Below, one piece after another: positions 1 through 64,000 of a stretch of 64,000 nucleotides of DNA. The position numbers and the translations under genes were made by a program. Within the stretch, counting starts at the first letter, position 1. Each line of letters begins with the position of its first letter. Origin of the DNA: Natrinema marinum (lineage in GTDB: Archaea; Halobacteriota; Halobacteria; Halobacteriales; Natrialbaceae); the NCBI RefSeq assembly GCF_024296685.1, contig NZ_CP100763.1, positions 1,364,001-1,428,000 on the forward strand. Direction: 5' to 3'. The notes under the pieces were generated by a model. That model made no database searches, was not told where the DNA came from, and was given only the letters and a program-made list of their open reading frames with translations.

Positions 1-781
1 TAAAGCCGATGCCGGCCTCGTAGGGCGTCCGCGGGTCGGTCTCGGAGTCGAAGTCCTGCCCGGCGAGCAGCAAGCCGGCCTCGATGCGGAGCGTATCCCG
101 CGCGCCGAGCCCGCAGGGCTGGCAGTCGAACGCCGCCCAGATCTCCTCGGCCGCCGCCCACGGGACGATCAGCTCGAAGCCGTCCTCGCCGGTGTAGCCC
201 GTGCGGGCGGTCCAGCACTCGACGCCGTCGATCGTCGCGTAGCGGGCCCCGAAGCGCTCGAGGTCGTCGACCGATTCGTCGGTCGCTTCCTCGACCAGCG
301 CGACCGCGTTCGGCCCCTGGACGGCGAACATGGCGTACTCGTCGGTCCGGTTGTCGACGACCGCCTCGAGATCCCACTCGTTGCGGTAGCGGATCCATCG
401 CTCGTGAGTCGCCTCGTCGGTGCCGGCGTTGGGGACGAACAGGAAAGTCGACTGCCCGTCTTCGTCGGGCAGTCGGTAGATCACCGTATCGTCGATGATG
501 ACTCCGTCCTCGTCGGTGATGACGGCGTACTGGGAGTCACCCACGTCGAGCCGGGTGACGTCGTTCGAGGTGAGCCGTTGCATCAGTTCCGTCGCGTCCG
601 GGCCCGAGACGTGAATCTGGCCCATGTGCGAGACGTCGAAGATGCCCGCGTCCTCCCTGACGGCCGCGTGCTCGGTCTGAATCGAATCGAACTCGACCGG
701 CATATCCCAGCCGCCAAACTCCGTGAACTTCGCCCCGCGCTCGTCGTGAATCCCACGTAACGGCGGCGTCTGAAGCGGCAT
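1..781 (-). CDS. gcvT: Aminomethyltransferase (glycine cleavage T protein), 3' part beyond window
   Basis: T protein takes the aminomethyl group from the lipoyl arm of H protein, passes a methylene to tetrahydrofolate and releases ammonia. About 260 residues are visible. They start at ATG 779-781 and stay open to the window edge, so roughly the last 100 residues (the C-terminal barrel) are missing. Family motifs seen are GWDMPVEF near residues 24-31, FDVSHMG at 48-54, and IIDDTV at 95-100, which lies in the folate-site region. A TATA-like stretch about 25-30 bases upstream of the ATG fits a leaderless start. The matching P-protein genes lie 12 kb away at 13137-16012 on the other strand. gcvH is not in the window and may follow gcvT outside it. 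Confidence 0.93.
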   Translation of the reverse strand, partial: MPLQTPPLRGIHDERGAKFTEFGGWDMPVEFDSIQTEHAAVREDAGIFDVSHMGQIHVSGPDATELMQRLTSNDVTRLDVGDSQYAVITDEDGVIIDDTVIYRLPDEDGQSTFLFVPNAGTDEATHERWIRYRNEWDLEAVVDNRTDEYAMFAVQGPNAVALVEEATDESVDDLERFGARYATIDGVECWTARTGYTGEDGFELIVPWAAAEEIWAAFDCQPCGLGARDTLRIEAGLLLAGQDFDSETDPRTPYEAGIGF

Positions 782-978
782 ATCCGGAACGTCATCCGCG
801 GAGTAGTAATGTCTTTTCGTCGGCCGAACGCCGCGACCGATGACGGGACCGGCGTCCCCTTCGAAACATTCGAGCCGGTACCCGCCTCGAGAGAGTCCAC
901 ATCACGTCCGATTCGACCGACGGGGAGGCGAAACCTAGTGTGGTTAACAACCCGGCGGGCTATCGCCTCCGGTTGCCG

Positions 979-988
979 AAACTATATG
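979..988 (+). promoter_or_regulatory. TATA box for the aldehyde dehydrogenase gene
   Basis: The AT-rich box aaactatatg sits about 30 bases before the ATG at 1015 in otherwise GC-rich DNA. This is the usual distance for a haloarchaeal leaderless transcript, and there is no Shine-Dalgarno sequence before the ATG. Confidence 0.6.
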
Positions 989-1014
989 CCTAAAAACAAC
1001 GTACAGATCTCCGT

Positions 1015-2496
1015 ATGAGCGCTCCGAAACTCGAGCCCCAAGCGGAGTGGGATCGAATTTACATCGACGGCGAGTGGCGTGAGGCTGCCAGCGGCGAGAC
1101 GCTCCCGGTGGAAAATCCGGCGAAACAGGAAGTGTTTACGGAAGTACCGGCGGCGACCGAGGAGGACGTCGACGCCGCCTACGAGGCGGCCGAGGCCGCC
1201 CAGCCGGAGTGGGAAGACACGCCCCGCGAGGAGCGCAACGAGATCGTCCAGAACCTACTGAACGAACTCAACGGCCGCTTCGAGGAGGTCGCGGGCCTGC
1301 TCGCGACGGAGGCCGGCACGCCCGGCTATCGAGCGATGGGCGAGTTCGCCACCGCGACCGGCGACGTGGAGATGGCACTGGAACTCGAGGCGCCCGAAGA
1401 GGAGGTCCGGCCCTCCTCATCGGTCGACGACAAGGACAACCACATCGTCTACGAGCCGGTCGGCGTCGTCGGCGTCATCTCGCCGTGGAACTTCCCGCTG
1501 CACCTCTCGCTGCGCGCCGTTGCGCCCGCGATCGCGCTGGGTAACACCGTCGTCCTGAAGCCGGCGACCGACACCCCGATCACGGGCGGCCTGCTCATCG
1601 CGAAGCTCTGCGAGGCCGCGGGCGTCCCCGACGGCGTCGTCAACGTCGTCACCGGCCGCGGCTCCGACATCGGCGACCGGATCGCCAACCACCCCATCCC
1701 GCGGGTCATCTCCTTTACCGGCTCGACGGCCGTCGGTAAGGGCGTCGCCGAAAACGCCGGCGGCAGCCTCGCGCTACCCGCCCTCGAGCTCGGGGGCAAC
1801 GCGCCATTCATCGTCACCGACGAGGCCGACCTCGAGCGGGCCGCCCGCGCCGGCGCGTTCGGGTCGTTCTTCCACCAAGGGCAGGTCTGCATCTCGATCA
1901 ACCGCCACCTCGTCCACGAGTCGCTGTACGACGAGTACGTCGACCTGCTGGTCGACCACGCCGAATCGCTCATCGTGGGCGACCCCTCCGAGAACGAGGA
2001 CGTCACGTTCGGTCCGGTCCAAAACGAAACCCAGCGCGACGATCTGGTTGCGTTCATCGAGGAGACGGTCGACGCGGGTGCGACCCTCGAGACGGGCGGC
2101 GAGGCCGACGGGCTGTTCGTCGAGCCGACGGTCCTCTCGGACTGCACCAACGACATGCCGACGGCCTGCAACGAGCACTTCGGCCCCGTCGCACCCGTGA
2201 TCCCGTTCTCGGACGACGAGGAGGCCATCGAACTGGCCAACGACACCGAGTACGGCCTCTCGGCGGCGGTCTTCTGCGAAGACGAAGAGCGCGCCCGCGA
2301 CCTCGCCGATCAGGTCGAAGCCGGCATGGTCCACATCAACGACCAGCCGATCAACGAAGACCACAACGCGCCCTTCGGTGGCGTCAAGCAGTCGGGCCTC
2401 GGGCGCTACCACGGCGAGTGGATCGTCCAGGAGCTGACCGAACCCAAGTGGATCTCGGTGCAGGGCGAGGAGCGCGACTACTTCATCTTCGACTAG
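1015..2496 (+). CDS. NAD(P)-dependent aldehyde dehydrogenase
   Basis: This 493-residue protein has the standard length of the aldehyde dehydrogenase superfamily, which oxidises aldehydes to acids through a thiohemiacetal on cysteine. The catalytic set is visible: Asn159 in the PWNFPL motif, the general base Glu258 in ELGGN, and the nucleophile Cys292 in GQVC. The cofactor motif FTGSTAVGK lies just before Glu258. The C-terminal PFGGVKQSGLGR motif is also present. It resembles the benzaldehyde/salicylaldehyde dehydrogenase type, but the substrate cannot be fixed from sequence. The gene appears monocistronic, with its own TATA box, and converges on the protease gene after 39 bases. Confidence 0.93.
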   Translation: MSAPKLEPQAEWDRIYIDGEWREAASGETLPVENPAKQEVFTEVPAATEEDVDAAYEAAEAAQPEWEDTPREERNEIVQNLLNELNGRFEEVAGLLATEAGTPGYRAMGEFATATGDVEMALELEAPEEEVRPSSSVDDKDNHIVYEPVGVVGVISPWNFPLHLSLRAVAPAIALGNTVVLKPATDTPITGGLLIAKLCEAAGVPDGVVNVVTGRGSDIGDRIANHPIPRVISFTGSTAVGKGVAENAGGSLALPALELGGNAPFIVTDEADLERAARAGAFGSFFHQGQVCISINRHLVHESLYDEYVDLLVDHAESLIVGDPSENEDVTFGPVQNETQRDDLVAFIEETVDAGATLETGGEADGLFVEPTVLSDCTNDMPTACNEHFGPVAPVIPFSDDEEAIELANDTEYGLSAAVFCEDEERARDLADQVEAGMVHINDQPINEDHNAPFGGVKQSGLGRYHGEWIVQELTEPKWISVQGEERDYFIFD

Positions 2497-2535
2497 ATCG
2501 GCTGGCGGCCGGTCGGGTACCGCCCGCGACCCGTT

Positions 2536-4160
2536 TTATCGCCCGCGTTCCTCGAGTCGCAACGTGTACTCACCGAACCCGCTTTTCGCGTGGACCTGTA
2601 GCCCGAGATCCTCGCCGCCCTCGAGCGCAAACGTGACCGATTCGCTCGTCCCCGACCCGGTCGCAGACTCGTCGTGGTTCCACCGGTTGGGCGAGCGGCC
2701 GTCGGTGGTCACGTAGAGGTCGAAGTCGCCGCTCGAGGGGCCCTCGAGCGAGACCGTGATCGAGCAGGGGTCAGCCGTCTGCAGCGCGTAGCCATACCGG
2801 TCGCTTTCGCCCCACCAGCCGCTGCCGTCGAGCGAGCCGCCGGCACTGGCGGTGATCGTCTCGTCGCCGCACTGGCTCTGCGTGTCTTCGCTGGCGTCGC
2901 CGCCTTCGCTTTCGCCGTCCTGAACGGGTCCATCTCGACCGCCGCGGCCGCGTCCACCCGGCCGTACCCCTGTTCGGTCTCGCCGAGGCCCACGTCGACG
3001 GCGGTCTCGCGGAGGTGCCGGCGGAGTTCCGACCGCGTGAGATCGGGGTGCGCCGAGAGTGCAAGGCCGGCGACGCCGGCCACGATCGGGGACGCCATCG
3101 ACGTGCCCGACATCCGGGCGTAGCCATCGCCGGTGACGCTCGAGACGATTCGATCCCCTGGCGCGGCGAGTTCGATCTCCGGGCCGGTGTTCGAGAACGA
3201 TGCCAGGGAGTCGTCGGACTCGACGGCCGAGACGGCGACGACGGTGTCCTCCGATGCGGGCGAGAAGACACGGTCGGCTCCCGAGTTGCCGGCCGCGGCG
3301 ACGAGGAGGACGCCGCGGTCGGCCGCGTACTCGCAGGCCGAACGCATGGTCTCATAAGAGCCGTCGACGCCCAGCGAGAGGTTGACGATATCCGCGCCGG
3401 CATCGGCAGACCACTGGATCGCGTCGGCGATGTCCGAGAGCGATCCCCGCCCGGTCTCGTCTAAGGCGCGAGCCGAGAGCAGCGAGCAGTCGCTAATCCC
3501 CGCGTGACCGGTGGCGTCGTCGGTGCCGCCGGCAGCGATGCCGCCGACGTGGGTACCGTGGTCCTCGTCGGCCGCGGGGTACGGATCGCCGTCGTCGTCG
3601 GCGAAGTCCTCGCCGATCCGGTCGTCGACGACCGACTCGAGCGCCAGGTGGTCGTACTGGATCCCCTGGTCGACGACGGAGATGACGACGTCCGAACTGC
3701 CGCGCGTCGTCTCCCAGGCGCGCTCGCAGCCGATCTGCTGGGGCGCGTGCTGGTAGTCGTAGTAGGGGTCGTCGGGCGCGAGCAGCGACTGGACCGTGAC
3801 GTTGGGCTCCGCGTACTCGACCGCAGGCGAACGCGTGATGGTCTCGATGAACTGTTCGCGAGCGTGGGCGGGCGCTTCGGAGGGGAATGAGACCACGGCG
3901 TAGCGGATCGTCTCGTTGCTGTGGACGACCTCGGCGTCGCCGGGGACGGCTCCCCGCGCTTCCGCGGCCACGTCGGCGTCGGGTTCGATACCGACGATGA
4001 TCTCGTCTTCCTTCGGACCGGGTTCGCGGCCGGGTGTCGCGCTCGCGACGCCGCTCGAGCCGATCAGTCCGCCGAGAGCGATCGAACCGACACCGGTCAA
4101 GACCGTCCGGCGGTCGTACGTCCGATCGGCGCTGTCGTCGGGGGGACCGTTCTGTGTCAT
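2536..4160 (-). CDS. Tat-exported subtilisin-like serine protease, frameshifted near the 3' end
   Basis: This is a halolysin-type secreted protease. A twin-arginine signal is at residues 17-42 (DRRTVLTGVG), an inhibitor-I9-like propeptide at about 52-123, and the S8 catalytic domain at about 140-410. The triad is Asp164, His201 (HGTHVGG) and Ser354 (SGTSMASP), with oxyanion Asn292. After Pro412 the reading frame turns into Arg/Ala-rich nonsense and stops at 2709. If one C is restored in the C run at plus 2926-2928, the frame continues through an acidic PPC-like beta domain (GDFDLYV, WNHDESATG) to a TAA at 2536-2538, giving 541 residues. The catalytic domain is intact, so the defect is recent or a consensus error. 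The gene converges on the upstream aldehyde dehydrogenase. Confidence 0.85.
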
Positions 4161-4433
4161 CGGACGACAGTCACCATTCCGTGAAATTAGTAAACTCTTA
4201 TCGAACTCAGAACCGTTTATCCAGGAACGTTTCGGAGTGACTGTCGAAGAACGAAACCGGAAGCTGACTTAAAGCGAGAATCTGTACAGTCGGCCGCTGA
4301 AGCGGCGAGATCGAGCCGAAGAAACGATCCCGGCGTTTTCGCCGGACGGCTCTGGAACCGACCGTACGTCGGGCCGACGCGGCTGTCGCCCCGTTTCGCC
4401 ACACCTATCTCACGGCCGTGGCAACGCTCGAGC

Positions 4434-4910
4434 ATGTTCGACCGCGTTCGCGCTCGTCTCTCCCGATCCGGCGATCGACAGCCCCCCGCCGAGCCGTCGG
4501 TGGGGCTGTTCGTCGACGGACCGAACGTCTTCCGCGAGGAGTTCGACGTCGACCTCGACGACCTGCGCGACGCGGCGAGCGACCTCGGCCGAGTCGGCGT
4601 CATCCGACTCTACCTCGACGAACACGCCACGCCCGGACTCATCCAGGCCGCCGAAGCCCGCGGCTTCGAGGTCGTCGTCACCAGCGGCGATGTCGACGTG
4701 AAACTCGCCGTCGACGCGACCGCGCTCGCCGGCGACGGCACCATCGACCGACTCGCGATCGCCTCGCGCGATACGGACTTCAAGCCCGTCCTCGAGTACG
4801 CGGGGACCGTCGGCGTCGAGACGATCGCCATCGCGCCCGGCACCTACGGTCGCTCTGACGCGCTGCGGAACGCGGCCGACGAGGCGGTGACGCTCGAGGA
4901 CGGGAACTAG
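4434..4910 (+). CDS. NYN-domain (PIN-like) putative nuclease
   Basis: This 158-residue protein has the NYN fold, a PIN-like single-metal nuclease domain found in RNA-processing enzymes. Conserved acidic positions are visible: Asp28 and Asn31 in LFVDGPNV, Asp87/Asp89 in GDVDVKLAVD, and Asp113/Asp115 in SRDTDFKP. It matches the archaeal TIGR00288-type group by motif and length. The first 20 residues are basic and variable. Its stop overlaps the end of the convergent gene at 4907-5179 by 4 bases. The RNA substrate is unknown. Confidence 0.85.
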   Translation: MFDRVRARLSRSGDRQPPAEPSVGLFVDGPNVFREEFDVDLDDLRDAASDLGRVGVIRLYLDEHATPGLIQAAEARGFEVVVTSGDVDVKLAVDATALAGDGTIDRLAIASRDTDFKPVLEYAGTVGVETIAIAPGTYGRSDALRNAADEAVTLEDGN

Positions 4911-5179
4911 CCGCTGTAGGAACTCTCGCCGACGATTTCGATCAGCTCGCCGCGACCTGTCGCGGTCGTCTCGTCGAACTCGGTCACGCGGACACGGACC
5001 TGTTTCTCGACCGCTTCCGGCCCGGCACCCTCGACGACCAGTTCGGTGTCGCCGACGTACGCCCGACCGCTGGTGCCGTTGGTCTCCGCAACGAAGACAT
5101 CGATCTCGCTTCCTTCCTCGAGGCTCGGCCGATTGGCTCGGAACCGCCAGCCCTTGAGGTACTTGCCGAAGAGGCTCAT
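4907..5179 (-). CDS. Small TRAM-like haloarchaeal protein (DUF7513-type)
   Basis: This 90-residue protein begins MSLFGKYLKGWRFRANRP. A beta-rich stretch follows at about 22-82 with the alternating hydrophobic pattern of a TRAM/OB-type domain (EGSEIDVFVAET, KQVRVRVTEFDE). TRAM domains usually bind RNA, so an RNA-linked role is possible but not shown. Its ATG overlaps the stop of the NhaC gene by 4 bases (ATGA), so it is translated from the same message. It converges on the NYN-domain gene, another likely RNA-related protein. The DUF name is from memory and tentative. Confidence 0.7.
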   Translation of the reverse strand: MSLFGKYLKGWRFRANRPSLEEGSEIDVFVAETNGTSGRAYVGDTELVVEGAGPEAVEKQVRVRVTEFDETTATGRGELIEIVGESSYSG

Positions 5180-6723
5180 ACGCGGGCCACCTCCTCACTC
5201 TCGCGGTCGATAACGTACTCGCGACCGAAGCCGGTCAGCGCGGCGACGATGAACACCGCCACGAGCAGCCAGCCCTGGAAGACGAACGGCACGACATCGA
5301 TCGGCGTAACGAGCATCGACTGGTCGAACCACTCGTACTCGCCCGGCAGGTTCTGCATCGCGCTGTACCCCGCGAGGACGCCGCCCGACCACGGGAAGAT
5401 GTAACCCAGCGCGGCGGTCTGGCCGTCCAGAATGTTCGCGCGCCGGTAACCGTTCAGGTTGAACCGTTCGCCGATCTTCGAGATGTAGGGGCCGATCGCG
5501 ACCTCGGCGGCGGTGTTGATCGTGATGATCGCGTTGATCAGCGCCGTCGAGGCCACCATGGTGAGTTCCGCGTTGCGGACGTTCGTCGCGAGGTTCTCGA
5601 TCGACCACTCGAGCAGCACCTCGAAGGCCCCGCCGCGGATCATGATCTGAGCCGCGCCGATGATCAGCAAGACGAGGATCGACAGCTCGAGGAAGCCGGC
5701 GACGCCGGTCATGAGGCTCCCGGTGACGCCGACCGCGTCGGGGTTCTCGACGACCGTGAGGAACGGCAGTCCGGCCAGGGGTTCGGCCAGCGGGGCGTCC
5801 GGCGGCGCGTTGAACATGACCATGTCGCCGATGCCGGCGAGGCCGAAGACGAGGTTGAAGACGACGGCGAGGACGATCCCCCAGGAGATCGCTTCGACGA
5901 TGTGACGGCCGGCGATCGCCGCGCCGATGACGGCGAGCATCGAGAGCACGTGGACGAGCCCGATCGCCTCGCTGCCCGAGAGGAAGATCTCCTGGGCTTG
6001 CGCGCTGATCTCGAGGCCGTCCATCGCACCGCCGGCGACGACGTAGCCGACGAAGGCGATCGCCGCGGCGATGATCACGTACTTGAATCGAGAGGCGACG
6101 ACACCGCCGATGTCGGCGTCCTGCGTGACGGCGCTGACGATCGTCGTGTCGCTGACGGGCGCGAGATTGTCACCGAAGATCGCGCCCGAGAGGATCGCCC
6201 CGAACAACAAGACGGGGCTCGCACCGAGCAGGACGCCGGCGGGGAAAAAGAGGCCGACGAAGGCGACGCTCGCGCCGTAGCCGGTCCCGATCCCGGTCGT
6301 AAAGACGGCCGCCAGGACGAACGTGATCGCCGGGAACAGCGCCGCGCCGATGCCCGCCGCGTCGGCGAGCCAGACGAGGCCGCCGACGAAGCCGCCGTCC
6401 TGAAGCAGTTGGGCGAACATGCCGGCCCAGATCCACGCCACGATCGCCGTCACGGCGACCGGCTGGGTCATCCCTTCGAAGATCGTGTTCGCGTAGGTCC
6501 GCCAGTTCCCGCGGACGAAGAACATCCCGAGGATGAGCCCGATCAGGATGCCGACGATGAGCCCACCCGTGTCGCCGATCCGCCAGAGGGCGGTCTGGAC
6601 GATGGCCCAGACGATGAAAAACGCGATCGGGAACGCGCTCATTCCGCGGCCGCCGTAGAACTCGACGGCCGGACCGCCGCTGTCGGGTGTCGTGAACTGA
6701 TCGGTCGGTTCGTCGTTACTCAT
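5176..6723 (-). CDS. NhaC-family Na+/H+ antiporter
   Basis: This 515-residue membrane protein has about 11-13 hydrophobic segments from residue 30 to the C-terminus. It has the features of NhaC-type antiporters: a helix with GIGTGYGASVAFVGLFFP and the loop GAIFGDNLAPVSDTT. Such antiporters expel sodium in exchange for protons at the cytoplasmic membrane, useful to a halophile. It is the first gene of a two-gene operon, overlapping the TRAM-like gene by 4 bases. Upstream are a TATA-like box on the minus strand (about 6761-6767) and a short palindrome near the predicted transcription start. Confidence 0.88.
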   Translation of the reverse strand: MSNDEPTDQFTTPDSGGPAVEFYGGRGMSAFPIAFFIVWAIVQTALWRIGDTGGLIVGILIGLILGMFFVRGNWRTYANTIFEGMTQPVAVTAIVAWIWAGMFAQLLQDGGFVGGLVWLADAAGIGAALFPAITFVLAAVFTTGIGTGYGASVAFVGLFFPAGVLLGASPVLLFGAILSGAIFGDNLAPVSDTTIVSAVTQDADIGGVVASRFKYVIIAAAIAFVGYVVAGGAMDGLEISAQAQEIFLSGSEAIGLVHVLSMLAVIGAAIAGRHIVEAISWGIVLAVVFNLVFGLAGIGDMVMFNAPPDAPLAEPLAGLPFLTVVENPDAVGVTGSLMTGVAGFLELSILVLLIIGAAQIMIRGGAFEVLLEWSIENLATNVRNAELTMVASTALINAIITINTAAEVAIGPYISKIGERFNLNGYRRANILDGQTAALGYIFPWSGGVLAGYSAMQNLPGEYEWFDQSMLVTPIDVVPFVFQGWLLVAVFIVAALTGFGREYVIDRESEEVARV

Positions 6724-6737
6724 AGTACCACACGTTC

Positions 6738-6748
6738 ACAGTAACTGT
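6738..6748. promoter_or_regulatory. Perfect short palindrome at the NhaC promoter
   Basis: ACAGTAACTGT is an 11-base palindrome with 5-base arms around a central A. It lies 13-25 bases before the antiporter ATG, where transcription should begin if the AT-rich box at about 6761-6767 is the TATA element. That position suits a repressor site. It is short enough to be chance. Confidence 0.35.
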
Positions 6749-6919
6749 AACAAACATACTTATAATTCAGACGGGAGCGAAGCCACGATTGGTTCGGTCA
6801 TCGTCTATCCCTCGTTCGATACGCACGACGGTGCTCATTTACTCGTCGGTTTCGACCGGCAGCGGGGGACGCGCTCGAGAGTCGGTGACTTTTCGAGCGC
6901 GGCCCGCCCAGTACCGCGT

Positions 6920-7771
6920 ATGATCGACGATCGGCCGGTACTGGACGACCACCTCCACCTCGATCCGGACCACCACCGAGGCATCGACGCCGTCAGGGAC
7001 TTCGCCCGCGTCGGCGGCACCCACCTGCTCGTGGTGAATAAGCCTTCCTGGCACCTCGGCGTCGAGGCCGAGACCGGCGAGGACTTTCGCGAGGTGTTCG
7101 AGCGGACGATCGAGATCGTCGACGAGGCCTCGAGCGAACTCGAGGGTCGCGCCTGGCCCGTGCTGGGCGTCCACCCCGGACTCGTCTCGCGGCTGGTCGA
7201 CGAGCGCGGCTTCGCGCCCGACGAGGCCCGCGATCTCATGCAGGCGGGGATCGACGTGGCGGCCGAGTACGTCGAATCCGGCGATGCGCTGGCGCTGAAA
7301 TCCGGGCGGCCCCACTACGAGGTCGACGACGATGTCTGGGCGGCGTCGAACGCGGTCATGCGCCGGGCGTTCGAACACGGGGCCGACCTCGAGTGTGCCG
7401 TCCAACTGCACGCCGAGGCCAGCGAGGACATGACCGAGGTCGCCGAGTGGGCGGAAGACGCCGGCATGCCGGCCCACCGCGTCGTCAAACACTACGCGGG
7501 CGGCCGCCTCGAGGGGCCGACCCCGAGCGTGATGAGCGACAAGGAGCGCCTCGAGACGGCCGCCGAACGCGGCGAGCCGTTCCTGATGGAGACCGACTAC
7601 ATCGACGACCCCGACCGGCCGGGGGCGGTGCTCGGCCCCAAAACCGTTCCGCGACGCGTTCGCTGGCTGCTCGAGAACGGCCACGACGAGGCGGTCGAAC
7701 TCGCCCACGTGGAGACGCCGATGGACGTCTACGGGATCGACACCGAGGCGACCCTCGAGCTGGACCGGTGA
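6920..7771 (+). CDS. TatD-like metal-dependent hydrolase (TIM barrel)
   Basis: This 283-residue protein belongs to the archaeal TatD-related group (COG1099-like). The N-terminal metal motif HLH (His11, His13 in DDHLHLDP), a mid-barrel QLHAEAS, KHYAGG, and a late ETDYIDD are all ligand-type motifs of amidohydrolase-fold enzymes. TatD proteins are DNA exonucleases, but the archaeal group is not well studied, so nuclease or phosphoesterase activity is inference. It is divergent from the NhaC operon across 196 bases. Confidence 0.82.
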   Translation: MIDDRPVLDDHLHLDPDHHRGIDAVRDFARVGGTHLLVVNKPSWHLGVEAETGEDFREVFERTIEIVDEASSELEGRAWPVLGVHPGLVSRLVDERGFAPDEARDLMQAGIDVAAEYVESGDALALKSGRPHYEVDDDVWAASNAVMRRAFEHGADLECAVQLHAEASEDMTEVAEWAEDAGMPAHRVVKHYAGGRLEGPTPSVMSDKERLETAAERGEPFLMETDYIDDPDRPGAVLGPKTVPRRVRWLLENGHDEAVELAHVETPMDVYGIDTEATLELDR

Positions 7772-7944
7772 CCCCGACACGTCCTCGAGTGTGATCGTTC
7801 GCTCGAGACAGGCCCTCAGGAGAGGCACCGAGGCCCAGATCGGGAACCTGAGTGGCTCTCGGAGCACTACAGAGAAAATTGAACATTCAACCGAGCTGGC
7901 TCATGTAGAGAAAGGCATTTCAAGCGGCCGGTGTAGGTGTCTGT

Positions 7945-8523
7945 ATGAGCAATCCCCCGACCGAGTTCTACTCGGAGGAACGCTGGCAGAACTGGATCGA
8001 TCGCATCAAAGACGAAGATATCGATCCGGAAAACGAAGACTCGGCTCGACTCCTGCTCAATCTGCAGGACGACACGGCGATCGCGATCGCGAAGATCGTC
8101 GCCGCCTACGACGACGGGGAACTCGACCAGGAGGAAGCGCTCGAGGAGATCAACGACGTTCGCGAGATCGTCCTCAGCGAGGTCGACATCGAGGACGAGG
8201 AGAAACTGATCCTCGTCGACGGCGTCCAGACCAGTCTCGTTTGCGTCTTCTTCGCCGCCGAAGAGTTCATCGCCAACGGGCCGGCCGAGGACGGCAGCGT
8301 TGCCGACTATCTCGGCGCCGCCGCCGACGCCGAAGCCGAGGAAGATCTCGACGCCGCGCTGGGCTATGCCGCACAGGCGGGGACGCTCATTATCGACGAG
8401 GAAGACCTCGACATGACCGTCGCCGAGGATCTCGAGTACGGACTGGTCACCGAGTGGATCAACGGACTCGACAGCCTCCAGAGCGCGATGAGCGACCCCG
8501 AAGTCGTCGAAGAAGACGAGTAA
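7945..8523 (+). CDS. DUF2150 family protein
   Basis: This 192-residue, very acidic cytoplasmic protein is conserved in haloarchaea. It starts MSNPPTEFYSEERWQNW and ends in an Asp/Glu tail. No enzyme motif is visible and the sequence is predicted helical throughout. The family has no known function. The 173-base spacer before it carries no other clear signal. Confidence 0.85.
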   Translation: MSNPPTEFYSEERWQNWIDRIKDEDIDPENEDSARLLLNLQDDTAIAIAKIVAAYDDGELDQEEALEEINDVREIVLSEVDIEDEEKLILVDGVQTSLVCVFFAAEEFIANGPAEDGSVADYLGAAADAEAEEDLDAALGYAAQAGTLIIDEEDLDMTVAEDLEYGLVTEWINGLDSLQSAMSDPEVVEEDE

Positions 8524-8601
8524 CGTCCGCTTTTGGACCCGTTCCGAATTCCGCGCCTCGAGAGCCATCAGACGTTTAAGCGGCGGCGACTATCCTCGCC
8601 T

Positions 8602-10155
8602 ATGTCACGGTGGCGAGACGACCGAGCGGTGACCGTCCAGATCGGGGCGGTGTTGCTTCTCGCCATCGTGTTCGCCGCACTCGCGCTGTATCAGGTCAAC
8701 GCCGTGCCAGCGGAGAACGGGGCGATCGAGAGCCAGCACAACGGAGCGGTTCAAAACGAGTTACAGGAGTTGCGAAACGCGATCCGGAACGTCGGCACCG
8801 ACGGCGGCTCAGCGTCCGTCTCCGTCACGCTCGGCACCCAGTACCCCTCCCGAACGTTTCTGACGAATCCGATCGATCCGACGGGGACGCTCGAGACGAC
8901 GGGCACGGCGAACGTGTCGATCGACAACGCGAGATTCGCGGGTGATTCGGGCGACTACGACGGCGATCCGTCGAACCTGACACAGGGGACTCACGCGACG
9001 ACCTCGCTCGTCTACCGGCCCGACTACAACGAGTATCGGAGCGCGCCGACGACTCGAATCGAACACGGTCTCGCGTACAACGAGTTCGAGAACGCGACGA
9101 TCCCGTTGACCGAGCAGGGACTGGTCAGCGACGGCACGGTCCGGCTCGTTCTCCTGAACGGCAGTCTCTCGAAGTCAAGACGCGGTGCGGTTTCGCTCGA
9201 CCCGGCGGTTCTCAGCGGTCCGAGCGACCCCGTTCCCATCGAGGACGACGGGAGTGGGAACATCACGCTGTCCGTCCCGACACACGCCCCCAGCGCGTGG
9301 AACGAAACGATCGGAACTGCGTTCGGTGACGGCGAATCGAACGCTCGAGTCGTGTCCTATGCGGCCGGAACGCTTCGAATTGAACTCGCTCAGCGAAGAG
9401 AGCCCTACGACCTTCGGGTGGCGCGCGTCGGCATCGGCGATTCTGATGACCCGAGCGACGAGTTCGACGTTCACCGGCGACAGGGGGGCAACGGGACCGG
9501 GGCGAGCCCAGCATACTACGTCGACTGGGGGGACCCGTCGGGTCAATCGAGCGTCGACGACGGCAACTGTAGCGCGGACTCCTGCGTCGTCACCGGTTCC
9601 TCGGTCGATCTGACGATGGAGACAGACGGCGTCGTCGACGGTGCGACCGTCGAGTACGCGGTGAGCGATCGAAGCGTGGGGACCGTTTCGCCGGCCGAAG
9701 GAACGACCGGCAGCGGCGGGACGCATACAACGACGTTCTCCGTTGATTCGAACGCCCAGGACGGGGACACGGTGACCGTCTACACCTCGAGCGGGAGCGA
9801 CGGCGACGCAATCGAGCTCGTGATCTCCCGGAGCGGGGCGGGCGGAGGCGGAGGTGGGTCCGGACCGTCGGTCGACTCGTTTACGACGCAGCAGCGACCC
9901 GGAAACAACGTCGGCATTCGGTACAGTTGGTCCGTCTCGTCGGCAGGAGCGGAGCTCGACACCGTCGTCGTCGAACTGTACAGGGACGGAACGTACATCG
10001 ACGAGAACCAGAGGGGTGTCAGCGGTCAAACTGCCAGTACGAACAACGCGGGGTTCAACAACCTCGGCAACGGACAGGAGTACACGCTCGAGTTGACCGT
10101 CACGGACGGTAACGGAGACAGCGCAACCGCAACTCGGACGCAAGTCGCCGGGTAA
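8602..10155 (+). CDS. Large type IV pilin-like surface protein
   Basis: This 517-residue protein has the haloarchaeal class III pilin signal. The short basic leader MSRWRDDRAVT is followed by an uncut hydrophobic helix (VQIGAVLLLAIVFAALALYQ, about residues 12-31), as in proteins processed by PibD and assembled into or near pili. The remaining roughly 480 residues are Ser/Thr/Asn-rich beta sequence with N-glycosylation sequons, a Gly-rich linker near residue 415, and two Ig-like stretches at the C-terminus (about 325-410 and 425-515). It is much longer than ordinary pilins (about 150 residues), so it is more likely a pilin-anchored adhesin-type protein. I chose ATG 8602 over an in-frame start at 8533 because the earlier part is unlike a signal. 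Confidence 0.8.
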   Translation: MSRWRDDRAVTVQIGAVLLLAIVFAALALYQVNAVPAENGAIESQHNGAVQNELQELRNAIRNVGTDGGSASVSVTLGTQYPSRTFLTNPIDPTGTLETTGTANVSIDNARFAGDSGDYDGDPSNLTQGTHATTSLVYRPDYNEYRSAPTTRIEHGLAYNEFENATIPLTEQGLVSDGTVRLVLLNGSLSKSRRGAVSLDPAVLSGPSDPVPIEDDGSGNITLSVPTHAPSAWNETIGTAFGDGESNARVVSYAAGTLRIELAQRREPYDLRVARVGIGDSDDPSDEFDVHRRQGGNGTGASPAYYVDWGDPSGQSSVDDGNCSADSCVVTGSSVDLTMETDGVVDGATVEYAVSDRSVGTVSPAEGTTGSGGTHTTTFSVDSNAQDGDTVTVYTSSGSDGDAIELVISRSGAGGGGGGSGPSVDSFTTQQRPGNNVGIRYSWSVSSAGAELDTVVVELYRDGTYIDENQRGVSGQTASTNNAGFNNLGNGQEYTLELTVTDGNGDSATATRTQVAG

Positions 10156-10278
10156 CACTCCGTTCGCCGACTCGACGGCACCTCTCCTCTCTGCTGCCCA
10201 GTGGTCCCATCGAGACGTTCGTTGATCGTCGAAACGGCGAACGACAATACCTTGTACTATCACCTGTATTGGAGAGGT

Positions 10279-11616
10279 ATGACTGCAGTCGGCATCGACG
10301 CCGTCGAGATCTGGACCGGTAATCTCAAACTCGATCTTCCGGGAACGTTCGCCCCGGAGAAAGGCGAAGACCCCGAAAAGTACACGAAAGGACTCGGCCT
10401 CAACGCCAGTTCGTTCCCCGACAGCTACGAGGACATCGTCACGATGGGTGCCAATGCCGCTCATCGTCTGATGGAGCGAAAAGGCCTCGAGCCCGACGAT
10501 ATCGGCCGGATCGACGTTGCGACCGAGAGCGCGTTCGACAACTCGAAACCGGTTTCGACGTACGTCGCCGGCTGTCTCGAGCAAGTCTACGACGGCGACT
10601 TTCATCACGCCAACAAGGGCGAGCGCAAGTTCGCCTGTATCGCGGGAACCCAGAGCTTAGACGACGCGTACAACTGGATCCGCGCGGGTCGCAATCGCGG
10701 CCGCTCGGCGCTGGTCATCGCGACCGATACCGCGCTCTACGCCCGCGGCGACGACGGTGAAGCGACCCAGGGGGCCGGTGCCGTCGCGATGCTCATCAGC
10801 GAGGACCCGAATCTGGTCGAACTCTCCGCCGAGCAGGGCTACGGCTCGGCCGACGAGACCGACTTCTTGAAGCCCAACCAGCAGTTCCCCTCGGTCGACG
10901 GCAAGCGCTCCGTCCAGGTCTACCTTGCGCGGATGCGCGAGGCCCTCGAGGACTTCGAGAGCGTCGCGGGCGAGGTCCACGAGGACGACTTCGTCTTCGC
11001 GCCGTTCCACACGCCGTTCCCCGGCATGGTCCGAAAGGCGGCGCTGCTGGCCTACCGTCACGTCATCCGCGACACGCCCATCGAAGACGATCTCGCCGAA
11101 GAGATCGGCCGCCAGCCCCGCCCCGAGGCGTTCGACGACGACGAGGCCTACCGCGAGGCGCTCCGGGAGTACATGGACGCGCTCAAGGGCACCGACCGCT
11201 ACGCCGAGTGGTACGACGCGACGATCGACCCGACGCTGACGATCTCCCGCGAAGTCGGCAACTGGTACACCGGCTCCGTTCACGTCGCCCGCGCGAGCGC
11301 GCTCAAACACGCCCTCGAGAACGACCGCGACCTGACCGGCGAGAAACTGCTCGTCGGCTCCTACGGCAGCGGCGCGCAGGCGGAGATCCACGCCGAGACG
11401 ATCCGGGAGGGCTGGGAGGACGAGATCGAGTCCCTGAACGTCGACGAGCAACTCGCCGACCGCTACGAGATGGCGTGGGAGGACTACGAGGAGATCCACG
11501 ACGCCCACAACCACGAGATGGACGTCGACGTCGAGGAGTTCACGACGCCCAGTGCGGAGTTCGTCTTCGACGGCTGGGGCCGGATGGGCGAGCGGAAGTA
11601 CCGATACGTCGAGTAG
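10279..11616 (+). CDS. hmgB: Hydroxymethylglutaryl-CoA synthase
   Basis: The enzyme condenses acetyl-CoA with acetoacetyl-CoA to HMG-CoA, the start of the mevalonate route to archaeal isoprenoid lipids. The 445-residue protein shows the thiolase-fold catalytic residues: Glu83 in ATESAFDNSKP, Cys120 in FACIAGTQSL, and the His of APFHTPFPGMV. The start at 10279 begins MTAVGIDAVEIWTG as in the family and is preceded by a purine-rich GGAGAGG; the earlier in-frame start at 10201 is unlikely. The last ten codons are duplicated about 105 bases downstream (see the repeat at 11689). Confidence 0.93.
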   Translation: MTAVGIDAVEIWTGNLKLDLPGTFAPEKGEDPEKYTKGLGLNASSFPDSYEDIVTMGANAAHRLMERKGLEPDDIGRIDVATESAFDNSKPVSTYVAGCLEQVYDGDFHHANKGERKFACIAGTQSLDDAYNWIRAGRNRGRSALVIATDTALYARGDDGEATQGAGAVAMLISEDPNLVELSAEQGYGSADETDFLKPNQQFPSVDGKRSVQVYLARMREALEDFESVAGEVHEDDFVFAPFHTPFPGMVRKAALLAYRHVIRDTPIEDDLAEEIGRQPRPEAFDDDEAYREALREYMDALKGTDRYAEWYDATIDPTLTISREVGNWYTGSVHVARASALKHALENDRDLTGEKLLVGSYGSGAQAEIHAETIREGWEDEIESLNVDEQLADRYEMAWEDYEEIHDAHNHEMDVDVEEFTTPSAEFVFDGWGRMGERKYRYVE

Positions 11617-11723
11617 CGGTTTGCGGGTTTTTAGTGGAGGTTTTTGCGAGCGAGCGCGCCAGCGCGAGCGAGTAAAAAGTCCGTCTGTATGAGCGAGCGG
11701 AAGTATCGGTACGTCGAGTAGCG
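11584..11723 (+). repeat. Duplicated 3' end of hmgB (two 35-base copies)
   Basis: The 35 bases at 11584-11618, which close the HMG-CoA synthase gene, recur at 11689-11723 with three differences. Two are synonymous (TAC/TAT and CGA/CGG) and one changes Gly to Ser, so the second copy still encodes MSERKYRYVE and a stop. Between the copies lie T5- and A5-flanked GAGCGAGC-rich bases at about 11641-11678, able to form a hairpin like a terminator. The second copy looks like the tail of a diverged allele left after gene replacement. Confidence 0.7.
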
Positions 11724-11763
11724 ATTAGACGGTCCCTACAGGTCGGTCGTATCAGTGGACTAA

Positions 11764-11770
11764 TTTATAG
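11764..11770 (+). promoter_or_regulatory. TATA box of the AI-2E family permease gene
   Basis: The box tttatag is centred about 23 bases before the ATG at 11790, with an AT-rich flank in GC-rich DNA, as expected for a leaderless transcript. Confidence 0.55.
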
Positions 11771-11789
11771 GGCGCTCGCAATACGGCAT

Positions 11790-12989
11790 ATGGCAGACCG
11801 CCCCAGTCCGCCGGACTGGCTCGTCGAACAGCCCGGACTGACAGTTCTCGCGCTGTTGAGCGGCATCTTAGCGCTGTTCGTCGTCTTACCGTACCTCCAG
11901 TACGTCCTCTTCGGCGTCGTTCTCGCGTACATTCTCATGCCCGTCCAGCGACGACTCGAGGCGTTCGTCAGACCGACGTTCGCAGCGGTCGGCGTCGTCA
12001 TCGGGACGTTACTCGTCGTGTTGCTCCCGCTCATCTACGTCGCCATCGTCGCCTTCGAGCAATCGCTCCGCGTCGTTCGCGCCATCAGGCAGGGTGAGAT
12101 CGATGTCGCGACGATCGAAGAAGTCCTGGCAACCAACGGGTACGCCGTCGATTTCGCCGAGCTGTACGCGGATAATCAGGGGCGGATCGCGACGGGGCTA
12201 CAAGGGCTCTCGACGGGCGCGATCGACATCGTCGGCGGCCTTCCGGGAATCTTCATCGGCTTGACCGTCACGCTGTTCGTCCTCTTCGCGCTGTTGCGCG
12301 ACGGCGAGCGCCTCGTCGCGTGGTTCCAGTGGGTGTTGCCGATCGAGGACGAGGTCTTAGAGGAACTCCGCGTTGGGTTAGACCGGCTCATGTGGGCATC
12401 GGTCGTCGGCAACGTCGCCGTCGCCGCCGTGCAGGCGGTGATGCTCGGCGTCGGCCTGGCGATCGCCGGCGTCCCCGCCGTGATCTTCCTCACCGTGGCG
12501 ACGTTCGTGCTCACCTTGCTCCCGCTGGTCGGTGCGTTCGGCGTCTGGATTCCGGTGGCGGTCTATCTCGTGGCAGTCGGTCGGCCCACCGCCGCGGCCG
12601 CGGTCACCGTCTACGGGCTGCTCGTCAGCTTCTCCGACTCGTACCTCCGCCCCGCGATGATCGGCCGGACGAGCGCGTTCAACTCCGCGATCGTCGTGGT
12701 CGGCATCTTCGGCGGGCTCGTCGTCTTCGGTGCCGTCGGGCTGTTCATCGGTCCCGTCGTCCTCGGCGGCGCGAAACTCACTCTCGACTGCTTCGCGCGC
12801 GAACACGTCGGCGAGCCGCCGGCCGATGCCGACCTCGAGGGGGCGGTGACCGATCCGGAGTCGACGGCCGACGCCGACGAGGCGGCGACCGAGACAGATA
12901 CTGACACGGAGTCGCCGTCCGACGCGGACAGCGAATCGGAGCCGACGGCCAACACCGATTCCGACACCGGTACTGGCTCGAAGGAGTGA
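11790..12989 (+). CDS. AI-2E family transporter (PerM/YdiK-like permease)
   Basis: This 399-residue membrane protein has the layout of the AI-2E/PerM exporter family: two or three N-terminal membrane helices (about 15-100), a soluble central part (about 100-145), then five more helices to about residue 335. The family exports small molecules or ions. AI-2 itself is not expected in archaea, and the family name does not fix a substrate. The tail from about 345 is a long Asp/Glu/Ser/Thr-rich repeat-like region (TDTDTES, SDADSESEP), probably unfolded and haloarchaea-specific. It is monocistronic with its own TATA box. Confidence 0.87.
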   Translation: MADRPSPPDWLVEQPGLTVLALLSGILALFVVLPYLQYVLFGVVLAYILMPVQRRLEAFVRPTFAAVGVVIGTLLVVLLPLIYVAIVAFEQSLRVVRAIRQGEIDVATIEEVLATNGYAVDFAELYADNQGRIATGLQGLSTGAIDIVGGLPGIFIGLTVTLFVLFALLRDGERLVAWFQWVLPIEDEVLEELRVGLDRLMWASVVGNVAVAAVQAVMLGVGLAIAGVPAVIFLTVATFVLTLLPLVGAFGVWIPVAVYLVAVGRPTAAAAVTVYGLLVSFSDSYLRPAMIGRTSAFNSAIVVVGIFGGLVVFGAVGLFIGPVVLGGAKLTLDCFAREHVGEPPADADLEGAVTDPESTADADEAATETDTDTESPSDADSESEPTANTDSDTGTGSKE

Positions 12990-13136
12990 CCGTCCGTCGG
13001 CTCGAGAGCGGAGTACCGAAACGAGTGCGTTCATAACCCCGTACCCGCTAGAGGCGTGTATCGTGTCTCGGATCGAACGCCGCGGTCGACGCGGGAGGGG
13101 ATCGAACGGACCGATCGACCGGGACCACGTCTAGTC

Positions 13137-14474
13137 ATGCACGGATCACACGCCACGGGGAGTCCGTACGCTCCCCACACGGAGGAGGACCGCACGGCGA
13201 TGCTCGAGGCGGTCGGCGCGGACACCGTCGAAGAACTCTTCGACATTCCGGCCGACGTTCGGTTCGACGGCCGCTTCGAGATCGACGCGCGAACGGAGCG
13301 GGAGACGCGCCGGCTGGTACGCTCGATGCTCGGTCGCAACGACGACCTGACCGAACTGCTCGGCCGGGGCCACTACGGCTACTACGTGCCGTCGGTCGTC
13401 GACCACCTCGCCGACCGATCGGAGTTTCTCACGTCCTACACGCAGTACCAGCCCGAGATTTCCCAGGGGTTCCTGCAGGCGCTGTTCGAGTACCAGTCGC
13501 TGTTGGTCGAGTTGACCGGTCTCGAGGTCGCCAACTGCTCGATGTACGATGCGGCGACGGCGCTTGGCGAGGCCGCCACGCTTGCCGACCGCGTCCGCGA
13601 CACGTCGGGCCATCGCGTGCTGGTCCCCGACTTGCTGCGCGAGGAGCGCCGGAGCACGCTCGAGAACTACGTCGCTGGCACCGACCTCGCCGTCGAAGCC
13701 TACCCGATGGACGACGGCAACGTCGATCTCGAGGGGCTCGAGGCTGTCCTCGACGAGGACGTCGTCATGTGTTACGCCGAGAACCCGACCGTCCGCGGGA
13801 CGATCGAGGAGAACCTGACGGCGGTCGGCGAGTTCGCCGACGACACCGACGCGCTGTTCGTGCTTGGCTCGGACCCCGTCGCGCTGTCCCTGCTCGAGCG
13901 CCCCGCCGACGTCGGTGCCGACGTGGTCGTCGGCGACGCCAGCGTTCTCGGCCTGCCGACGAGCTACGGGATGGGACTTGGCCTCTTTGCGACCCGCAAG
14001 GATTACCTTCGGCAGGTCCCCGGCCGACTGGTCGGGGCCAGCGAGGACGCGACCGACCGACGCGCGTTCACGCTCACCCTCCAGACGCGCGAACAGCACA
14101 TCCGCCGAGAGCGTGCGACGAGTAACATCTGTACGAATCAGGCGTGGGTCGCGCTCCGGACCGCGATGCACGCCGCCGCGCTCGGTCCGACCGGACTGGT
14201 CGACCTCGCGAACCGCGGCGTGACGCGCGCGGCGGCCCTCGCCGAGCGCGTCGACGACCTCGTCGGCGCGAAAGCGCCGGTTCACGACCGACACCACATC
14301 CGCGAGTTCGTCGCCCGCGTCGACCAGCCCGCTCGCGCCGTCGCCGACGACTTAGAGCGCCGCGGCTTCGCGGTTCACGTCGTCGGCGACCACGAGATAC
14401 AGGTCTGCGTCGCCGGCGTCCCCGACGAGCGACTCGATCGATTCGTCGATGTCCTCGCGGAGGTGGCGCGATGA
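13137..14474 (+). CDS. gcvPA: Glycine dehydrogenase (decarboxylating) subunit 1
   Basis: This is the N-terminal half of the split P protein, which with subunit 2 decarboxylates glycine on PLP and loads the aminomethyl group onto H protein. The 445 residues include the family motifs [24 protein letters not shown] and [11 protein letters not shown] chose ATG 13137 because the protein then starts with the family's short SPYAPHT segment; an in-frame ATG at 13056 would add an unrelated Arg-rich leader. Its stop overlaps the ATG of gcvPB (ATGA), so the two subunits are co-translated. Confidence 0.93.
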
Positions 14475-16012
14475 CCGGTGACCGAACCGCGGACGGCGAC
14501 CCGCCGCTGTCGCGGTACGACCAGGCTCGCTACATCGAAAACGGCGAGTACGAGCCGCTGCTCTCGGAGAAAGATTTGACGCGGGTCGAGATCGGCGGCG
14601 GCAGCGACGGGGGAAGCGGTGACGGTAGTAACGGGAGCGAGAACGACGGCGACGGCGGCTCGCCGCTCCCCGACGACCTGACGCGGGACTCACTCGAGTT
14701 GCCCGAACTCTCCGAGCCCGAGCTCGCGCGCCACTACACGCGGCTCTCGCAGATGATCTACGGGATCGACAGCGGCCCCTACCCGCTCGGCTCGTGTACG
14801 ATGAAGTACAACCCAAGGTTCACCGAGGACGTGGCGGCGCTGCCGTCGGCGGCCGTCCACCCCGACCGCTCCGAGGAGTCGGTTCAGGGGACGCTCGAGC
14901 TCCTGTATCGGCTCCAGGACTACCTCGCTCGGATCGGCGGCATGGACGCGGTGACGCTCCAGCCGCCCGCCGGCGCGGCCGGCGAGTTCGTCGGCATCCG
15001 CGTCGCTGCGGCCTACCACGAGCACAACGGCGAGGGCCACCGCGACGAGGTCATCGTCCCCGAGAGCGCCCACGGGACGAACTTCGCGACCGCCGCGCTC
15101 GGCGGCTACGACGTGGTCTCCCTGCCCAGCGACGACGCGGGCCGGGTCGACCTCGAGGCGCTCGAGGCCGCCCTCTCGGAGAACACTGCGGCGCTGATGC
15201 TGACCAACCCGAACACGCTGGGGCTGTTCGAGCGCGATATCACCGAGATCGCCGAGATGGTCCACGACGTGGGCGGGCTGCTCTACTACGACGGAGCGAA
15301 CCTGAACGCGCTGCTCGGCCGCGCGCGGCCGGGCGACATGGGCTTCGACGTGATGCACTACAACGTCCACAAGACGTTCGCGACGCCCCACGGCGGCGGC
15401 GGGCCGGGAGCCGGGCCGGTCGGCGTCGTCGAGGAGTTGGCCCCGTTCCTGCCCGCACCGCGCGTCCGAGAACGCGAGGAGCGGTCGAACGCCGGCGAGG
15501 GGCTCTACGAACGCTTCGAGCCCGAACACACCATCGGCAAGGTCCACGGCTTTGACGGCAACTGGCTGGTGCTGATCAAGGCATTCGCCTACATCGCCCG
15601 GTTGGGCGACGAGGGGCTCGCGGACGCCAGTGCCTCCGCAGTGTTGAACGCGAACTACCTCGCCGAGGGGATCGAGTACGACGTGCCCTACGGCCCGTTC
15701 CACCACGAGTTCGTCGCCAGCGCCGGCGAACAGGACGCCGCAGACGTAGCCAAACGAATGCTCGACCACGGCGTCCACCCGCCGACGACCAAGTGGCCCG
15801 AGATCGTCCCCGAGGCCCTGATGACCGAGCCGACCGAGGTCGAGAGCAAGGCGACGCTCGATCGGCTCGCCGCCGCGTTCAACGCCGTCGCCGGCGAGGA
15901 CAGCGAGACGCTCGAGACCGCGCCGGAGCGAACGACCGCACGCCGGATCGACCAGACGAGCGCCGCGCGGAACCCGCGGCTTTCGTGGCAGGCGCTCGAG
16001 GACGACTCCTGA
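14471..16012 (+). CDS. gcvPB: Glycine dehydrogenase (decarboxylating) subunit 2
   Basis: This is the C-terminal half of the P protein and carries the PLP lysine. The 513 residues show [10 protein letters not shown], the cofactor region [12 protein letters not shown], and [18 protein letters not shown], in which Lys301 is the Schiff-base lysine. An unusual Gly/Ser/Asp-rich insert (about residues 42-62) separates the first 40 residues from the body; it is low-complexity and probably a loop. The start at 14471 is set by the ATGA overlap with gcvPA. The long open frame upstream of it is a shadow of gcvPA. Confidence 0.94.
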
Positions 16013-16050
16013 CGAAGCGGTCGGTAGAGAAAGTCGAATGCCGAACCCGG

Positions 16051-16227
16051 TTATGCGGCGCTCGAGTCGATGACGGTTCCGTTATCGCGGATCTGGACGA
16101 AACCGTAGTCGCAGTCGGGGCAGTGCCACTTGATCTTCTCGCCGAGGTGGAGTTCCGTGCTGGCGGCGCGGTAGAACGTCTTCTCGCCGCCGCAGTCGGG
16201 ACACTCGTGGTCGAGTTCCATGGCCAT
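16051..16227 (-). CDS. 58-residue two-CxxC zinc-ribbon micro-protein
   Basis: The protein has one four-cysteine zinc site (Cys9, Cys12, Cys36, Cys39 in HECPDCGG and HCPDCDYG) and nothing else. Small zinc-ribbon proteins of this type (DUF7838-like, from memory) are common in haloarchaea and several affect stress or biofilm traits; the role of this one is unknown. It lies between gcvPB (convergent) and the adenosyltransferase (divergent). The start ATG at 16225-16227 is followed by a second ATG two codons later, so the true start may be 6 bases downstream. Confidence 0.8.
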   Translation of the reverse strand: MAMELDHECPDCGGEKTFYRAASTELHLGEKIKWHCPDCDYGFVQIRDNGTVIDSSAA

Positions 16228-16364
16228 ACGCGGTGGTAGCGAACGGAGCGAGTTTAACGTACTGATTGCGGTGGCCGCGAGGTGGGGTTCGGTCGCCGTC
16301 GCCGACGACCGAGCGCGACTCGAGCGACGCGGAAGTTAAGTGAACGCCGTCCGTCGGTTCGGGC

Positions 16365-16898
16365 ATGTCGATCTACACCGGTCGCGGCGACGAGGGTGAG
16401 ACGGACCTCCGGGATATGACGCGCGTCTCGAAGGCCAGCGCGCGTATCGAGGCCTACGGTACTGTCGACGAACTCAACGCCCTCATCGGCACCGTCCGAC
16501 CGACCGACTACGACGATATCAACGACCGGCTGGCGGAGATCCAGAATCACCTCCACGTCGTTCAGGCCGACTTCGCGAACCCCGACCCCGACGAGGACGA
16601 CCCCGCGATCCGCGCCGACCACGTCGAAACCGTCGAGGACTGGATCGACAAGTACGACGAGGAACTCGAGCCGCTGACCTCCTTCATCCTGCCGACCGGG
16701 AGCGACCACGGGGCGGCGCTCCACCACGCCCGCACGGTCTGCCGGCGCGCCGAGCGCCGCGCCGTCGCGCTCGCCCGCGAGGAGGAGATCAACGAGGACG
16801 CGGTTCAGTACCTGAATCGGCTCTCTGACGGCCTGTTCACCCTCGCTCGCGTCGTCAACGCTCGAGACGGCGAACCCGAAGACGCCCCCGAGTACTAG
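16365..16898 (+). CDS. Cob(I)alamin adenosyltransferase, PduO type
   Basis: The enzyme transfers the adenosyl group of ATP to cob(I)alamin (or the corrinoid precursor) to make coenzyme B12. The 177-residue protein matches the PduO-type four-helix fold: an N-terminal TGRGDEGETDL, the ATP-site stretch SKASARIEAYGTVDELNALIG at about 22-42, and the late motifs FILPTGSD, ARTVCRRAERR and LNRLSDGLF. It stands alone between short intergenic spacers, so no operon context helps. Confidence 0.92.
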   Translation: MSIYTGRGDEGETDLRDMTRVSKASARIEAYGTVDELNALIGTVRPTDYDDINDRLAEIQNHLHVVQADFANPDPDEDDPAIRADHVETVEDWIDKYDEELEPLTSFILPTGSDHGAALHHARTVCRRAERRAVALAREEEINEDAVQYLNRLSDGLFTLARVVNARDGEPEDAPEY

Positions 16899-17020
16899 GG
16901 TCTCGTCGGCTCGAGCCGTGTTGCAGGCGGTCGACCGCGAAGCGTCTTCGCCGTCCTGTCCGCTGACCGGCTGCCGAAACACCTTTCATTTACTCCCTCG
17001 AGAGAGATTATTACTATCGG

Positions 17021-17170
17021 ATGTCCCCCCTGTTCATTTCGGGCGGGGTCGGTCTCTGGGAGTTGCTCGTACTGGTTCTGCTGCTCACGGTCACGTATGT
17101 CGTCCCGATACTGATCCTGCTGGCCCTCTACCGGGCGCTCAGGGGACCGAAACGCAGCGAGAGGGGATAG
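17021..17170 (+). CDS. 49-residue single-pass membrane protein
   Basis: This short frame encodes a protein with one long hydrophobic helix (about residues 12-40, LLVLVLLLTVTYVVPILILL) and a basic tail (RGPKRSERG). An AT-rich box (attattactat, 17008-17017) precedes the ATG closely. No family is recognised. The composition and promoter-like upstream suggest a real gene, but no homology can be claimed. Confidence 0.5.
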   Translation: MSPLFISGGVGLWELLVLVLLLTVTYVVPILILLALYRALRGPKRSERG

Positions 17171-17254
17171 ATGGTCGGCGGAGAACGGAGCCGATGCACG
17201 GTACGATATGGGTCGGCGTCCAGCCCGTCCCCCGACGCTTCGCCACTGAGGACC

Positions 17255-19063
17255 TCAGGGTGAGGGGTCGCCACTGGGCTCGAGCCCGACGACGGATCGA
17301 CCGAGCACGTCGGCGTAGCCCGACGGCGTCAGCTTCAGTGCGGGGACGCCAGGGAACGTGAGCGTCTGGACGGTCAACAGCGGCAGGTCGACATCGACGC
17401 CGCTCTCGCGGAGCGCATCGACGACCGCGTCGCTGGCGGTCGCGAACACGTCGGGGGGCATCTCGGCGGCGGTCGCGGCGATCGGCGTCGCGAGGTCGGC
17501 GACGATCTCGCCGCTCCGGGCGACCGCGAAGCCGCCGCCCATCGCGGTGACGCGCTCAGCGGCGACGACGGCGTCGTCGGTGTCCGCCGCGACGGTCACC
17601 AGCCCGGTCGATTCCCAGGTGCCAGTCGTGGCGACGGCACCCGTCTCGAGCCCGTAGCCGGTCAGAAAGCCGGTGAAGCCACGCTCGTCGGTCGCGGGAT
17701 CGCAGTCGAGCAGCGTCGCAGTGAGAGCGTCGTGCTCGGGTGCAGGACCCAGTCGCCGCGCTGTCCCGTCGTCGCTGTCATCGCCGTTGGCACCGACGAT
17801 ACCGGCCTCGACGGTCGTCTCGGTGGTCACGAGCCCGCGACCGACATCCATCGCGCGAACGGTACCGTCGGGTGCCGCCTCGAGCGGCGCGGTGAACCGC
17901 TCGCGGTCGGTCGCGACCGAGACGGTGTCGTAGACGTAGTCGGGATACGGATCGGTTCTGGCGTCGACGATCGGTTCCCCGTTCGAGACGGCGAGGTCGC
18001 CGTCGGCCACGACCGTCTCGACGCCCATCGTCTCAAGGTCATCGACGACGAGCAGGTCGGCCGCGGCTCCGGGTGCGACGACGCCCCGCCCCGTCAGCCC
18101 GAAGTGTTCGGCGGGGTTCCGTGTCGCCGCGTCGATCGCGTCCGCCGGTCGGATTCCGGCGTCGATCAGCCGGCGGACGACCTCAGCCATCCCGAACCCA
18201 TCGAGGAGGTCTGCCGACGCGACGCCGTCGGTCGACAGCGAGACGCTCCCGCGGTCGAGGTCGGGAAAGGCCTCAATCAGCGCGCCGAGATCGTCCCGGT
18301 TGGAGCCACAGCGGCCGACCACGTGGATGCCGTTATCGGCCCGCGCACGGATTCCGTCGGCCGAAATCGCCTCGTGGTCGTTGTCGACCACGGTCGCGAA
18401 CGCCCGGAGCGACTCGCCGCGACAGCCCGCGCCGTGGCCGACGATCGTCGCGTCTACTTCGCGTGCGCGCTCGTAGAGTGCCTCGAGCGGTGCGTCCCGG
18501 CCGACGACGTGGATCCAGTCGATCTCGCCCACGCCGACGACGCGCTCGTGCTCGAGCAGATCGGCGAGTGCCTCGAGTTCGGCCGGCGATCCGGTCGCGG
18601 GTTCGAACGTGTCGACGAACCCCTGGGGCGGGAGCGAGACGTACGTCGACACCGGACAGTCGGCGGTTCGCTCGAGGAAGGTGTCGACGCCGCGGCTGCC
18701 GAACAGCAGTCCGAGCCCGGAGCTTTCGGTGACGATCGACGTGGTTCCGGTCGCGAGCAGGTCGGGAACCGTCCGATCGAGGATGAGTTCGATGTCGGCG
18801 TGCGTGTGGGCGTCGATCAGCCCCGGGAGGACGACCCGATCCGCGGCCGAGACGACCGTCGTCTCCGGCCCGATCACGGCGTCGGCGTCCGCGAGTAGTG
18901 CAGCGATCCTGTCGCCGACGACCGCCACGTCGCGCTCGAGGAACTCCCTGCGGTTCGAACAGTAGACGCGTCCGTCTTCGACGACCAGGTCGGCGGTCGC
19001 CCCATCGCGCTCGAGGGCGACCGGCTGTAACTCGTTCATGGAGGGAGATTCACGCGCCGACAC
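17255..19063 (-). CDS. ade: Adenine deaminase (amidohydrolase superfamily)
   Basis: The expected reaction is adenine to hypoxanthine plus ammonia, a purine salvage step. The 602-residue protein has an N-terminal amidohydrolase metal motif LPGLIDAHTHAD (His86, His88), then GEIDW at the usual Glu position, GHGAGCRG, and a late STDGVASADLL. The C-terminal adenine-deaminase domain shows AMGGGFAVARSGEIVADLATPIA and the family ending. It is near the usual length of 550-600. An alternative start is Met9 (19039), which would begin MNELQPVALE. Assignment to Ade rather than another amidohydrolase rests on the C-terminal domain. Confidence 0.82.
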   Translation of the reverse strand: MSARESPSMNELQPVALERDGATADLVVEDGRVYCSNRREFLERDVAVVGDRIAALLADADAVIGPETTVVSAADRVVLPGLIDAHTHADIELILDRTVPDLLATGTTSIVTESSGLGLLFGSRGVDTFLERTADCPVSTYVSLPPQGFVDTFEPATGSPAELEALADLLEHERVVGVGEIDWIHVVGRDAPLEALYERAREVDATIVGHGAGCRGESLRAFATVVDNDHEAISADGIRARADNGIHVVGRCGSNRDDLGALIEAFPDLDRGSVSLSTDGVASADLLDGFGMAEVVRRLIDAGIRPADAIDAATRNPAEHFGLTGRGVVAPGAAADLLVVDDLETMGVETVVADGDLAVSNGEPIVDARTDPYPDYVYDTVSVATDRERFTAPLEAAPDGTVRAMDVGRGLVTTETTVEAGIVGANGDDSDDGTARRLGPAPEHDALTATLLDCDPATDERGFTGFLTGYGLETGAVATTGTWESTGLVTVAADTDDAVVAAERVTAMGGGFAVARSGEIVADLATPIAATAAEMPPDVFATASDAVVDALRESGVDVDLPLLTVQTLTFPGVPALKLTPSGYADVLGRSVVGLEPSGDPSP

Positions 19064-19156
19064 CTAAACCGATCCGTCCGTTCCAGGCCACCAGCGAATT
19101 CTGACCTTCGCGAAAGAACTATATTCTCGCCCGACCTCAGTTTGGGATAGAGTACC

Positions 19157-19435
19157 ATGAACAGGCACTTCCACGACAGCCGCTACTACCTCTCGCGAGC
19201 CGTCGAACACGCCCGACTCGGCGTCACGGAGTCCGTAGCGCCCCTCGTAAGCCGGGTTCGGTCGCGGATCGGCCGGGACGAGCCCGAAGGGGAGGAGCCG
19301 AGCCGGGTCGACCGCGTTCGCGAGGACGTGACCGCGCTCGAGCGACGCGCCGAAACGCGCGTTCGCCGTACAGTCGGCTCCGCGCGCACTCGCGTCGGCC
19401 GGAGTGGCTCGAGCGACGCCGACGACGAGCGCTGA
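19157..19435 (+). CDS. Small haloarchaeal helical protein (DUF7553-like)
   Basis: This 92-residue protein starts MNRHFHDSRYYLSRAVEHA and is charged and helical. It is rich in Arg and Glu, ends in an acidic tail, and has no membrane segment or metal motif. It resembles short haloarchaeal proteins with the same HFxDxRYYL start; the DUF label is from memory. An AT-rich box (actatattc, about 19118-19126) precedes the ATG by about 32 bases. It lies directly before tRNA-Val. Confidence 0.65.
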   Translation: MNRHFHDSRYYLSRAVEHARLGVTESVAPLVSRVRSRIGRDEPEGEEPSRVDRVREDVTALERRAETRVRRTVGSARTRVGRSGSSDADDER

Positions 19436-19475
19436 AAGGAAGCCTTAAGTCGAACGCACGGGTATCGCCTCGTGC

Positions 19476-19550
19476 GGGTTGGTGATCTAGTCCGGTTATG
19501 ATACCTCCTTCACACGGAGGAAGTCGGCAGTTCAAATCTGCCCCAACCCA
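19476..19550 (+). tRNA. tRNA-Val (anticodon CAC)
   Basis: The 75 bases fold into a full cloverleaf. The acceptor stem is GGGTTGG with CCAACCC and discriminator A, the anticodon stem CCTCC/GGAGG carries the loop TTCACAC (anticodon CAC), and the T arm is GGCAG-TTCAAAT-CTGCC. No 3' CCA is encoded, as usual in archaea, although CCA occurs by chance within the acceptor. The T arm and 3' end (19523-19550) are copied downstream. Confidence 0.95.
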
Positions 19551-19603
19551 TTTTTACTGACGCAACGACGAGGAGCAGAGCGACGAGTCTGCGTCAGTAA
19601 AAA
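19551..19603. terminator. Perfect 14-base inverted repeat after tRNA-Val
   Basis: TTTTTACTGACGCA (19551-19564) is exactly inverted at 19590-19603, with a 25-base GA-rich loop. It begins right at the tRNA 3' end, so the T5 run may end tRNA transcription, but the perfect symmetry also fits a small palindromic element. A similar T5/A5-flanked GA-rich structure follows hmgB at 11641-11678. Confidence 0.6.
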
Positions 19604-19605
19604 TG

Positions 19606-19682
19606 GTCGGCAGTTTGAATTAGACGAGACGCGCACAGCGGAGCGAGCACGTCTCGGCGTAGTTCAAATCTGCCCCAACTCA
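19606..19682 (+). repeat. 28-base copy of the tRNA-Val 3' end, split by a 45-base palindromic insert
   Basis: If bases 19616-19660 and one copy of AGTT are removed, the sequence reads as the last 28 bases of tRNA-Val with one mismatch (27 of 28), the size of a typical attachment-site core. The 45-base insert is flanked by AGTT on both sides (19612-19615 and 19661-19664), like a target-site duplication, and its ends are an imperfect inverted repeat (GACGAGACG with CGTCTCGGC). No integrase is nearby. The following 282 bases to 19964 are AT-rich and hold no gene that I can see. Confidence 0.6.
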
Positions 19683-19964
19683 CTCGCTCGCTTCACGCTC
19701 GCGAAACAGCAGACGTGAGCCGGTTGTTCTTAAAGGTCCGCTGCACCATTACTCCACTTTTGTGAAATAAACTGGTTGTGGTCGGTGCCGTCTTGCGATC
19801 ATGTCGAAATAAGTCGTAGTTATTATATTCTCTACCGCTCAATCGTGTTGCCATCAAATCCTTTCAGCACAAAACACGCCGAGTGACAATAGAAAGCCAC
19901 CGAACCGTAATTCTGATACTGTACACCTCTGTTCTCTCATCTGAAAATTTCAGCAATGGACATC

Positions 19965-20207
19965 CTACCAGAACCCTCCGCTTTCCATGTCCTTGATATA
20001 GTTTTGAAATTCCTGTTCTGCTTCTGAGAACGACCGAACCTCAATCGTTTCCGTCATCATGTCAGTAGTAGCATCATCCAGCAATCCTTGTGGCTCGTAG
20101 TCGTCCGTGATGACTCGAGCGCGCAATTCACCACGCTCACAAATGGCGTATACTCCGTCCTCATCCTTCTCTAGTGTCCACTTTCCGTCTCGTCTAACTG
20201 TCCCCAT
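19965..20207 (-). CDS. 80-residue acidic protein, likely partner of the HNH protein
   Basis: This small protein, MGTVRRDGKWTLEKDEDG at its start, is rich in Asp/Glu with a predicted mixed fold and a C-terminal aromatic end (SGGFW). It has no recognised family, membrane segment or metal motif. Its ATG lies 3 bases after the stop of the HNH gene, so the two are surely co-transcribed and probably co-translated. Base composition is lower in GC than the neighbouring core genes, suggesting transfer. Confidence 0.65.
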   Translation of the reverse strand: MGTVRRDGKWTLEKDEDGVYAICERGELRARVITDDYEPQGLLDDATTDMMTETIEVRSFSEAEQEFQNYIKDMESGGFW

Positions 20208-20210
20208 TAT

Positions 20211-20777
20211 TTACACCTCTTGTAGCGCTTCTTGTTGCTTCACCTTATGTTTTAACTCCGATCTGCTGTAGACACCTCGATCGGCCTTTCTGTGGCAATT
20301 CGGACATAGAACGATGAGATTCTTCCGTGTGTTTGGTCCACCTTCCGATCTCGGTTGGATGTGGTGAACTTCCAGTAAGTCGATCTCCTCATCACAATAC
20401 TCACATTGGCCATCTGCTCGATCAAGCCGTAGGTCGTTCTTCAACCGCTCCGGTGTCGGCGGCGTTTTCTCGGTGGTTGTGGCCGAATCAGCAGACGATG
20501 ATTGTATCTCTCCATCAAGTTTGATTTCTGTAAATAACCAGCTGACCGCGGTGTTTAGGCCAGATTCCTTCTTGGCTGCGTTAAATCCCCATACGACATA
20601 GAGGATGCCTGCCACCGAAAGGACGAGTATGATGACCCAGATATAGGTCGCACCGATATCAAACGGGCGTTCGAACACTACGTACCCACCGAAAACGAGG
20701 GAAGCGATAAGGATCACTATCGGAGTGATTTCCCCCTCACCGTCAGTTTGGGATCTACTTCCGCTCACGATTATCAA
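20211..20777 (-). CDS. Membrane-anchored HNH endonuclease-domain protein
   Basis: The 188-residue protein has two membrane helices (about 18-35 and 44-64), a low-complexity linker (about 88-110) and a C-terminal HNH nuclease domain. The zinc ligands are Cys125/Cys128 and Cys158/Cys161, and the catalytic motif is His138-His139, Asn153 and His162 (LEVHHIQPRSEGG, CPNCHRKAD). Both short helices put the nuclease domain on the cytoplasmic side by the positive-inside pattern, though this is not certain. HNH domains cut DNA, and membrane-anchored forms occur in defence and toxin systems. Its position just after tRNA-Val and its lower GC suggest an accessory gene. Confidence 0.85.
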   Translation of the reverse strand: MIIVSGSRSQTDGEGEITPIVILIASLVFGGYVVFERPFDIGATYIWVIILVLSVAGILYVVWGFNAAKKESGLNTAVSWLFTEIKLDGEIQSSSADSATTTEKTPPTPERLKNDLRLDRADGQCEYCDEEIDLLEVHHIQPRSEGGPNTRKNLIVLCPNCHRKADRGVYSRSELKHKVKQQEALQEV

Positions 20778-20973
20778 GATAGACTAACTGAGTCTGGAAT
20801 GATAGTTCTATCGTCGATCTCTTACCAGCGGGAGGCGGGGACAATCGGAGAAGTCTCCCAATCTTATTGTTACAGCACGAAGTGATTCACTGGTTGCCAT
20901 ATCGGGACGGAATTGACTCCCCGCCAGGATTCTCCGAGGACGGGTGCGGTGATCGACGGCAACAGTCGGGGTT

Positions 20974-21282
20974 TCAGGGACCTGGCACTACGGTCTCTGA
21001 CGTGACAGTGAAACAGGTGAGTTCTGCCTCTTCGGCGAGGCAGGGAGCAATCTCGGACTGAAACCGCTCGAGATGCTCACTCGATTCGTGTGACTCGAAG
21101 GCCGCTTCGTCCTCGTACTGTTCGATGATCCGTAGCGTGTGCGGATCCTCGAGGTCGGCTGTGACCCGATAGTCGATGACACCGGGTTCCGCACGCGACC
21201 TGACCGCCATCTCTTCGAGCAGTTCCATCGCCGTGTCTCGGAATGCGGGTTTCACCGGGACTTCGGAGTGTGCAACGATCAT
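20974..21282 (-). CDS. ABM-domain (YgiN-like) putative monooxygenase
   Basis: This 102-residue antibiotic-biosynthesis-monooxygenase fold protein has the pattern of a dimeric ferredoxin-like domain: a strand MIVAHSEVPV, a helix with ELLEEMAVRSRAEPG, then YRVTADLEDPHTLRIIEQYEDEAAFESHESSEH. The family includes cofactor-free oxygenases and quinol oxidases, but also proteins of unknown chemistry. It lies 9 bases after the P450 stop, so it is the second gene of a two-gene operon and may act on or with the P450 product. Confidence 0.82.
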   Translation of the reverse strand: MIVAHSEVPVKPAFRDTAMELLEEMAVRSRAEPGVIDYRVTADLEDPHTLRIIEQYEDEAAFESHESSEHLERFQSEIAPCLAEEAELTCFTVTSETVVPGP

Positions 21283-21291
21283 GAGAGTCAG

Positions 21292-22500
21292 TTAGGCAGG
21301 CGTCACGGAGACGGGAAGTCGTTCGAACCCGAGTTTCGACGCCTTGGGTTTCGGCTTCAACTCGTCGTGATCGATCTCGATGTCGTCAAAGCGGTCGACG
21401 ACCGTGCGCATGAGTATCGGCCCTTCGAGACGCGCGAGCGGGGCGCCGATGCAGACGTGTGCCCCGCTACCGAACGCGAGATGGTCGGGGTCTCTGCCCG
21501 GTGTGAACGTTTCGGGGTCCTCATACTTTTGCGGATCGCGGTTCGCTGCGCCGAGCCACAAGACGACGGTTTCGCCCTCGGGAATTTCCGTCTCGTGTAG
21601 CGTCACGGGGTCGGTCGTCTCGCGGACTCGAGACTGTAACGGACTCCGGTATCGCAGCACTTCCTCGAGAACGACCTCCATCTCGTACTCCGAAGGCTGT
21701 TCGAACAACCCGTGTCGATCGAAGAGATAGAGGGCGTTCGAGAGGAACTCGGATATCGTTCCCTGTCCCGCCATGATGAAATCGAAGCAATTCGCGCCAA
21801 TCTCCTCGTCGCTCAGTTCGGATTCCGCGACGAGACGGGAGACGAGATCGTCACGCGGGTCGGTCTTTCGAGCGTCGACTAGCTGTTCGAAGTACTCGAC
21901 CGTGGCGTCCATCGCGGCCGGGTTCTCGCTCTCCGCAGCGCTGTACTCTTTGTTCATCACCTTCCGAAACGTCTCCAGCCACGAGAGCAACTGCTGGTGG
22001 TCGGACTGTGGGATACCGACTAACTGCATGACCACTCGCAACGGGACCGGCACTGCGAAGTCTGCGACGAAGTCGAACGCCGGACCATCCTCGAGCGCGA
22101 TGTCGAGTTGCGAGCGAGCGATATCCGAGATCGTGTGCTCGAGATCGCGTAAGATATCCGGTCTGAAATATTCGAACAGTTGGTGTTTCATCCGACTGTG
22201 TCCCGACCCGTCGGACCACACTATCGCGTTGTCGATGTACGAAAACGGGTTCGGAACCGACATCCGGGGCCGAGAGAGTTTCTTGCGGACGAGTCGCTCG
22301 TCGTCTTGGAGGGCTGCTTTGACGTGTTCGTACGAGAAGACATCGTATACCCCTCGATCACCGTCGTAGTGGATCGGACTGGCCTGACGCTTGCGGTCGT
22401 ACCACCCGAAGGGGTCGTGTGCTGCCTCACGGGAGCGGAGTGGCTCCGGGTGTGACTCGGGAAAATCGCTGTTTTCGCTCGAATACGATCCTGAGCTCAT
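21292..22500 (-). CDS. Cytochrome P450
   Basis: This soluble 402-residue bacterial-type P450 uses O2 and two electrons to oxidise a small substrate. The heme-thiolate motif FGSGAHVCIG gives Cys350, the K-helix ExxR is Glu280-Arg283, and the I-helix reads AGQGTIS (244-250). The oxygen-activating Thr248 is kept but the usual acidic residue before it is Gly247. I chose ATG 22500 because the longer frame upstream is not P450-like and crosses the AT-rich promoter (box at 22541-22547). No ferredoxin or reductase gene is in the window. It is divergent from an isochorismatase-fold gene, so both may answer the same signal. Confidence 0.9.
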   Translation of the reverse strand: MSSGSYSSENSDFPESHPEPLRSREAAHDPFGWYDRKRQASPIHYDGDRGVYDVFSYEHVKAALQDDERLVRKKLSRPRMSVPNPFSYIDNAIVWSDGSGHSRMKHQLFEYFRPDILRDLEHTISDIARSQLDIALEDGPAFDFVADFAVPVPLRVVMQLVGIPQSDHQQLLSWLETFRKVMNKEYSAAESENPAAMDATVEYFEQLVDARKTDPRDDLVSRLVAESELSDEEIGANCFDFIMAGQGTISEFLSNALYLFDRHGLFEQPSEYEMEVVLEEVLRYRSPLQSRVRETTDPVTLHETEIPEGETVVLWLGAANRDPQKYEDPETFTPGRDPDHLAFGSGAHVCIGAPLARLEGPILMRTVVDRFDDIEIDHDELKPKPKASKLGFERLPVSVTPA

Positions 22501-22833
22501 ACTGAGAGAGACAATCGACCATCCTAAACCAGTTTCGTAATATATATGGATGTATGATTCGAGGTTTCGGTATATTAGTGTCTTGCACCCACTGTAATTG
22601 CTGTTTGGTGGCCATATAATCAGTAGCATCTCCCTTGTTGTGTTTAAGCAGGTTCCACGCTCGGACCGCACGATAGGGCCAAACACCCCAGCTCGAGGAA
22701 ATCAATAGCGGTGATTTCCAAGACGCGGGTCGAATCCGCATCCCACCATCGATAGTATTCGCCAGCTCGCGCTATTTTTGCACAAAAACGAACCTATTCG
22801 CCATTTCACTTCCTGTTGGTAGCAAGCGTTGTC
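22501..22833. promoter_or_regulatory. Divergent promoter region, P450 and isochorismatase-fold gene 1
   Basis: This 333-base region is AT-rich next to the P450 start. The box tatatat (22541-22547) lies about 44 bases before the P450 ATG, and a weaker box (ctattttt, about 22770-22777) may serve the rightward gene. A short open stretch on the minus strand at about 22555-22690 has no start and no recognised family. I see no clear operator. Confidence 0.45.
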
Positions 22834-23517
22834 ATGATCCCAACTCAGCCAGGTCCTATCGGCACGACACCAGCGTTGCTCATCATCGATCCACAGTATG
22901 ACTTTTTGGATCCGGACGGAGCGGTCTATTGCCCGTGTTCGTCAGTCGAATCCACGGCGCAGGTGGCCGAGAACATTCGAACCGTGGCCGCTGCCGCTCG
23001 TAAGGCGGATTTGCCGGTGATCTGGACGAAAGAATCTCATCGAACGGATCGATCGGACTACGGTGCGGAGTTGCTCTCGGTCGAGCGAGATCATACCCTT
23101 GCCGGTACTGAGGGGGAACAGTTCCTGTCGACGTTTTCCGTCGCGGACGGCTTCCCCCCAGCGGAGTATCTGGTACGGAAACGTCGCTACAACTGCTTTC
23201 ACAACACAGATCTCGAGCATCTCCTTTCGACGTTCGATATCGACACGCTGCTACTCGCCGGCGTCACGACCAACGTCTGCGTCCACTACACGGCACAGGG
23301 CGCACACGAGCGCGACTACGTCTTCCGTGTCGTCGAGGAGTGTACGGCCGGTACCAGCCGATCGCTTCACGACGCCGCCCTGGAGATGCTCGAATACCTG
23401 CAACCGGACAGCGTGCAGTCGCTCGATGCCGTCACGGATGCGCTCGCGGACTACGACGGCAACGAAACCGTCGAACGCGTCAAACGGACCGGAAGCGTGG
23501 TCGATCTCGAAAGATAA
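22834..23517 (+). CDS. Isochorismatase-fold cysteine hydrolase 1
   Basis: The 227-residue protein has the Asp-Lys-Cys triad of the family: Asp19 in LLIIDPQYDF, Lys116 in LVRKRRYN, and Cys149 in GVTTNVCVHYT. Members hydrolyse amide or carbamoyl bonds, for example N-carbamoylsarcosine, ureidoacrylate, biuret and nicotinamide. Its closest relative in sight is the gene at 29379, sharing KRRYN, TDLEHLL and GAHERDY. The ATG at 22834 is preferred to a TTG at 22816. It converges on the metallo-beta-lactamase-fold gene. The surrounding ureohydrolases and urease make a ureido or carbamoyl substrate likely, but this is inference. Confidence 0.87.
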   Translation: MIPTQPGPIGTTPALLIIDPQYDFLDPDGAVYCPCSSVESTAQVAENIRTVAAAARKADLPVIWTKESHRTDRSDYGAELLSVERDHTLAGTEGEQFLSTFSVADGFPPAEYLVRKRRYNCFHNTDLEHLLSTFDIDTLLLAGVTTNVCVHYTAQGAHERDYVFRVVEECTAGTSRSLHDAALEMLEYLQPDSVQSLDAVTDALADYDGNETVERVKRTGSVVDLER

Positions 23518-23524
23518 GTCGCGG

Positions 23525-24187
23525 CTAGTCGTCCCACTCGCCCTTGTTCGGGAAGTCGAGGAAGGCGTCCAGTTTCACGCGGGCGTCCGCGAGAACGGAG
23601 GAGCCGTGGAAGACGAGGCCGACATCGAACGCGTACTCCTGCAAGCGCTCGGCGTTGCGTTCGGCCGCACAGAGGTCGTCCGAGTAGATCCCCTCGACCA
23701 GAACGAAATACCCGGCTGGAAGGCCTCGCCAGTCGGCACCGATCAGTGCGTCGCCCATGATCGCCAAGTCGTACTCGGGTGCCACAAGCGCGTGGTTGTC
23801 CTCGGTATGGCCGGGGATATGGACGGCCGTGAACGGGCCGATCTGGTCTTCGTGGCCGTACCGCCGGTCGGGATCGTTGTCCGTTCCGAGGCGGGACTGG
23901 TCGGGGACCCACGTCGTCGGGTCGTAGCGGTCGACGACCGCGTCGAACCCGCCGACGTGATCGTGATCCGCGTGCGTGAGGATGAGTCGCTCGGGAGCGA
24001 CGCCACACGCGTCGATTCGCTCGAGCAGCGTGTCGCGCGACTCGGCGGGGCCGCAATCGATCAGCGTTGGGACGTCCCAGTCGAACAGGAACGCCCGGTA
24101 CCGCGCCGGCTCACGCGTGAGCGTGAGATCGTAGATGCCACTACCGATCTCGGTGACCGGTCGGTTCGTATTGGGTCGGTCGGTCAT
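23525..24187 (-). CDS. Metallo-beta-lactamase-fold hydrolase
   Basis: The 220-residue protein has the metal motif HADHDHVGG (72-80) in place of the standard HxHxDH: the second His is Asp74, while Asp76 and His77 are kept. Further metal positions are His in HIPGHTEDN and Asp in MGDALIG. Members include glyoxalase II, lactonases and other hydrolases, and the substrate cannot be told. It is the last gene of a six-gene operon. Its ATG overlaps the stop of the ureohydrolase by one base (TGATG), so it probably acts on the same pathway, perhaps on the product left after urea release. Confidence 0.84.
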   Translation of the reverse strand: MTDRPNTNRPVTEIGSGIYDLTLTREPARYRAFLFDWDVPTLIDCGPAESRDTLLERIDACGVAPERLILTHADHDHVGGFDAVVDRYDPTTWVPDQSRLGTDNDPDRRYGHEDQIGPFTAVHIPGHTEDNHALVAPEYDLAIMGDALIGADWRGLPAGYFVLVEGIYSDDLCAAERNAERLQEYAFDVGLVFHGSSVLADARVKLDAFLDFPNKGEWDD

Positions 24188-25170
24188 CAGCAGAACCGGC
24201 GTTCGACGAAGCGGGTGATGGCCATCGCCCCGAGCATCTGCGTCGCATCGGTCGGATCGAGACGAGGGGCGACCTCCATCAGGTCCATCGCCTGAATGTC
24301 CGAGCAGGCACCTAACAGGTCCATTGCGGTGAGCAGTTGGGCGCTGGTGAGCCCGCCCGGTTCCGGCGTTCCGGTCCCCGGCGCGAACGACGGATCGACA
24401 GCGTCGATATCGACGGTGAGATACACTGCATCCGTACCGTCGGTCGCGTGGTCGATGGCCTCCTCGACGCAGGTTCGAATCCCTTTTTCGCGAACGTCGT
24501 GAGCGTAGTCGACCCGAATGCCGCGATCCTCGACGATATCGGGGAAGTCGGCCCGCTCGTAGCTGCGGATCCCGATCATGGCGTGGTTCTCGTACCCTCC
24601 TTTCGGGAGGTCGTCGATACGGGCCATCGGCGACCCGTGCCAGTGTGGCCCATAGATCTCCTCGTCGTCCATCGTGTCCGAGTGCGCGTCAAGGTGGATC
24701 AACCCCACGTCGCCGTCGATGGTGTTCGCGAAACCCGCAAAGGATGGGTACGTAATGTAGTGATCGCCGCCGAGGACGACCGGGAACGCGCTCTCGGCGA
24801 CGGCCTCGACGTAGGCGGCGACGTGATCGCGGGTCTGCTCGACGTCGTTCGGGACGGTCGGCGCGTCACCGCAGTCGCGCATCGTGATGTCGTTGTGATT
24901 GACGTGGCGGTCAACGTCGACGTTGTGAGCGCCGCCGGGCTGGCCACCAAAGTGGTCGTACCAGCTACTGGCCGACCGAAGTGCGCCTGGGCCGTACCTG
25001 GTACCGGGACGGCGCGACACCGAGCCGTCGAAGGGGACGCCGACGAATCCGACGTCGATGTCTGGTGTGAGGGCCTCCGGGTCGGCCGTCTCGGCACCGA
25101 GGAAGGTGTCGATGCCGGCGTAGGAGAGTTCTGGTAGTCGATTCGTCGGTTTGGTGATGTCGTTGGTCAT
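24187..25170 (-). CDS. Ureohydrolase 1 (agmatinase/guanidino-acid amidinohydrolase family)
   Basis: These enzymes cut a guanidino group to urea and an amine with two metal ions. The 327-residue protein keeps the ligands: His137 in GGDHYIT, Asp161/His163/Asp165 in DAHSD, and Asp254/Asp256 in VDIDAVDP. The substrate loop differs between agmatinase, guanidinobutyrase, guanidinopropionase and proclavaminate amidinohydrolase, and I cannot assign one. I chose ATG 25170; a longer frame begins at 25248 inside the permease gene. It follows the permease by 61 bases and overlaps the next gene, so it sits inside the importer operon, strongly suggesting that the importer brings its substrate. Confidence 0.88.
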   Translation of the reverse strand: MTNDITKPTNRLPELSYAGIDTFLGAETADPEALTPDIDVGFVGVPFDGSVSRRPGTRYGPGALRSASSWYDHFGGQPGGAHNVDVDRHVNHNDITMRDCGDAPTVPNDVEQTRDHVAAYVEAVAESAFPVVLGGDHYITYPSFAGFANTIDGDVGLIHLDAHSDTMDDEEIYGPHWHGSPMARIDDLPKGGYENHAMIGIRSYERADFPDIVEDRGIRVDYAHDVREKGIRTCVEEAIDHATDGTDAVYLTVDIDAVDPSFAPGTGTPEPGGLTSAQLLTAMDLLGACSDIQAMDLMEVAPRLDPTDATQMLGAMAITRFVERRFC

Positions 25171-25231
25171 TGATGCGTGGTGGATGGTGTGATGGTTGGC
25201 AGTCGATACGTCTCGTGTGAGAGGCGGCCGA

Positions 25232-26038
25232 TCAGTCCCATACCCCACCTGTCATACGGTCGACGGCGGTCATGAGGACGAACGTCGCCACGATGAAGAT
25301 CAGACTCACGGCCGCGATGACCGGTGAGTAGGAGTACCGAAGGCTGGTGAAAATCTGGATCGGGATCGTCTGGAACGAGAACCCCGAGATCAACCAGCTG
25401 ATGATGTACTCGTTGAGCGAGAGGATGAAGGCGAAAATCGCCCCCGCGAAGACGTTCGCACGCAAGAGGGGGAGCGTCACCGTTCGGATCACAGTGAGCG
25501 GCCGCGACCCGAGATCGCGAGCCGCTTCCTCGTAGGTCCGATCGACGTCGGCGAGACCCTGGGAGACGAGGATGAACGGAAACGGAGCGAAGAAGATGCT
25601 GTGGGCGATCGCGAGCGTCCACAGCTGCCCGCCGACGCCGATCGCGCCGAAGAAGGTGACGAACGCCACCCCGATGATCACCGGCGGGAGAAGGGTCGGC
25701 AACACCGCCAGCCCGGTGAGTGCCCACTCGAATTGGTAGTCGTATCGATCGAGCGCGAACGCGGCCGTCGCCCCGACCGATGTCGCACCGATGGCGGAGA
25801 TCGTCGCGATGAGCAGACTGTTCTGCATCGCCGTCAGCCACGTGAGCGAACTGAAGAATTCTCCGTACCACCGGAGTGACACTCCCTGTGGTGGGAACTC
25901 CATGAATTCGCCCGGCGTAAACGACATGACGCCGATAACGAACAGAGGAAGCAGGATGAACCCGACTACCAGCCACGTGTACATGCCGAGTAGCGCTTCG
26001 ATGATCGCGTCGCGGTTCGCCCAGCGGCTCGGCCTCAC
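25232..26038 (-). CDS. ABC importer permease, PotC-like
   Basis: This 268-residue inner subunit has six membrane helices and the EAA loop (YEEAARDLGSRPLTVIRTVTLP, about 173-194) that docks on the ATPase. It matches the spermidine/putrescine-type permease group. It overlaps the upstream permease by 4 bases (ATGA). It is the fourth gene of the operon. Confidence 0.9.
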   Translation of the reverse strand: MRPSRWANRDAIIEALLGMYTWLVVGFILLPLFVIGVMSFTPGEFMEFPPQGVSLRWYGEFFSSLTWLTAMQNSLLIATISAIGATSVGATAAFALDRYDYQFEWALTGLAVLPTLLPPVIIGVAFVTFFGAIGVGGQLWTLAIAHSIFFAPFPFILVSQGLADVDRTYEEAARDLGSRPLTVIRTVTLPLLRANVFAGAIFAFILSLNEYIISWLISGFSFQTIPIQIFTSLRYSYSPVIAAVSLIFIVATFVLMTAVDRMTGGVWD

Positions 26039-26949
26039 GTCTCCTCACCTCCGTTGTTCAGGCCGAAGGTCGTGACGCCGGTGAGGCGGACGGTCACCGC
26101 GACCAAGAGAACGACGACGAGCATCAGGACGATACTGAGCGCCGCGCCGAACGGGACGTTCGATTCGATGGTCACTTGATTGCCGATGATGACGGCCAGC
26201 GTCCACTGGGGAGGGCTTCCGAGGATACGCGGGAGGACGTACACGCCCAACGACAGGACGAACACCAGCAACGACCCGCTGACGATACCGCTTTTCGTCA
26301 GTGGGAGCGTCACGTGACGGAACGTCGTGAGCGGGCCAGCGCCGAGGTTCTTCGACGCCTCGAGCAACTCGAGATCGACGTTCTTGATACTCGTGTACAG
26401 TGTCAAGACCATGAACGGCAGGAACACGTACACCATGCTAACGACGAGCGCCCAGTAGCCGGGGACGAACGAGACGGGTTCGGCTAGCAGACCGACATTG
26501 GCGGCGGCGACGGGGATCAGCCCGTCGCTACTCAGCATCACCGACCAGGCGTAGCCCCGGATGATGAACGTCAACCACAGGCTAGAGACGACGATCGTCA
26601 GCACGGTTCGTCGGACCCTCGAGCTACGCGTTCTGGCCAACCGATAGGCGAGCGGGTAGCCCAGTAGCAACGAAAGGACGGTCGTCATCGCCGCGATTCG
26701 GAGGGTGAACACGAGCCGATCCACGTACAGCGGCTCCCGAACCAGCCGAAGGTAGTTTGCCAGCGTCAGCGTTCGCTCGAGATAGCCGCCGCTGACGTTC
26801 GTGTAGAAGCTGTACAGGAACAACAGACAGAGCGGGAGCAAGAACAATAAGACGAGAACCGTCGCCGGATACGAGGCGATGAGGTACTTCGTCTGCGGAA
26901 GCCGCCCGGTCCAATCTGCCGTCTCCGAGGTGTCGGTCCCGTGTGACAT
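26035..26949 (-). CDS. ABC importer permease, PotB-like
   Basis: This 304-residue permease has a first helix at about residues 27-50, five further helices and an EAA loop (LEASKNLGAGPLTTFRHVTLP). It pairs with the PotC-like permease to form the membrane channel of a polyamine-type importer. Its ATG overlaps the ATPase stop by one base (TGATG), and its stop overlaps the next ATG by 4 bases, so translation is coupled throughout. Confidence 0.9.
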   Translation of the reverse strand: MSHGTDTSETADWTGRLPQTKYLIASYPATVLVLLFLLPLCLLFLYSFYTNVSGGYLERTLTLANYLRLVREPLYVDRLVFTLRIAAMTTVLSLLLGYPLAYRLARTRSSRVRRTVLTIVVSSLWLTFIIRGYAWSVMLSSDGLIPVAAANVGLLAEPVSFVPGYWALVVSMVYVFLPFMVLTLYTSIKNVDLELLEASKNLGAGPLTTFRHVTLPLTKSGIVSGSLLVFVLSLGVYVLPRILGSPPQWTLAVIIGNQVTIESNVPFGAALSIVLMLVVVLLVAVTVRLTGVTTFGLNNGGEET

Positions 26950-28016
26950 CAGTCGGTCACCACCAGACAGTCTTCGGCGTCGATGCCGACGGTGACCTGT
27001 TCGCCGGTCGTCGGCGACGGGCTGTCAGGCGTGACGATGCCGACGGCTTCGGTTCCGGTCGGGAGCGAGATGTGACACTCGACGTGGTCGCCCAAGAACC
27101 GGCTCACTTCGACGTTCCCCTCGATGACGTTCGCGGCGCCGTTGGTCGTCTCCACGCGGGTGTGTTCGGGACGGACAACGACACTCACCGTATCGCCCAC
27201 GGTGACATCGGTACGTGCCGTCGCCACGATCTCGAAGGCCTCACAGTCGACGGTGATCTTCTCGTGAGACCGGTCGACGACGGTCCCGTCGAAGACGTTT
27301 GCAGTGCCGACGAAATCGGCAACGAACCGCGTTGCCGGTCGATTGTAGACCTCCTGCGGTGTGCCTACCTGATCGAACTGGCCGTCGTTCATTACCGCGA
27401 TCCGGTCCGACATCGTCAGCGCTTCCTTCTGGTTGTGGGTCACCAACACCGTCGTGATCCCGACGCGTTCCTGAATGCGGCGCAGTTCGACCTGCATGCT
27501 CTCGCGGAGTTTCTTGTCGAGGCTCGCGAGCGGTTCGTCCAGTAACAGCACTTCGGGTTCCGGAGCGAGCGCACGAGCGAGGGCGACGCGCTGTTGCTGA
27601 CCGCCCGAGAGCTGTTCGGGATCGCGGTCGGCGAATCCCGGCAGCTCCACGAGCTCGAGCATCTCCTCGACGCGGTCCTGCGCGTCCGCTTCGTCCCAGC
27701 CGCCTCCGACGGTCAACCCGTACGCGATGTTCTCACCGACGGTCATGTGCGGGAACAGGGCGAAGTCCTGAAACACCATGCCGGTGTTGCGCTCGTCGGG
27801 TGGGACGTCGGTCATGTCGTCACCGCCGATGCCGACTCTCCCGCGGGTTGGATGCTCGAAGCCGGCGATCATCCGGAGCGTCGTCGTCTTGCCACAGCCC
27901 GACGGGCCGACGATCGTCACGAACTCTCCGTCCTCGACGACCAGTGATGCCCCTGTGACTGCTTCGACACCGCCGGGGTAGACTTTGTGGACACCCTCGA
28001 GAACGATGTCACTCAT
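26949..28016 (-). CDS. ABC importer ATPase, PotA-like
   Basis: This 355-residue ATPase drives the importer. The Walker A motif is GPSGCGKTT (37-45), followed by the signature LSGGQQQRVALARAL and Walker B LLLDEPLASLD. A C-terminal TOBE-like regulatory beta domain occupies about 240-355. Its start overlaps the substrate-binding protein gene by 8 bases. The PotA group serves polyamines, but also choline, thiamine and iron, so the substrate is open. Confidence 0.92.
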   Translation of the reverse strand: MSDIVLEGVHKVYPGGVEAVTGASLVVEDGEFVTIVGPSGCGKTTTLRMIAGFEHPTRGRVGIGGDDMTDVPPDERNTGMVFQDFALFPHMTVGENIAYGLTVGGGWDEADAQDRVEEMLELVELPGFADRDPEQLSGGQQQRVALARALAPEPEVLLLDEPLASLDKKLRESMQVELRRIQERVGITTVLVTHNQKEALTMSDRIAVMNDGQFDQVGTPQEVYNRPATRFVADFVGTANVFDGTVVDRSHEKITVDCEAFEIVATARTDVTVGDTVSVVVRPEHTRVETTNGAANVIEGNVEVSRFLGDHVECHISLPTGTEAVGIVTPDSPSPTTGEQVTVGIDAEDCLVVTD

Positions 28017-29127
28017 TGATTATGAGTTCGTTCCACTGCTGGTTGATGAACTGTTGGCGCTCGACGTACATCTCGAAGTTCGGCAGGATGGCCGCGTCTA
28101 GCCCCGGACCGGCGATCTTCTGGTAGGTGTCGTCGTCCAGGTTCGAGTGCTGTGCCTCGATCGTCGGGACCGTATACAGGTTCTCTGAGACCCGATCCTG
28201 AACCTCCGGTTTCGAGGCGTAGTCGATGAACTGCGTGACTGCGTCGTGATTCTCCGAGGTCCGGGGGGAAACCCAGCGTCCGCTGCCGAGGACGGACCCC
28301 TCGTCGACGAACGTGCTCTCGACGGGGGCACCCTGGTCCTGTAACACCAGCGTGATGTCGTTGTACAACATCCCCATCGGAACTTCACCGTCCGCCAGTC
28401 GCGACTGGAAGTTCGCCTCGTTAGTGAACCACATGTTCGCCTGCGGTTTCACCCCCTGCAGCTTCTCGAAGACCTCGCGGATACCGTCCTCCGTTTGTAG
28501 CGACTCGGCGCCGTCGAAATGGACGTGTGCCGTGATATCGAGCATATATCCGGTGACGGCCGGCGTCATCATCGCCATCTGATCCTCGTAGGCCGAATCC
28601 CAGAGCGACCCCCAGGAACTCGGGCCAGCATCGGTTGCCTCGGTGTTGTGAACGAGGTTGATGAGCCACCCCTGTGACCCGACCCCGACGAGATTGTCTT
28701 CGTCGTCGTACTCGTTGAGGTCGTCGGAGATGTACTCCAGGTTCTCGAAGGCCGACTCGTCGAAGGTCGCCCAGAGATCCGAGTTGAGCCCTCGCAGTAC
28801 ACCGGGCACAGTCATGATCAGCAGGTCCACTGGCGCGTTCCCGTTCTCGACTGCGCTTCTGATCCGCGGGAGTACCTCCGAGGTTCCTCCTTGTGCCTGC
28901 GATTCTACCGTGATATCCGTCTCTTCCTCGAAGGGACCGAACAACTGCTCGTCGAGGATCTCCTTGAACGCGCCGCCGAAACTCGAGACAGTCAGGGTCG
29001 TCCCGTCCGAACCGGCGAACATCGATACACACCCGCTCAGACCCGTGAGTCCCGTTGCGCCGGCAGCGCCGGCATATTTAACAAAATTTCTCCTGCTATT
29101 CGATATTGTTTTATCTTTTTCTCGCAT
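28009..29127 (-). CDS. Tat lipoprotein, polyamine-type ABC substrate-binding protein (PotD-like)
   Basis: The 372-residue protein captures the substrate outside the cell. It begins with a twin-arginine signal (Arg12-Arg13 in SRRNFVKYAG) and a lipobox LSGC with Cys33 as the lipid anchor, the normal arrangement in haloarchaea. The body is a two-lobed type II binding protein (TLTVSSFGGAFKEILDEQLFG, WINLVHNTE). ATG 29127 is chosen because it gives the signal directly; an earlier in-frame start at 29235 adds unrelated residues. It is the first gene of the operon, behind a promoter with an inverted repeat over the TATA box. Confidence 0.9.
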   Translation of the reverse strand: MREKDKTISNSRRNFVKYAGAAGATGLTGLSGCVSMFAGSDGTTLTVSSFGGAFKEILDEQLFGPFEEETDITVESQAQGGTSEVLPRIRSAVENGNAPVDLLIMTVPGVLRGLNSDLWATFDESAFENLEYISDDLNEYDDEDNLVGVGSQGWLINLVHNTEATDAGPSSWGSLWDSAYEDQMAMMTPAVTGYMLDITAHVHFDGAESLQTEDGIREVFEKLQGVKPQANMWFTNEANFQSRLADGEVPMGMLYNDITLVLQDQGAPVESTFVDEGSVLGSGRWVSPRTSENHDAVTQFIDYASKPEVQDRVSENLYTVPTIEAQHSNLDDDTYQKIAGPGLDAAILPNFEMYVERQQFINQQWNELIINE

Positions 29128-29252
29128 TGTTGTGTAGTACGCAAGCTCGATTGCGACATAATCAGACAAACGGAAGATACTGAAAAGGCTTCTCCATATA
29201 TGAGGGTGATATCTCTTATCGGTGCCAGTACGCAAGTATGGTTAGAAGTAGC

Positions 29253-29275
29253 ATGGTCACCTTATATATGACCAT
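29253..29275. promoter_or_regulatory. Inverted repeat overlapping a TATA box in a divergent promoter
   Basis: ATGGTCA (29253-29259) and TGACCAT (29269-29275) are exact complements around the spacer CCTTATATA. Read leftward, the spacer gives the TATA-like box atataagg, so a protein bound here would block the start of the importer operon. The region between the importer and the rightward isochorismatase-fold gene (29128-29378) also holds CCCTAG-TAAC-CTAGGG (29320-29335) before the rightward gene. Both are candidate operators, and one regulator could control both sides. Confidence 0.55.
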
Positions 29276-29378
29276 ACGAGTACTAGGGGCGATCGTGCGA
29301 TCTCACTCTTCTATTGATACCCTAGTAACCTAGGGGAAGGTTCAAGCGAACCGTTCCGAGAGTGAGCGTACACGTACC

Positions 29379-30086
29379 ATGCTACCGATGACCAACTCAC
29401 CGACCGGTGGGACCCCGGCGCTGATCGTAATCGACGCACAACAGGGCAGTTCCGACCGATCGGATCAGATGCACTCCGGATCGGGTTCCGTTCCGGGCGG
29501 GCGCGAAGCGATCCTCGAACGAATCAACGAGGTCGTTTCACACGCTCGAGCCGCCGATGTCCCGATCGTCTGGGGGAAGGAACTCCACCGAACTGACTTC
29601 GCCGACTACGGAGCGGAGTTCGAGTCCAGTGAACCCGAACACGGCCTCTACGGGACCGCTGCCGAACGGTTAGACGACCGGCTCGTGGTAGACGAAGGCG
29701 ATATGGGACCCGCCGAGTACATCATCGCTAAACGGCGATACAACTTCTTTCACCGGACCGATCTCGAGCACCTACTCGCCACGTACGACGTCGACACCGT
29801 CGTCCTCGTCGGGTTCATGACGAACATCTGCGTCCAGTACACGGCCCACGGTGCCCACGAGCGCGACTACGCCTTCCGTGTCGTCGAGGAGGGAACCGGT
29901 GCCCCGAGTGACGAACTCCACGAACTCGGGCTCCGCTGTCTTCGATACCTGCAGCCGCGAGGGGTTCGTTCGCTCGAGGCCGTCACGGAATCGTTCGACG
30001 AATACGACGGGAACCCGGTTGTCCAACGCGTCAAAGAGACGGGACGGGTCCATCCAGAGACCGGGCCGGTAACTGTCGAGGAGTGA
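29379..30086 (+). CDS. Isochorismatase-fold cysteine hydrolase 2
   Basis: This 235-residue paralogue of the gene at 22834 has the triad Asp19 (IVIDAQQG), Lys118 (IIAKRRYN) and Cys151 (GFMTNICVQYT). It shares KRRYN, TDLEHLL and GAHERDY with copy 1, but the N-terminal loop after Asp19 is different (Ser/Gly-rich), so the substrate may differ. A second in-frame ATG lies three codons in, at 29388. It is the first gene of an operon with the amidase, 3 bases away. The likely reaction is hydrolysis of a carbamoyl or amide bond; the exact compound is unknown. Confidence 0.87.
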   Translation: MLPMTNSPTGGTPALIVIDAQQGSSDRSDQMHSGSGSVPGGREAILERINEVVSHARAADVPIVWGKELHRTDFADYGAEFESSEPEHGLYGTAAERLDDRLVVDEGDMGPAEYIIAKRRYNFFHRTDLEHLLATYDVDTVVLVGFMTNICVQYTAHGAHERDYAFRVVEEGTGAPSDELHELGLRCLRYLQPRGVRSLEAVTESFDEYDGNPVVQRVKETGRVHPETGPVTVEE

Positions 30087-30089
30087 CAC

Positions 30090-31637
30090 GTGGCACCGAC
30101 GCTCTCTGCGATCGCCGCGGAGTGGGGGATCGATCTCACCGCCGCGGAACGAGACGACTACCGAACGCTAGTCGACGACATGATGGCAGCGCTATCTGAC
30201 ATCGAGTCGATGTCGCCGCCGCGTTTCGACGTACTTCACGGGTCGCCTGACCGACACGACGGTCGCGACGCGGTCACGCGACCGGGGGCCGACCGGGACC
30301 CGTACAACGCGTGGCTCAGCCGGTGTCGGATCGACGGAGCGCCCGACGGCCCACTCGAGGGGTACACACTCGGTATCAAGGACAACGTCGCCGTCGCGGG
30401 TGTCCCCTGTACCTCCGGGGCAAAGGCACTAGAAGCGTTCGAGCCGGAAATCGACGCGACGGTCGTCGGCCGTCTCCTCGATGCAGGGGCGACGGTACTC
30501 GGGAAAACCAACATGGACGCGTTCGCGATGGGCGATGCGGGCGAACTCCAAGACTACGGGCCGACGTTGAATCCCGCCGACGAGGACAGGCTAGCGGGCG
30601 GCTCGAGCAGCGGTTCCGCCGCCGCTGTGGCGGCCGGCGACTGTGACGCCGCCATCGGGACCGATCAGGCGGGATCGGTTCGCACCCCGGCCGCTTGGTG
30701 TGGCGTCGTCGGCTACAAACCTACCTACGGGCTGGTCCCGTACACCGGGGTCTTCGGGATGGATTTCGGCTTCGATCACGTCGGCGGTATTACGCGAACG
30801 GTTCGGGATGCCGGTCGGATCCTCGGCGTGATCGCGGGCGAGGATCGACAGAACGGCTGCCGGCTCGACTCGCGTCAACCCAGGGGTGTCACCCCCGACG
30901 ACTACGTCGTGGCAGCCGATCGTGACGTAGCGGGCATGACTGTCGGCGTCTTAGAAGCGGGGTTCGACTGGCCGCAATCGGAGCCTCGAGTCGACGAGAC
31001 GGTCCGGCAGGCTATCGCTCGACTCGAAGACACGGGCGTCGATGTCGTCTCCGTCTCAGTTCCTGGCCACCGACGTGCACCGTCGCTCGTCGGCGTGACG
31101 GCTGGAATCGGTGCCGCGATCACCGTCCGCCAGGGAGGTGTCGGGACGACGACACCCGGCTGGCACTGGACGAACGGCCGCGCGGCCGTCGAGGCAGCGC
31201 TCGAGGAGTCCCCAAATATGCTTTCGCCCGCGGTCGTCGCGACGCTCCTGTTCGCCCGGGAGTGCTGGGAGACGACGGGGTGGAGCGGATACGCTCGAGC
31301 CAAGAATCGTGTTCTCGCACTCGGCCGAGAATACGACGAGAAACTCGACCGGTGTGACGCACTCGTCCTCCCGACATCACCGATGACGGCGGTCGAACAC
31401 GACCCCGACGCCGACCGCGTCGAGCGAGTCGGACGCTTGTCGACGCTCCCCGTCAACACCGGTATATTCAATCAGACCGGACATCCCGCCGTGTCGGTCC
31501 CGTGCGGAACGGTCGACGGATTGCCGGTCGGGCTCCAACTCGTCGGCCGTCGATTCGACGAGGCGACCCTGTTCCGACTAGCCGCTGCAATCGAGGCCGA
31601 TTTCGACGGCTCGGCGGCTCACTCCGAAAACGAGTAA
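30090..31637 (+). CDS. Amidase-signature family amidase
   Basis: This 515-residue enzyme has the Ser-cisSer-Lys triad: Lys97 in LGIKDNV, cis-Ser173 in GGSSSGS, and nucleophile Ser196 in GTDQAGSVRTPAAWCG. The DQAGS form with AAWCG is like the aliphatic/aromatic amidases seen beside nitrile-degrading genes, not the GatA type. It starts at GTG 30090, 3 bases after the isochorismatase-fold gene, so the two are co-expressed. Possible jobs are cleaving an amide from the substrate or releasing ammonia from a carbamoyl intermediate. It converges on ureohydrolase 2. Confidence 0.88.
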   Translation: MAPTLSAIAAEWGIDLTAAERDDYRTLVDDMMAALSDIESMSPPRFDVLHGSPDRHDGRDAVTRPGADRDPYNAWLSRCRIDGAPDGPLEGYTLGIKDNVAVAGVPCTSGAKALEAFEPEIDATVVGRLLDAGATVLGKTNMDAFAMGDAGELQDYGPTLNPADEDRLAGGSSSGSAAAVAAGDCDAAIGTDQAGSVRTPAAWCGVVGYKPTYGLVPYTGVFGMDFGFDHVGGITRTVRDAGRILGVIAGEDRQNGCRLDSRQPRGVTPDDYVVAADRDVAGMTVGVLEAGFDWPQSEPRVDETVRQAIARLEDTGVDVVSVSVPGHRRAPSLVGVTAGIGAAITVRQGGVGTTTPGWHWTNGRAAVEAALEESPNMLSPAVVATLLFARECWETTGWSGYARAKNRVLALGREYDEKLDRCDALVLPTSPMTAVEHDPDADRVERVGRLSTLPVNTGIFNQTGHPAVSVPCGTVDGLPVGLQLVGRRFDEATLFRLAAAIEADFDGSAAHSENE

Positions 31638-31641
31638 CGGT

Positions 31642-32751
31642 TCAGTCGTCCGCCTGCGTCTCGAGCTCCGTACTCGGGCCCAGCGGTTCCTTCGGTTTTA
31701 TCGGCGAGCCTTCCGCTACTCCCTTCTCCGCGAGGGCCATGCTCCCCATCACTTCGATGATGAGGCGATTGGCGAAGCCACTGGTAATCCCACCGTTGTA
31801 GGAGTTCGTATCGCTCACGTCGTACGCCGGCGAAACCTCGACCACGTCGAAGCCGAACTCGGACGGCTCGAGCGCCTTGACGACTTCGCGAACCATGTAA
31901 ATGGCTTCGCGGGGGATGAGCCCGCCCGGTTCGGGTTCGCCGGTGCCCGGTGCGTAGGCGGGTTCCATCACGTCCACGTCGAACGAGACCCACACTGCGT
32001 CGGTGCCGTCCGTGGCACGCTGGACCGCGTCGGTGACGATATCGTCGAGGTCCATCCGACCGACTTCCATCGCGGTGTACCACTTCATGCCGGCCTCGCG
32101 CATCTCCTCGTACGTGTCGGGACCGGGCCAGAAGCCGCGCGGACCGATGAGCGTGTAGTTCTCGCCGGCCATTAGCTCGTCGTCGTAGACGCGTTTGACC
32201 CACGCGCCGTGGTCGTACTCGAAGCCGGTTAGCCCGTCCTCGCCGGTATCGGCATGGCAGTCGAAGTGAATGAGGCCGATGTCTTCGTAGCCGTTGGCTT
32301 CCGCCCAGCCTTTGATATCGGGGTACGAGATAGAATGGTCACCGCCGATGACGATCGGCGTAGCCTGCTCGCTCACTTCCGCCACGGCGTCCTCGATGTT
32401 CAACTGACTCTGTCGCGTATCGCCGGGGGAGACGGGAGCGTCGCCGGTGTCCGCCACTTTGAACGTATCGAAGGGATCGATGCCGGTCTCGATATTGAAG
32501 TGCTCGTACGGCGGCGACGGGACTGTCGAGGCCGCACGAACGGCACGCGGGCCGTAGCGGGTCCCGGGACGGATCGTGGTGGCCGTATCGAGTGGCGCAC
32601 CGATAATGCCGATGTCGACGTTCTCTTCGGCCAGCTGCTCTCGTTCGACCTCGGGGAGTTTGAGGAAAGTCGGGATGCCGCTGAAGATCGGTTCGTTCGC
32701 TTCTTTGTACTCGTCGCCGTAGATATCTTCGCCGGATCGTTCGTTAGCCAT
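31642..32751 (-). CDS. Ureohydrolase 2 (long-form, guanidine-type amidinohydrolase family)
   Basis: The 369-residue protein keeps all metal ligands of the ureohydrolase fold: His139 (GGDHS), Asp164/His166/Asp168 (DCHAD) and Asp258/Asp260 (FDVDVMEPAYAPG). It has an N-terminal extension of about 45 residues and a C-terminal tail beyond the usual 300-320 length. A loop with GFWPGP (206-211) and GAWVKRV replaces the agmatinase loop. The length and Trp-containing loop recall long ureohydrolases reported to act on small guanidines, so free guanidine or a methylated form is a reasonable guess. It is separate from the importer operon and converges on the amidase. Confidence 0.86.
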   Translation of the reverse strand: MANERSGEDIYGDEYKEANEPIFSGIPTFLKLPEVEREQLAEENVDIGIIGAPLDTATTIRPGTRYGPRAVRAASTVPSPPYEHFNIETGIDPFDTFKVADTGDAPVSPGDTRQSQLNIEDAVAEVSEQATPIVIGGDHSISYPDIKGWAEANGYEDIGLIHFDCHADTGEDGLTGFEYDHGAWVKRVYDDELMAGENYTLIGPRGFWPGPDTYEEMREAGMKWYTAMEVGRMDLDDIVTDAVQRATDGTDAVWVSFDVDVMEPAYAPGTGEPEPGGLIPREAIYMVREVVKALEPSEFGFDVVEVSPAYDVSDTNSYNGGITSGFANRLIIEVMGSMALAEKGVAEGSPIKPKEPLGPSTELETQADD

Positions 32752-33122
32752 GTATTTGTTTGTCTCCTTTTAGCGCAATTTCGAGTGCATTCGAGCTCTT
32801 TCTTGCCCATCTGGTGGATGCACAAGAGTATACTAAAGACTTGCTTGGAGGATGTCCAAATCCTTCCGGTGAGTGGGTGCACGCTCGAGCAACTCGAGTG
32901 CCATAATACACCTTAAATCACGAGATCGGGTAGACGCTCTACGGGCGTCGAATCGCGCGGCGAGACGGTCGAGGAGTCGGCAGGAGAACGCTCTCGAGGT
33001 GCGAACTCGGTCGGCGGAGAAGACGTCCGAAGGGGTTGGGAGAGGGGCGCTACGGCGTTGACCATCTCCCACGGTTAACGCCGTGGGCGGTCGCCTGTGA
33101 CTTCTGTGACCGCACGTAGATG
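32752..33122. other. 371-base spacer upstream of ureohydrolase 2
   Basis: AT-rich bases at 32752-32860 suit a leftward promoter for ureohydrolase 2 (agtatactaaag near 32827-32838). Bases 32930-33060 are GC-rich and Arg-coding in all frames, with no gene I can support. The right end holds the hairpin at 33068-33087. Confidence 0.5.
33068..33087 (-). terminator. Hairpin CCCACGG-TTAACG-CCGTGGG
   Basis: Seven-base perfect arms (33068-33074, 33081-33087) enclose a 6-base loop, 36 bases after the stop of the PhoU-like gene. It may end that transcript. A similar CCCACGG...CCGTGGG hairpin is typical at the ends of haloarchaeal IS200/IS605-type elements, so a remnant is possible; no tnpB sequence is present. 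Confidence 0.45.
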
Positions 33123-34181
33123 TCAGTTCGCACCGTGTCTGACGACGTCGGGACTCTCCCTGAACGCGAGGTGCGTCGCGACATCCAGCGTGTCCCGTGC
33201 GTGGCGCGCACTTCGCTCGAAGAGGAAGTGAACCCGGGTGAGTGCGAGTAGCGGTTCTGGGCGGTCCGTTTCGAGCCGATCGATGGCCGCTGCCGAGTGG
33301 TCGTCGACGCGTTGGAGACTTGCGCGGGCGTCAGTTACTAACTCGTAATCCGGATCGATAACGGCGTTCCGAACCTTTTCGACGGCCGTATCGAGAGCGT
33401 CGTGAACCGATCTGATGTCGTCTGCTACTGGGCCCTCGAGCGGATCAGTCACGTGTTCAATGGCGATCGTCGCGATATCGTCGGCGATGCCGGCCATCAG
33501 CGACACGTCCTGCGCGGCGGAGCGATACCCGATGAGCGGAAACCCCGTTCCGACCCCCACGGCCTGGTTGAGCCGTGGATTCCGGTAGGTGGTGAAGACG
33601 AGTCTGAGAAAGAGCGAGAAGAGTTTCTCGAGTTGCGAGCCACGATTCCGTGCTCGCTGGGCTGCGTCGGTATCACCGTCCAACAGGGCCGAGACGGCAC
33701 TCGATCGGATCGTCGCTTCCGTCCGTCCTAACCGGCCGAGTAACGTCGGGAGTTCGAAGTCGTCGGGATCAACCGAACAGCGGACTGTGATATGGGTCGC
33801 CGACTCCTCGACGATACCGAGCCCCATCAACCGGCGTTCGGCCTCGAGTACTGCGTCGTAGTGTTCGGCGTCAAGTGACTCGTCTGCCTCGATGCGAATG
33901 AGGCCCCGCCCGAGAACGTACTGCGTGATGACGGCCCGGGAAAGCGCGTCCGTGCTCATCGCATCGGCGTTGATGGTCGTTTCGACGTCTTCGGCCGCTG
34001 GTTGGTTGGGTGTGATGAGAAGCGAGTTACCGTTCTCGTCACGTTGCACGATTAGCTCGTCACCCTTCGTGAGCTCGTGGTAATGGGCCCACTCAGCGGG
34101 TACCGATACTGCGAGCGTCGAGGAGCCAAGCTGCTGGGCTTTCCGGCGGATACGCAGATCGCTCCCCTTCACTCGCCCCAC
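33123..34181 (-). CDS. AbrB-PhoU fusion protein, likely transcription regulator
   Basis: The 352-residue protein starts with a SpoVT-AbrB-like DNA-binding domain (about 8-56, RKAQQLGSSTLAVSVPAEWA and GDELIV) followed by two PhoU-type helical domains (about 115-220 and 225-340). This fusion is common in haloarchaea; the AbrB part suggests DNA binding and the PhoU part regulation by metal or phosphate, but targets are unknown. It follows the sodium/solute symporter gene by 114 bases in the same direction and may respond to that transporter's substrate. PstSCAB genes are absent, so a phosphate role is not supported here. Confidence 0.83.
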   Translation of the reverse strand: MGRVKGSDLRIRRKAQQLGSSTLAVSVPAEWAHYHELTKGDELIVQRDENGNSLLITPNQPAAEDVETTINADAMSTDALSRAVITQYVLGRGLIRIEADESLDAEHYDAVLEAERRLMGLGIVEESATHITVRCSVDPDDFELPTLLGRLGRTEATIRSSAVSALLDGDTDAAQRARNRGSQLEKLFSLFLRLVFTTYRNPRLNQAVGVGTGFPLIGYRSAAQDVSLMAGIADDIATIAIEHVTDPLEGPVADDIRSVHDALDTAVEKVRNAVIDPDYELVTDARASLQRVDDHSAAAIDRLETDRPEPLLALTRVHFLFERSARHARDTLDVATHLAFRESPDVVRHGAN

Positions 34182-34295
34182 CTCGAAATTTGACTAACTG
34201 GAATCACTGGGACAGATATTGGGATGTTCCGATCACATATAAGTCTGTATGCGAAAGTCATAGCGGCATTATTGGTTAAAAGTGCACATAACCCG

Positions 34296-35855
34296 TTATT
34301 CTTCTTCGTTATCTCCAGCCGCGACGATGGTACGGCGTCCCTCCCGATTGAGGGAGCGTGCTTCGTGGGTCTCCTTCGTGGCGTAGGCGACCGTCACGAA
34401 GGTGACGAGGCTCACTCCCGCCGCAATGAACGTCGGCAGGCCGTCGAAGGCGGCCGTAAAGATATCGTTCGGAATGTAGAGCAGGGTATTCTCGTAGGCG
34501 TACGTCGTGGGGAGGAGCACGAAGAAGAACAGGCGTGTCGCCGATCCGGCGAGCATGGAGGTGAGTGCCGCGGGCGTGTTCGCCATATCCGACCAGTAGA
34601 GGCCCATCACGAGCGGAACGAACGCGCCGGCGAGCATGATATCGAACGCCAGAACGAGCAACATCCCGGTGGCGGAGACCTGAATCGCGAAGAAAATCCC
34701 GAGCAGCGTGATCGGGATCGCCATCAGCCGGGTCACGGTAAGCAGCTTATCGCTCTTGTTGCCGAGGATTCCGTCGTCCACGCCGCCGTCTGCCGCCGCT
34801 GCGGGCGTGCTCTCGTCGACGCGGATACCGCCGATGTTTCGTGCGATGACCGAGGAAGTACCCAGTATCGCTCCGTCGCTCGTCGAGAACGAAGCGGCGA
34901 CGATGCCCGCGATGACGATCGCCGCGAGCCACGGCGGGACCGCGTTCTGTAACAGCGTGTACAGTATTGCCTGGTTACCGGCTTCGACGCCCAGCGACGC
35001 GAGAATCGAGTTGGCGGAGAGCGCCACGATGGAGAACGGCACTCCGATAATCAGCGTGCCGGCACCGCCGATGAAGCAGGCCTTCTGTGCGGTTTCGGGG
35101 CTATCGGCCGCGAAGACGCGTTCCATGAAGTCGATGGCGACGATGTCGCCCAAGCCGAGGGCGACGATCGTGGCGAGATTGATGTACGCCCCTTGACTCG
35201 GATCGGTGAGTTGCCCCAGGTTCGAGGGCCCCATCCCGGCGGGGATGGTGATGCCGTACTGCGTCGCGACGAAGACGATGAGTGCGATGGACCCGACGAA
35301 CGCGACGCCAGCCTGGAGTACGTCGGTGTACGCGACTGCGAACAGGCCGCCAGCGAGGGTGTAGGATAGGACGAGCGCAGCGATAATGAAGACGCCGAGT
35401 TCGAAGCTCGTCCCCACGAAAATCTCGAAGAGGTAGCCGCCCGCGACGAGGTTCCCCGCCAGCAAGAACGCGTAGGCGACCGACATGATGAAGCTCGCGA
35501 CGATCTCCGACGTGCGACCGTACTTCCGGCGGAAAAAGTCCGGGAGGGTCGTGAGGTTCATTCGGTTCATCGGCTTGGCGAAGAACAAGCCGGTGAGGAA
35601 GAGACAGAGCGCCAAACCAATTGGCAGCGCTGCACCGGCCCAGAAACCGGCGGCCGACGTGAGGTCAGTGTTCCCGAGGGTGGCGTTCGAATCCAGCGAC
35701 TGAGCCATCAACGTGGCCGCAGCCAGTGGAAGTATCAGTCCCCGACCCGCGACGATGTAGTTGACGCTGTCGCCGTTGACCTTCCGAGACACGTAGAATC
35801 CGATCGCCAGCATCGCGACGATGACGGCCGCGAGCCCGTAGGTGATGACGCCCAT
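34296..35855 (-). CDS. Sodium/solute symporter (SSS family)
   Basis: This 519-residue protein has about 13 membrane helices. SSS-family features are the helix with AAATLMAQSLDSNATLG, the TLPDFFRRKYG loop after helix 2, and AASFSTSDGAILGTSSVIARN in the middle. The family uses sodium to take up sugars, amino acids, carboxylates or urea. Its position between the urease operon and an AbrB-PhoU regulator makes a nitrogen compound likely, but this is inference. The 243-base spacer upstream (35856-36098) is AT-rich and holds no gene that I see. Confidence 0.87.
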   Translation of the reverse strand: MGVITYGLAAVIVAMLAIGFYVSRKVNGDSVNYIVAGRGLILPLAAATLMAQSLDSNATLGNTDLTSAAGFWAGAALPIGLALCLFLTGLFFAKPMNRMNLTTLPDFFRRKYGRTSEIVASFIMSVAYAFLLAGNLVAGGYLFEIFVGTSFELGVFIIAALVLSYTLAGGLFAVAYTDVLQAGVAFVGSIALIVFVATQYGITIPAGMGPSNLGQLTDPSQGAYINLATIVALGLGDIVAIDFMERVFAADSPETAQKACFIGGAGTLIIGVPFSIVALSANSILASLGVEAGNQAILYTLLQNAVPPWLAAIVIAGIVAASFSTSDGAILGTSSVIARNIGGIRVDESTPAAAADGGVDDGILGNKSDKLLTVTRLMAIPITLLGIFFAIQVSATGMLLVLAFDIMLAGAFVPLVMGLYWSDMANTPAALTSMLAGSATRLFFFVLLPTTYAYENTLLYIPNDIFTAAFDGLPTFIAAGVSLVTFVTVAYATKETHEARSLNREGRRTIVAAGDNEEE

Positions 35856-36098
35856 TATTTTGCCCCCCGTTGCCTCGCCTGTCCCGATGAGTGTTTGTCT
35901 ACTTTTACTCGAGTGTAGCGTTCTTCTGCGAGCATATTATCGACAGCACTTGGAAAACGTTCACCAATGAAAAGTGCTGGCCTGTATTTGTATATTTAAT
36001 TCTGTGGCGCACGTACACGCATGAACTACGCATGCCTGTTGGTGAATGATTATACAATATATATCCGTACGCGAGGGGGAACGGCGGAGAGATGCCGA

Positions 36099-36527
36099 CT
36101 ACATCGGGTCCGTAGCGGCTTCGACGAGGAGTTCTCGCCACTGGAGCAATCCGCGCTTGAAGGCTCGGAAACTGAGCGCCGTTCCGTGGGGCGCGAAGAC
36201 GACGAGAGCGAACGGCTCGGGGATCGATCGCTCGTCGACGCTAGAGAGGCCGGAAGGTGACCGGGCGCTCGTATGAGAGTGATAGAACACTCGCGGTGGC
36301 GGCGGAACGCGTGCGTCGACGACCGTCTCGAAGCGGTTCTCCGGTGTCGACGACCCGTTTAGCACGGGGACGTGACGCGTCGCGTGCAGCCGGGTACCGC
36401 GCCGTTCACACGCGAGAAATCCCCCCGCCTCGTGTGGATGGTCGTCAGCGACGTGACTCTCGATAGAGCGACGTATCCGCTGTGGAATGACGATCCCTCG
36501 GACGACCCACGGAAACACGGCTTGCAC
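36099..36527 (-). CDS. JAMM/MPN-domain metalloprotease-like protein
   Basis: The 142-residue protein has the parts of a JAMM metal site: Glu33 in HEAGGFLAC, His83 and His85 in FYHSHTSARS, and Ser95...Asp98 in SSVD. The HxH-to-Ser spacing is two residues longer than the strict motif, so activity is likely but not certain. JAMM proteins cut isopeptide bonds to ubiquitin-like SAMP proteins or act on sulfur carriers. It lies 43 bases after ureF in the same direction, so it is the tail gene of the urease operon. No role with urease is known to me. Confidence 0.78.
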   Translation of the reverse strand: MQAVFPWVVRGIVIPQRIRRSIESHVADDHPHEAGGFLACERRGTRLHATRHVPVLNGSSTPENRFETVVDARVPPPPRVFYHSHTSARSPSGLSSVDERSIPEPFALVVFAPHGTALSFRAFKRGLLQWRELLVEAATDPM

Positions 36528-36570
36528 TATCGGTGACTGCAGTACAGTCCTTTCGAATGGCCGGTCGGTC

Positions 36571-37335
36571 TTAGCTCATGAACAGCCGTCTGCCAGCGTG
36601 TTCGTGACGCATCCCCATGATCTCTGCGAGCGGTGCGAACGGGGCCATCGCCGTGACATCATCGCTGACGTGACGCTCGCAAACCGTCGCGATCACCGGC
36701 TGCAGCGTCTCGAGCACCGACTGAATCTCGGTGTGACCAAACCGGCCGAGTCGCTGTGCCGCCCCGAGCAACCCCGTGACGAACGAGTACGCGTGTGCGA
36801 GACAGGTCTCGAGTCGCGAGAGCCCCCGTGCCTCGGCGACGACGCCGAAGACGACGGGGTAGTGACCCGGCGTCGCGTCGCGCTCGATCGCGTCGTCGAC
36901 GGCCGCCGCAACATCACCCCCGTCGGCCGCCCGGTGCACTGCGTCGTCCGACGGCTCGATCCCCCCGTCTGCGTGTGAGTCCTCTCGGCTCGAGTGGGAT
37001 GCCAACAGTTCGCAGAGCTTCGCGCCCGCCTTCGTCGAGCTCTCGCGGAATTCGCGGGGCATCGTCACCGCGTGGAGTCGCTCGTCGACCGCCAACAGTC
37101 GCTCGCGGTCGCCGTCCGCGCTCGCGGCGTGTGCGTTGGCGAGTGCGACGGTCTCGCAGGGACCGACGACGCGCCGCAGGTACGCCGCGATCAGTTCTCG
37201 AAGGTCGTCACCGTCTTCGATCCGGTCTTCGTTGAGATACTGCTCGAGGCCGTACGAAGCGGTGTATCCCCCGACGGGGAGAAACGAGTCCGAGAGGCGA
37301 AGCGCGGTCAGGAACGGCGCGGGATCAGTGGTCAT
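36571..37335 (-). CDS. ureF: Urease accessory protein UreF
   Basis: UreF joins UreD and UreG on apo-urease and guards nickel insertion. The 254-residue helical protein has the family start LTALRLSDSFLPVGGYTASYGLEQ and PCETVALANAHAA, and the C-terminal residues end in RRLFMS as in related proteins. The start ATG 37335 is 11 bases inside ureE's 3' end; the longer in-frame sequence upstream (from 37434) is Thr/Ala-rich and not UreF-like. A low-complexity insert lies at about 145-172. Confidence 0.93.
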   Translation of the reverse strand: MTTDPAPFLTALRLSDSFLPVGGYTASYGLEQYLNEDRIEDGDDLRELIAAYLRRVVGPCETVALANAHAASADGDRERLLAVDERLHAVTMPREFRESSTKAGAKLCELLASHSSREDSHADGGIEPSDDAVHRAADGGDVAAAVDDAIERDATPGHYPVVFGVVAEARGLSRLETCLAHAYSFVTGLLGAAQRLGRFGHTEIQSVLETLQPVIATVCERHVSDDVTAMAPFAPLAEIMGMRHEHAGRRLFMS

Positions 37336-37945
37336 GATGAGAGTGGCTGTGATCGTGCTCGCCGTGTTCGTGGCTGTGCCCGCCAGCGTGGTGGCTGTGG
37401 TCGTGCTCGAGGTCGGGAACGGGGCGACGGCCACCGTCGGAATCGGTCTCCGAGTCCTCGAGTTCGGTTACGAACAGCTCCGCCTCGACCGTCGTCGCCC
37501 GGATCTCGGAGCCGGGGACGACGTCGGCGACGATGCGTTCGACGATGTGGCGGTCGGCTGCGAGCGGGACGTAGACGACCCCATCGTCGACCGCGAGATC
37601 CCAGTGCTGGTTGCCGACGCGGTGACCGAGGTCGACCGCGGCCTCGAGCGCCTCGCTCGTCGCGTCGGGCAGCGAGATCGCGAGCGCGTCGCGGGGTTCG
37701 AACGTGACAGCGATCATCCGGTCGTCGTCGACCAGCAGTACGTCGCCAGCCGATACGGCCGGTTTGTCGACGATGACGCCCACCTCGGTCCCCGCGTCCG
37801 TCGTCGCCCGGAACCGCGACCGGCGGCGGTTCTCGGCATCGAGGACGACCCACTCGAGGGAGCCTCGCTCCTCGTGGGTCTCGCGCAGCGTCTCGAGTTC
37901 GTCGTCGGCGTGGACGTTGCCGACGACCCCGTCGATTCGCTCCAT
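37325..37945 (-). CDS. ureE: Urease accessory protein UreE, nickel chaperone
   Basis: UreE carries nickel to the UreG-UreF-UreD complex. The 206-residue protein has the UreE N-terminal and middle domains, with GHRVGNQHW at the metal-binding part. It ends in a His-rich tail with 13 His in the last 27 residues (EHDHSHHAGGHSHEHG...), able to hold several nickel ions. Its ATG overlaps the ureD stop by one base (TGATG), and its own stop lies 11 bases inside the ureF start. Confidence 0.93.
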   Translation of the reverse strand: MERIDGVVGNVHADDELETLRETHEERGSLEWVVLDAENRRRSRFRATTDAGTEVGVIVDKPAVSAGDVLLVDDDRMIAVTFEPRDALAISLPDATSEALEAAVDLGHRVGNQHWDLAVDDGVVYVPLAADRHIVERIVADVVPGSEIRATTVEAELFVTELEDSETDSDGGRRPVPDLEHDHSHHAGGHSHEHGEHDHSHSHHDH

Positions 37946-38904
37946 CAGTATCGCCGGTCGGCTGGAATGCCGACCCCTACCGTCTGCCGTCTCGTCTCGT
38001 CCCACGCAGCGCGCAGGGCCGCGGTCACGTCCGCCTGTCGGTGACCGAGGAGTCGGACGATCGCGCCGGCGTCGAAGGGAAGCCTCGAGACGCCGGCCGC
38101 GACATCCTCGCACTCGCCGAGCCGATCGCGGACGGATTCGATCAGCGCGTCGAGTTCCGCGCTCGCAGAATCGGGTTCCCCGTCCCCGTCCGGCGCGAAG
38201 ACGTACAGCGAGCCGACGACGCCGTACTCGCCGACGCTGGCCGGATCCCGCGGGTCGCGCTCCTCGGGTCGCAGGTCGACGGCGTCGGCACAGACCAACC
38301 GGTCGTCGCACTCGGCCTCGACGCGCGCGTGATAGTGGTCGAAGGTGAACGGCTCGTGGTCGCTCAGGCCGTCCGGAACGAGCACGTCCGCGACGACGAC
38401 GACCGAGCCCGGAGTGAGGTCGACCGAGACGGTCTGGAGACAGCGGGCGTCCTCGTTGACGATCGTCGGGCCCGGAACGTACTCGAGGTAGCTCCCCGCC
38501 TCCGCGCGGAGCGCGGCGTCGAGGTGGGCGTAGTTCTCGTTCATGCTGTGTACCTTCGTCGCGCTCTGGGTCGTCAATTGGGCGCGAGCGCCGGCTCGCG
38601 CGTCGATCGTCATCCGATGACGGTCGCCCTGTGCGACGCCACCCGTCGGCTCCTGCGCGACCAGCGTCGTCAGCCCGGGCACCGGATCGGTCTCCAGCGT
38701 CCCGGTGTGGTGGTAGGGGACTTCCACGCGGTCGCGGAGCAGGCGGGTCGGGCCGTCGCCCTCGCGGGCGAACGTCGCCTCGAGCAGCCCGTTTTTACCT
38801 GGGCCGCCGGCGGGAGCCTGCGCGAGGGGTTCCTCGGCGTAGCCCTCGAACGCGGGCGGCAGTCGGGCGGGGTCGGTCGCGGCGCTCGAGCGGCCCGCGC
38901 TCAC
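37945..38904 (-). CDS. ureD: Urease accessory protein UreD (UreH)
   Basis: UreD binds apo-urease as the platform for UreF and UreG. The 319-residue protein shows the family motifs [13 protein letters not shown] and [16 protein letters not shown]. The start is GTG 38904, set by the overlap with the UreG stop (GCGTGAGC); no ATG gives a better fit, and the long frame upstream is a shadow of ureG. The end overlaps ureE by one base. Confidence 0.92.
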
Positions 38905-39521
38905 GCGAACAACACCTCGCGTTCGACGTGCTCGAGGACCGCCTCGACCCCCTCGCCGTCCTTGCAGTTGGTGAAGACGAACGGCTCCTCGCCCCGGACC
39001 GAAGCGGCATCTCTCTCGATCACCGAGAGGTCGGCGTCGACGTGAGGGGCGAGATCGGTCTTGTTGACGACCAGCAGGTCCGCCTGGGTGACGCCGGGAC
39101 CGCGCTTGCGCGGGATGTCCTCGCCCTCCGCGACGGAGATGATAAACAGGAAGTAGTCGGCGAGTTCGGGGTTGAACGTCGCGGCGAGGTTGTCGCCGCC
39201 GCTCTCGATGAGCACCACGTCCAGATCGGGGTGGCGCTCGGTGAACTCGTCGATGGCCGCGAGGTTCATCGAGGGATCCTCGCGGATTCCCGTGTGCGGA
39301 CAGGCCCCCGTTTCGACGCCCTCCACGAGATCCGCGGGCAACAGGTCGGCGAACGACTCGCGGAAGACGTCGGCGTCCTCCTGGGTCATGATGTCGTTGG
39401 CGATGACGCCTACCTCGTAGTCGCGCGCGACGAGTTCGGGGACGAGTTCTCGGACCATCGCCGTCTTCCCCGAGCCGACGGGACCGCCGAGGCCGACTTT
39501 CGCCACGTCTCGGTACCCCAT
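38901..39521 (-). CDS. ureG: Urease accessory GTPase UreG
   Basis: UreG hydrolyses GTP to drive nickel insertion. The 206-residue protein has the P-loop GGPVGSGKT (12-20), the nickel-binding Cys74-Pro-His76 in TGACPHTG, and NKTD near 154 as the guanine-recognition motif. Its ATG overlaps the ureA stop (TGATG) and its stop overlaps ureD's GTG by 4 bases, so the operon is tightly coupled. Confidence 0.95.
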
Positions 39522-39949
39522 CAGTCACCCTCCATCGGTTCGGTACCGCCGTCGACTTCGTGTGCGTCTCCGTCCGCGGTCGCATCGTCCGTCCCGAGCT
39601 CCTCGTCCGGGTCCGGATCGACCGTCTCGAGCTGGTCATGACTGTCGGCCCGGATCGGATCGTGAACGGTAACGAGCTTCGTGCCGTCGGGGAAGACCGG
39701 CTCGACCTGAATCATGTCGACTAGCTCGGGAACGCCGTCCATCACGTCCTCGCGGGTCAGTAGCTGGGTTGCCTCCGAGCGGATCTGTGAGACCGATTTC
39801 CCTTCTCGAGCGGCCTCGCAGGCCCAGTCCGAGATATAGGCGACCGTCTCGGGATGGTTTAACTTCACGCCGCGGTCCTTCCGACGGCGGGCGAGTTCGG
39901 CGGCCATGAAGACCGTCAGCCGCTCCATCTCCTTCGGCGAGAGGTTCAT
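39521..39949 (-). CDS. ureA: Urease gamma subunit
   Basis: This 142-residue small subunit of urease begins [20 protein letters not shown], as in the family. A good Shine-Dalgarno-like GGAGGTG lies 8 bases before this ATG, which decides the start although the open frame runs further upstream. The usual subunit is about 100 residues; the extra C-terminal 35 are Asp/Glu-rich, a common haloarchaeal surface tail. It lies between ureC and ureG, not at the head of the operon as in many bacteria. Confidence 0.93.
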
Positions 39950-40065
39950 CGGCCCACCTCCGAACGGGCGGTCGGCCGGCCTCGTCGGCTCGAGTTTACT
40001 ATTTGCGTCGTCGATACCACCGTGATTGCCGTCGTGACTATCGTTGTCGTGTCTCCGCGATTCAT
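39946..40065 (-). CDS. Possible 39-residue mini-gene between ureC and ureA
   Basis: An ATG frame starts 3 bases after the ureC stop, encodes a Thr/Val-rich peptide ([20 protein letters not shown]...), and its TGA overlaps the ureA ATG. That coupling on both sides is what a real gene would show, but the peptide has no recognised family and the overlap may be chance. The gap is otherwise a plain 119-base spacer, unusual in this tight operon. Confidence 0.25.
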
Positions 40066-40068
40066 GGT

Positions 40069-41775
40069 TCAGAGCAAGTACCGCTGTGCGAGCGGAATTT
40101 CGTCGGCCGGGTCGCAGGTGACGTGTTCGCCGTCGACCTGGACCTCGAACGTCTGCGCGTCGATCTCGATATCGTCCGGGCAGTGGTCGTTGTGGAGCAT
40201 ATCGGACTTGCGGACCGACCGCGTTCCCTCGACCGGTCGAACCGGCGTTTTGAGATCGTAGGCGTCGCCGACCCCGTTCTCGGCGGCGGCCTCGCTGACG
40301 AACGTCACCGAGAGACCGTGTTTCGCCCGACCCTGTGCGCCGGCGCGTTCGCGACCGATAACCGGCTCGCAGGTCATCAGCGAGCCGTTGGCCTCGCCCA
40401 TCTGTGACCAGACCGGGAAGCCGCCCTTGACCACTGCCTTGGGCTTGATCCCGAAGAAGCCGGGCTCCCAGAGCGCGATGTCCGCGAGCTTGCCGGGCTC
40501 GAGCGATCCCACGTAGTCGTCGATCCCCGCGGTGATCGCGGGATTGATCGTGTACTTGGCGACGTAGCGGGCGATGCGAGCATTGTCGGCGTCGGTCCCC
40601 TCGTCGGCCTCGAGCGGGCCGCGCTGGTCCTTCATCTTGTGGGCAGTCTGCCACGTCCGACAGACGAGTTCGGCCATTCGCCCCATCGCCTGCGAATCCG
40701 TCGTCATCATCGAAATCGCGCCGGTGTCGTGGAGGACGTCCTCCGCGCCGATGGTCTCGGCGCGAATGCGTGACTCGGCGAAGGCCACGTCTTCGGGCAC
40801 GTCCGGATTGAGGTGGTGACAGACCATCACCATGTCCAGGTGCTCGTCGAACGTGTTGTCGGTGTAGGGCATCGACGGATTCGTCGACGACGGCAGCATG
40901 TGCTCGTGGCCGATCAACTCGAGCACGTCCGGCGCGTGGCCCCCGCCAGCGCCCTCGATGTGGAAGGTGTGGATCGTGCGGCCGTCGATCGCGTCGAAGG
41001 TGTGCTCGACGAAGCCCGACTCGTTCAAGGTGTCCGTGTGGATGCAGACCTGCACGTCCTCGTCGTCGGCCACCTCGAGACAGGTGTCGATCGCGGCGGG
41101 GGTCGAACCCCAGTCCTCGTGGAGTTTGAGGCCGCAGACGCCTGCCTCGACCTGTTCGCGCAACGCGTCCGGCTTGCTGCTGTTGCCCTTGCCGTAGAAG
41201 CCGACGTTGACCGGCCAGTCCTCGGCAGCCTGCAGGAACCGCTTGACGTTCTGCGGACCGGGCGTACAGGTCGTCGCGCCGCCGCCGAAACCGCCGCCGA
41301 GCATCGTGGTCACGCCAGAGGCGACCGCGTGCTCGACGAGCTGCGGACTGTTGAAGTGAACGTGAATGTCGAGCGCGCCGGGCGTCGCGATCAGCCCGTC
41401 CGCCGGAATGGTGTCCGTGCTCGGGCCGATGACCATATCGACGCCGTCCATCGTGTCGGGATTGCCAGCTTTGCCGACGCCGACGATCTCACCGTTTCGG
41501 ACGCCGATATCGCCCTTCCGGACGCCCAGCACGGGATCGATAATCACGACGTTCGTAAACGCCCAGTCGAGCGCGCCCTCGGCCTGGGTCGTCCCCGACT
41601 GCATCCCCATCCCGTCGCGCATCGTCTTGCCACCGCCGAAGACCGCCTCCTCGCCGGGGACGGCGTGATCAGTCTCGATCTTCGCCAGCAGGTTCGTATC
41701 GCCCAAGCGGAGCCGGTCGCCTTCGGTCGGTCCGAACAAGTCCGTGTACTCCTCCCGGGACAGCTTGCGGCTCAT
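40069..41775 (-). CDS. ureC: Urease alpha subunit (catalytic)
   Basis: This 568-residue catalytic subunit hydrolyses urea to ammonia and carbamate at two nickel ions. All ligands are present and close to the Klebsiella numbering: His138 and His140 in DIHVHFN, carbamylated Lys217 in GLKLHEDWG, His246 and His272, and Asp360 in [11 protein letters not shown]. The mobile-flap Cys319 and His320 (MVCHHLN) are kept. It overlaps the ureB stop by 4 bases. Confidence 0.97.
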
Positions 41776-42158
41776 TCACCGCCCTCCGCGACGTATCCCC
41801 GTTCTCGAGCGCGCTCGAGCGCCCGTGCTTTCACGTCCTCGTCGTCGAGTTTGCCGTCGACCAGCCCGGCCATTCCGTGAACGATCCGGTCGCCGCCGAT
41901 CGCGACGAGGGCCACGTCGCGCTCGCGGCCCGGTTCGAATCGGATGGCCGTCCCCGCGGGGATATCCAATCGCATCCCGTAGGCGGTTTCGCGGTCGAAC
42001 GCGAGGCCTGGGTTGACCTCGAAGAAGTGGAAGTGCGAGCCGACCTGAACGGGGCGGTCGCCGGTGTTCTCGACCGTGACCGTCGCCGTCGGTCGCCCCG
42101 TATTGATCGTCACTGGATCGTCGGCCGGGAGCAGTTCCCCCGGAACGAAGCCGCTCAT
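41772..42158 (-). CDS. ureB: Urease beta subunit
   Basis: This 128-residue beta subunit shows the family motifs [40 protein letters not shown] and [15 protein letters not shown]. It is the first gene of the operon (order ureB-C-A-G-D-E-F-JAMM). AT-rich bases upstream near 42278-42290 may hold the promoter. It overlaps ureC by 4 bases. Confidence 0.95.
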
Positions 42159-42666
42159 CTCCCGACCACTCCGGTAGCATCGCCAGAACGATTCGGTAAG
42201 CGTATTTCCATCACACAGACGAATAGGGACACAGATGAGGTAAATCCACCCGCGTACAACAATATTTGCGAAGCGATAGCCAATTATAGTGTTTATTTGT
42301 CGATAACGGGCGAGAGAGAGTATCCGTTCTAGAATGCTGTTTGAGGATCGTTCAGATACCCATCTCTTGGGTGAAAGAAGCCGAACGTGTAAAGATCCGC
42401 TGGGTAATTCGTACTTTTCGACGTTGGAGACGAGCCGGGCGGCGAACTCGGCCCCGATCGACTCCCCTCTCGCGACGCCGTGACGGAGCAGCTGGCAGTC
42501 TAGCGCCGACGCATCGGTGGGCTCGTCTCTCGGTTTTTCGAGGTGTCGCAGAGAACGGAGTCGGCGCAGTCGAGTTGCATTATGCTGTTGTCACAGCCGA
42601 AGTGAGAGTTCGGTACGAGTAACGAGATATCCGTGTGTCGGAAGCCGAGGGCCAACCAGCTGTCGG
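42159..42666. other. 508-base spacer upstream of the urease operon
   Basis: The left part (42159-42310) is AT-rich with box-like stretches (caatattt near 42260, attatagtg near 42284) suited to the ureB promoter. The right part has an open stretch on the minus strand without a start codon and with no family that I recognise. I see no supported gene. Confidence 0.5.
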
Positions 42667-42825
42667 CTAGTCGTTCGAAACAGTCCAGCTGTGCTGGATC
42701 CAGTTACGCAGACGGTCGGAGAACGACCCCAGTACGATCCCCGCACCGAACGAGAGGACACTCGGGATGAGTGCCCAGAGGAGATCGGGATGCTGTGCGC
42801 CGGTGTGCAACGGAGTATCGATCAT
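42667..42825 (-). CDS. Possible 52-residue single-pass membrane protein
   Basis: From ATG 42825 the peptide MIDTPLHTGAQHPDLLWALI continues with one membrane helix (about residues 14-35) and a basic/aromatic tail (SDRLRNWIQHSW). The hydrophobic helix and Asp/His-rich head are like small haloarchaeal membrane proteins. A longer frame begins at 42903. No family assignment is possible. Confidence 0.45.
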   Translation of the reverse strand: MIDTPLHTGAQHPDLLWALIPSVLSFGAGIVLGSFSDRLRNWIQHSWTVSND

Positions 42826-43230
42826 ACACACCCCTATGCCGATAGTGGTAGTCAACCTCTGGATTGGGGCCAATCTTACACCCGGGCCCGATGAAAACTG
42901 CACAGACGTAAATAAACTGGTGGCGAAGAAAACTCGTCAGCGGCTCCCCTGAAGTGGCCATTTCTATAGTAATGCTGGGCGGCTACCCGAAGAGTTCTCT
43001 CCGCGGTTCCGTCACGAGGGAGCCCCCCGACGTGAGGGACGGGCTTTGCGTGCCTGAGGCGACTGTCGACCGGATTTTCAGCGGTCGCGAGACGAAAGCC
43101 CACCCGTTCACGGGGTGGATGAACCGATGTCCCACTTCGTCGTATGGCCAGTTCGGACTCTGGTGGAGAGCCGTAGCCACATTCTTGAGTACGGGCGGTG
43201 AGGCCCGCATAGAAAGTGTATCTGAAAACA
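42826..43230. other. 405-base spacer with a hairpin at 43100-43118
   Basis: The sequence CCACCC-GTTCACG-GGGTGG (43100-43118), preceded by GACGAAAGC and followed by ATGAA, resembles the right end of haloarchaeal IS200/IS605-type elements. No transposase or tnpB reading frame is intact. Bases 43015-43050 form a weaker GC-rich hairpin. Otherwise I see nothing. Confidence 0.35.
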
Positions 43231-44586
43231 ATGCAACGACGCAATATTCTTCGGGCCGTGCTTCTGGTCGTTTTGGTCGTTTCTGCCGGTAACCTCACGG
43301 TCGCGTGGCTCGGCGCACCGACGGATGCGATCACCGCCGCGGAAAAGCAGACTGACGACCCCCTCGCAGATCGGACTCCCGTCGTCGAGAACCGTGATGG
43401 GGCGACCGTTATCACGACCGACCCGCCGGGCGGGAGCGACGGCCTCGGGGCTATCGTCGCCTTCGATGCGACTGGGCGGCCGCTCTACCACAACGACACG
43501 TACGGGAATTACTTCGACGTGGATCCCGATCCACCGGGCTCGAGGACCGTTCTCTACGTCGCGGGAAGCCGATACAACCCGTGCCCCGACGACCTCCGAG
43601 CGCGGACGGACGCCGCCGTTGACGACCGCTGTGCGGAGGTCGTGATCGAGCGCGTCAACCTCACGACGGGCGCACACGAACGGCTTCATACCGCCGTCAC
43701 GGAGTGGGATATCTGGCACGATGTCGACAGAATCGACGACCACCGACTGCTCGTGGCCGATATCGCTCGGGATCGCGTGTTCACGCTGAATACCACCACC
43801 GGCGAGGTGACGTGGGAATGGCGCGCTCGGGAAGATCTCGACCCCGACAGCGGTGGGAACCCCGGCGATTGGACGCACGTCAACGACGTCGAACTTCTCG
43901 AGGACGGCCGCGTGCTGGTGAGCCTCCGAAACCAGGACCGGGTCGTCTTTCTCGAGCCGGGTGAGGGGCTCCAGCGCGACTGGACGCTCGGTGCCGAGGA
44001 CGCGTACGGGATCCTCTACGAGCAGCACAACCCGGACTATATCCCGCCCGCTCGCGGCGGTCCGGCGGTCGTCGTTTCCGACTCGGAGAACAACCGCGTC
44101 GTTGAGTATCAGCGCGAAAACGACACGTGGGTTCGAACCTGGGAGTGGCGAGACGCGCGACTCCGGTGGCCACGAGACGCTGACCGACTTCCCGGTGGCC
44201 ATACGCTTGTCACTGACTCCCAAGGGAATCGCGTGCTCGAACTCTCCGAGACCGACGAAATCGTGTGGAGCGTGGATATCTCGACCCCCTACGAAGCCGA
44301 ACGCCTCGGGACCGGAGACGAGAGCGCAACCGGGGCGAGCACGGCTGCACTCGCGAACGGAACCGAGGCGACTGCCGCCGGCACGGATCGAAGCTCGAAG
44401 ACCGGCCTCTCGTGGCTCGTCGCCTTCGTCACTGGTCCGGTCGTCAACGGCCTACTCCACGTGGCACCGACGTGGGTGACGATCGGGGATCTGGCGGTCG
44501 CTGGCGTGTTCGTTGCCACAGCGGGGACGGCCGGTCTCTTGGAAGTGTACTGGTCGGGAATCGGGCGGCGACTGCGGCGCTGGTGA
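43231..44586 (+). CDS. Arylsulfotransferase (ASST)-like membrane-anchored beta-propeller protein
   Basis: This 451-residue protein has a membrane helix near the N-terminus (about 8-27), a large beta-propeller-like domain outside the membrane (about 45-370, with blade-like units such as HDVDRIDDHRLLVAD, HVNDVELLEDGRVLVSL and VVVSDSENNRVVEY) and a hydrophobic C-terminal pair (about 385-440). The repeated pattern fits the ASST family, which moves sulfate between phenols, but the active-site His cannot be confirmed without alignment. ATG 43231 is preferred to a GTG at 43216. Confidence 0.75.
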   Translation: MQRRNILRAVLLVVLVVSAGNLTVAWLGAPTDAITAAEKQTDDPLADRTPVVENRDGATVITTDPPGGSDGLGAIVAFDATGRPLYHNDTYGNYFDVDPDPPGSRTVLYVAGSRYNPCPDDLRARTDAAVDDRCAEVVIERVNLTTGAHERLHTAVTEWDIWHDVDRIDDHRLLVADIARDRVFTLNTTTGEVTWEWRAREDLDPDSGGNPGDWTHVNDVELLEDGRVLVSLRNQDRVVFLEPGEGLQRDWTLGAEDAYGILYEQHNPDYIPPARGGPAVVVSDSENNRVVEYQRENDTWVRTWEWRDARLRWPRDADRLPGGHTLVTDSQGNRVLELSETDEIVWSVDISTPYEAERLGTGDESATGASTAALANGTEATAAGTDRSSKTGLSWLVAFVTGPVVNGLLHVAPTWVTIGDLAVAGVFVATAGTAGLLEVYWSGIGRRLRRW

Positions 44587-44933
44587 CAATCGCCAAGATA
44601 TGCGATCGATTCGCTCGTCATCTCCCTCGTGAACCGGGCCGGAACGGATCCATCGGCGCACTGTGCTATCTTCACAAGGGAAATCGGAACACGCTGAAGC
44701 GATGAAAACGGAAGTCTAACGGGGCCAACAGGCTCATTAGGGCAACGGTATGATCTGCTTCTTCGTCTTTGGCACTGGCAGTGGGGCGCAAGCACGGACG
44801 AAGCGACTCGGCGACTCTCGGGTGACGAACCCGTTCCGGCACCGAGCGATGAACCGACTCGAGCGATCACGGTCGACGCGCCACGTAACAGGGGGTGGGG
44901 GTGGGCGTGGGTAGTTCACCCCAGGCGACGCCG
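44587..44933. other. 347-base spacer
   Basis: No supported gene is seen. It has a G-run (ggggtgggggtggg near 44890-44905) and a GC-rich middle. The left end is the 3' side of the arylsulfotransferase-like gene, and the right is the end of a convergent micro-gene. Confidence 0.4.
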
Positions 44934-45095
44934 TTAGAGTTCGACGGCCCCGATCCAGCGCTCGCTCCCGTGGACGGGGCAAAACGAGCGATGGTTGCGG
45001 TCGCAGTTGGGGTCCATACACCACCCACATGCACACCACCGCTGAAGGGATCGATCCGGAATCGTGTGCCGACACAGCGTACACTTCGTCTCCAT
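44934..45095 (-). CDS. 53-residue cysteine-rich zinc-finger micro-protein
   Basis: The peptide starts METKCTLC and has eight Cys plus His (CTLCRH, CACGWCMDPNCDRNH, CPVHG), enough for two zinc sites. Such micro-zinc-finger proteins are frequent in haloarchaea and affect metabolism or stress in a few studied cases. ATG 45095 is preferred because the Cys pattern begins right there; the longer frame upstream looks non-coding. It is too short for automated calling in many pipelines. Confidence 0.65.
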   Translation of the reverse strand: METKCTLCRHTIPDRSLQRWCACGWCMDPNCDRNHRSFCPVHGSERWIGAVEL

Positions 45096-45331
45096 ATGTA
45101 TGGTACTATCTAGCACAGCATAGCTGTTTGCGCTGTCGCCTGAGACTCTCTCGTCGATCGACTGAATGGGCTCCCCGCTCGGGACGGCAAGGGACCGTTG
45201 AGCGCCCCAGTTGCGAACGGTTTCGTCTAGAACCGCTGTGACAATCGGCCAGCGCGCACTGCCTCGACGTTCGTGTACCGCGCCCGAGAATTCGTTTCTC
45301 GCGTTCGTCAGCGATTGGTACGTGAGACGAC

Positions 45332-45649
45332 TCACTCGAGAGTCCGAAGACAGCGATGACAGAACGACGCTACGGGGTCGTTTTTCGCCGCACAGGCGGA
45401 ACACTGATCGTCATCGGCGGACACTGAGCCGGCCGCGGACGAGGACGCGAGCAGATCTTTTCGCGGATCGGCATACGCGTCGATGACATCGTTCCACGTA
45501 ACCACGAGGTCAGTGTCTCCGCTGGGTGTCCTCGAGTGAGTGGCGAGGAACCGTCGTTGCATGGCGACGAGCCCGTGCCAGAAGCCGAGGAAGAGGAGCG
45601 CCGGAAGGAAGCAGAGAAGCAGAACTGCTCCGAGGAGGAGGAGGGACAT
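45332..45649 (-). CDS. Membrane protein with C-terminal zinc ribbon (DUF7577-like)
   Basis: The 105-residue protein has an N-terminal hydrophobic helix (about 2-24, MSLLLLGAVLLLCFLPALLF), a soluble middle and a C-terminal zinc ribbon with Cys in CSACAAKNDP and CHRCLRTLE. It resembles haloarchaeal small membrane proteins with a zinc tail; the DUF number is from memory. No function is known. Confidence 0.65.
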   Translation of the reverse strand: MSLLLLGAVLLLCFLPALLFLGFWHGLVAMQRRFLATHSRTPSGDTDLVVTWNDVIDAYADPRKDLLASSSAAGSVSADDDQCSACAAKNDPVASFCHRCLRTLE

Positions 45650-45823
45650 ACGCGATGATTCGCTCCAGCGAGCATAATCCGCGTCGTTAAATCGTTCACG
45701 AGTAATACCCGTCGAGTCACTGTCGACCGATCACTGCCGTCGCTTCGCCCGGTTGCGACAGCACTCTCTTCTGAACTGATCGGTGGAGAGGTTATTGACG
45801 CTCCGCCGCAAAGCTCACTGGCG

Positions 45824-46642
45824 ATGTCGCCCTCGAGTCGTCTCGCTACGGTACTGGTGATCGCGCTCGTCCTCCTCGCAGGATGTACCGCGCTCGAGCA
45901 CGGCGGCACGACCGAGACCGGAGCCACAGGAGCGGCCAGTGACGGAACGGCGGCCGATCCGGCGCTCCAGTCGGACGGCGAACTCGAGGGAGAGGCGTGG
46001 AACGTAACCGTCACGCGCGTGATCGACGGCGACACGCTCGAGGTTCGGTTCCCGAACGGACAGGTCGATACGCTCCGCCTGTTGGGTGTCGATACGCCGG
46101 AAACGACGCTGAGCAGGGTCGACCCGACGGAGTTCGAGGGGATTCCGAACACAACTGCGGGGAGAGACCACCTGTACGCGTGGGGGCTGAACGCGACGAA
46201 CTACACAAACGAAACACTTTACGGCGAGACCGTCCGCATCGCGGTCGACTCGGCGGCCGACCGCCGCGGGACGTTCGGCCGCCTGCTCGTCTACGTCTAC
46301 CACGACGGTGAGAACTTCAACGAGGGACTGCTCAGCGAGGGGTACGCCCGGCTGTACGAGAGTACGTTCTCGAAACGGGAGGCGTTCGAAACCGCGGAAA
46401 CGACCGCTCGAGCGAACGCCACCGGACTCTGGAATTTTACGGGAGCGGGGACGGGCGCGTCCGAGCAGTCAGCAACAGCGGAAGAACGGGGCGTCTCGCT
46501 CCCACCGTTACCGCCGGACGGTGACTACGACTGTAGCCACTTCGACAGTCGCGCGCAGGCACAGGCCGTCCTCGAGCGGGATCCGAGCGATCCGCATCGC
46601 CTCGACACCGACGACGACGGTATCGCCTGCGAATCGCTCTAG
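45824..46642 (+). CDS. Secreted thermonuclease-family nuclease with Excalibur domain
   Basis: The 272-residue protein has a lipoprotein signal with Cys near residue 21 (LLAGC), a staphylococcal-nuclease-like domain at about 57-195 ([33 protein letters not shown]) and a C-terminal Excalibur calcium motif ([12 protein letters not shown]). It is probably an extracellular nuclease held on the membrane, cleaving DNA or RNA for phosphate or nitrogen, although regulation is not visible. It is followed closely by a convergent gene. Confidence 0.87.
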
Positions 46643-46670
46643 AAAACGCTCTGGGGCGTTCCGAGTGCCG

Positions 46671-47087
46671 CTACTCCTCTTCGAACGTCGCGGTGCGCGA
46701 GAGAAACGCCGCCACGATCGCCGTCTGCACCGTGCGAAGGTCGGCGTCTCGAATCGTCGCGGCCGCCTGAAAGCGTTCGCGCGCGTCCGCCACGAGTCGC
46801 GGGTCGGCGGCGAGCTGTGCGAGGACGAACGCGTCGGGGTCGACCCGCCGCGCGGCCTCGAAATCGGCCGCGTCGTAACAGTCCGCGAACGTCGCGACCA
46901 GCTCCGAGACGAGTTCGGCGGTCGCGTCGGCACCGGGATCGCCCGCCGGGACCGTCGACGCGGACGCATCGAAGTACGCCTCGTAGTCGACGACGCCGGC
47001 CTCCGCGTAGAGGACCTCGGCGAGCGAATCGAAGACGTCCGCCGAGACGTAGACCCCGAACAGCTTGTAGCGATCGTCTCGAGTCAT
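46671..47087 (-). CDS. Conserved haloarchaeal hypothetical protein, 138 residues
   Basis: The protein begins MTRDDRYKLFGVYVSADVFDSLAEVLYAE at ATG 47087; an in-frame start at 47180 adds basic residues not like the rest. It is acidic and helical, with a late FLSRTATFEEE end. No enzyme motif is seen and I do not recognise a family. It converges on the nuclease gene with a 28-base gap. Confidence 0.65.
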   Translation of the reverse strand: MTRDDRYKLFGVYVSADVFDSLAEVLYAEAGVVDYEAYFDASASTVPAGDPGADATAELVSELVATFADCYDAADFEAARRVDPDAFVLAQLAADPRLVADARERFQAAATIRDADLRTVQTAIVAAFLSRTATFEEE

Positions 47088-47506
47088 CACCTCGAGTTTC
47101 CACGCCGGCCGCCTCAAAGGTATGGCTTTTCGGGCGCAACGGTATCGATCGGACCTCTTCGGTGCCGCGACCGACAGCAAACTGACCTATTTCCGTAAAA
47201 TACACATAGAAGGTCAGATGATTTCAACAATGTGTTGTAGCAGTATCTGCTACTATAGCTATTTTAACCATATTTGCATTATTTATTGCCGGATAAATAC
47301 TTCTGACTACTGAAAAGTGGCCACTACTGCGGACCCTCTGCAATACATTTTGAGGGTGAAACTACCCAATTCAATATGGGATGGGTAACGAGACACATTT
47401 TTGATTCGTCTTAGAGCGGTGTGTCACGACCGCGACTACGCGCAGGTCGCTTTCGAAGCCCCGTCTCGGCTCGAGCCCGAACGAGCGACCGGTCGAACCG
47501 ACCGGC
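47088..47506. other. 419-base AT-rich spacer with a possible gene remnant
   Basis: AT-rich bases at 47200-47340 include one plus-strand frame encoding a membrane-helix-like string (VVAVSATIAILTIFALFIAG, about 47231-47293) with no start codon. It may be the 3' remnant of a lost membrane or pilin-like gene. The rest holds no gene that I see. Confidence 0.35.
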
Positions 47507-49468
47507 CTATATCTCGCGAACGTAGGTGTGGCCGGCGGAGAGCGCCTCGGCGTCTTCGCGCAGCAACGCGACGACGAGGCAGTCGACGTACTCCTCGAAG
47601 TAGTCGACGAGTTCGGCGATCCGGCTCGAATCGATCGCCTCGAGCGAGTCCAGAAGCATGAACGGAACCGTCTCGTGGACGTCGTGGACCAAGTAGCCGG
47701 CGAGCGCGAAGACCAGTCCCGTGACCTCGCGTTCGCTCTCCGAGAGGTGATCGACCGTGTCCTCGTAGGTGGCGCCGTCCTCGGTCGTCCGGACGATGTG
47801 GAGGTCGAACGCGGGGCGGGTCACCTTCCGTCGGCCCTCCCGGACCGTCCGCTCACGGCGCTCGATCCAGATCCGGTCGATGTTTCGATACTCGAGGATC
47901 GACAGGATCGAGTCCATGTGGTCGTTGAACGCGTCGACGGCGTTTTCCTCGATCCGGTCGACGCGCGTTCGGAGATCGGTCAGCTCCGCCTCGACGCTCT
48001 CGCGGCGGTCCTCGAGGTCGCTTCGCTCGTCGAGTTTTGCTTCGATCTCCTCGATCCGGGTGTCGACATCGTCGCGTTCGGCTTCGAGATCCTCGAGTTC
48101 GAGTTCGAGACGGTTCAGTTCCCGGTGGGTCTCGATGACCTCGTCGTAGGCGGCGTTCTCGACGGTGCCGGCGTCGTCCTCGAGGTTGTCGACACGGGCC
48201 TGCTGGGCTTCGAGCTCTGCTTCCAACTCTTCGATGCGCTGGGAGCGCCGCTTGAGTTCGTCGTGGATCGCCTCGAGTCGCGTTTCGATTCGCTCGCGCT
48301 GTTCGCGCTGCTCGCGGAGTTCCTTCTGCCGGGTCGAGAGGTCGTCGATCTGCGCTTGCAGATCGCTTCGTTCCTCGAGTTTCGACTGGCGGAGCGACCG
48401 CAGTCGGTCGAGCGTCGTTTCGATCCGCTCGCGGTCGACCTGCGAGCCACACGTCCAGCAGACGACATCGGCCGAGTCGGCGAGCAACTGGTCGGTGATA
48501 TCGCCGTCGGTGTCGCCGTCACGGTCCTCGTCGATCGAATCGTCGAGGTCGAGGTCGAAGCCGTCGTCGGCGAGGCGCTCCTCGTTGAAGCGGATCACGC
48601 TCTGGAGTTCGCTCACCGTCGTATCGAGCGAGCGCTTCCGGGCGCGAAGTTCCTGGACGCGGCCTTCGAGTCGGTCGGGCGACTCGAGGTCGTCGTCGAG
48701 CGCGTCGCGTTCCGCCTCGAGGTCGTCGCGCTCGGCCTCGAGTTCGGCGTAGCTCTCCCGCTCGGTCTCGAGGTCGTACTCGATGGACTCGAGATCCGTC
48801 CGCGCCTCCTGGAGGTCGGCGAACGCTGACTCGATCTCCTCTTTCCTAGCGCGGCTCGCCTCGACGCCGAGGTCGAACTCCTCGAGGTCGGCCTCGAGGT
48901 CGGCGACCCGCTCGCTCGTGGTCTCGATCTCGTCGTCGAGGGCGGTTCGTTGGGCCTCGAGGTCGGGCAGCTCGTTCCCGAGCTGCGAGAGGTGCTCGAG
49001 CCGATCGTCGAGGTCGCGCTTCTCGGCCTCGAGCGCGCTGATTTCGGCCTCGATCTCGTCGGTGTCGATCGGCTGCATGATGAGTTCCCGGAGGTCGTCG
49101 CCGCGCCTGACGGCCCGGCGGGCCTCGTTGGACTCGAGCAGGAACGCGAAGAGGTCCGCAAGTTCGGGGTCCTCGAGATAAGGGTCGCCTTCGAAGACGA
49201 TCTCGCCGTTTCGGCGCTCGAGGTACCGCGTGTACCGCTCGTCGTCGAACGCGAGTTCGACGTGACCGGCGTCCGCGTCGCCTTTCAACGACGATTGCCG
49301 GCTGCCGAGTGCCGCCATGATCGTCTGCAGAAACGAGGTCCGGTTCGTCGCGTTCCGGCCAGTCAGGACGTTCACACCGGGAGAGAGCGTTACCTCGGTG
49401 CTGTCGATGCCGCCGATATTCTCCGCGAGGACGGTGATCGCCGAGGTGACTGACTCTGGAGATGACAC
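47507..49468 (-). CDS. Archaea-specific SMC-related protein
   Basis: This 653-residue SMC/Rad50-like protein has head parts at both ends, about 350 residues of coiled coil, and a zinc-hook-like CWTCGS in the middle. The Walker A reads GRNATNRTS (37-45), with Asn-Arg in place of Gly-Lys, and Walker B is LLDSLEAID, lacking the catalytic Glu. The signature is LSESEREV. So ATP use, if any, is atypical. It starts at GTG 49468 with its own TATA box (ttttata on the minus strand, plus 49492-49498) 27 bases upstream. It lies next to rdfA, with which it likely works in cell shape. Confidence 0.85.
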   Translation of the reverse strand: MSSPESVTSAITVLAENIGGIDSTEVTLSPGVNVLTGRNATNRTSFLQTIMAALGSRQSSLKGDADAGHVELAFDDERYTRYLERRNGEIVFEGDPYLEDPELADLFAFLLESNEARRAVRRGDDLRELIMQPIDTDEIEAEISALEAEKRDLDDRLEHLSQLGNELPDLEAQRTALDDEIETTSERVADLEADLEEFDLGVEASRARKEEIESAFADLQEARTDLESIEYDLETERESYAELEAERDDLEAERDALDDDLESPDRLEGRVQELRARKRSLDTTVSELQSVIRFNEERLADDGFDLDLDDSIDEDRDGDTDGDITDQLLADSADVVCWTCGSQVDRERIETTLDRLRSLRQSKLEERSDLQAQIDDLSTRQKELREQREQRERIETRLEAIHDELKRRSQRIEELEAELEAQQARVDNLEDDAGTVENAAYDEVIETHRELNRLELELEDLEAERDDVDTRIEEIEAKLDERSDLEDRRESVEAELTDLRTRVDRIEENAVDAFNDHMDSILSILEYRNIDRIWIERRERTVREGRRKVTRPAFDLHIVRTTEDGATYEDTVDHLSESEREVTGLVFALAGYLVHDVHETVPFMLLDSLEAIDSSRIAELVDYFEEYVDCLVVALLREDAEALSAGHTYVREI

Positions 49469-49491
49469 GATGGTTACTTCTCGCCGCTGAC

Positions 49492-49498
49492 TATAAAA
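49492..49498 (-). promoter_or_regulatory. TATA box of the SMC-related gene
   Basis: tataaaa on the plus strand reads ttttata leftward, centred 27 bases before the GTG start, supporting a leaderless GTG-initiated message separate from rdfA. Confidence 0.55.
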
Positions 49499-49531
49499 TT
49501 ATTTGGTTCGACCGTTTTTCTGCCGTCGTCC

Positions 49532-50158
49532 TCACGCGGTGTCCACGTCGCAGTCACAGCCGCCTCGATCGAGCAGGTCGGCGATGGGATAGTCGGCCCC
49601 GCAGTTGCCACAGATCGTCCGGACGTCGACGAACACCTCGTACTCTCGGTCCGTTAGTTCGCCCGCGTTACTCAACTCTGCGAGCGTCGACTCGGTGATG
49701 ACCTGCGTTCGACCGGCGAGGCGCTGGACCGTCTCTTTCTTTCGGTCGACCCTGTCCTCGGTATCCTCCTCCGGGAGGGAGGCGTCGCGAACGTTCGTGA
49801 GGTAGGTGTAAATCGTCTGGTGTGTCACGAAGTCGGACCGAACGTCCTCGATATCGACGCCTGATCGCTCGAGTTCGCGACGTTTTCGGACCGCATCGGA
49901 GCGTGATACGTCGTCGTCGTCCGTCAGGGTTCGGTAGAGCGACTCGATATCGGTATCGAGCACGGACGCTCCCGCGTCACGGACCGCAGCTCGGAGTACC
50001 GCCTGATTGAACGCGGTCGCGAGGTCGCGAAGGCTCGTTCGTTCCGTCCCGTCGCCGGTCCACTCGGCTTCCAGGCGGTCGCCCCACTCCTCGAGCCCGT
50101 ACTCGTCGATTACGCGCTCAACCTTGGTTCGTCGCCCGCCGCTCGAGTCGGCTGTCAT
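49532..50158 (-). CDS. rdfA: Rod-determining factor RdfA
   Basis: The 208-residue protein has a helical N-terminal half, a central basic region (TLTDDDDVSRSDAVRKRREL) and a C-terminal four-Cys zinc site (CGNCGADYP, GCDCD). It matches the haloarchaeal rod-determining factor described in Haloferax, which is needed for rod shape. The gene pair rdfA and SMC-related protein is conserved in haloarchaea as far as I know. It lies 63 bases upstream of the SMC-related gene. The match is by recalled architecture and context, not by alignment. Confidence 0.7.
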   Translation of the reverse strand: MTADSSGGRRTKVERVIDEYGLEEWGDRLEAEWTGDGTERTSLRDLATAFNQAVLRAAVRDAGASVLDTDIESLYRTLTDDDDVSRSDAVRKRRELERSGVDIEDVRSDFVTHQTIYTYLTNVRDASLPEEDTEDRVDRKKETVQRLAGRTQVITESTLAELSNAGELTDREYEVFVDVRTICGNCGADYPIADLLDRGGCDCDVDTA

Positions 50159-51069
50159 ATCGGATGTCTCTGATGCCGACGGTACAAATGTTCCGGTCGA
50201 ATTCGGTCAAACCGTACGCTGATGCCGGTCGAATTCGATAGTCGCTGTCATCCACCTGCGCACGCAAGCACTGTACACCCCATATATTTGCCAATTAATT
50301 ATCCAACTGATGATAAAATAGACTATATCTTCAGATCGCAGATTAGGCGACGAAATAGGTCCAATAGCCAATATCATAATTATCAGAAACCAAGTATTTA
50401 TCGAAGAGGAAGCAGCATTTGTCTTTTGCTAGCTACTTTCGGTCGGTCCAAAACGATGGTCGAGTTGACGAATCTCGGCTACTGGCCCGACGGGACAGAA
50501 AGCGGTGGCTGGCCTCTCGAAAACAAGCCATCACTTACACGACTATGCCTGTAAACTCGCCGGCCCCGATCGTTCGACGGCGGTCGGTTCAGTGACGGAT
50601 AGCGAGCGAATCGAGTGGGTGAGACCGAACAATTCGGCCGCGTGCGGGTTTGGTGTTCGGTACCAATATCGCGGCCCGCAGAACCATCGGAACCGCTCCG
50701 TTCTTCATCCCTGAACCACCCGTCGACTCCGTTTCGGGCGCAGTTCGATCGATCGGACCGCTCGAGCGGTTGATTCGCCGTGTTCGATCGATTCCCGTCG
50801 GTTTTCGATCGAAATGCTGTGTCGGTAGTCGACCTTCCCTCCGTCTCCGTTTTGCATTAGGAAACGCCCTCGCACTACGCGTCGCGCCGATTGACGACCG
50901 GATTCCGGCCGTGTCGACCCCGAAACCGCAGGAGAGACCGATCTCGACTCCGGCCACACGTCGTGACGGGGCCGAGTCAGCCTCGTCGCATGCCGTTCGG
51001 TGATGCCGACTTCGGCCGGTTCCGTCATCGGGGAGAACGTTTAAGACTAGTGCCGTTTAATCGAGGATA
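50159..51069. other. 911-base region without a supported gene
   Basis: Bases 50260-50420 are AT-rich and could include the rdfA promoter on the minus side. A 32-codon ATG frame (50457-50555) and longer Arg-rich frames look like chance. At about 51038 the gtttaag box precedes the small zinc-ribbon gene. I see no repeat or RNA gene. Confidence 0.5.
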
Positions 51070-51195
51070 ATGGCAGCTCAGCCGCTAACTAGCCAATCGT
51101 ATCGATGTCCGGACTGCGAGGGGACCCTCACGTTCGAGGGACAGTCGTGGCAGTGTGCCGACTGTGGCCATGTTCCGTTCCACGGGGCAGACTAA
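51070..51195 (+). CDS. 41-residue zinc-ribbon micro-protein
   Basis: The peptide starts MAAQPLTSQSYRCPDCEG and has a four-Cys zinc ribbon (CPDC at 13-16 and CADC at 29-32). A TATA-like gtttaag about 30 bases before the ATG suggests a leaderless gene. It is the third four-Cys micro-protein in the window. Function unknown. Confidence 0.7.
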   Translation: MAAQPLTSQSYRCPDCEGTLTFEGQSWQCADCGHVPFHGAD

Positions 51196-51290
51196 TTCCT
51201 TTCGATACCGCGACGTGTGTTGGTGCTTGCCGAGGTATCAATCACGACCGTACACTTTTATCGGTCTAGAGAAGACACACGAACACAACA

Positions 51291-53546
51291 ATGGACGAAG
51301 ACGCGCTCGAGTATCACAGGACCGATCCGCCGGGGAAAATCGAGATATCGACGACGAAGCCGACGAACACGCAGCGGGACCTCTCGCTGGCGTACTCGCC
51401 GGGCGTCGCCGCCCCGTGTCTCGAGATCGACGCGGACGAGACCGCGGCCTACAGGTACACGGCGAAGGGGAACCTCGTCGGCGTGATCTCGAACGGCTCG
51501 GCCGTCCTCGGGCTGGGCGATATCGGCGCGCAGGCCTCCAAGCCCGTCATGGAGGGAAAGGGCGTCCTGTTCAAGCGCTTCGCCGACATCGACGTCTTCG
51601 ATATCGAACTCGACCACGATGACCCGGACGCGTTCGTCGAGTCGGTCGCCGCGATGGAGTCGACCTTCGGCGGGATCAACCTCGAGGATATCGCGGCGCC
51701 GCACTGTTTCGAGATCGAGGAACGGCTCCGCGAGCGCCTGTCGATCCCCGTCTTCCACGACGATCAGCACGGTACCGCCATCATCAGCGGCGCGGCGCTG
51801 TTGAACGCAGTCGAAATCTCCGGCAAGGACGTAGCGGAACTCGAGGTCACCTTCGCAGGTGCGGGCGCGGCCGCGGTCGCGACCGCGAAGTTCTACGTCT
51901 CGCTGGGCGTCCCCCGAGAGAACATCACGATGTGCGATATCGACGGGATTCTGACGACGAGCCGAGCGGAATCCGGGGAGCTGAACGAATACAACCGCGA
52001 GTTCGCACAGGACCGTCCCGACGGCGACCTCGCGGACGCGATGGCGGGTGCAGACGTGTTCGTCGGGCTCTCGGCCGGCGGCATCGTCAGTCAGGAGATG
52101 GTTCGATCCATGGCGGCGGATCCGATCATCTTTGCGATGGCCAACCCCGACCCCGAGATCGATTACGAGGCGGCCAAAGCCGCCCGCGACGACACGGTCA
52201 TCATGGCGACGGGACGCTCGGACTTCCCGAACCAGGTCAACAACGTCCTCGGGTTCCCGTTCATCTTCCGCGGCGCGCTCGACGTCCGCGCTACCGAGAT
52301 CAACGAGGAGATGAAGGTCGCGGCGGCGTCGGCGCTCGCGGACCTCGCCAAGCAGGACGTTCCCGACGCCGTGGTCAAAGCCTACGGCGACGAGCCGCTG
52401 CAGTTCGGCCCCGACTACATCATCCCCAAACCGCTTGACGCGCGCGTCCTCTTCGAGGTCGCACCTGCCGTCGCGCGGGCGGCGATCGAGTCGGGCGCGG
52501 CCCGGGTCGAACTCGACGTCGACGAGTACGTCGAGCGCCTCGAGGCCCGCCTGGGCAAGTCCCGCGAGATGATGCGCGTCGTGATCAACAAGGCCAAGTC
52601 CGATCCGAAGCGCATCGCCCTGGCCGAAGGGACCGACGAGACCATCGTGCGGGCGGCGGCCCAGATGTCGGACCGCGGGATCGCGGAGCCGGTCCTGATC
52701 GGCGACGAGGACGACATCCTGACGACGGTCGCGAACCTCGGCCTCGAGTTCGATCCCGACGTCGTCGACCCCGAGCGCGGCGAGTACGGGGCGTACGCCG
52801 AACACCTCTACGAGCGCCGGAATCGCAACGGCGTCACCCGCCGCGAGGCTGCATCGATGATCCGCGACGACGCGGACTACTTCGGCAGCGTCATGGTCGA
52901 TCGCGGCGACGCCGACGCGATGCTGACGGGGCTGACGAACCACTACCCGTCGGCCCTGCGACCCCCGCTGCAGGTGATCGGGACGGCCGACGACGCGGAG
53001 TACGCGGCGGGCGTCTACATGCTCACCTTCAAGAACCGCGTCGTCTTCGTCGCCGACGCGACGGTCAACCAGGCCCCCGACGCAGACGTCCTCGAGGAGG
53101 TCACCCGTCACACCGCGGACCTGGCCCGCCGGTTCGACGTCGAGCCTCGAGCCGCCTTACTCTCGTACTCGGACTTCGGCAGCGTCGACAACGAGGGGAC
53201 GCGCAAACCGCGGGAAGCGGCCCGTCGCCTCCGCGAGGATCCCACTGTCGACTTCCCCGTCGACGGCGAGATGCAGGCCGACACCGCCGTCCTCGAGGAG
53301 ATGCTGACCGGCTCGTACGAGTTTTCGACCCTCGAGAAGCCGGCGAACGTGCTGGTCTTCCCGAACCTCGAGGCCGGTAACATCGGCTACAAGTTGCTGC
53401 AACGGCTCGGCGGTGCCGAGGCGATCGGCCCGATGCTGGTCGGCATGGACGAGCCGGTTCACGTCCTCCAGCGCGGCGACGAGGTCAAAGATATCGTCAA
53501 CCTCGCGGCCGTCGCGACGGTCGACGCGCAGGACGACGGATCCTGA
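51291..53546 (+). CDS. maeB: NADP-dependent malic enzyme with phosphotransacetylase-like domain
   Basis: The enzyme converts malate to pyruvate and CO2 with NADP. The 751-residue protein has the malic-enzyme N-terminal half (about 1-420: SLAYSPGVAAPC, VLGLGDIGAQASKPVMEGK, HDDQHGTAIISGAALLNA) and a phosphotransacetylase-like C-terminal half (about 430-745), the two-part form known from bacteria. The C-terminal half is thought to sense acetyl-CoA rather than catalyse. A TATA-like acttttatc lies about 30 bases upstream. Confidence 0.93.
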   Translation: MDEDALEYHRTDPPGKIEISTTKPTNTQRDLSLAYSPGVAAPCLEIDADETAAYRYTAKGNLVGVISNGSAVLGLGDIGAQASKPVMEGKGVLFKRFADIDVFDIELDHDDPDAFVESVAAMESTFGGINLEDIAAPHCFEIEERLRERLSIPVFHDDQHGTAIISGAALLNAVEISGKDVAELEVTFAGAGAAAVATAKFYVSLGVPRENITMCDIDGILTTSRAESGELNEYNREFAQDRPDGDLADAMAGADVFVGLSAGGIVSQEMVRSMAADPIIFAMANPDPEIDYEAAKAARDDTVIMATGRSDFPNQVNNVLGFPFIFRGALDVRATEINEEMKVAAASALADLAKQDVPDAVVKAYGDEPLQFGPDYIIPKPLDARVLFEVAPAVARAAIESGAARVELDVDEYVERLEARLGKSREMMRVVINKAKSDPKRIALAEGTDETIVRAAAQMSDRGIAEPVLIGDEDDILTTVANLGLEFDPDVVDPERGEYGAYAEHLYERRNRNGVTRREAASMIRDDADYFGSVMVDRGDADAMLTGLTNHYPSALRPPLQVIGTADDAEYAAGVYMLTFKNRVVFVADATVNQAPDADVLEEVTRHTADLARRFDVEPRAALLSYSDFGSVDNEGTRKPREAARRLREDPTVDFPVDGEMQADTAVLEEMLTGSYEFSTLEKPANVLVFPNLEAGNIGYKLLQRLGGAEAIGPMLVGMDEPVHVLQRGDEVKDIVNLAAVATVDAQDDGS

Positions 53547-53597
53547 TCGGCGGATCGACCGCCGTCGTCCGTCGTCGTTCGCGGCGGAACCGGCCGA

Positions 53598-55110
53598 TCA
53601 CAGCCGCTCGAGGGTCCACCGCTGACTCGCGGGGCCGTTCGGCGTTCGCCTGAACGACATCGGCGCCGTCGGCCGTTCCCTGCGCGTCGAGGACGAGCCC
53701 GCTGTTGACGTTCGCGATCGTGAACGTGCCGTCACCGTTGTCCTCGAGGGTCCAGCGCTGCATCGCGCCGCCCCACCAGCTCCATTGGTGGACACTCTGG
53801 CCGTCCGCGGTCGAGCCATCGGGGACGTCGACGGCCGCCCCGCTGTTCTCGTTGATGAGCCGGTACTGGCCGCTCCCGAGGTACTCGACCCACCACTGCT
53901 GGTGCGCGCCGCCGTTCCACGACCACTGAGTGACGTTCGCGCCGTCGCTCGTCGCGGCCTCGTAGACCTCAAGGACCTTCCCCGAGGCCGCGTTCTCGAT
54001 TCGGTAGACGCCGTCAGAAACGGGGCCGGTATCGCCGCTGTGGGGCATGCGGCTCTGGTAACTGGGCGTGCCGTCGCCGGCGACGACCGGCCAGCCGTTC
54101 TCCCACTCGATGCGGTCGGTCATGAGGATGCGGTTCCACGTGCCGTCGACGAACTCCGGCTCCTGATCGTCGTAGGCGTGGTAGAGCATCCACCAGTCGC
54201 CGGCGTCGTCCCGAATCGCGGTGTTGTGGCCGGGAGCCGTGAACCGCCCGTTGCCCGAGAGGACCGCGACGCCGCTGTTGTGTTCGTTGAGATCGCGAAG
54301 ATCCGTCCCGTTCTGGTTGTAGTACGGACCGGTGAACGACGTCGAGCGGCCGACTTCGACCGAATACGTGCTGTCGTACCCCTCACAGCAGTACCCCGTG
54401 GAGTAGAACAGGTAGTAGTAGCCGTCACGCTCGAGGAGGAACGGGGCCTCCCGATGGTCGCCCGCGAGCTGGAACGTCGTTCCGGGGACGTAGTCGGTTC
54501 CGTCGGCCGTCAGTTCGACGCCGTAGAGCCCGTACCAGCTCCCCCACACGATGTACGGCGTGCCGTCGACGACGCGGAACTCCGAGTCGATGGCGTTGGT
54601 CATCCCGAGATCGCTCTCGCGGAAGACCGGCCCCTGATCCGTGAACGGTCCCTCCGGGGAGTCGGCCGTCGCCAGCCCGATACCGGGATCGTTGTTGCTG
54701 CCCCAGACGGAGTACGAGTAGTACAGGTAGTACTGTCCGTTGTAGTAGTTGATGTCGGGGGCCCACAGCGACGCGTCGTCGCTGCGCCAGTCGGGATAGC
54801 TCTCGAAGGCCTCGCCGACGTAGGTCCAGTCGACGAGATCGCTCGAGCGGAGGATCGGCACCATCTCTTCTTCGGACTCCGAATCCTTCTCCATGTTGGA
54901 GGCGTACGCGTAGTACGTCCCGTCGCCGGTTCGGATGACGGTCGGATCGGGAAAGACGCGATCCGGATAGGTCGAGTTGTGGTAATGCGTCCCGCTCTCG
55001 TCGGCCGCGGCGGTCCCGGTCGAGCCGACTGCGGCGGCGACGGCGATCGAACCGGTACCGATCGTTTTGAGAACGTCGCGTCTGCTACGACCATTGCTAT
55101 CGAATAGCAT
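53598..55110 (-). CDS. Tat-exported GH43 arabinanase-like enzyme with ricin-type domain, frameshifted at the 3' end
   Basis: A Tat signal at residues 9-36 (SRRDVLKTIGTGS) is followed by a five-bladed GH43 domain (about 38-350) with catalytic-type residues in PDPTVIR, WAPDINYY, NAIDSEF and HREAPFLLE, and a ricin-type beta-trefoil (about 365 to the end). The frame turns into Arg-rich nonsense after GADVVQAN and would run into the convergent malic enzyme gene to 53497. Removing one C (plus 53641-53642) restores NGPASQRWTLERL and a stop at 53598-53600, giving 503 residues. It cuts arabinan outside the cell, by family. Confidence 0.85.
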
Positions 55111-55385
55111 GCGTACTGCTAGTCAATAGATCGTACAATAAATGTTATGATTATTTAATTTGGTCTTATATCTACGAGGGAGAATACATTCGATGAATTC
55201 CGAGAGCGGCTCCGCCGATATCGTCGCGCTCGAGGTTCTTCTACTGGACGACGATCGCCGGTTACTCGAGTCGATCCGTCGCGACGAACGCTCTGCCGAA
55301 GACGACCGTCGAGCGCCGGCTCGCGGTACCGGTCGGCGCCGGTCGAATCACGCCGTCCGTGATCAGCGAGTGAGAGGGCACATCG

Positions 55386-56924
55386 CTACACCGGATCGAA
55401 CGTCCATTTCTGGTTGTCACCGCCCCACCAGTCGTACTGGATCACGGTGGCGCCGTCGGACGTCGAGGAGTCCTCGACGTCGGCGACCCGACCGCTGTGC
55501 TCGGCCACCAGTCGGTACGTGCCGTCGCCGTTGTCGACGACGTTCCAACGCTGACACGGGTGGCCGGAGCGTTCCCACTGCTGGACGGTCGCCCCGTTTC
55601 CGTAGTCGGCGCCGGCGACCTCGAGGTACAGGCCGCTGTTGACGTTCGTGATGTCGTAGGTGCCGTCTCGGTTCTGGGAGAGGGTCCACTGCTGGCAGGT
55701 ACAGCCGGTGTCCGCGTACTGGCGGACATCGTCGCCGTTCGCTGTGCCAGCGTTGGCGACCTCGAGCAACTTCCCGCTGTTGACGTTCGCGATTCGGTAG
55801 GTACCCTCGGCGAGGGGGCCGGACACCGGTCCGCTGCAGTCGCTCGCGTTGCCGGGCCGCCCGGCCGTCGTGCTCGGCGTGTTGGTACACCCGACGACCG
55901 GCCAGTCGTCTTCCCACGTGATTCGGTCCATCATGAGGACGCGCCGCGGGACGCCGTCGACGAAGCCGCCGTCCTGTCGGTCGTACGCGTGGTAGATGGT
56001 CCACAGCGATCCGTCGTCGTAGGTGATGACGTCGCCATGACCCGGCCCGGGGAAGCGCCGATTCCCAGTCAGGATCGGCACCCCCTTGTTGTTGACGTCA
56101 CGATCGAGTAGGTTCGTCCCGTTCTGGTTGTAGTAGGGACCGAAGAACGATGTCGATCGGCCGACTTCGTACTCGTAGGTGCTCGAGAGCCCGTCGCAGC
56201 AACTGCCCGTCGAGACGATGAGGTAGTGGTAGCCGTTCGCCTCGACGTGCGTCGTCCCCTCGTAGGCGTCGCCTGCCACCTGCGTCTGCGTCGACATATC
56301 GTAGCTCTGTAAGTCAGAACTCAATTCGCCGACGTAGATACCCTGAAAGCTGCCCCAGAACAGGTACGACGTGCCGTCGTGTTCGGCGAAGTACGCGTCG
56401 ATGGTGCCGCCGCCCGTCTCGTTGTCGCCGATGATTTGCCCGTGGTCGGTGAACGGTCCGGTCGGCGAACTCGAGGTGGCCAGGCCGATGCCGAACTCGC
56501 CGCTCTCCCACGGCCGGGGCGACAGCGAGTAGAACAGCTTCCACTCGCCGTCGTAGTAGTGGATGTCGGGCGCCCAGATCGAGCCGTAGGTCCACCCCGG
56601 CCGGGAATCGAACGCCTCTCCCTCGTAGGTCCAGTCGACAAGGTTCGTCGACGAGAGGACCGGGATCAGCAACTCCTCGGAGTCGTTTGACCCGTCGTCC
56701 CGGTTCATGTTGGTGCCGTAGGCGTAGTAGGTGCCGTCGGGCGCCCGGTGGATCGTCGGGTCGGGGAAGTGGGGCTCGTACAGGGGATTGTGGTAATGTG
56801 TCGCACTCTCGTCGGCGCCAACGGAGCCGCTCATTCCCGCCGCGCCGGCCGTCGTGAGCGCGCCGATACCGATCGTTTGCAGCACTGTTCGTCGATCGAA
56901 ATCATCCTTGTGACCATTCGGCAT
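55386..56924 (-). CDS. Tat-exported GH43 arabinanase-like enzyme with ricin-type domain
   Basis: This 512-residue relative of the next gene is complete. A Tat signal (DRRTVLQTIGIG, about 9-38), GH43 domain (about 40-350: HFPDPTIHR, WAPDIHYYDG, TIDAYF, and GHGDVITYDD with the His) and C-terminal ricin-type domain with QxW repeats (YLEVAG, QQWTLSQ, QKWTFDP) are visible. The general-acid Glu sits in YEGTTHVEANG. I chose ATG 56924, at which the Tat leader is normal; an in-frame start at 56981 only extends it. A 275-base spacer separates the two GH43 genes, with AT-rich bases at 55111-55190 (promoter of the next gene). Confidence 0.88.
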   Translation of the reverse strand: MPNGHKDDFDRRTVLQTIGIGALTTAGAAGMSGSVGADESATHYHNPLYEPHFPDPTIHRAPDGTYYAYGTNMNRDDGSNDSEELLIPVLSSTNLVDWTYEGEAFDSRPGWTYGSIWAPDIHYYDGEWKLFYSLSPRPWESGEFGIGLATSSSPTGPFTDHGQIIGDNETGGGTIDAYFAEHDGTSYLFWGSFQGIYVGELSSDLQSYDMSTQTQVAGDAYEGTTHVEANGYHYLIVSTGSCCDGLSSTYEYEVGRSTSFFGPYYNQNGTNLLDRDVNNKGVPILTGNRRFPGPGHGDVITYDDGSLWTIYHAYDRQDGGFVDGVPRRVLMMDRITWEDDWPVVGCTNTPSTTAGRPGNASDCSGPVSGPLAEGTYRIANVNSGKLLEVANAGTANGDDVRQYADTGCTCQQWTLSQNRDGTYDITNVNSGLYLEVAGADYGNGATVQQWERSGHPCQRWNVVDNGDGTYRLVAEHSGRVADVEDSSTSDGATVIQYDWWGGDNQKWTFDPV

Positions 56925-57070
56925 GGCGAATGGTAAGCCATCGGTGTCGAACTTATATCTTTTGCCGAGTGTTAACAGCAACCATATCTCCCTCTGAAAC
57001 GGAAAAAGAGTGCGTCACGGTCGATACAGACTCTCGCGTCGATGGGCGCGTTCTCCGCCACCGTCGCGAG

Positions 57071-58144
57071 TTACTCGAGCGCGACCGTGTCACCTCGCTC
57101 CGCGGAGTCGTGGAGGGCTTCGATGATCCGCATATCTTGCAGGCCGTGTCGCCCGTCCGGGTAGAGATCGCCGTCGCCGAGGAGCCGATCCGCGAAGTAG
57201 TCGAACTCCTCTTTCATCTCGCGCTCGGCGTCGAAACTCCCGTGTTCGACGGTAACCGACACGTCCCCGCGCGAGAGGTGCAGCGAACACTCCCCGTGGA
57301 ACGCCGGCCGGAGTTCGATCTGTCCCTCGGTTCCCGTGAGCTTGAGGTGGGTGTCCTCGTGAGCGTGCTGACTCGAGGTCGAGAGCATCTGTACGTCGTC
57401 TTCGAAGATCAGCAGCGACGAAGATCGTTCGTCGGGAACGTCGGCGAACGCCTCGTGATTCGAGACCATCTCGGCCTGAACGCTGACGGGGTCGCGCCGG
57501 AGCAGGAACCGCGTCGTGTTGATCGAGTAGATGCCCAGATCCATCACCGAGGTGCCGTAGCCGCTCAGGTCGGCGTCGAGGCGCCACTGGTCGGGATCGG
57601 GGATCATCTCGAGCAGCGGCTGGGTGTTGTGGCCGTAAACCGACACGGGCTCCCCGAGGAAGCCGTCGGCGATCAGTTCGCGGGCTCGTCGTACCGCCGG
57701 ATCGGTCTGCATCCGGTAGGCGATCATCAGCGGGACGCCCGCGGCGTCGCAGGTTTCGACCATTTCCTCAGCCCGCTCGACGGTCGCTTCCATCGGCTTC
57801 TCGCAGAGGACCGCCTTGTCAAGTTCGGCCGCGGTCTCGGCATACTCGAGGTGGTAGGCGTTGGGCGTGCCGACGTAGACGGCGTCGTACTCGTCGGCGG
57901 CCGCACCGTCGTGGAACTCGTCGTAGCTGATGCCGTTCGGAACGCCGTTCTCGTCGGCGAGCCGGGTCGCCTTCTCGGTCGAGCTACTGACGAGGGTCGT
58001 CACCTCGCCCAGTTCCGACGATTCGATCGCCGGGAGGGCGACGTCGATCGTCCACCAGCCCAGCCCGATCAGGGCGTATCTTACGGTCCCGCTCTCCGTC
58101 GTCTGCCACGTTCGATCCTCGTAGCTGTCGATCCAGTCGCGCAT
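57071..58144 (-). CDS. xacA: D-xylose/L-arabinose dehydrogenase (Gfo/Idh/MocA family)
   Basis: The 357-residue protein oxidises pentose to pentonate (lactone) with NADP, first step of the haloarchaeal oxidative pentose route. It has a Rossmann start RYALIGLGWWTIDVALPA, the family motif VLCEKPMEAT (the Lys proton-transfer site), and long matches in DPDQWRLD and AVRRARELI to Haloferax xylose dehydrogenase, as remembered. ATG 58144 is chosen; the in-frame start at 58273 adds an Arg-rich leader. It is followed by GH43 genes in the same direction and may be under the same pentose control. Confidence 0.85.
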   Translation of the reverse strand: MRDWIDSYEDRTWQTTESGTVRYALIGLGWWTIDVALPAIESSELGEVTTLVSSSTEKATRLADENGVPNGISYDEFHDGAAADEYDAVYVGTPNAYHLEYAETAAELDKAVLCEKPMEATVERAEEMVETCDAAGVPLMIAYRMQTDPAVRRARELIADGFLGEPVSVYGHNTQPLLEMIPDPDQWRLDADLSGYGTSVMDLGIYSINTTRFLLRRDPVSVQAEMVSNHEAFADVPDERSSSLLIFEDDVQMLSTSSQHAHEDTHLKLTGTEGQIELRPAFHGECSLHLSRGDVSVTVEHGSFDAEREMKEEFDYFADRLLGDGDLYPDGRHGLQDMRIIEALHDSAERGDTVALE

Positions 58145-58793
58145 ATCCGGTTCTACATCCCGATCTGGTAAAAAACGACCGATGTCAACGTGTGACGATC
58201 GTCCACTTCGCGGTCGTGGCACGATCGATCGGACTACCCGCCGATCGAATCGGGCGAGTACACCGTTCGTCAATGCCGAACGAGGGTTCGCGCTCGATTA
58301 GCGGTCGTTCGTCCCGTTCGACTGTGGGGGCCTCGAGAGAGCGTCCGATACCCCTCGAAGGGCTGTTTGCGTCCCGAGACCGACGGTGACGACTCCGTCC
58401 GTGATTGCCGAACGTCTGGATCACTCGAGTGATCATGTCGGCGTCCGCAAATGAGTCGGTCGAAACCGCGAACCGGCCGCCGAGCGGTCGGCATGCCAGA
58501 ATAGACGGACTCTTTTCGCCTCTGAACTACTTTACAACCATATGCCCGTAATGCACCTTCGGCAGCGTGGGACCGAGGGCAGTATTGTTCGCCATTGTAG
58601 GACGAAGCTAATTCCGAAGAAGACGCGGCGCGCTGGGCTGTCGGTACCGGCACATCTCGCAGCACCGCTATCCGCCGTCGCGTGGGGGCGGAGAGAGTTG
58701 CGACTCCGCCGTATCACGTCGGCGGTCGATCGGACGGGGTCCGCGAGAAAAGCGTCGCTTTCGAAGACGGCTCGAGCCGTTCCGGTTCGGGCT
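58145..58793. other. 649-base spacer upstream of xacA
   Basis: The region holds a perfect 16-base palindrome GATCACTCGAGTGATC at 58419-58434. AT-rich bases at 58535-58548 (actttacaaccatatg) also occur. Neither is placed where a TATA box for xacA would be. The minus-strand frames are Arg-rich and look like chance. No gene is seen. Confidence 0.45.
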
Positions 58794-60233
58794 TCAGTAG
58801 TTGTCGTAGACCGTCTTGCTGATCGTGTAGAAGTCCAGTCCGGCGTCGCCCTGCTCGCGGTAGGTCTCGCTCGAGGAGTCTTTCATCCCGCCGAAGGGGA
58901 CGTGGAGCTCGAGGCCGGTGGTCTTCTCGTTGACCTTGACGACGCCGGCCTCGATCTCGTCGACGAAGCGGTTGGCCTCAGTGTGGTCGTCGGTGACGAC
59001 GCTCGCGGAGAGCCCGAAGTCGACGTCGTTGGCGACGGCCAGCGCCTCGTCGAAGTCGCTCACCGGAATGACCGCGAGCACCGGGCCGAAGACCTCCTCC
59101 TGGGCGATGCGCATCTCGGCGTCGACGTCCGAGAAGACTGCGGGCTCGACGAAGTAGCCCTCGCGGTCGAGCGTCGACCCGCCGTACGCGAGGGTCGCCC
59201 CCTCCTCCTGCGCGATGTCGATGTACCCGAGCGTACTCGCGAGTTCGGATTCGCTGACGTGAGGGCCCATACCGGGATCATCGAGGCCGTGACCGTGGTC
59301 GATCGCCGCGGCGCGGTCGACGACGGCGTCGACGAACTCGTCGTAGACGTCCTCGTGGACGATCGCACGCGAGGCCGCGGTACACGCCTGGCCGGTCACG
59401 CCGAACGCGCCGCCGGCGACGATCTCCGCCGCTTCCTCGACATCCGCGCTGTCGCTGACGACCGTCGGGTTCTTGCCGCCCATCTCGAGTTGCACGCGCT
59501 TGCCGTCCTCGGTCGCGGTGTCGTAGACGGTGTTACCGACCTTGGTGCTACCGGTAAAGGAGACGGCGTCGACGGCCTCGTGGCTCGCGATCGTGCTGCC
59601 GACCGCATTGCCGGGCCCGGTGACGACGTTGAGCACGCCGTCGGGGAGGCCGGCTTCAGCGAGCGCTGCGGCCATCTCGTGGACGACGCCGGGCGCGAGC
59701 GAGGCGGGCTTGATGACGACGGCGTTGCCCGCCGCGAGCGCGGGGGCAATCTTCCAGGCCGGGATGGCGATGGGGTAGTTCCACGGCGTGATCAGGCCCG
59801 CGACGCCGAGGGGCTCGTTTTTCGTGTAGAGGTTCGTATCGCGTGCGCTCGAGCTCTTGACCGTGCCGCCGAGGTCGCTGGCCTTCGCACCGTAGTAGTG
59901 GAAGATGTCGATCGCGCGCTGTACTTCGCCGCCGGCCTCGCTTCGGGTCTTCCCCTCCTCGCGGACGAGCAGTTCGGTCAGGTCGTCCTTTCGCTGGTCT
60001 AACAGCGAGCCCGCGGTCGTGAGGATCCGACCGCGCTCGGGACCCGGCGTCGCCCCCCACTCGTCGCTCGCGTCGCGGGCCGCCTCGATCGCCCGCTCGG
60101 CGTCGTCCGCGTCGGACTGGGGATAGGTCGCAACGACCTCCGCGGGGTTCGCGGGGTCGGTCGTCTCGAAGGTGTCGCCGGTATGCGATTCGCGCCACTC
60201 GCCGCTAACGTAGTTCAGCCGCTGGTCTGGCAT
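58794..60233 (-). CDS. xacF: Alpha-ketoglutarate semialdehyde dehydrogenase
   Basis: The enzyme oxidises 2,5-dioxopentanoate to alpha-ketoglutarate, the last step of oxidative pentose degradation. The 479-residue protein has ALDH motifs: PWNYPIAIPAWKIAPALAAGN, SFTGSTKVGN, LEMGGKNP (Glu general base) and the catalytic Cys in GVTGQACTA. The match to Haloferax XacF is by context with xacA and xacE, and by the family-typical ALAEAGLPDGVLNVVTG. It is divergent from xacE across 110 bases, so both could share a regulator. Confidence 0.87.
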   Translation of the reverse strand: MPDQRLNYVSGEWRESHTGDTFETTDPANPAEVVATYPQSDADDAERAIEAARDASDEWGATPGPERGRILTTAGSLLDQRKDDLTELLVREEGKTRSEAGGEVQRAIDIFHYYGAKASDLGGTVKSSSARDTNLYTKNEPLGVAGLITPWNYPIAIPAWKIAPALAAGNAVVIKPASLAPGVVHEMAAALAEAGLPDGVLNVVTGPGNAVGSTIASHEAVDAVSFTGSTKVGNTVYDTATEDGKRVQLEMGGKNPTVVSDSADVEEAAEIVAGGAFGVTGQACTAASRAIVHEDVYDEFVDAVVDRAAAIDHGHGLDDPGMGPHVSESELASTLGYIDIAQEEGATLAYGGSTLDREGYFVEPAVFSDVDAEMRIAQEEVFGPVLAVIPVSDFDEALAVANDVDFGLSASVVTDDHTEANRFVDEIEAGVVKVNEKTTGLELHVPFGGMKDSSSETYREQGDAGLDFYTISKTVYDNY

Positions 60234-60313
60234 ACGTACGGAGGTCGTTCCGTTCGCTCATAATTCTTGCCGTTCCGACGCTTCCCGCCAGTGGACCGTC
60301 CGGGGACGAGACA

Positions 60314-60320
60314 TTTATAA
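60314..60320 (+). promoter_or_regulatory. TATA box of xacE
   Basis: tttataa is centred 27 bases before ATG 60344, which decides this start over the ATG at 60320 that lies within the box itself. Confidence 0.6.
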
Positions 60321-60343
60321 TGAATCGGGTAGTTGATGGGTGC

Positions 60344-61210
60344 ATGCGGTATCAGCGCCTATCCACTGGCGACCAGTATAGACTGATCGCTGTCGATGAC
60401 GACACAGCGTACGACCTGACGGCCGTCAAACCACGACTGGACGAGTTCGGAGAACTCGCCGCAGCGGCGGACCTCGCGGGGGTCGGGATCGACGACGTGG
60501 CGAGCGAACTCACGGCCGAGGCACCGACGATCCCGCGGGATTCGCTCACCGACGGAACGCTGCCGGTCGTGCCGGAGGAAGTCTGGGCGGCGGGAGTCAC
60601 CTACGAGATCAGCGAAGAGGCCCGCGAGGCCGAAAGCGGGATGCCGGAAATGTACCTCCACGCCTACGAGGCCGAGCGGCCGGAGATATTCTTCAAAGCG
60701 ACGCCGAGCCGGACGGTCGGTCCCGGCGAGGCGGTCGGGATCCGAGCCGATTCCTCGTGGGACGTTCCCGAACCGGAACTCGGCATCGTCCTCTACGACG
60801 GCTCGGTCGTCGGCTACACGATCGGCAACGACATGAGCAGCCGCGAGATCGAGGGCGAGAACCCGCTGTATCTGCCCCAGGCGAAGATGTACGAGCGGTG
60901 TTGCTCGATCGGCCCCTGTATCGCCTCCGCCGCCGAGGTCGGCGACCCACACGAACTGACGATGTCGATGGAGATCACGCGAGACGGCGAGACCCTATAC
61001 GACGGCGAGACATCGATCGGCAACATGGCTCGCACCTGTGACGAACTGGTCGAGTACTGGCGAGACCACGACGTCGTCCCCGAACTCGGTGTCCTGCTCA
61101 CCGGCACTTCGCTGGTCCCGGACGACGGCTTCACCCTCCGTCCCGACGACGAGGTCCGCATCGCGATCGACGAGATCGGCGAACTCGCGAATCCGGTCGT
61201 CGAAGTCTGA
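60344..61210 (+). CDS. xacE: 2-keto-3-deoxypentonate dehydratase (fumarylacetoacetate hydrolase fold)
   Basis: This 288-residue FAH-fold protein has the family motifs in the second half: the metal-binding DVPEPELGIVL (Glu ligands), YTIGNDMSSREIEGENPLYLPQAKMYERCC and IGPCIA. In the pentose route it converts 2-keto-3-deoxyxylonate or -arabinonate to 2,5-dioxopentanoate. Start 60344 is set by the TATA box. The neighbouring dehydrogenase and importer support the assignment; the FAH fold itself is broad. Confidence 0.86.
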   Translation: MRYQRLSTGDQYRLIAVDDDTAYDLTAVKPRLDEFGELAAAADLAGVGIDDVASELTAEAPTIPRDSLTDGTLPVVPEEVWAAGVTYEISEEAREAESGMPEMYLHAYEAERPEIFFKATPSRTVGPGEAVGIRADSSWDVPEPELGIVLYDGSVVGYTIGNDMSSREIEGENPLYLPQAKMYERCCSIGPCIASAAEVGDPHELTMSMEITRDGETLYDGETSIGNMARTCDELVEYWRDHDVVPELGVLLTGTSLVPDDGFTLRPDDEVRIAIDEIGELANPVVEV

Positions 61211-61318
61211 GCCCGCAGCGGCGAACTGAATCCCTTTCTAGAGTCACTCGAGCGACGTTCGCTGCCGATCGTCTCGTCGGAACGGAGCGTACCGCGAAAA
61301 ACAGCGCGACGCGACGGT

Positions 61319-62464
61319 CTACGGCAGCGTTCCGTCGTCGGCGCCGGTAAACGCCAGCTGACGGTTCGTCACCGCCTCGCCCGTCTCGCCGTCGAAGAGG
61401 TGGATCGCCCGTTCGGGGAACGAGACGCGCACGCGATCGCCGTCGCTGACGGTGGGCACGCCCTCGGTCGTCGCGACGAACTCCTCGCCGTCGGTCGCGT
61501 CGTCGAACCGTAGGTGGACGATGTTCTCGTTACCCATCGGCTCGACGACGGACACCACCGCCTCGAGCCCGCTGTCGTCCGTCCCGCGCTCGCCGATCCG
61601 GACATCTTCAGGACGGATTCCGAGCACGATCGACTGCCCGTCCTCGAGGTCGGCGCTCGCCTCCGAGCCGAGCGGATAGTCGAACGCGTCGGTCTCGATC
61701 CGCTCCCCGTCGAAGTGGCCGTCGAAGACGTTCATCGACGGCTCGCCGATGAAGCCCGCGACGAACAGGTTGTTCGGCTCGTGGTAACACTCAAGCGGCG
61801 TGCCGACCTGTTGGAGTTCCCCCTCGTTCAACACGGCGATCCGATCGCCCATCGTCATCGCCTCGGTCTGATCGTGGGTGACGTAGACCGTCGTCACGCC
61901 CAGCCGTTCCTGCAGGTGCTGGAGCTCCGTCCGCATCTCCGCTCGCAGCTTCGCGTCGAGGTTCGAGAGCGGCTCGTCCATCAGGAACACGTCCGGATCG
62001 CGGACGATCGCCCGGCCCAGCGCGACTCGCTGTTGCTGCCCGCCGGAAAGCTCGCCGGGCTTGCGGTCCAGCAGGTCGTCGATCCCCATCAGCGCCGCCG
62101 TCTCTTCTACCGTCTCGTCGATCTGGGCGTCCGAGCGGTCCGTCGACTCCTCGAGCCCGAACGATATGTTCGCGCGGACGGTCTTGTGAGGGTACAGCGC
62201 GTACGACTGGAAGACCATGGCGATGTCGCGATCCTGGGCGGAGACGTCGTTGATCGTCCGCTCGCCGAGTCTGATCTCGCCGTCCGTCACTTCCTCGAGG
62301 CCGGCGATCATGCGCAGCGTCGTCGATTTGCCACAGCCCGAGGGACCGACCAGCACGAGGAAGTCACCGTCGGGAACCTCGACCGAGACATCGTTGACCG
62401 CAACGACACCGGCGTTTCCGTCACCGTACACCTTGGTTACGTCGTCGAGTTCTAAGCCCGCCAT
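61319..62464 (-). CDS. xacK: Sugar ABC importer ATPase (MalK/UgpC type), XacK-like
   Basis: This 381-residue ATPase has Walker A GPSGCGKSTTL, signature LSGGQQQRVALGRAI, Walker B VFLMDEPLSNLDAK and a C-terminal TOBE/OB regulatory half (about 240-381). It lies one base after the other ATPase gene, as in the Haloferax pentose importer, where two different ATPases (XacJ and XacK) work as a heterodimer. ATG 62464 is chosen. The letter is from gene order. Confidence 0.85.
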   Translation of the reverse strand: MAGLELDDVTKVYGDGNAGVVAVNDVSVEVPDGDFLVLVGPSGCGKSTTLRMIAGLEEVTDGEIRLGERTINDVSAQDRDIAMVFQSYALYPHKTVRANISFGLEESTDRSDAQIDETVEETAALMGIDDLLDRKPGELSGGQQQRVALGRAIVRDPDVFLMDEPLSNLDAKLRAEMRTELQHLQERLGVTTVYVTHDQTEAMTMGDRIAVLNEGELQQVGTPLECYHEPNNLFVAGFIGEPSMNVFDGHFDGERIETDAFDYPLGSEASADLEDGQSIVLGIRPEDVRIGERGTDDSGLEAVVSVVEPMGNENIVHLRFDDATDGEEFVATTEGVPTVSDGDRVRVSFPERAIHLFDGETGEAVTNRQLAFTGADDGTLP

Positions 62465-62465
62465 G

Positions 62466-63611
62466 TTACACCTGCGTGAGTTCGCGTTCGGTTTCGAGAC
62501 GACGATTACAGAGCGCGTCGCCGCTGGTTCCATCGAAGACGTGGAGCCGCTCGGGATCGAGCGTCACCACGACCGATTCGCCCGCTTCCACGACGTGCAT
62601 CCCGTCGGTCACCGCCTGGATGACGTCGTGATCGTCACCCGCGTCGGCGTGCGTGAGATGGACCACGTTCTGGTCGCCGTGGGTCTCCGTGACCGTCACC
62701 GTCATCCGGAACTCGTGGTCGCCGAGCGGCGTCGACACGTCCTCGGCCCGCCGAACGTCGACGGCTTCGGGACGGATCCCGATGACGAGTTCCTCGGCGT
62801 CGCCGACGGCGTCGGAGAGTCGGTCGTCGAACGGATACTCGAGAAACTCGCCCACGAAGCCGGTCTCGGAGCGTCGCCCGCGGAGGAAGTTCATCATCGG
62901 CTCGCCGATGAAGCCCGCGACGAACTGGTTTGCGGGCTCGTGATAGAGCTCGAGCGGTTCGCCGACTTGCTGCAGCTGCCCGTCGTTGAGCACGGCGATC
63001 CGATCGCCCATCGTCATCGCTTCGGTCTGATTGTGGGTGACGTACACTGTCGTCACGTCGAGGTCGGCCTGCAGGTTCTGGAGTTCCGCCCGCATCTGCG
63101 ACCGGAGCTTCGCGTCGAGGTTCGCGAGGGGCTCGTCCATCAGGAACGCCTCGGGATCGCGAACGATCGCCCGGCCCAGCGCGACCCGCTGTTGCTGCCC
63201 GCCGGAGAGTTCACCCGGCTTGCGATCCAACAGGTCCTCGATGCCGAGGTCGGCGGCGACCTCCTCGACCCGCTCGTCCATCTCGGCGGCGGTGTACCCC
63301 GATTCTTCTTCCAGCCCGAACCGAACGTTCTCGCGAACGGTCATGTGCGGATAGAGGGCATAGTCCTGAAACACCATCGCGATGTCCCGGTTCTGTGGCA
63401 CGCGGTAGTTCATGTGGTCGCCGTCGATGTAGAGATTCCCGTCGCTGGGCGTCTCGAGACCGGCGATCATGCGCAGCGTCGTCGATTTGCCACAGCCCGA
63501 GGGGCCGACTAACACGAGGAACTCGCTGTCCTCGATGTCGAGAGTGACGTCCTCGACGGCGACCGTGTCTCCGAACCGCTTCGTCAGGTGATCGAGTTGA
63601 ATTCGTCCCAT
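62466..63611 (-). CDS. xacJ: Sugar ABC importer ATPase (MalK/UgpC type), XacJ-like
   Basis: This second 381-residue ATPase resembles the one after it over the whole length: same Walker A, signature and Walker B (AFLMDEPLANLDAK), with a different C-terminal domain. It follows the permease gene by 3 bases and precedes the second ATPase by 1, so translation is probably coupled. The pentose role rests on its neighbours. Confidence 0.85.
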   Translation of the reverse strand: MGRIQLDHLTKRFGDTVAVEDVTLDIEDSEFLVLVGPSGCGKSTTLRMIAGLETPSDGNLYIDGDHMNYRVPQNRDIAMVFQDYALYPHMTVRENVRFGLEEESGYTAAEMDERVEEVAADLGIEDLLDRKPGELSGGQQQRVALGRAIVRDPEAFLMDEPLANLDAKLRSQMRAELQNLQADLDVTTVYVTHNQTEAMTMGDRIAVLNDGQLQQVGEPLELYHEPANQFVAGFIGEPMMNFLRGRRSETGFVGEFLEYPFDDRLSDAVGDAEELVIGIRPEAVDVRRAEDVSTPLGDHEFRMTVTVTETHGDQNVVHLTHADAGDDHDVIQAVTDGMHVVEAGESVVVTLDPERLHVFDGTSGDALCNRRLETERELTQV

Positions 63612-63614
63612 CGG

Positions 63615-64000
63615 TTATCCACTCTCCGTGCGCAGTCCTTCCGCGAACTGTTCGGCGAACGCGACGTACAGGATGATCGTCGGCAGGGCGGCGAGGAACG
63701 CGGCCGACATCCGGATGCCGAAGTCGACGCCGGAGGTCGACGCGCCGATCGCCGGCAGGATCAACGTCACCGGTGCCGCCGGGTGATTCGCCCCCGTGAT
63801 GAGGGTAAAGGAGAACAGGAACTCGTTGTAGATCTGGGTGAACTGGTAGATGAACACCACGGCGAACATCGGCTTCGAGATCGGTAACACGATGCGGCGG
63901 TAGATCTTCGTGATGCTCGCCCCGTCGATCTTGGCCGCCTCCACCAGCGAGTTGGGGAGGCTCTTGTAGTACGACCGAAACAGGATCGTACAGATCGGAA
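63615..64000 (-). CDS. xacI: Sugar ABC importer permease, C-terminal part (start beyond window)
   Basis: About 128 residues of a MalG/UgpE-type permease are visible, open to the window edge. The EAA loop (VEAAKIDGASITKIYRRIVLP) contacts the ATPases. Two to three membrane helices follow (FAVVFIYQFTQIYNEFLFSF, AAFLAALPTIILYVAF). It is the third-last gene of the importer operon; the substrate-binding protein and other permease are probably just outside the window. Confidence 0.85.
   Translation of the reverse strand, partial: PICTILFRSYYKSLPNSLVEAAKIDGASITKIYRRIVLPISKPMFAVVFIYQFTQIYNEFLFSFTLITGANHPAAPVTLILPAIGASTSGVDFGIRMSAAFLAALPTIILYVAFAEQFAEGLRTESG

Follow-up and report, generated by a model that had tools for sequence, protein, structure and literature searches.

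Non-coding cassettes with tRNA-matched hairpins behind haloarchaeal tRNA genes: probable integrative mini-elements

Background

What is the short palindromic sequence that separates a tRNA-Val gene from a copy of its own 3' end in a haloarchaeal chromosome, and how might it have come to lie there? The locus is contained in a 64-kb stretch of DNA, G000:C1:1364001-1428000 (the window). A first-pass annotation of the letters alone had read it as a tRNA 3' end repeat in the form of an attachment site, broken by a 45-base palindromic insert resembling a small mobile element. Here we describe the anatomy of this locus and of the family of units to which it belongs, and weigh the explanations for their origin. 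Such units are undescribed in the open-licence literature within the scope of our search, and none were found in the portions of a review of archaeal tyrosine recombinases (PMC8371274) and of a survey of Haloquadratum mobile elements (PMC3119063) that were drawn on here.

Results and discussion

Anatomy of the tRNA-Val(CAC) locus

The tRNA-Val(CAC) gene occupies positions 19476-19550 on the forward strand (ARAGORN; Rfam 60.5 bits), the strand of all features in this section. Its T-loop, 3' T-stem and 3' acceptor strand (19529-19550) form the proximal copy of a 22-bp direct repeat, and the distal copy of the tRNA-Val 3' end (19661-19682) matches it at 21 of 22 positions, against a best match of 14-15/22 for any 22-mer in shuffled 64-kb sequence. 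No further tRNA-Val 3' end copy was found in the window. The tRNA followed by a copy of its 3' end, as first annotated, was thus borne out by ARAGORN, Rfam and this match, and so was the attachment-site form, the 3' end being repeated at both boundaries with the tRNA intact. From its sequence, the attachment target is probably the tRNA-Val(CAC) 3' end, from T-loop to discriminator base.

The 132-bp unit between the two copies, counted here as a cassette at 19551-19682 that takes in the distal copy, is non-coding and consists of two hairpins (hp1 and hp2) followed by that copy. The first hairpin, hp1 (19548-19606), is a perfect 17-bp inverted repeat with a 25-nt loop (arms 19548-19564 and 19590-19606), previously noted as a perfect repeat of only 14 bases; a run of five T residues directly abutting the tRNA 3' end is part of it. 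The second, hp2 (19604-19677), is an imperfect hairpin identified by its fold, by covariation and by a covariance-model match, with a left arm GGCAGTTTGAA, a right arm TTCAAATCTGCC that is part of the distal tRNA 3' end copy, and a core common to the family, AGACGAGACGCGCACAGCGGAGCGAGCACGTCTCGGCGT. As single-stranded DNA, the unit folds better than 200/200 dinucleotide shuffles (z -6.2).

The match of 27 of 28 bases that the first-pass annotation obtained by removing an insert was reproduced: it joins GTCGGCAGTT (19606-19615) to CAAATCTGCCCCAACTCA (19665-19682), and what is removed is 19616-19660 plus one AGTT. These 45 bases (19616-19660) proved not to be a separate element, however, being the inverted T-loop and the tip of the 75-nt hairpin hp2. 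AGTT does stand on both sides of them, as described, but it is tRNA T-arm sequence; we rejected its reading as a target-site duplication because the flanks follow the local tRNA, the equivalent bases at dozens of other tRNAs being the local tRNA's own. Likewise, the two GA-rich palindromes had been likened to a small non-autonomous element, of which "non-autonomous" holds; they belong together in a single 132-bp unit. That no integrase is near was confirmed: all ten PF00589 matches of the genome lie outside the window. As the unit has no integrase of its own, it can be called "non-autonomous" only.

The unit belongs to a family whose arms follow the local tRNA

The window's tRNA and unit match a second site in the same genome, at tRNA-Val(GAC), over exactly the tRNA and the unit. 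The two units are identical at 126 of 132 positions (95%) and the two tRNAs at 68 of 75, and the flanks match no better than random; one unit is thus present at two tRNA genes. In many haloarchaea, the hp2 part also has matches behind other genes, among them tRNA-Ser, Arg, Glu, Gly, His and Leu. Starting at the tRNA T-loop, the order of a unit is tRNA 3' end, hp1, left arm, core hairpin and GCGTNG. Cassettes in the arrays inspected are typically 94-161 bp long and code for no protein, and in many of them the bases that directly follow the tRNA are rich in T.

The right arm is a copy of the tRNA behind which the unit lies. Among 52 units with a recognisable upstream tRNA (14 tRNA types), which were in part chosen for matching and hence describe the family rather than give unbiased rates, the right arm shares 18.7 of 20 positions with its own tRNA, compared with 12.6 of 20 for other tRNAs; the own tRNA is best or equal best in 48 of the 52. 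The left arm, composed of T-stem and inverted T-loop, is less specific, pointing by itself to the own tRNA type in 26 of 52 units. Where the T-loop reads TTCGA in place of TTCAA, the left arm usually changes too (UA to CG at columns 16/67, with eight double changes).

At each unit boundary lies a conserved, covarying, imperfect hairpin. Paired bases fill 85.7% of hp2 cells, compared with 28-45% in slid-partner controls, and 12 pairs show changes on both sides; some of the covariation in the T-stem would follow simply from the origin of both arms in a single tRNA. The inner stem varies in step (CCAG/CTGG, CGAG/CTCG, GAAG/CTTC) and was the only part recovered by RNAalifold alone. Mimicry of a tRNA minihelix was considered and rejected, the pairing of the arms fading outside the T-stem (columns 7-10).

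Class-wide distribution and linkage to tRNA genes

The hp2 covariance model matches 213 of 242 Halobacteria genomes and 68 of 74 genera (E<=1e-5). In a phylum-wide sample, the 27 genomes matched were all Halobacteria, with none among about 164 other Halobacteriota. The exact core pattern occurs in 34 stretches in GTDB genomes, all from haloarchaea, and is without a match in IMG/VR viral contigs; the unit had no match in phage records and a single one among plasmids, which is this tRNA-Val locus as carried by a large Natronorubrum replicon.

In four genomes, 47 of 49 hp2 matches lie about 300 nt or less downstream of a tRNA on the same strand (8/8 in G000, the window's own genome; 18/19 in G058; 15/16 in G079; 6/6 in G067). 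All eight sense-strand matches of the window's own genome at E<1e-4 are within 60 nt downstream of a tRNA; clear units follow about 10 of its 45 tRNAs, and decayed ones a few others. The unlinked match in G079 is 3.1 kb downstream of a same-strand tRNA. That in G058 (G058:C1:2654618-2654694), the only strong hp2 match of that genome without a close tRNA, lies 31 kb from the closest upstream tRNA of its strand on the list consulted, and may be the trace of a tRNA since lost or of an insertion that missed its target.

Arrays, exact-unit gain and loss, and reordering

Units form tandem arrays one to six deep, in which neighbours often differ in their core and sometimes alternate (A B A C at a tRNA-Leu, A B C B' C' at a tRNA-Ser). 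That related genomes would differ in size at the same tRNA locus had been anticipated, and such differences were found, in exact unit steps. At tRNA-Val, a single 110-bp unit is the exact difference between two genomes of the window's genus (G004 and G005), which are homologous on both sides of it; this one-element step from occupied to unoccupied is seen for members of the family rather than for the window's own unit, comparisons being limited to loci with homologous flanks. One apparent empty site, the flank CTCGCTCACTTCGTTCGCG after tRNA-Val, was set aside because integrase islands, too, have this sequence at their left end.

The order of units changes as well. At tRNA-Glu, relatives within the genus carry A (G005), A-B (G004) or B-A (G006), with A units 93-99% and B units 97% identical among themselves and A and B about 65% identical to each other, a pattern that tandem slippage does not give. 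Some single-type arrays, such as the three identical units at a tRNA-Phe, are equally explained by unequal exchange. Distal copies of the attachment sequence are the more decayed in 32 arrays versus 4, and in 18 versus 4 at the strictest threshold (p=0.004), in a sample again partly chosen for matching and thus descriptive of the family; insertion of new units beside the tRNA would lead to such a pattern.

Integrase islands with a like hairpin

In relatives, islands that encode an integrase share the tRNA-anchored stacks with the cassettes. Behind tRNA-Val in G018, islands of 3.3 and 6.9 kb are followed by a cassette, and islands at tRNA-Arg(TCT) (20.3 kb) and tRNA-Arg(CCT) (15.2 kb) carry a hairpin directly before the T-loop copy. 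So does a 4.8-kb island at tRNA-Tyr in G058, where the hairpin has the family core itself. The next unit at this tRNA-Tyr, of 135 bp, matches the 4.8-kb island at both its left and its right end, the one case of shared termini observed, as would an internal-deletion derivative of that island. The integrase of the tRNA-Arg(TCT) island is 41% and that of the tRNA-Tyr island 48% identical to the SNJ2 integrase, and SNJ2-type integrases are encoded in the window's genome, outside the window. The hairpin beside the attachment sequence is not present in every integrase island, and no comparable hairpin was seen at the viral attP in the stretches of Halfgib1, Harhisp1, SNJ2, HHPV4 and LSV-48N inspected. 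The number of cassette copies is not correlated with that of SNJ2-type integrases (rho 0.16, p=0.17). Relic islands with an attachment sequence were also seen (L142, L143).

A probable origin, and its alternatives

Taken from sequence comparison, the most probable account is that the window unit and its family are haloarchaeal integrative mini-elements that are non-autonomous and owe their mobility to SNJ2-type integrases acting in trans. The attachment sequence of a cassette would be recombined with the tRNA 3' end by a tyrosine integrase from another place in the genome, supplied by SNJ2-type islands with a like hairpin beside their attachment sequence. Each insertion would bring in a new tRNA 3' end, keeping the tRNA gene intact while the older copy is pushed downstream, and tandem arrays would be the outcome of repeated insertions. 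Under this account, the cassettes themselves would move, and would do so by site-specific recombination rather than by homologous exchange; hp2 may be recognised as a folded structure, and the crossover presumably has a defined point. Caution is warranted, as a double-stranded reaction would have very little DNA to work on in a circle of 110-150 bp. A bolder version, which we regard as rather unlikely, is an integron-like haloarchaeal system anchored on the tRNA T-arm, in which SNJ2-type integrases would act on non-coding cassettes with attC-like hairpins in the form of folded single strands, with the exchange at G|TTC, giving shuffled arrays behind many tRNA genes.

The shared ends of the 135-bp unit and its adjoining 4.8-kb island at tRNA-Tyr, along with the existence of relic islands, are also what one would see if the units were inert relics, left by internal deletion or failed excision of larger integrase islands and shuffled solely by homologous recombination between tRNA 3' ends. 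This explanation is unlikely. It is weakened by the defined length range, the inverted T-loop and the core common to units of hundreds of genomes, because random deletions would not give these features, and it sits poorly with the finding of one unit at different tRNA genes and of units in different orders. A role as functional RNA, in which hp1 and hp2 would work within the pre-tRNA 3' trailer (in termination or processing, or by competing with the T-arm) and dosage would rise with tandem copies, might explain why covariation keeps the structure, why many units start T-rich right after the tRNA and why the family is conserved class-wide. We nevertheless judge it very unlikely: the units are patchy, with the majority of tRNAs in a genome lacking them; their number, order and core type vary among relatives at the same tRNA; an exactly duplicated tRNA 3' end is the signature of integration; and a like hairpin lies beside the attachment sequence in integrase islands.

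Least credible is the reading first offered for this locus, that of a MITE-like palindromic transposon inserted in an old attR, which the data already contradict. An insert-like palindrome with AGTT on both sides does lend itself to that reading, and haloarchaea are rich in MITE, PATE and SMR elements, going by the portions of the Haloquadratum survey used here (PMC3119063). Against it, the bases flanking the core are T-arm sequence and vary with the local tRNA, and all but 2 of the 49 covariance-model matches are tRNA-linked, so there is no free choice of target. The occurrence of palindrome copies without target-site duplications, which the first-pass annotation had named as counting against its proposal as a whole, removes the transposon part only and leaves the attachment-site form standing.

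If the units are indeed mini-elements mobilised by integrases, they would represent a minimal, gene-free class of mobile element for site-specific recombination, the tyrosine-integrase counterpart of MITEs. Their arrays would record the insertion history at each tRNA, in a family present in most sampled haloarchaeal genomes, and would account for many haloarchaeal "partial tRNA" repeats. The units would also mark the tRNAs used as integration sites, offer compact, tRNA-specific integration modules, and make testable the use of folded attachment sites by archaeal integrases, as by integron integrases.

Comparison with known systems

In integrons, and in CALINs (clusters of attC sites without an integrase), distinct units stand in tandem arrays whose order changes and whose youngest member apparently lies next to the anchor; an imperfect, covarying hairpin with unpaired residues marks the unit boundary, which is G|TT, and integron cassettes usually carry an ORF. 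The tRNA units are alike in being tandem, distinct, reordered and apparently youngest by the anchor, and in having an imperfect covarying hairpin with unpaired residues at a G|TT boundary. They differ in that the anchor is a tRNA gene, the units (94-161 bp) are without an ORF, the recombinase is not IntI (the integrases of related islands are SNJ2-like, and none is adjacent here) and the family is found in haloarchaea only. The likeness to integron arrays is one of behaviour, not of membership.

Elements targeted to tRNA genes by tyrosine recombinases share with the cassettes the boundary repeats with an intact tRNA and the one-element step between occupied and unoccupied sites, but the unit, being non-coding, has no integrase of its own, nor is there one in the window. 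With SNJ2-type elements (Natrinema virus SNJ2 and its relatives), the likeness lies in the integrases of two hairpin-bearing islands (41-48% identical to that of SNJ2), whereas the cassettes are without a gene and form arrays, and the viral attP sites inspected are without the hairpin. Compared by description, the cassettes resemble the MITEs, PATEs and SMRs of Haloquadratum, which the portions of the survey drawn on present as short, non-coding, non-autonomous repeats, moved by transposons or unknown means and scattered over the genome (PMC3119063); in contrast, the cassettes sit at tRNA 3' ends and have tRNA-specific arms. Terminal inverted repeats, a target-site duplication and dispersed sites, as of MITEs or transposons, were not found, AGTT being T-arm and 47 of 49 matches tRNA-linked.

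Flanking sequence and variant units

Directly past the cassette begins a drop in G+C, from 0.62-0.70 upstream to 0.45-0.51 at window positions 19750-21000. This stretch, which contains an HNH endonuclease gene (20211-20777, reverse strand), may be what is left of an earlier island. The hp2 core is linked, possibly by chance, to a site 0.55 kb downstream by a perfect 12-nt inverted repeat, TTAGACGAGACG (19620-19631) and CGTCTCGTCTAA (20186-20197).

The hairpin loops of some units enclose a nested palindrome, TCGTTCGAAA..TTTCGTGATGACGAAAGA..TCTTTCGAACCACGA (G000:C1:1810487-1810528 at locus L244; also L022, L145, L243 and L246); in its strict form, the pattern occurs in 4 of 31 genomes, all of the window's genus. 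Some attachment copies reach back into the tRNA anticodon arm, namely at L176 and L177 (tRNA-Phe) and L232 (tRNA-Tyr), and in these three a hairpin interrupts the copy exactly at the junction of T-stem and T-loop.
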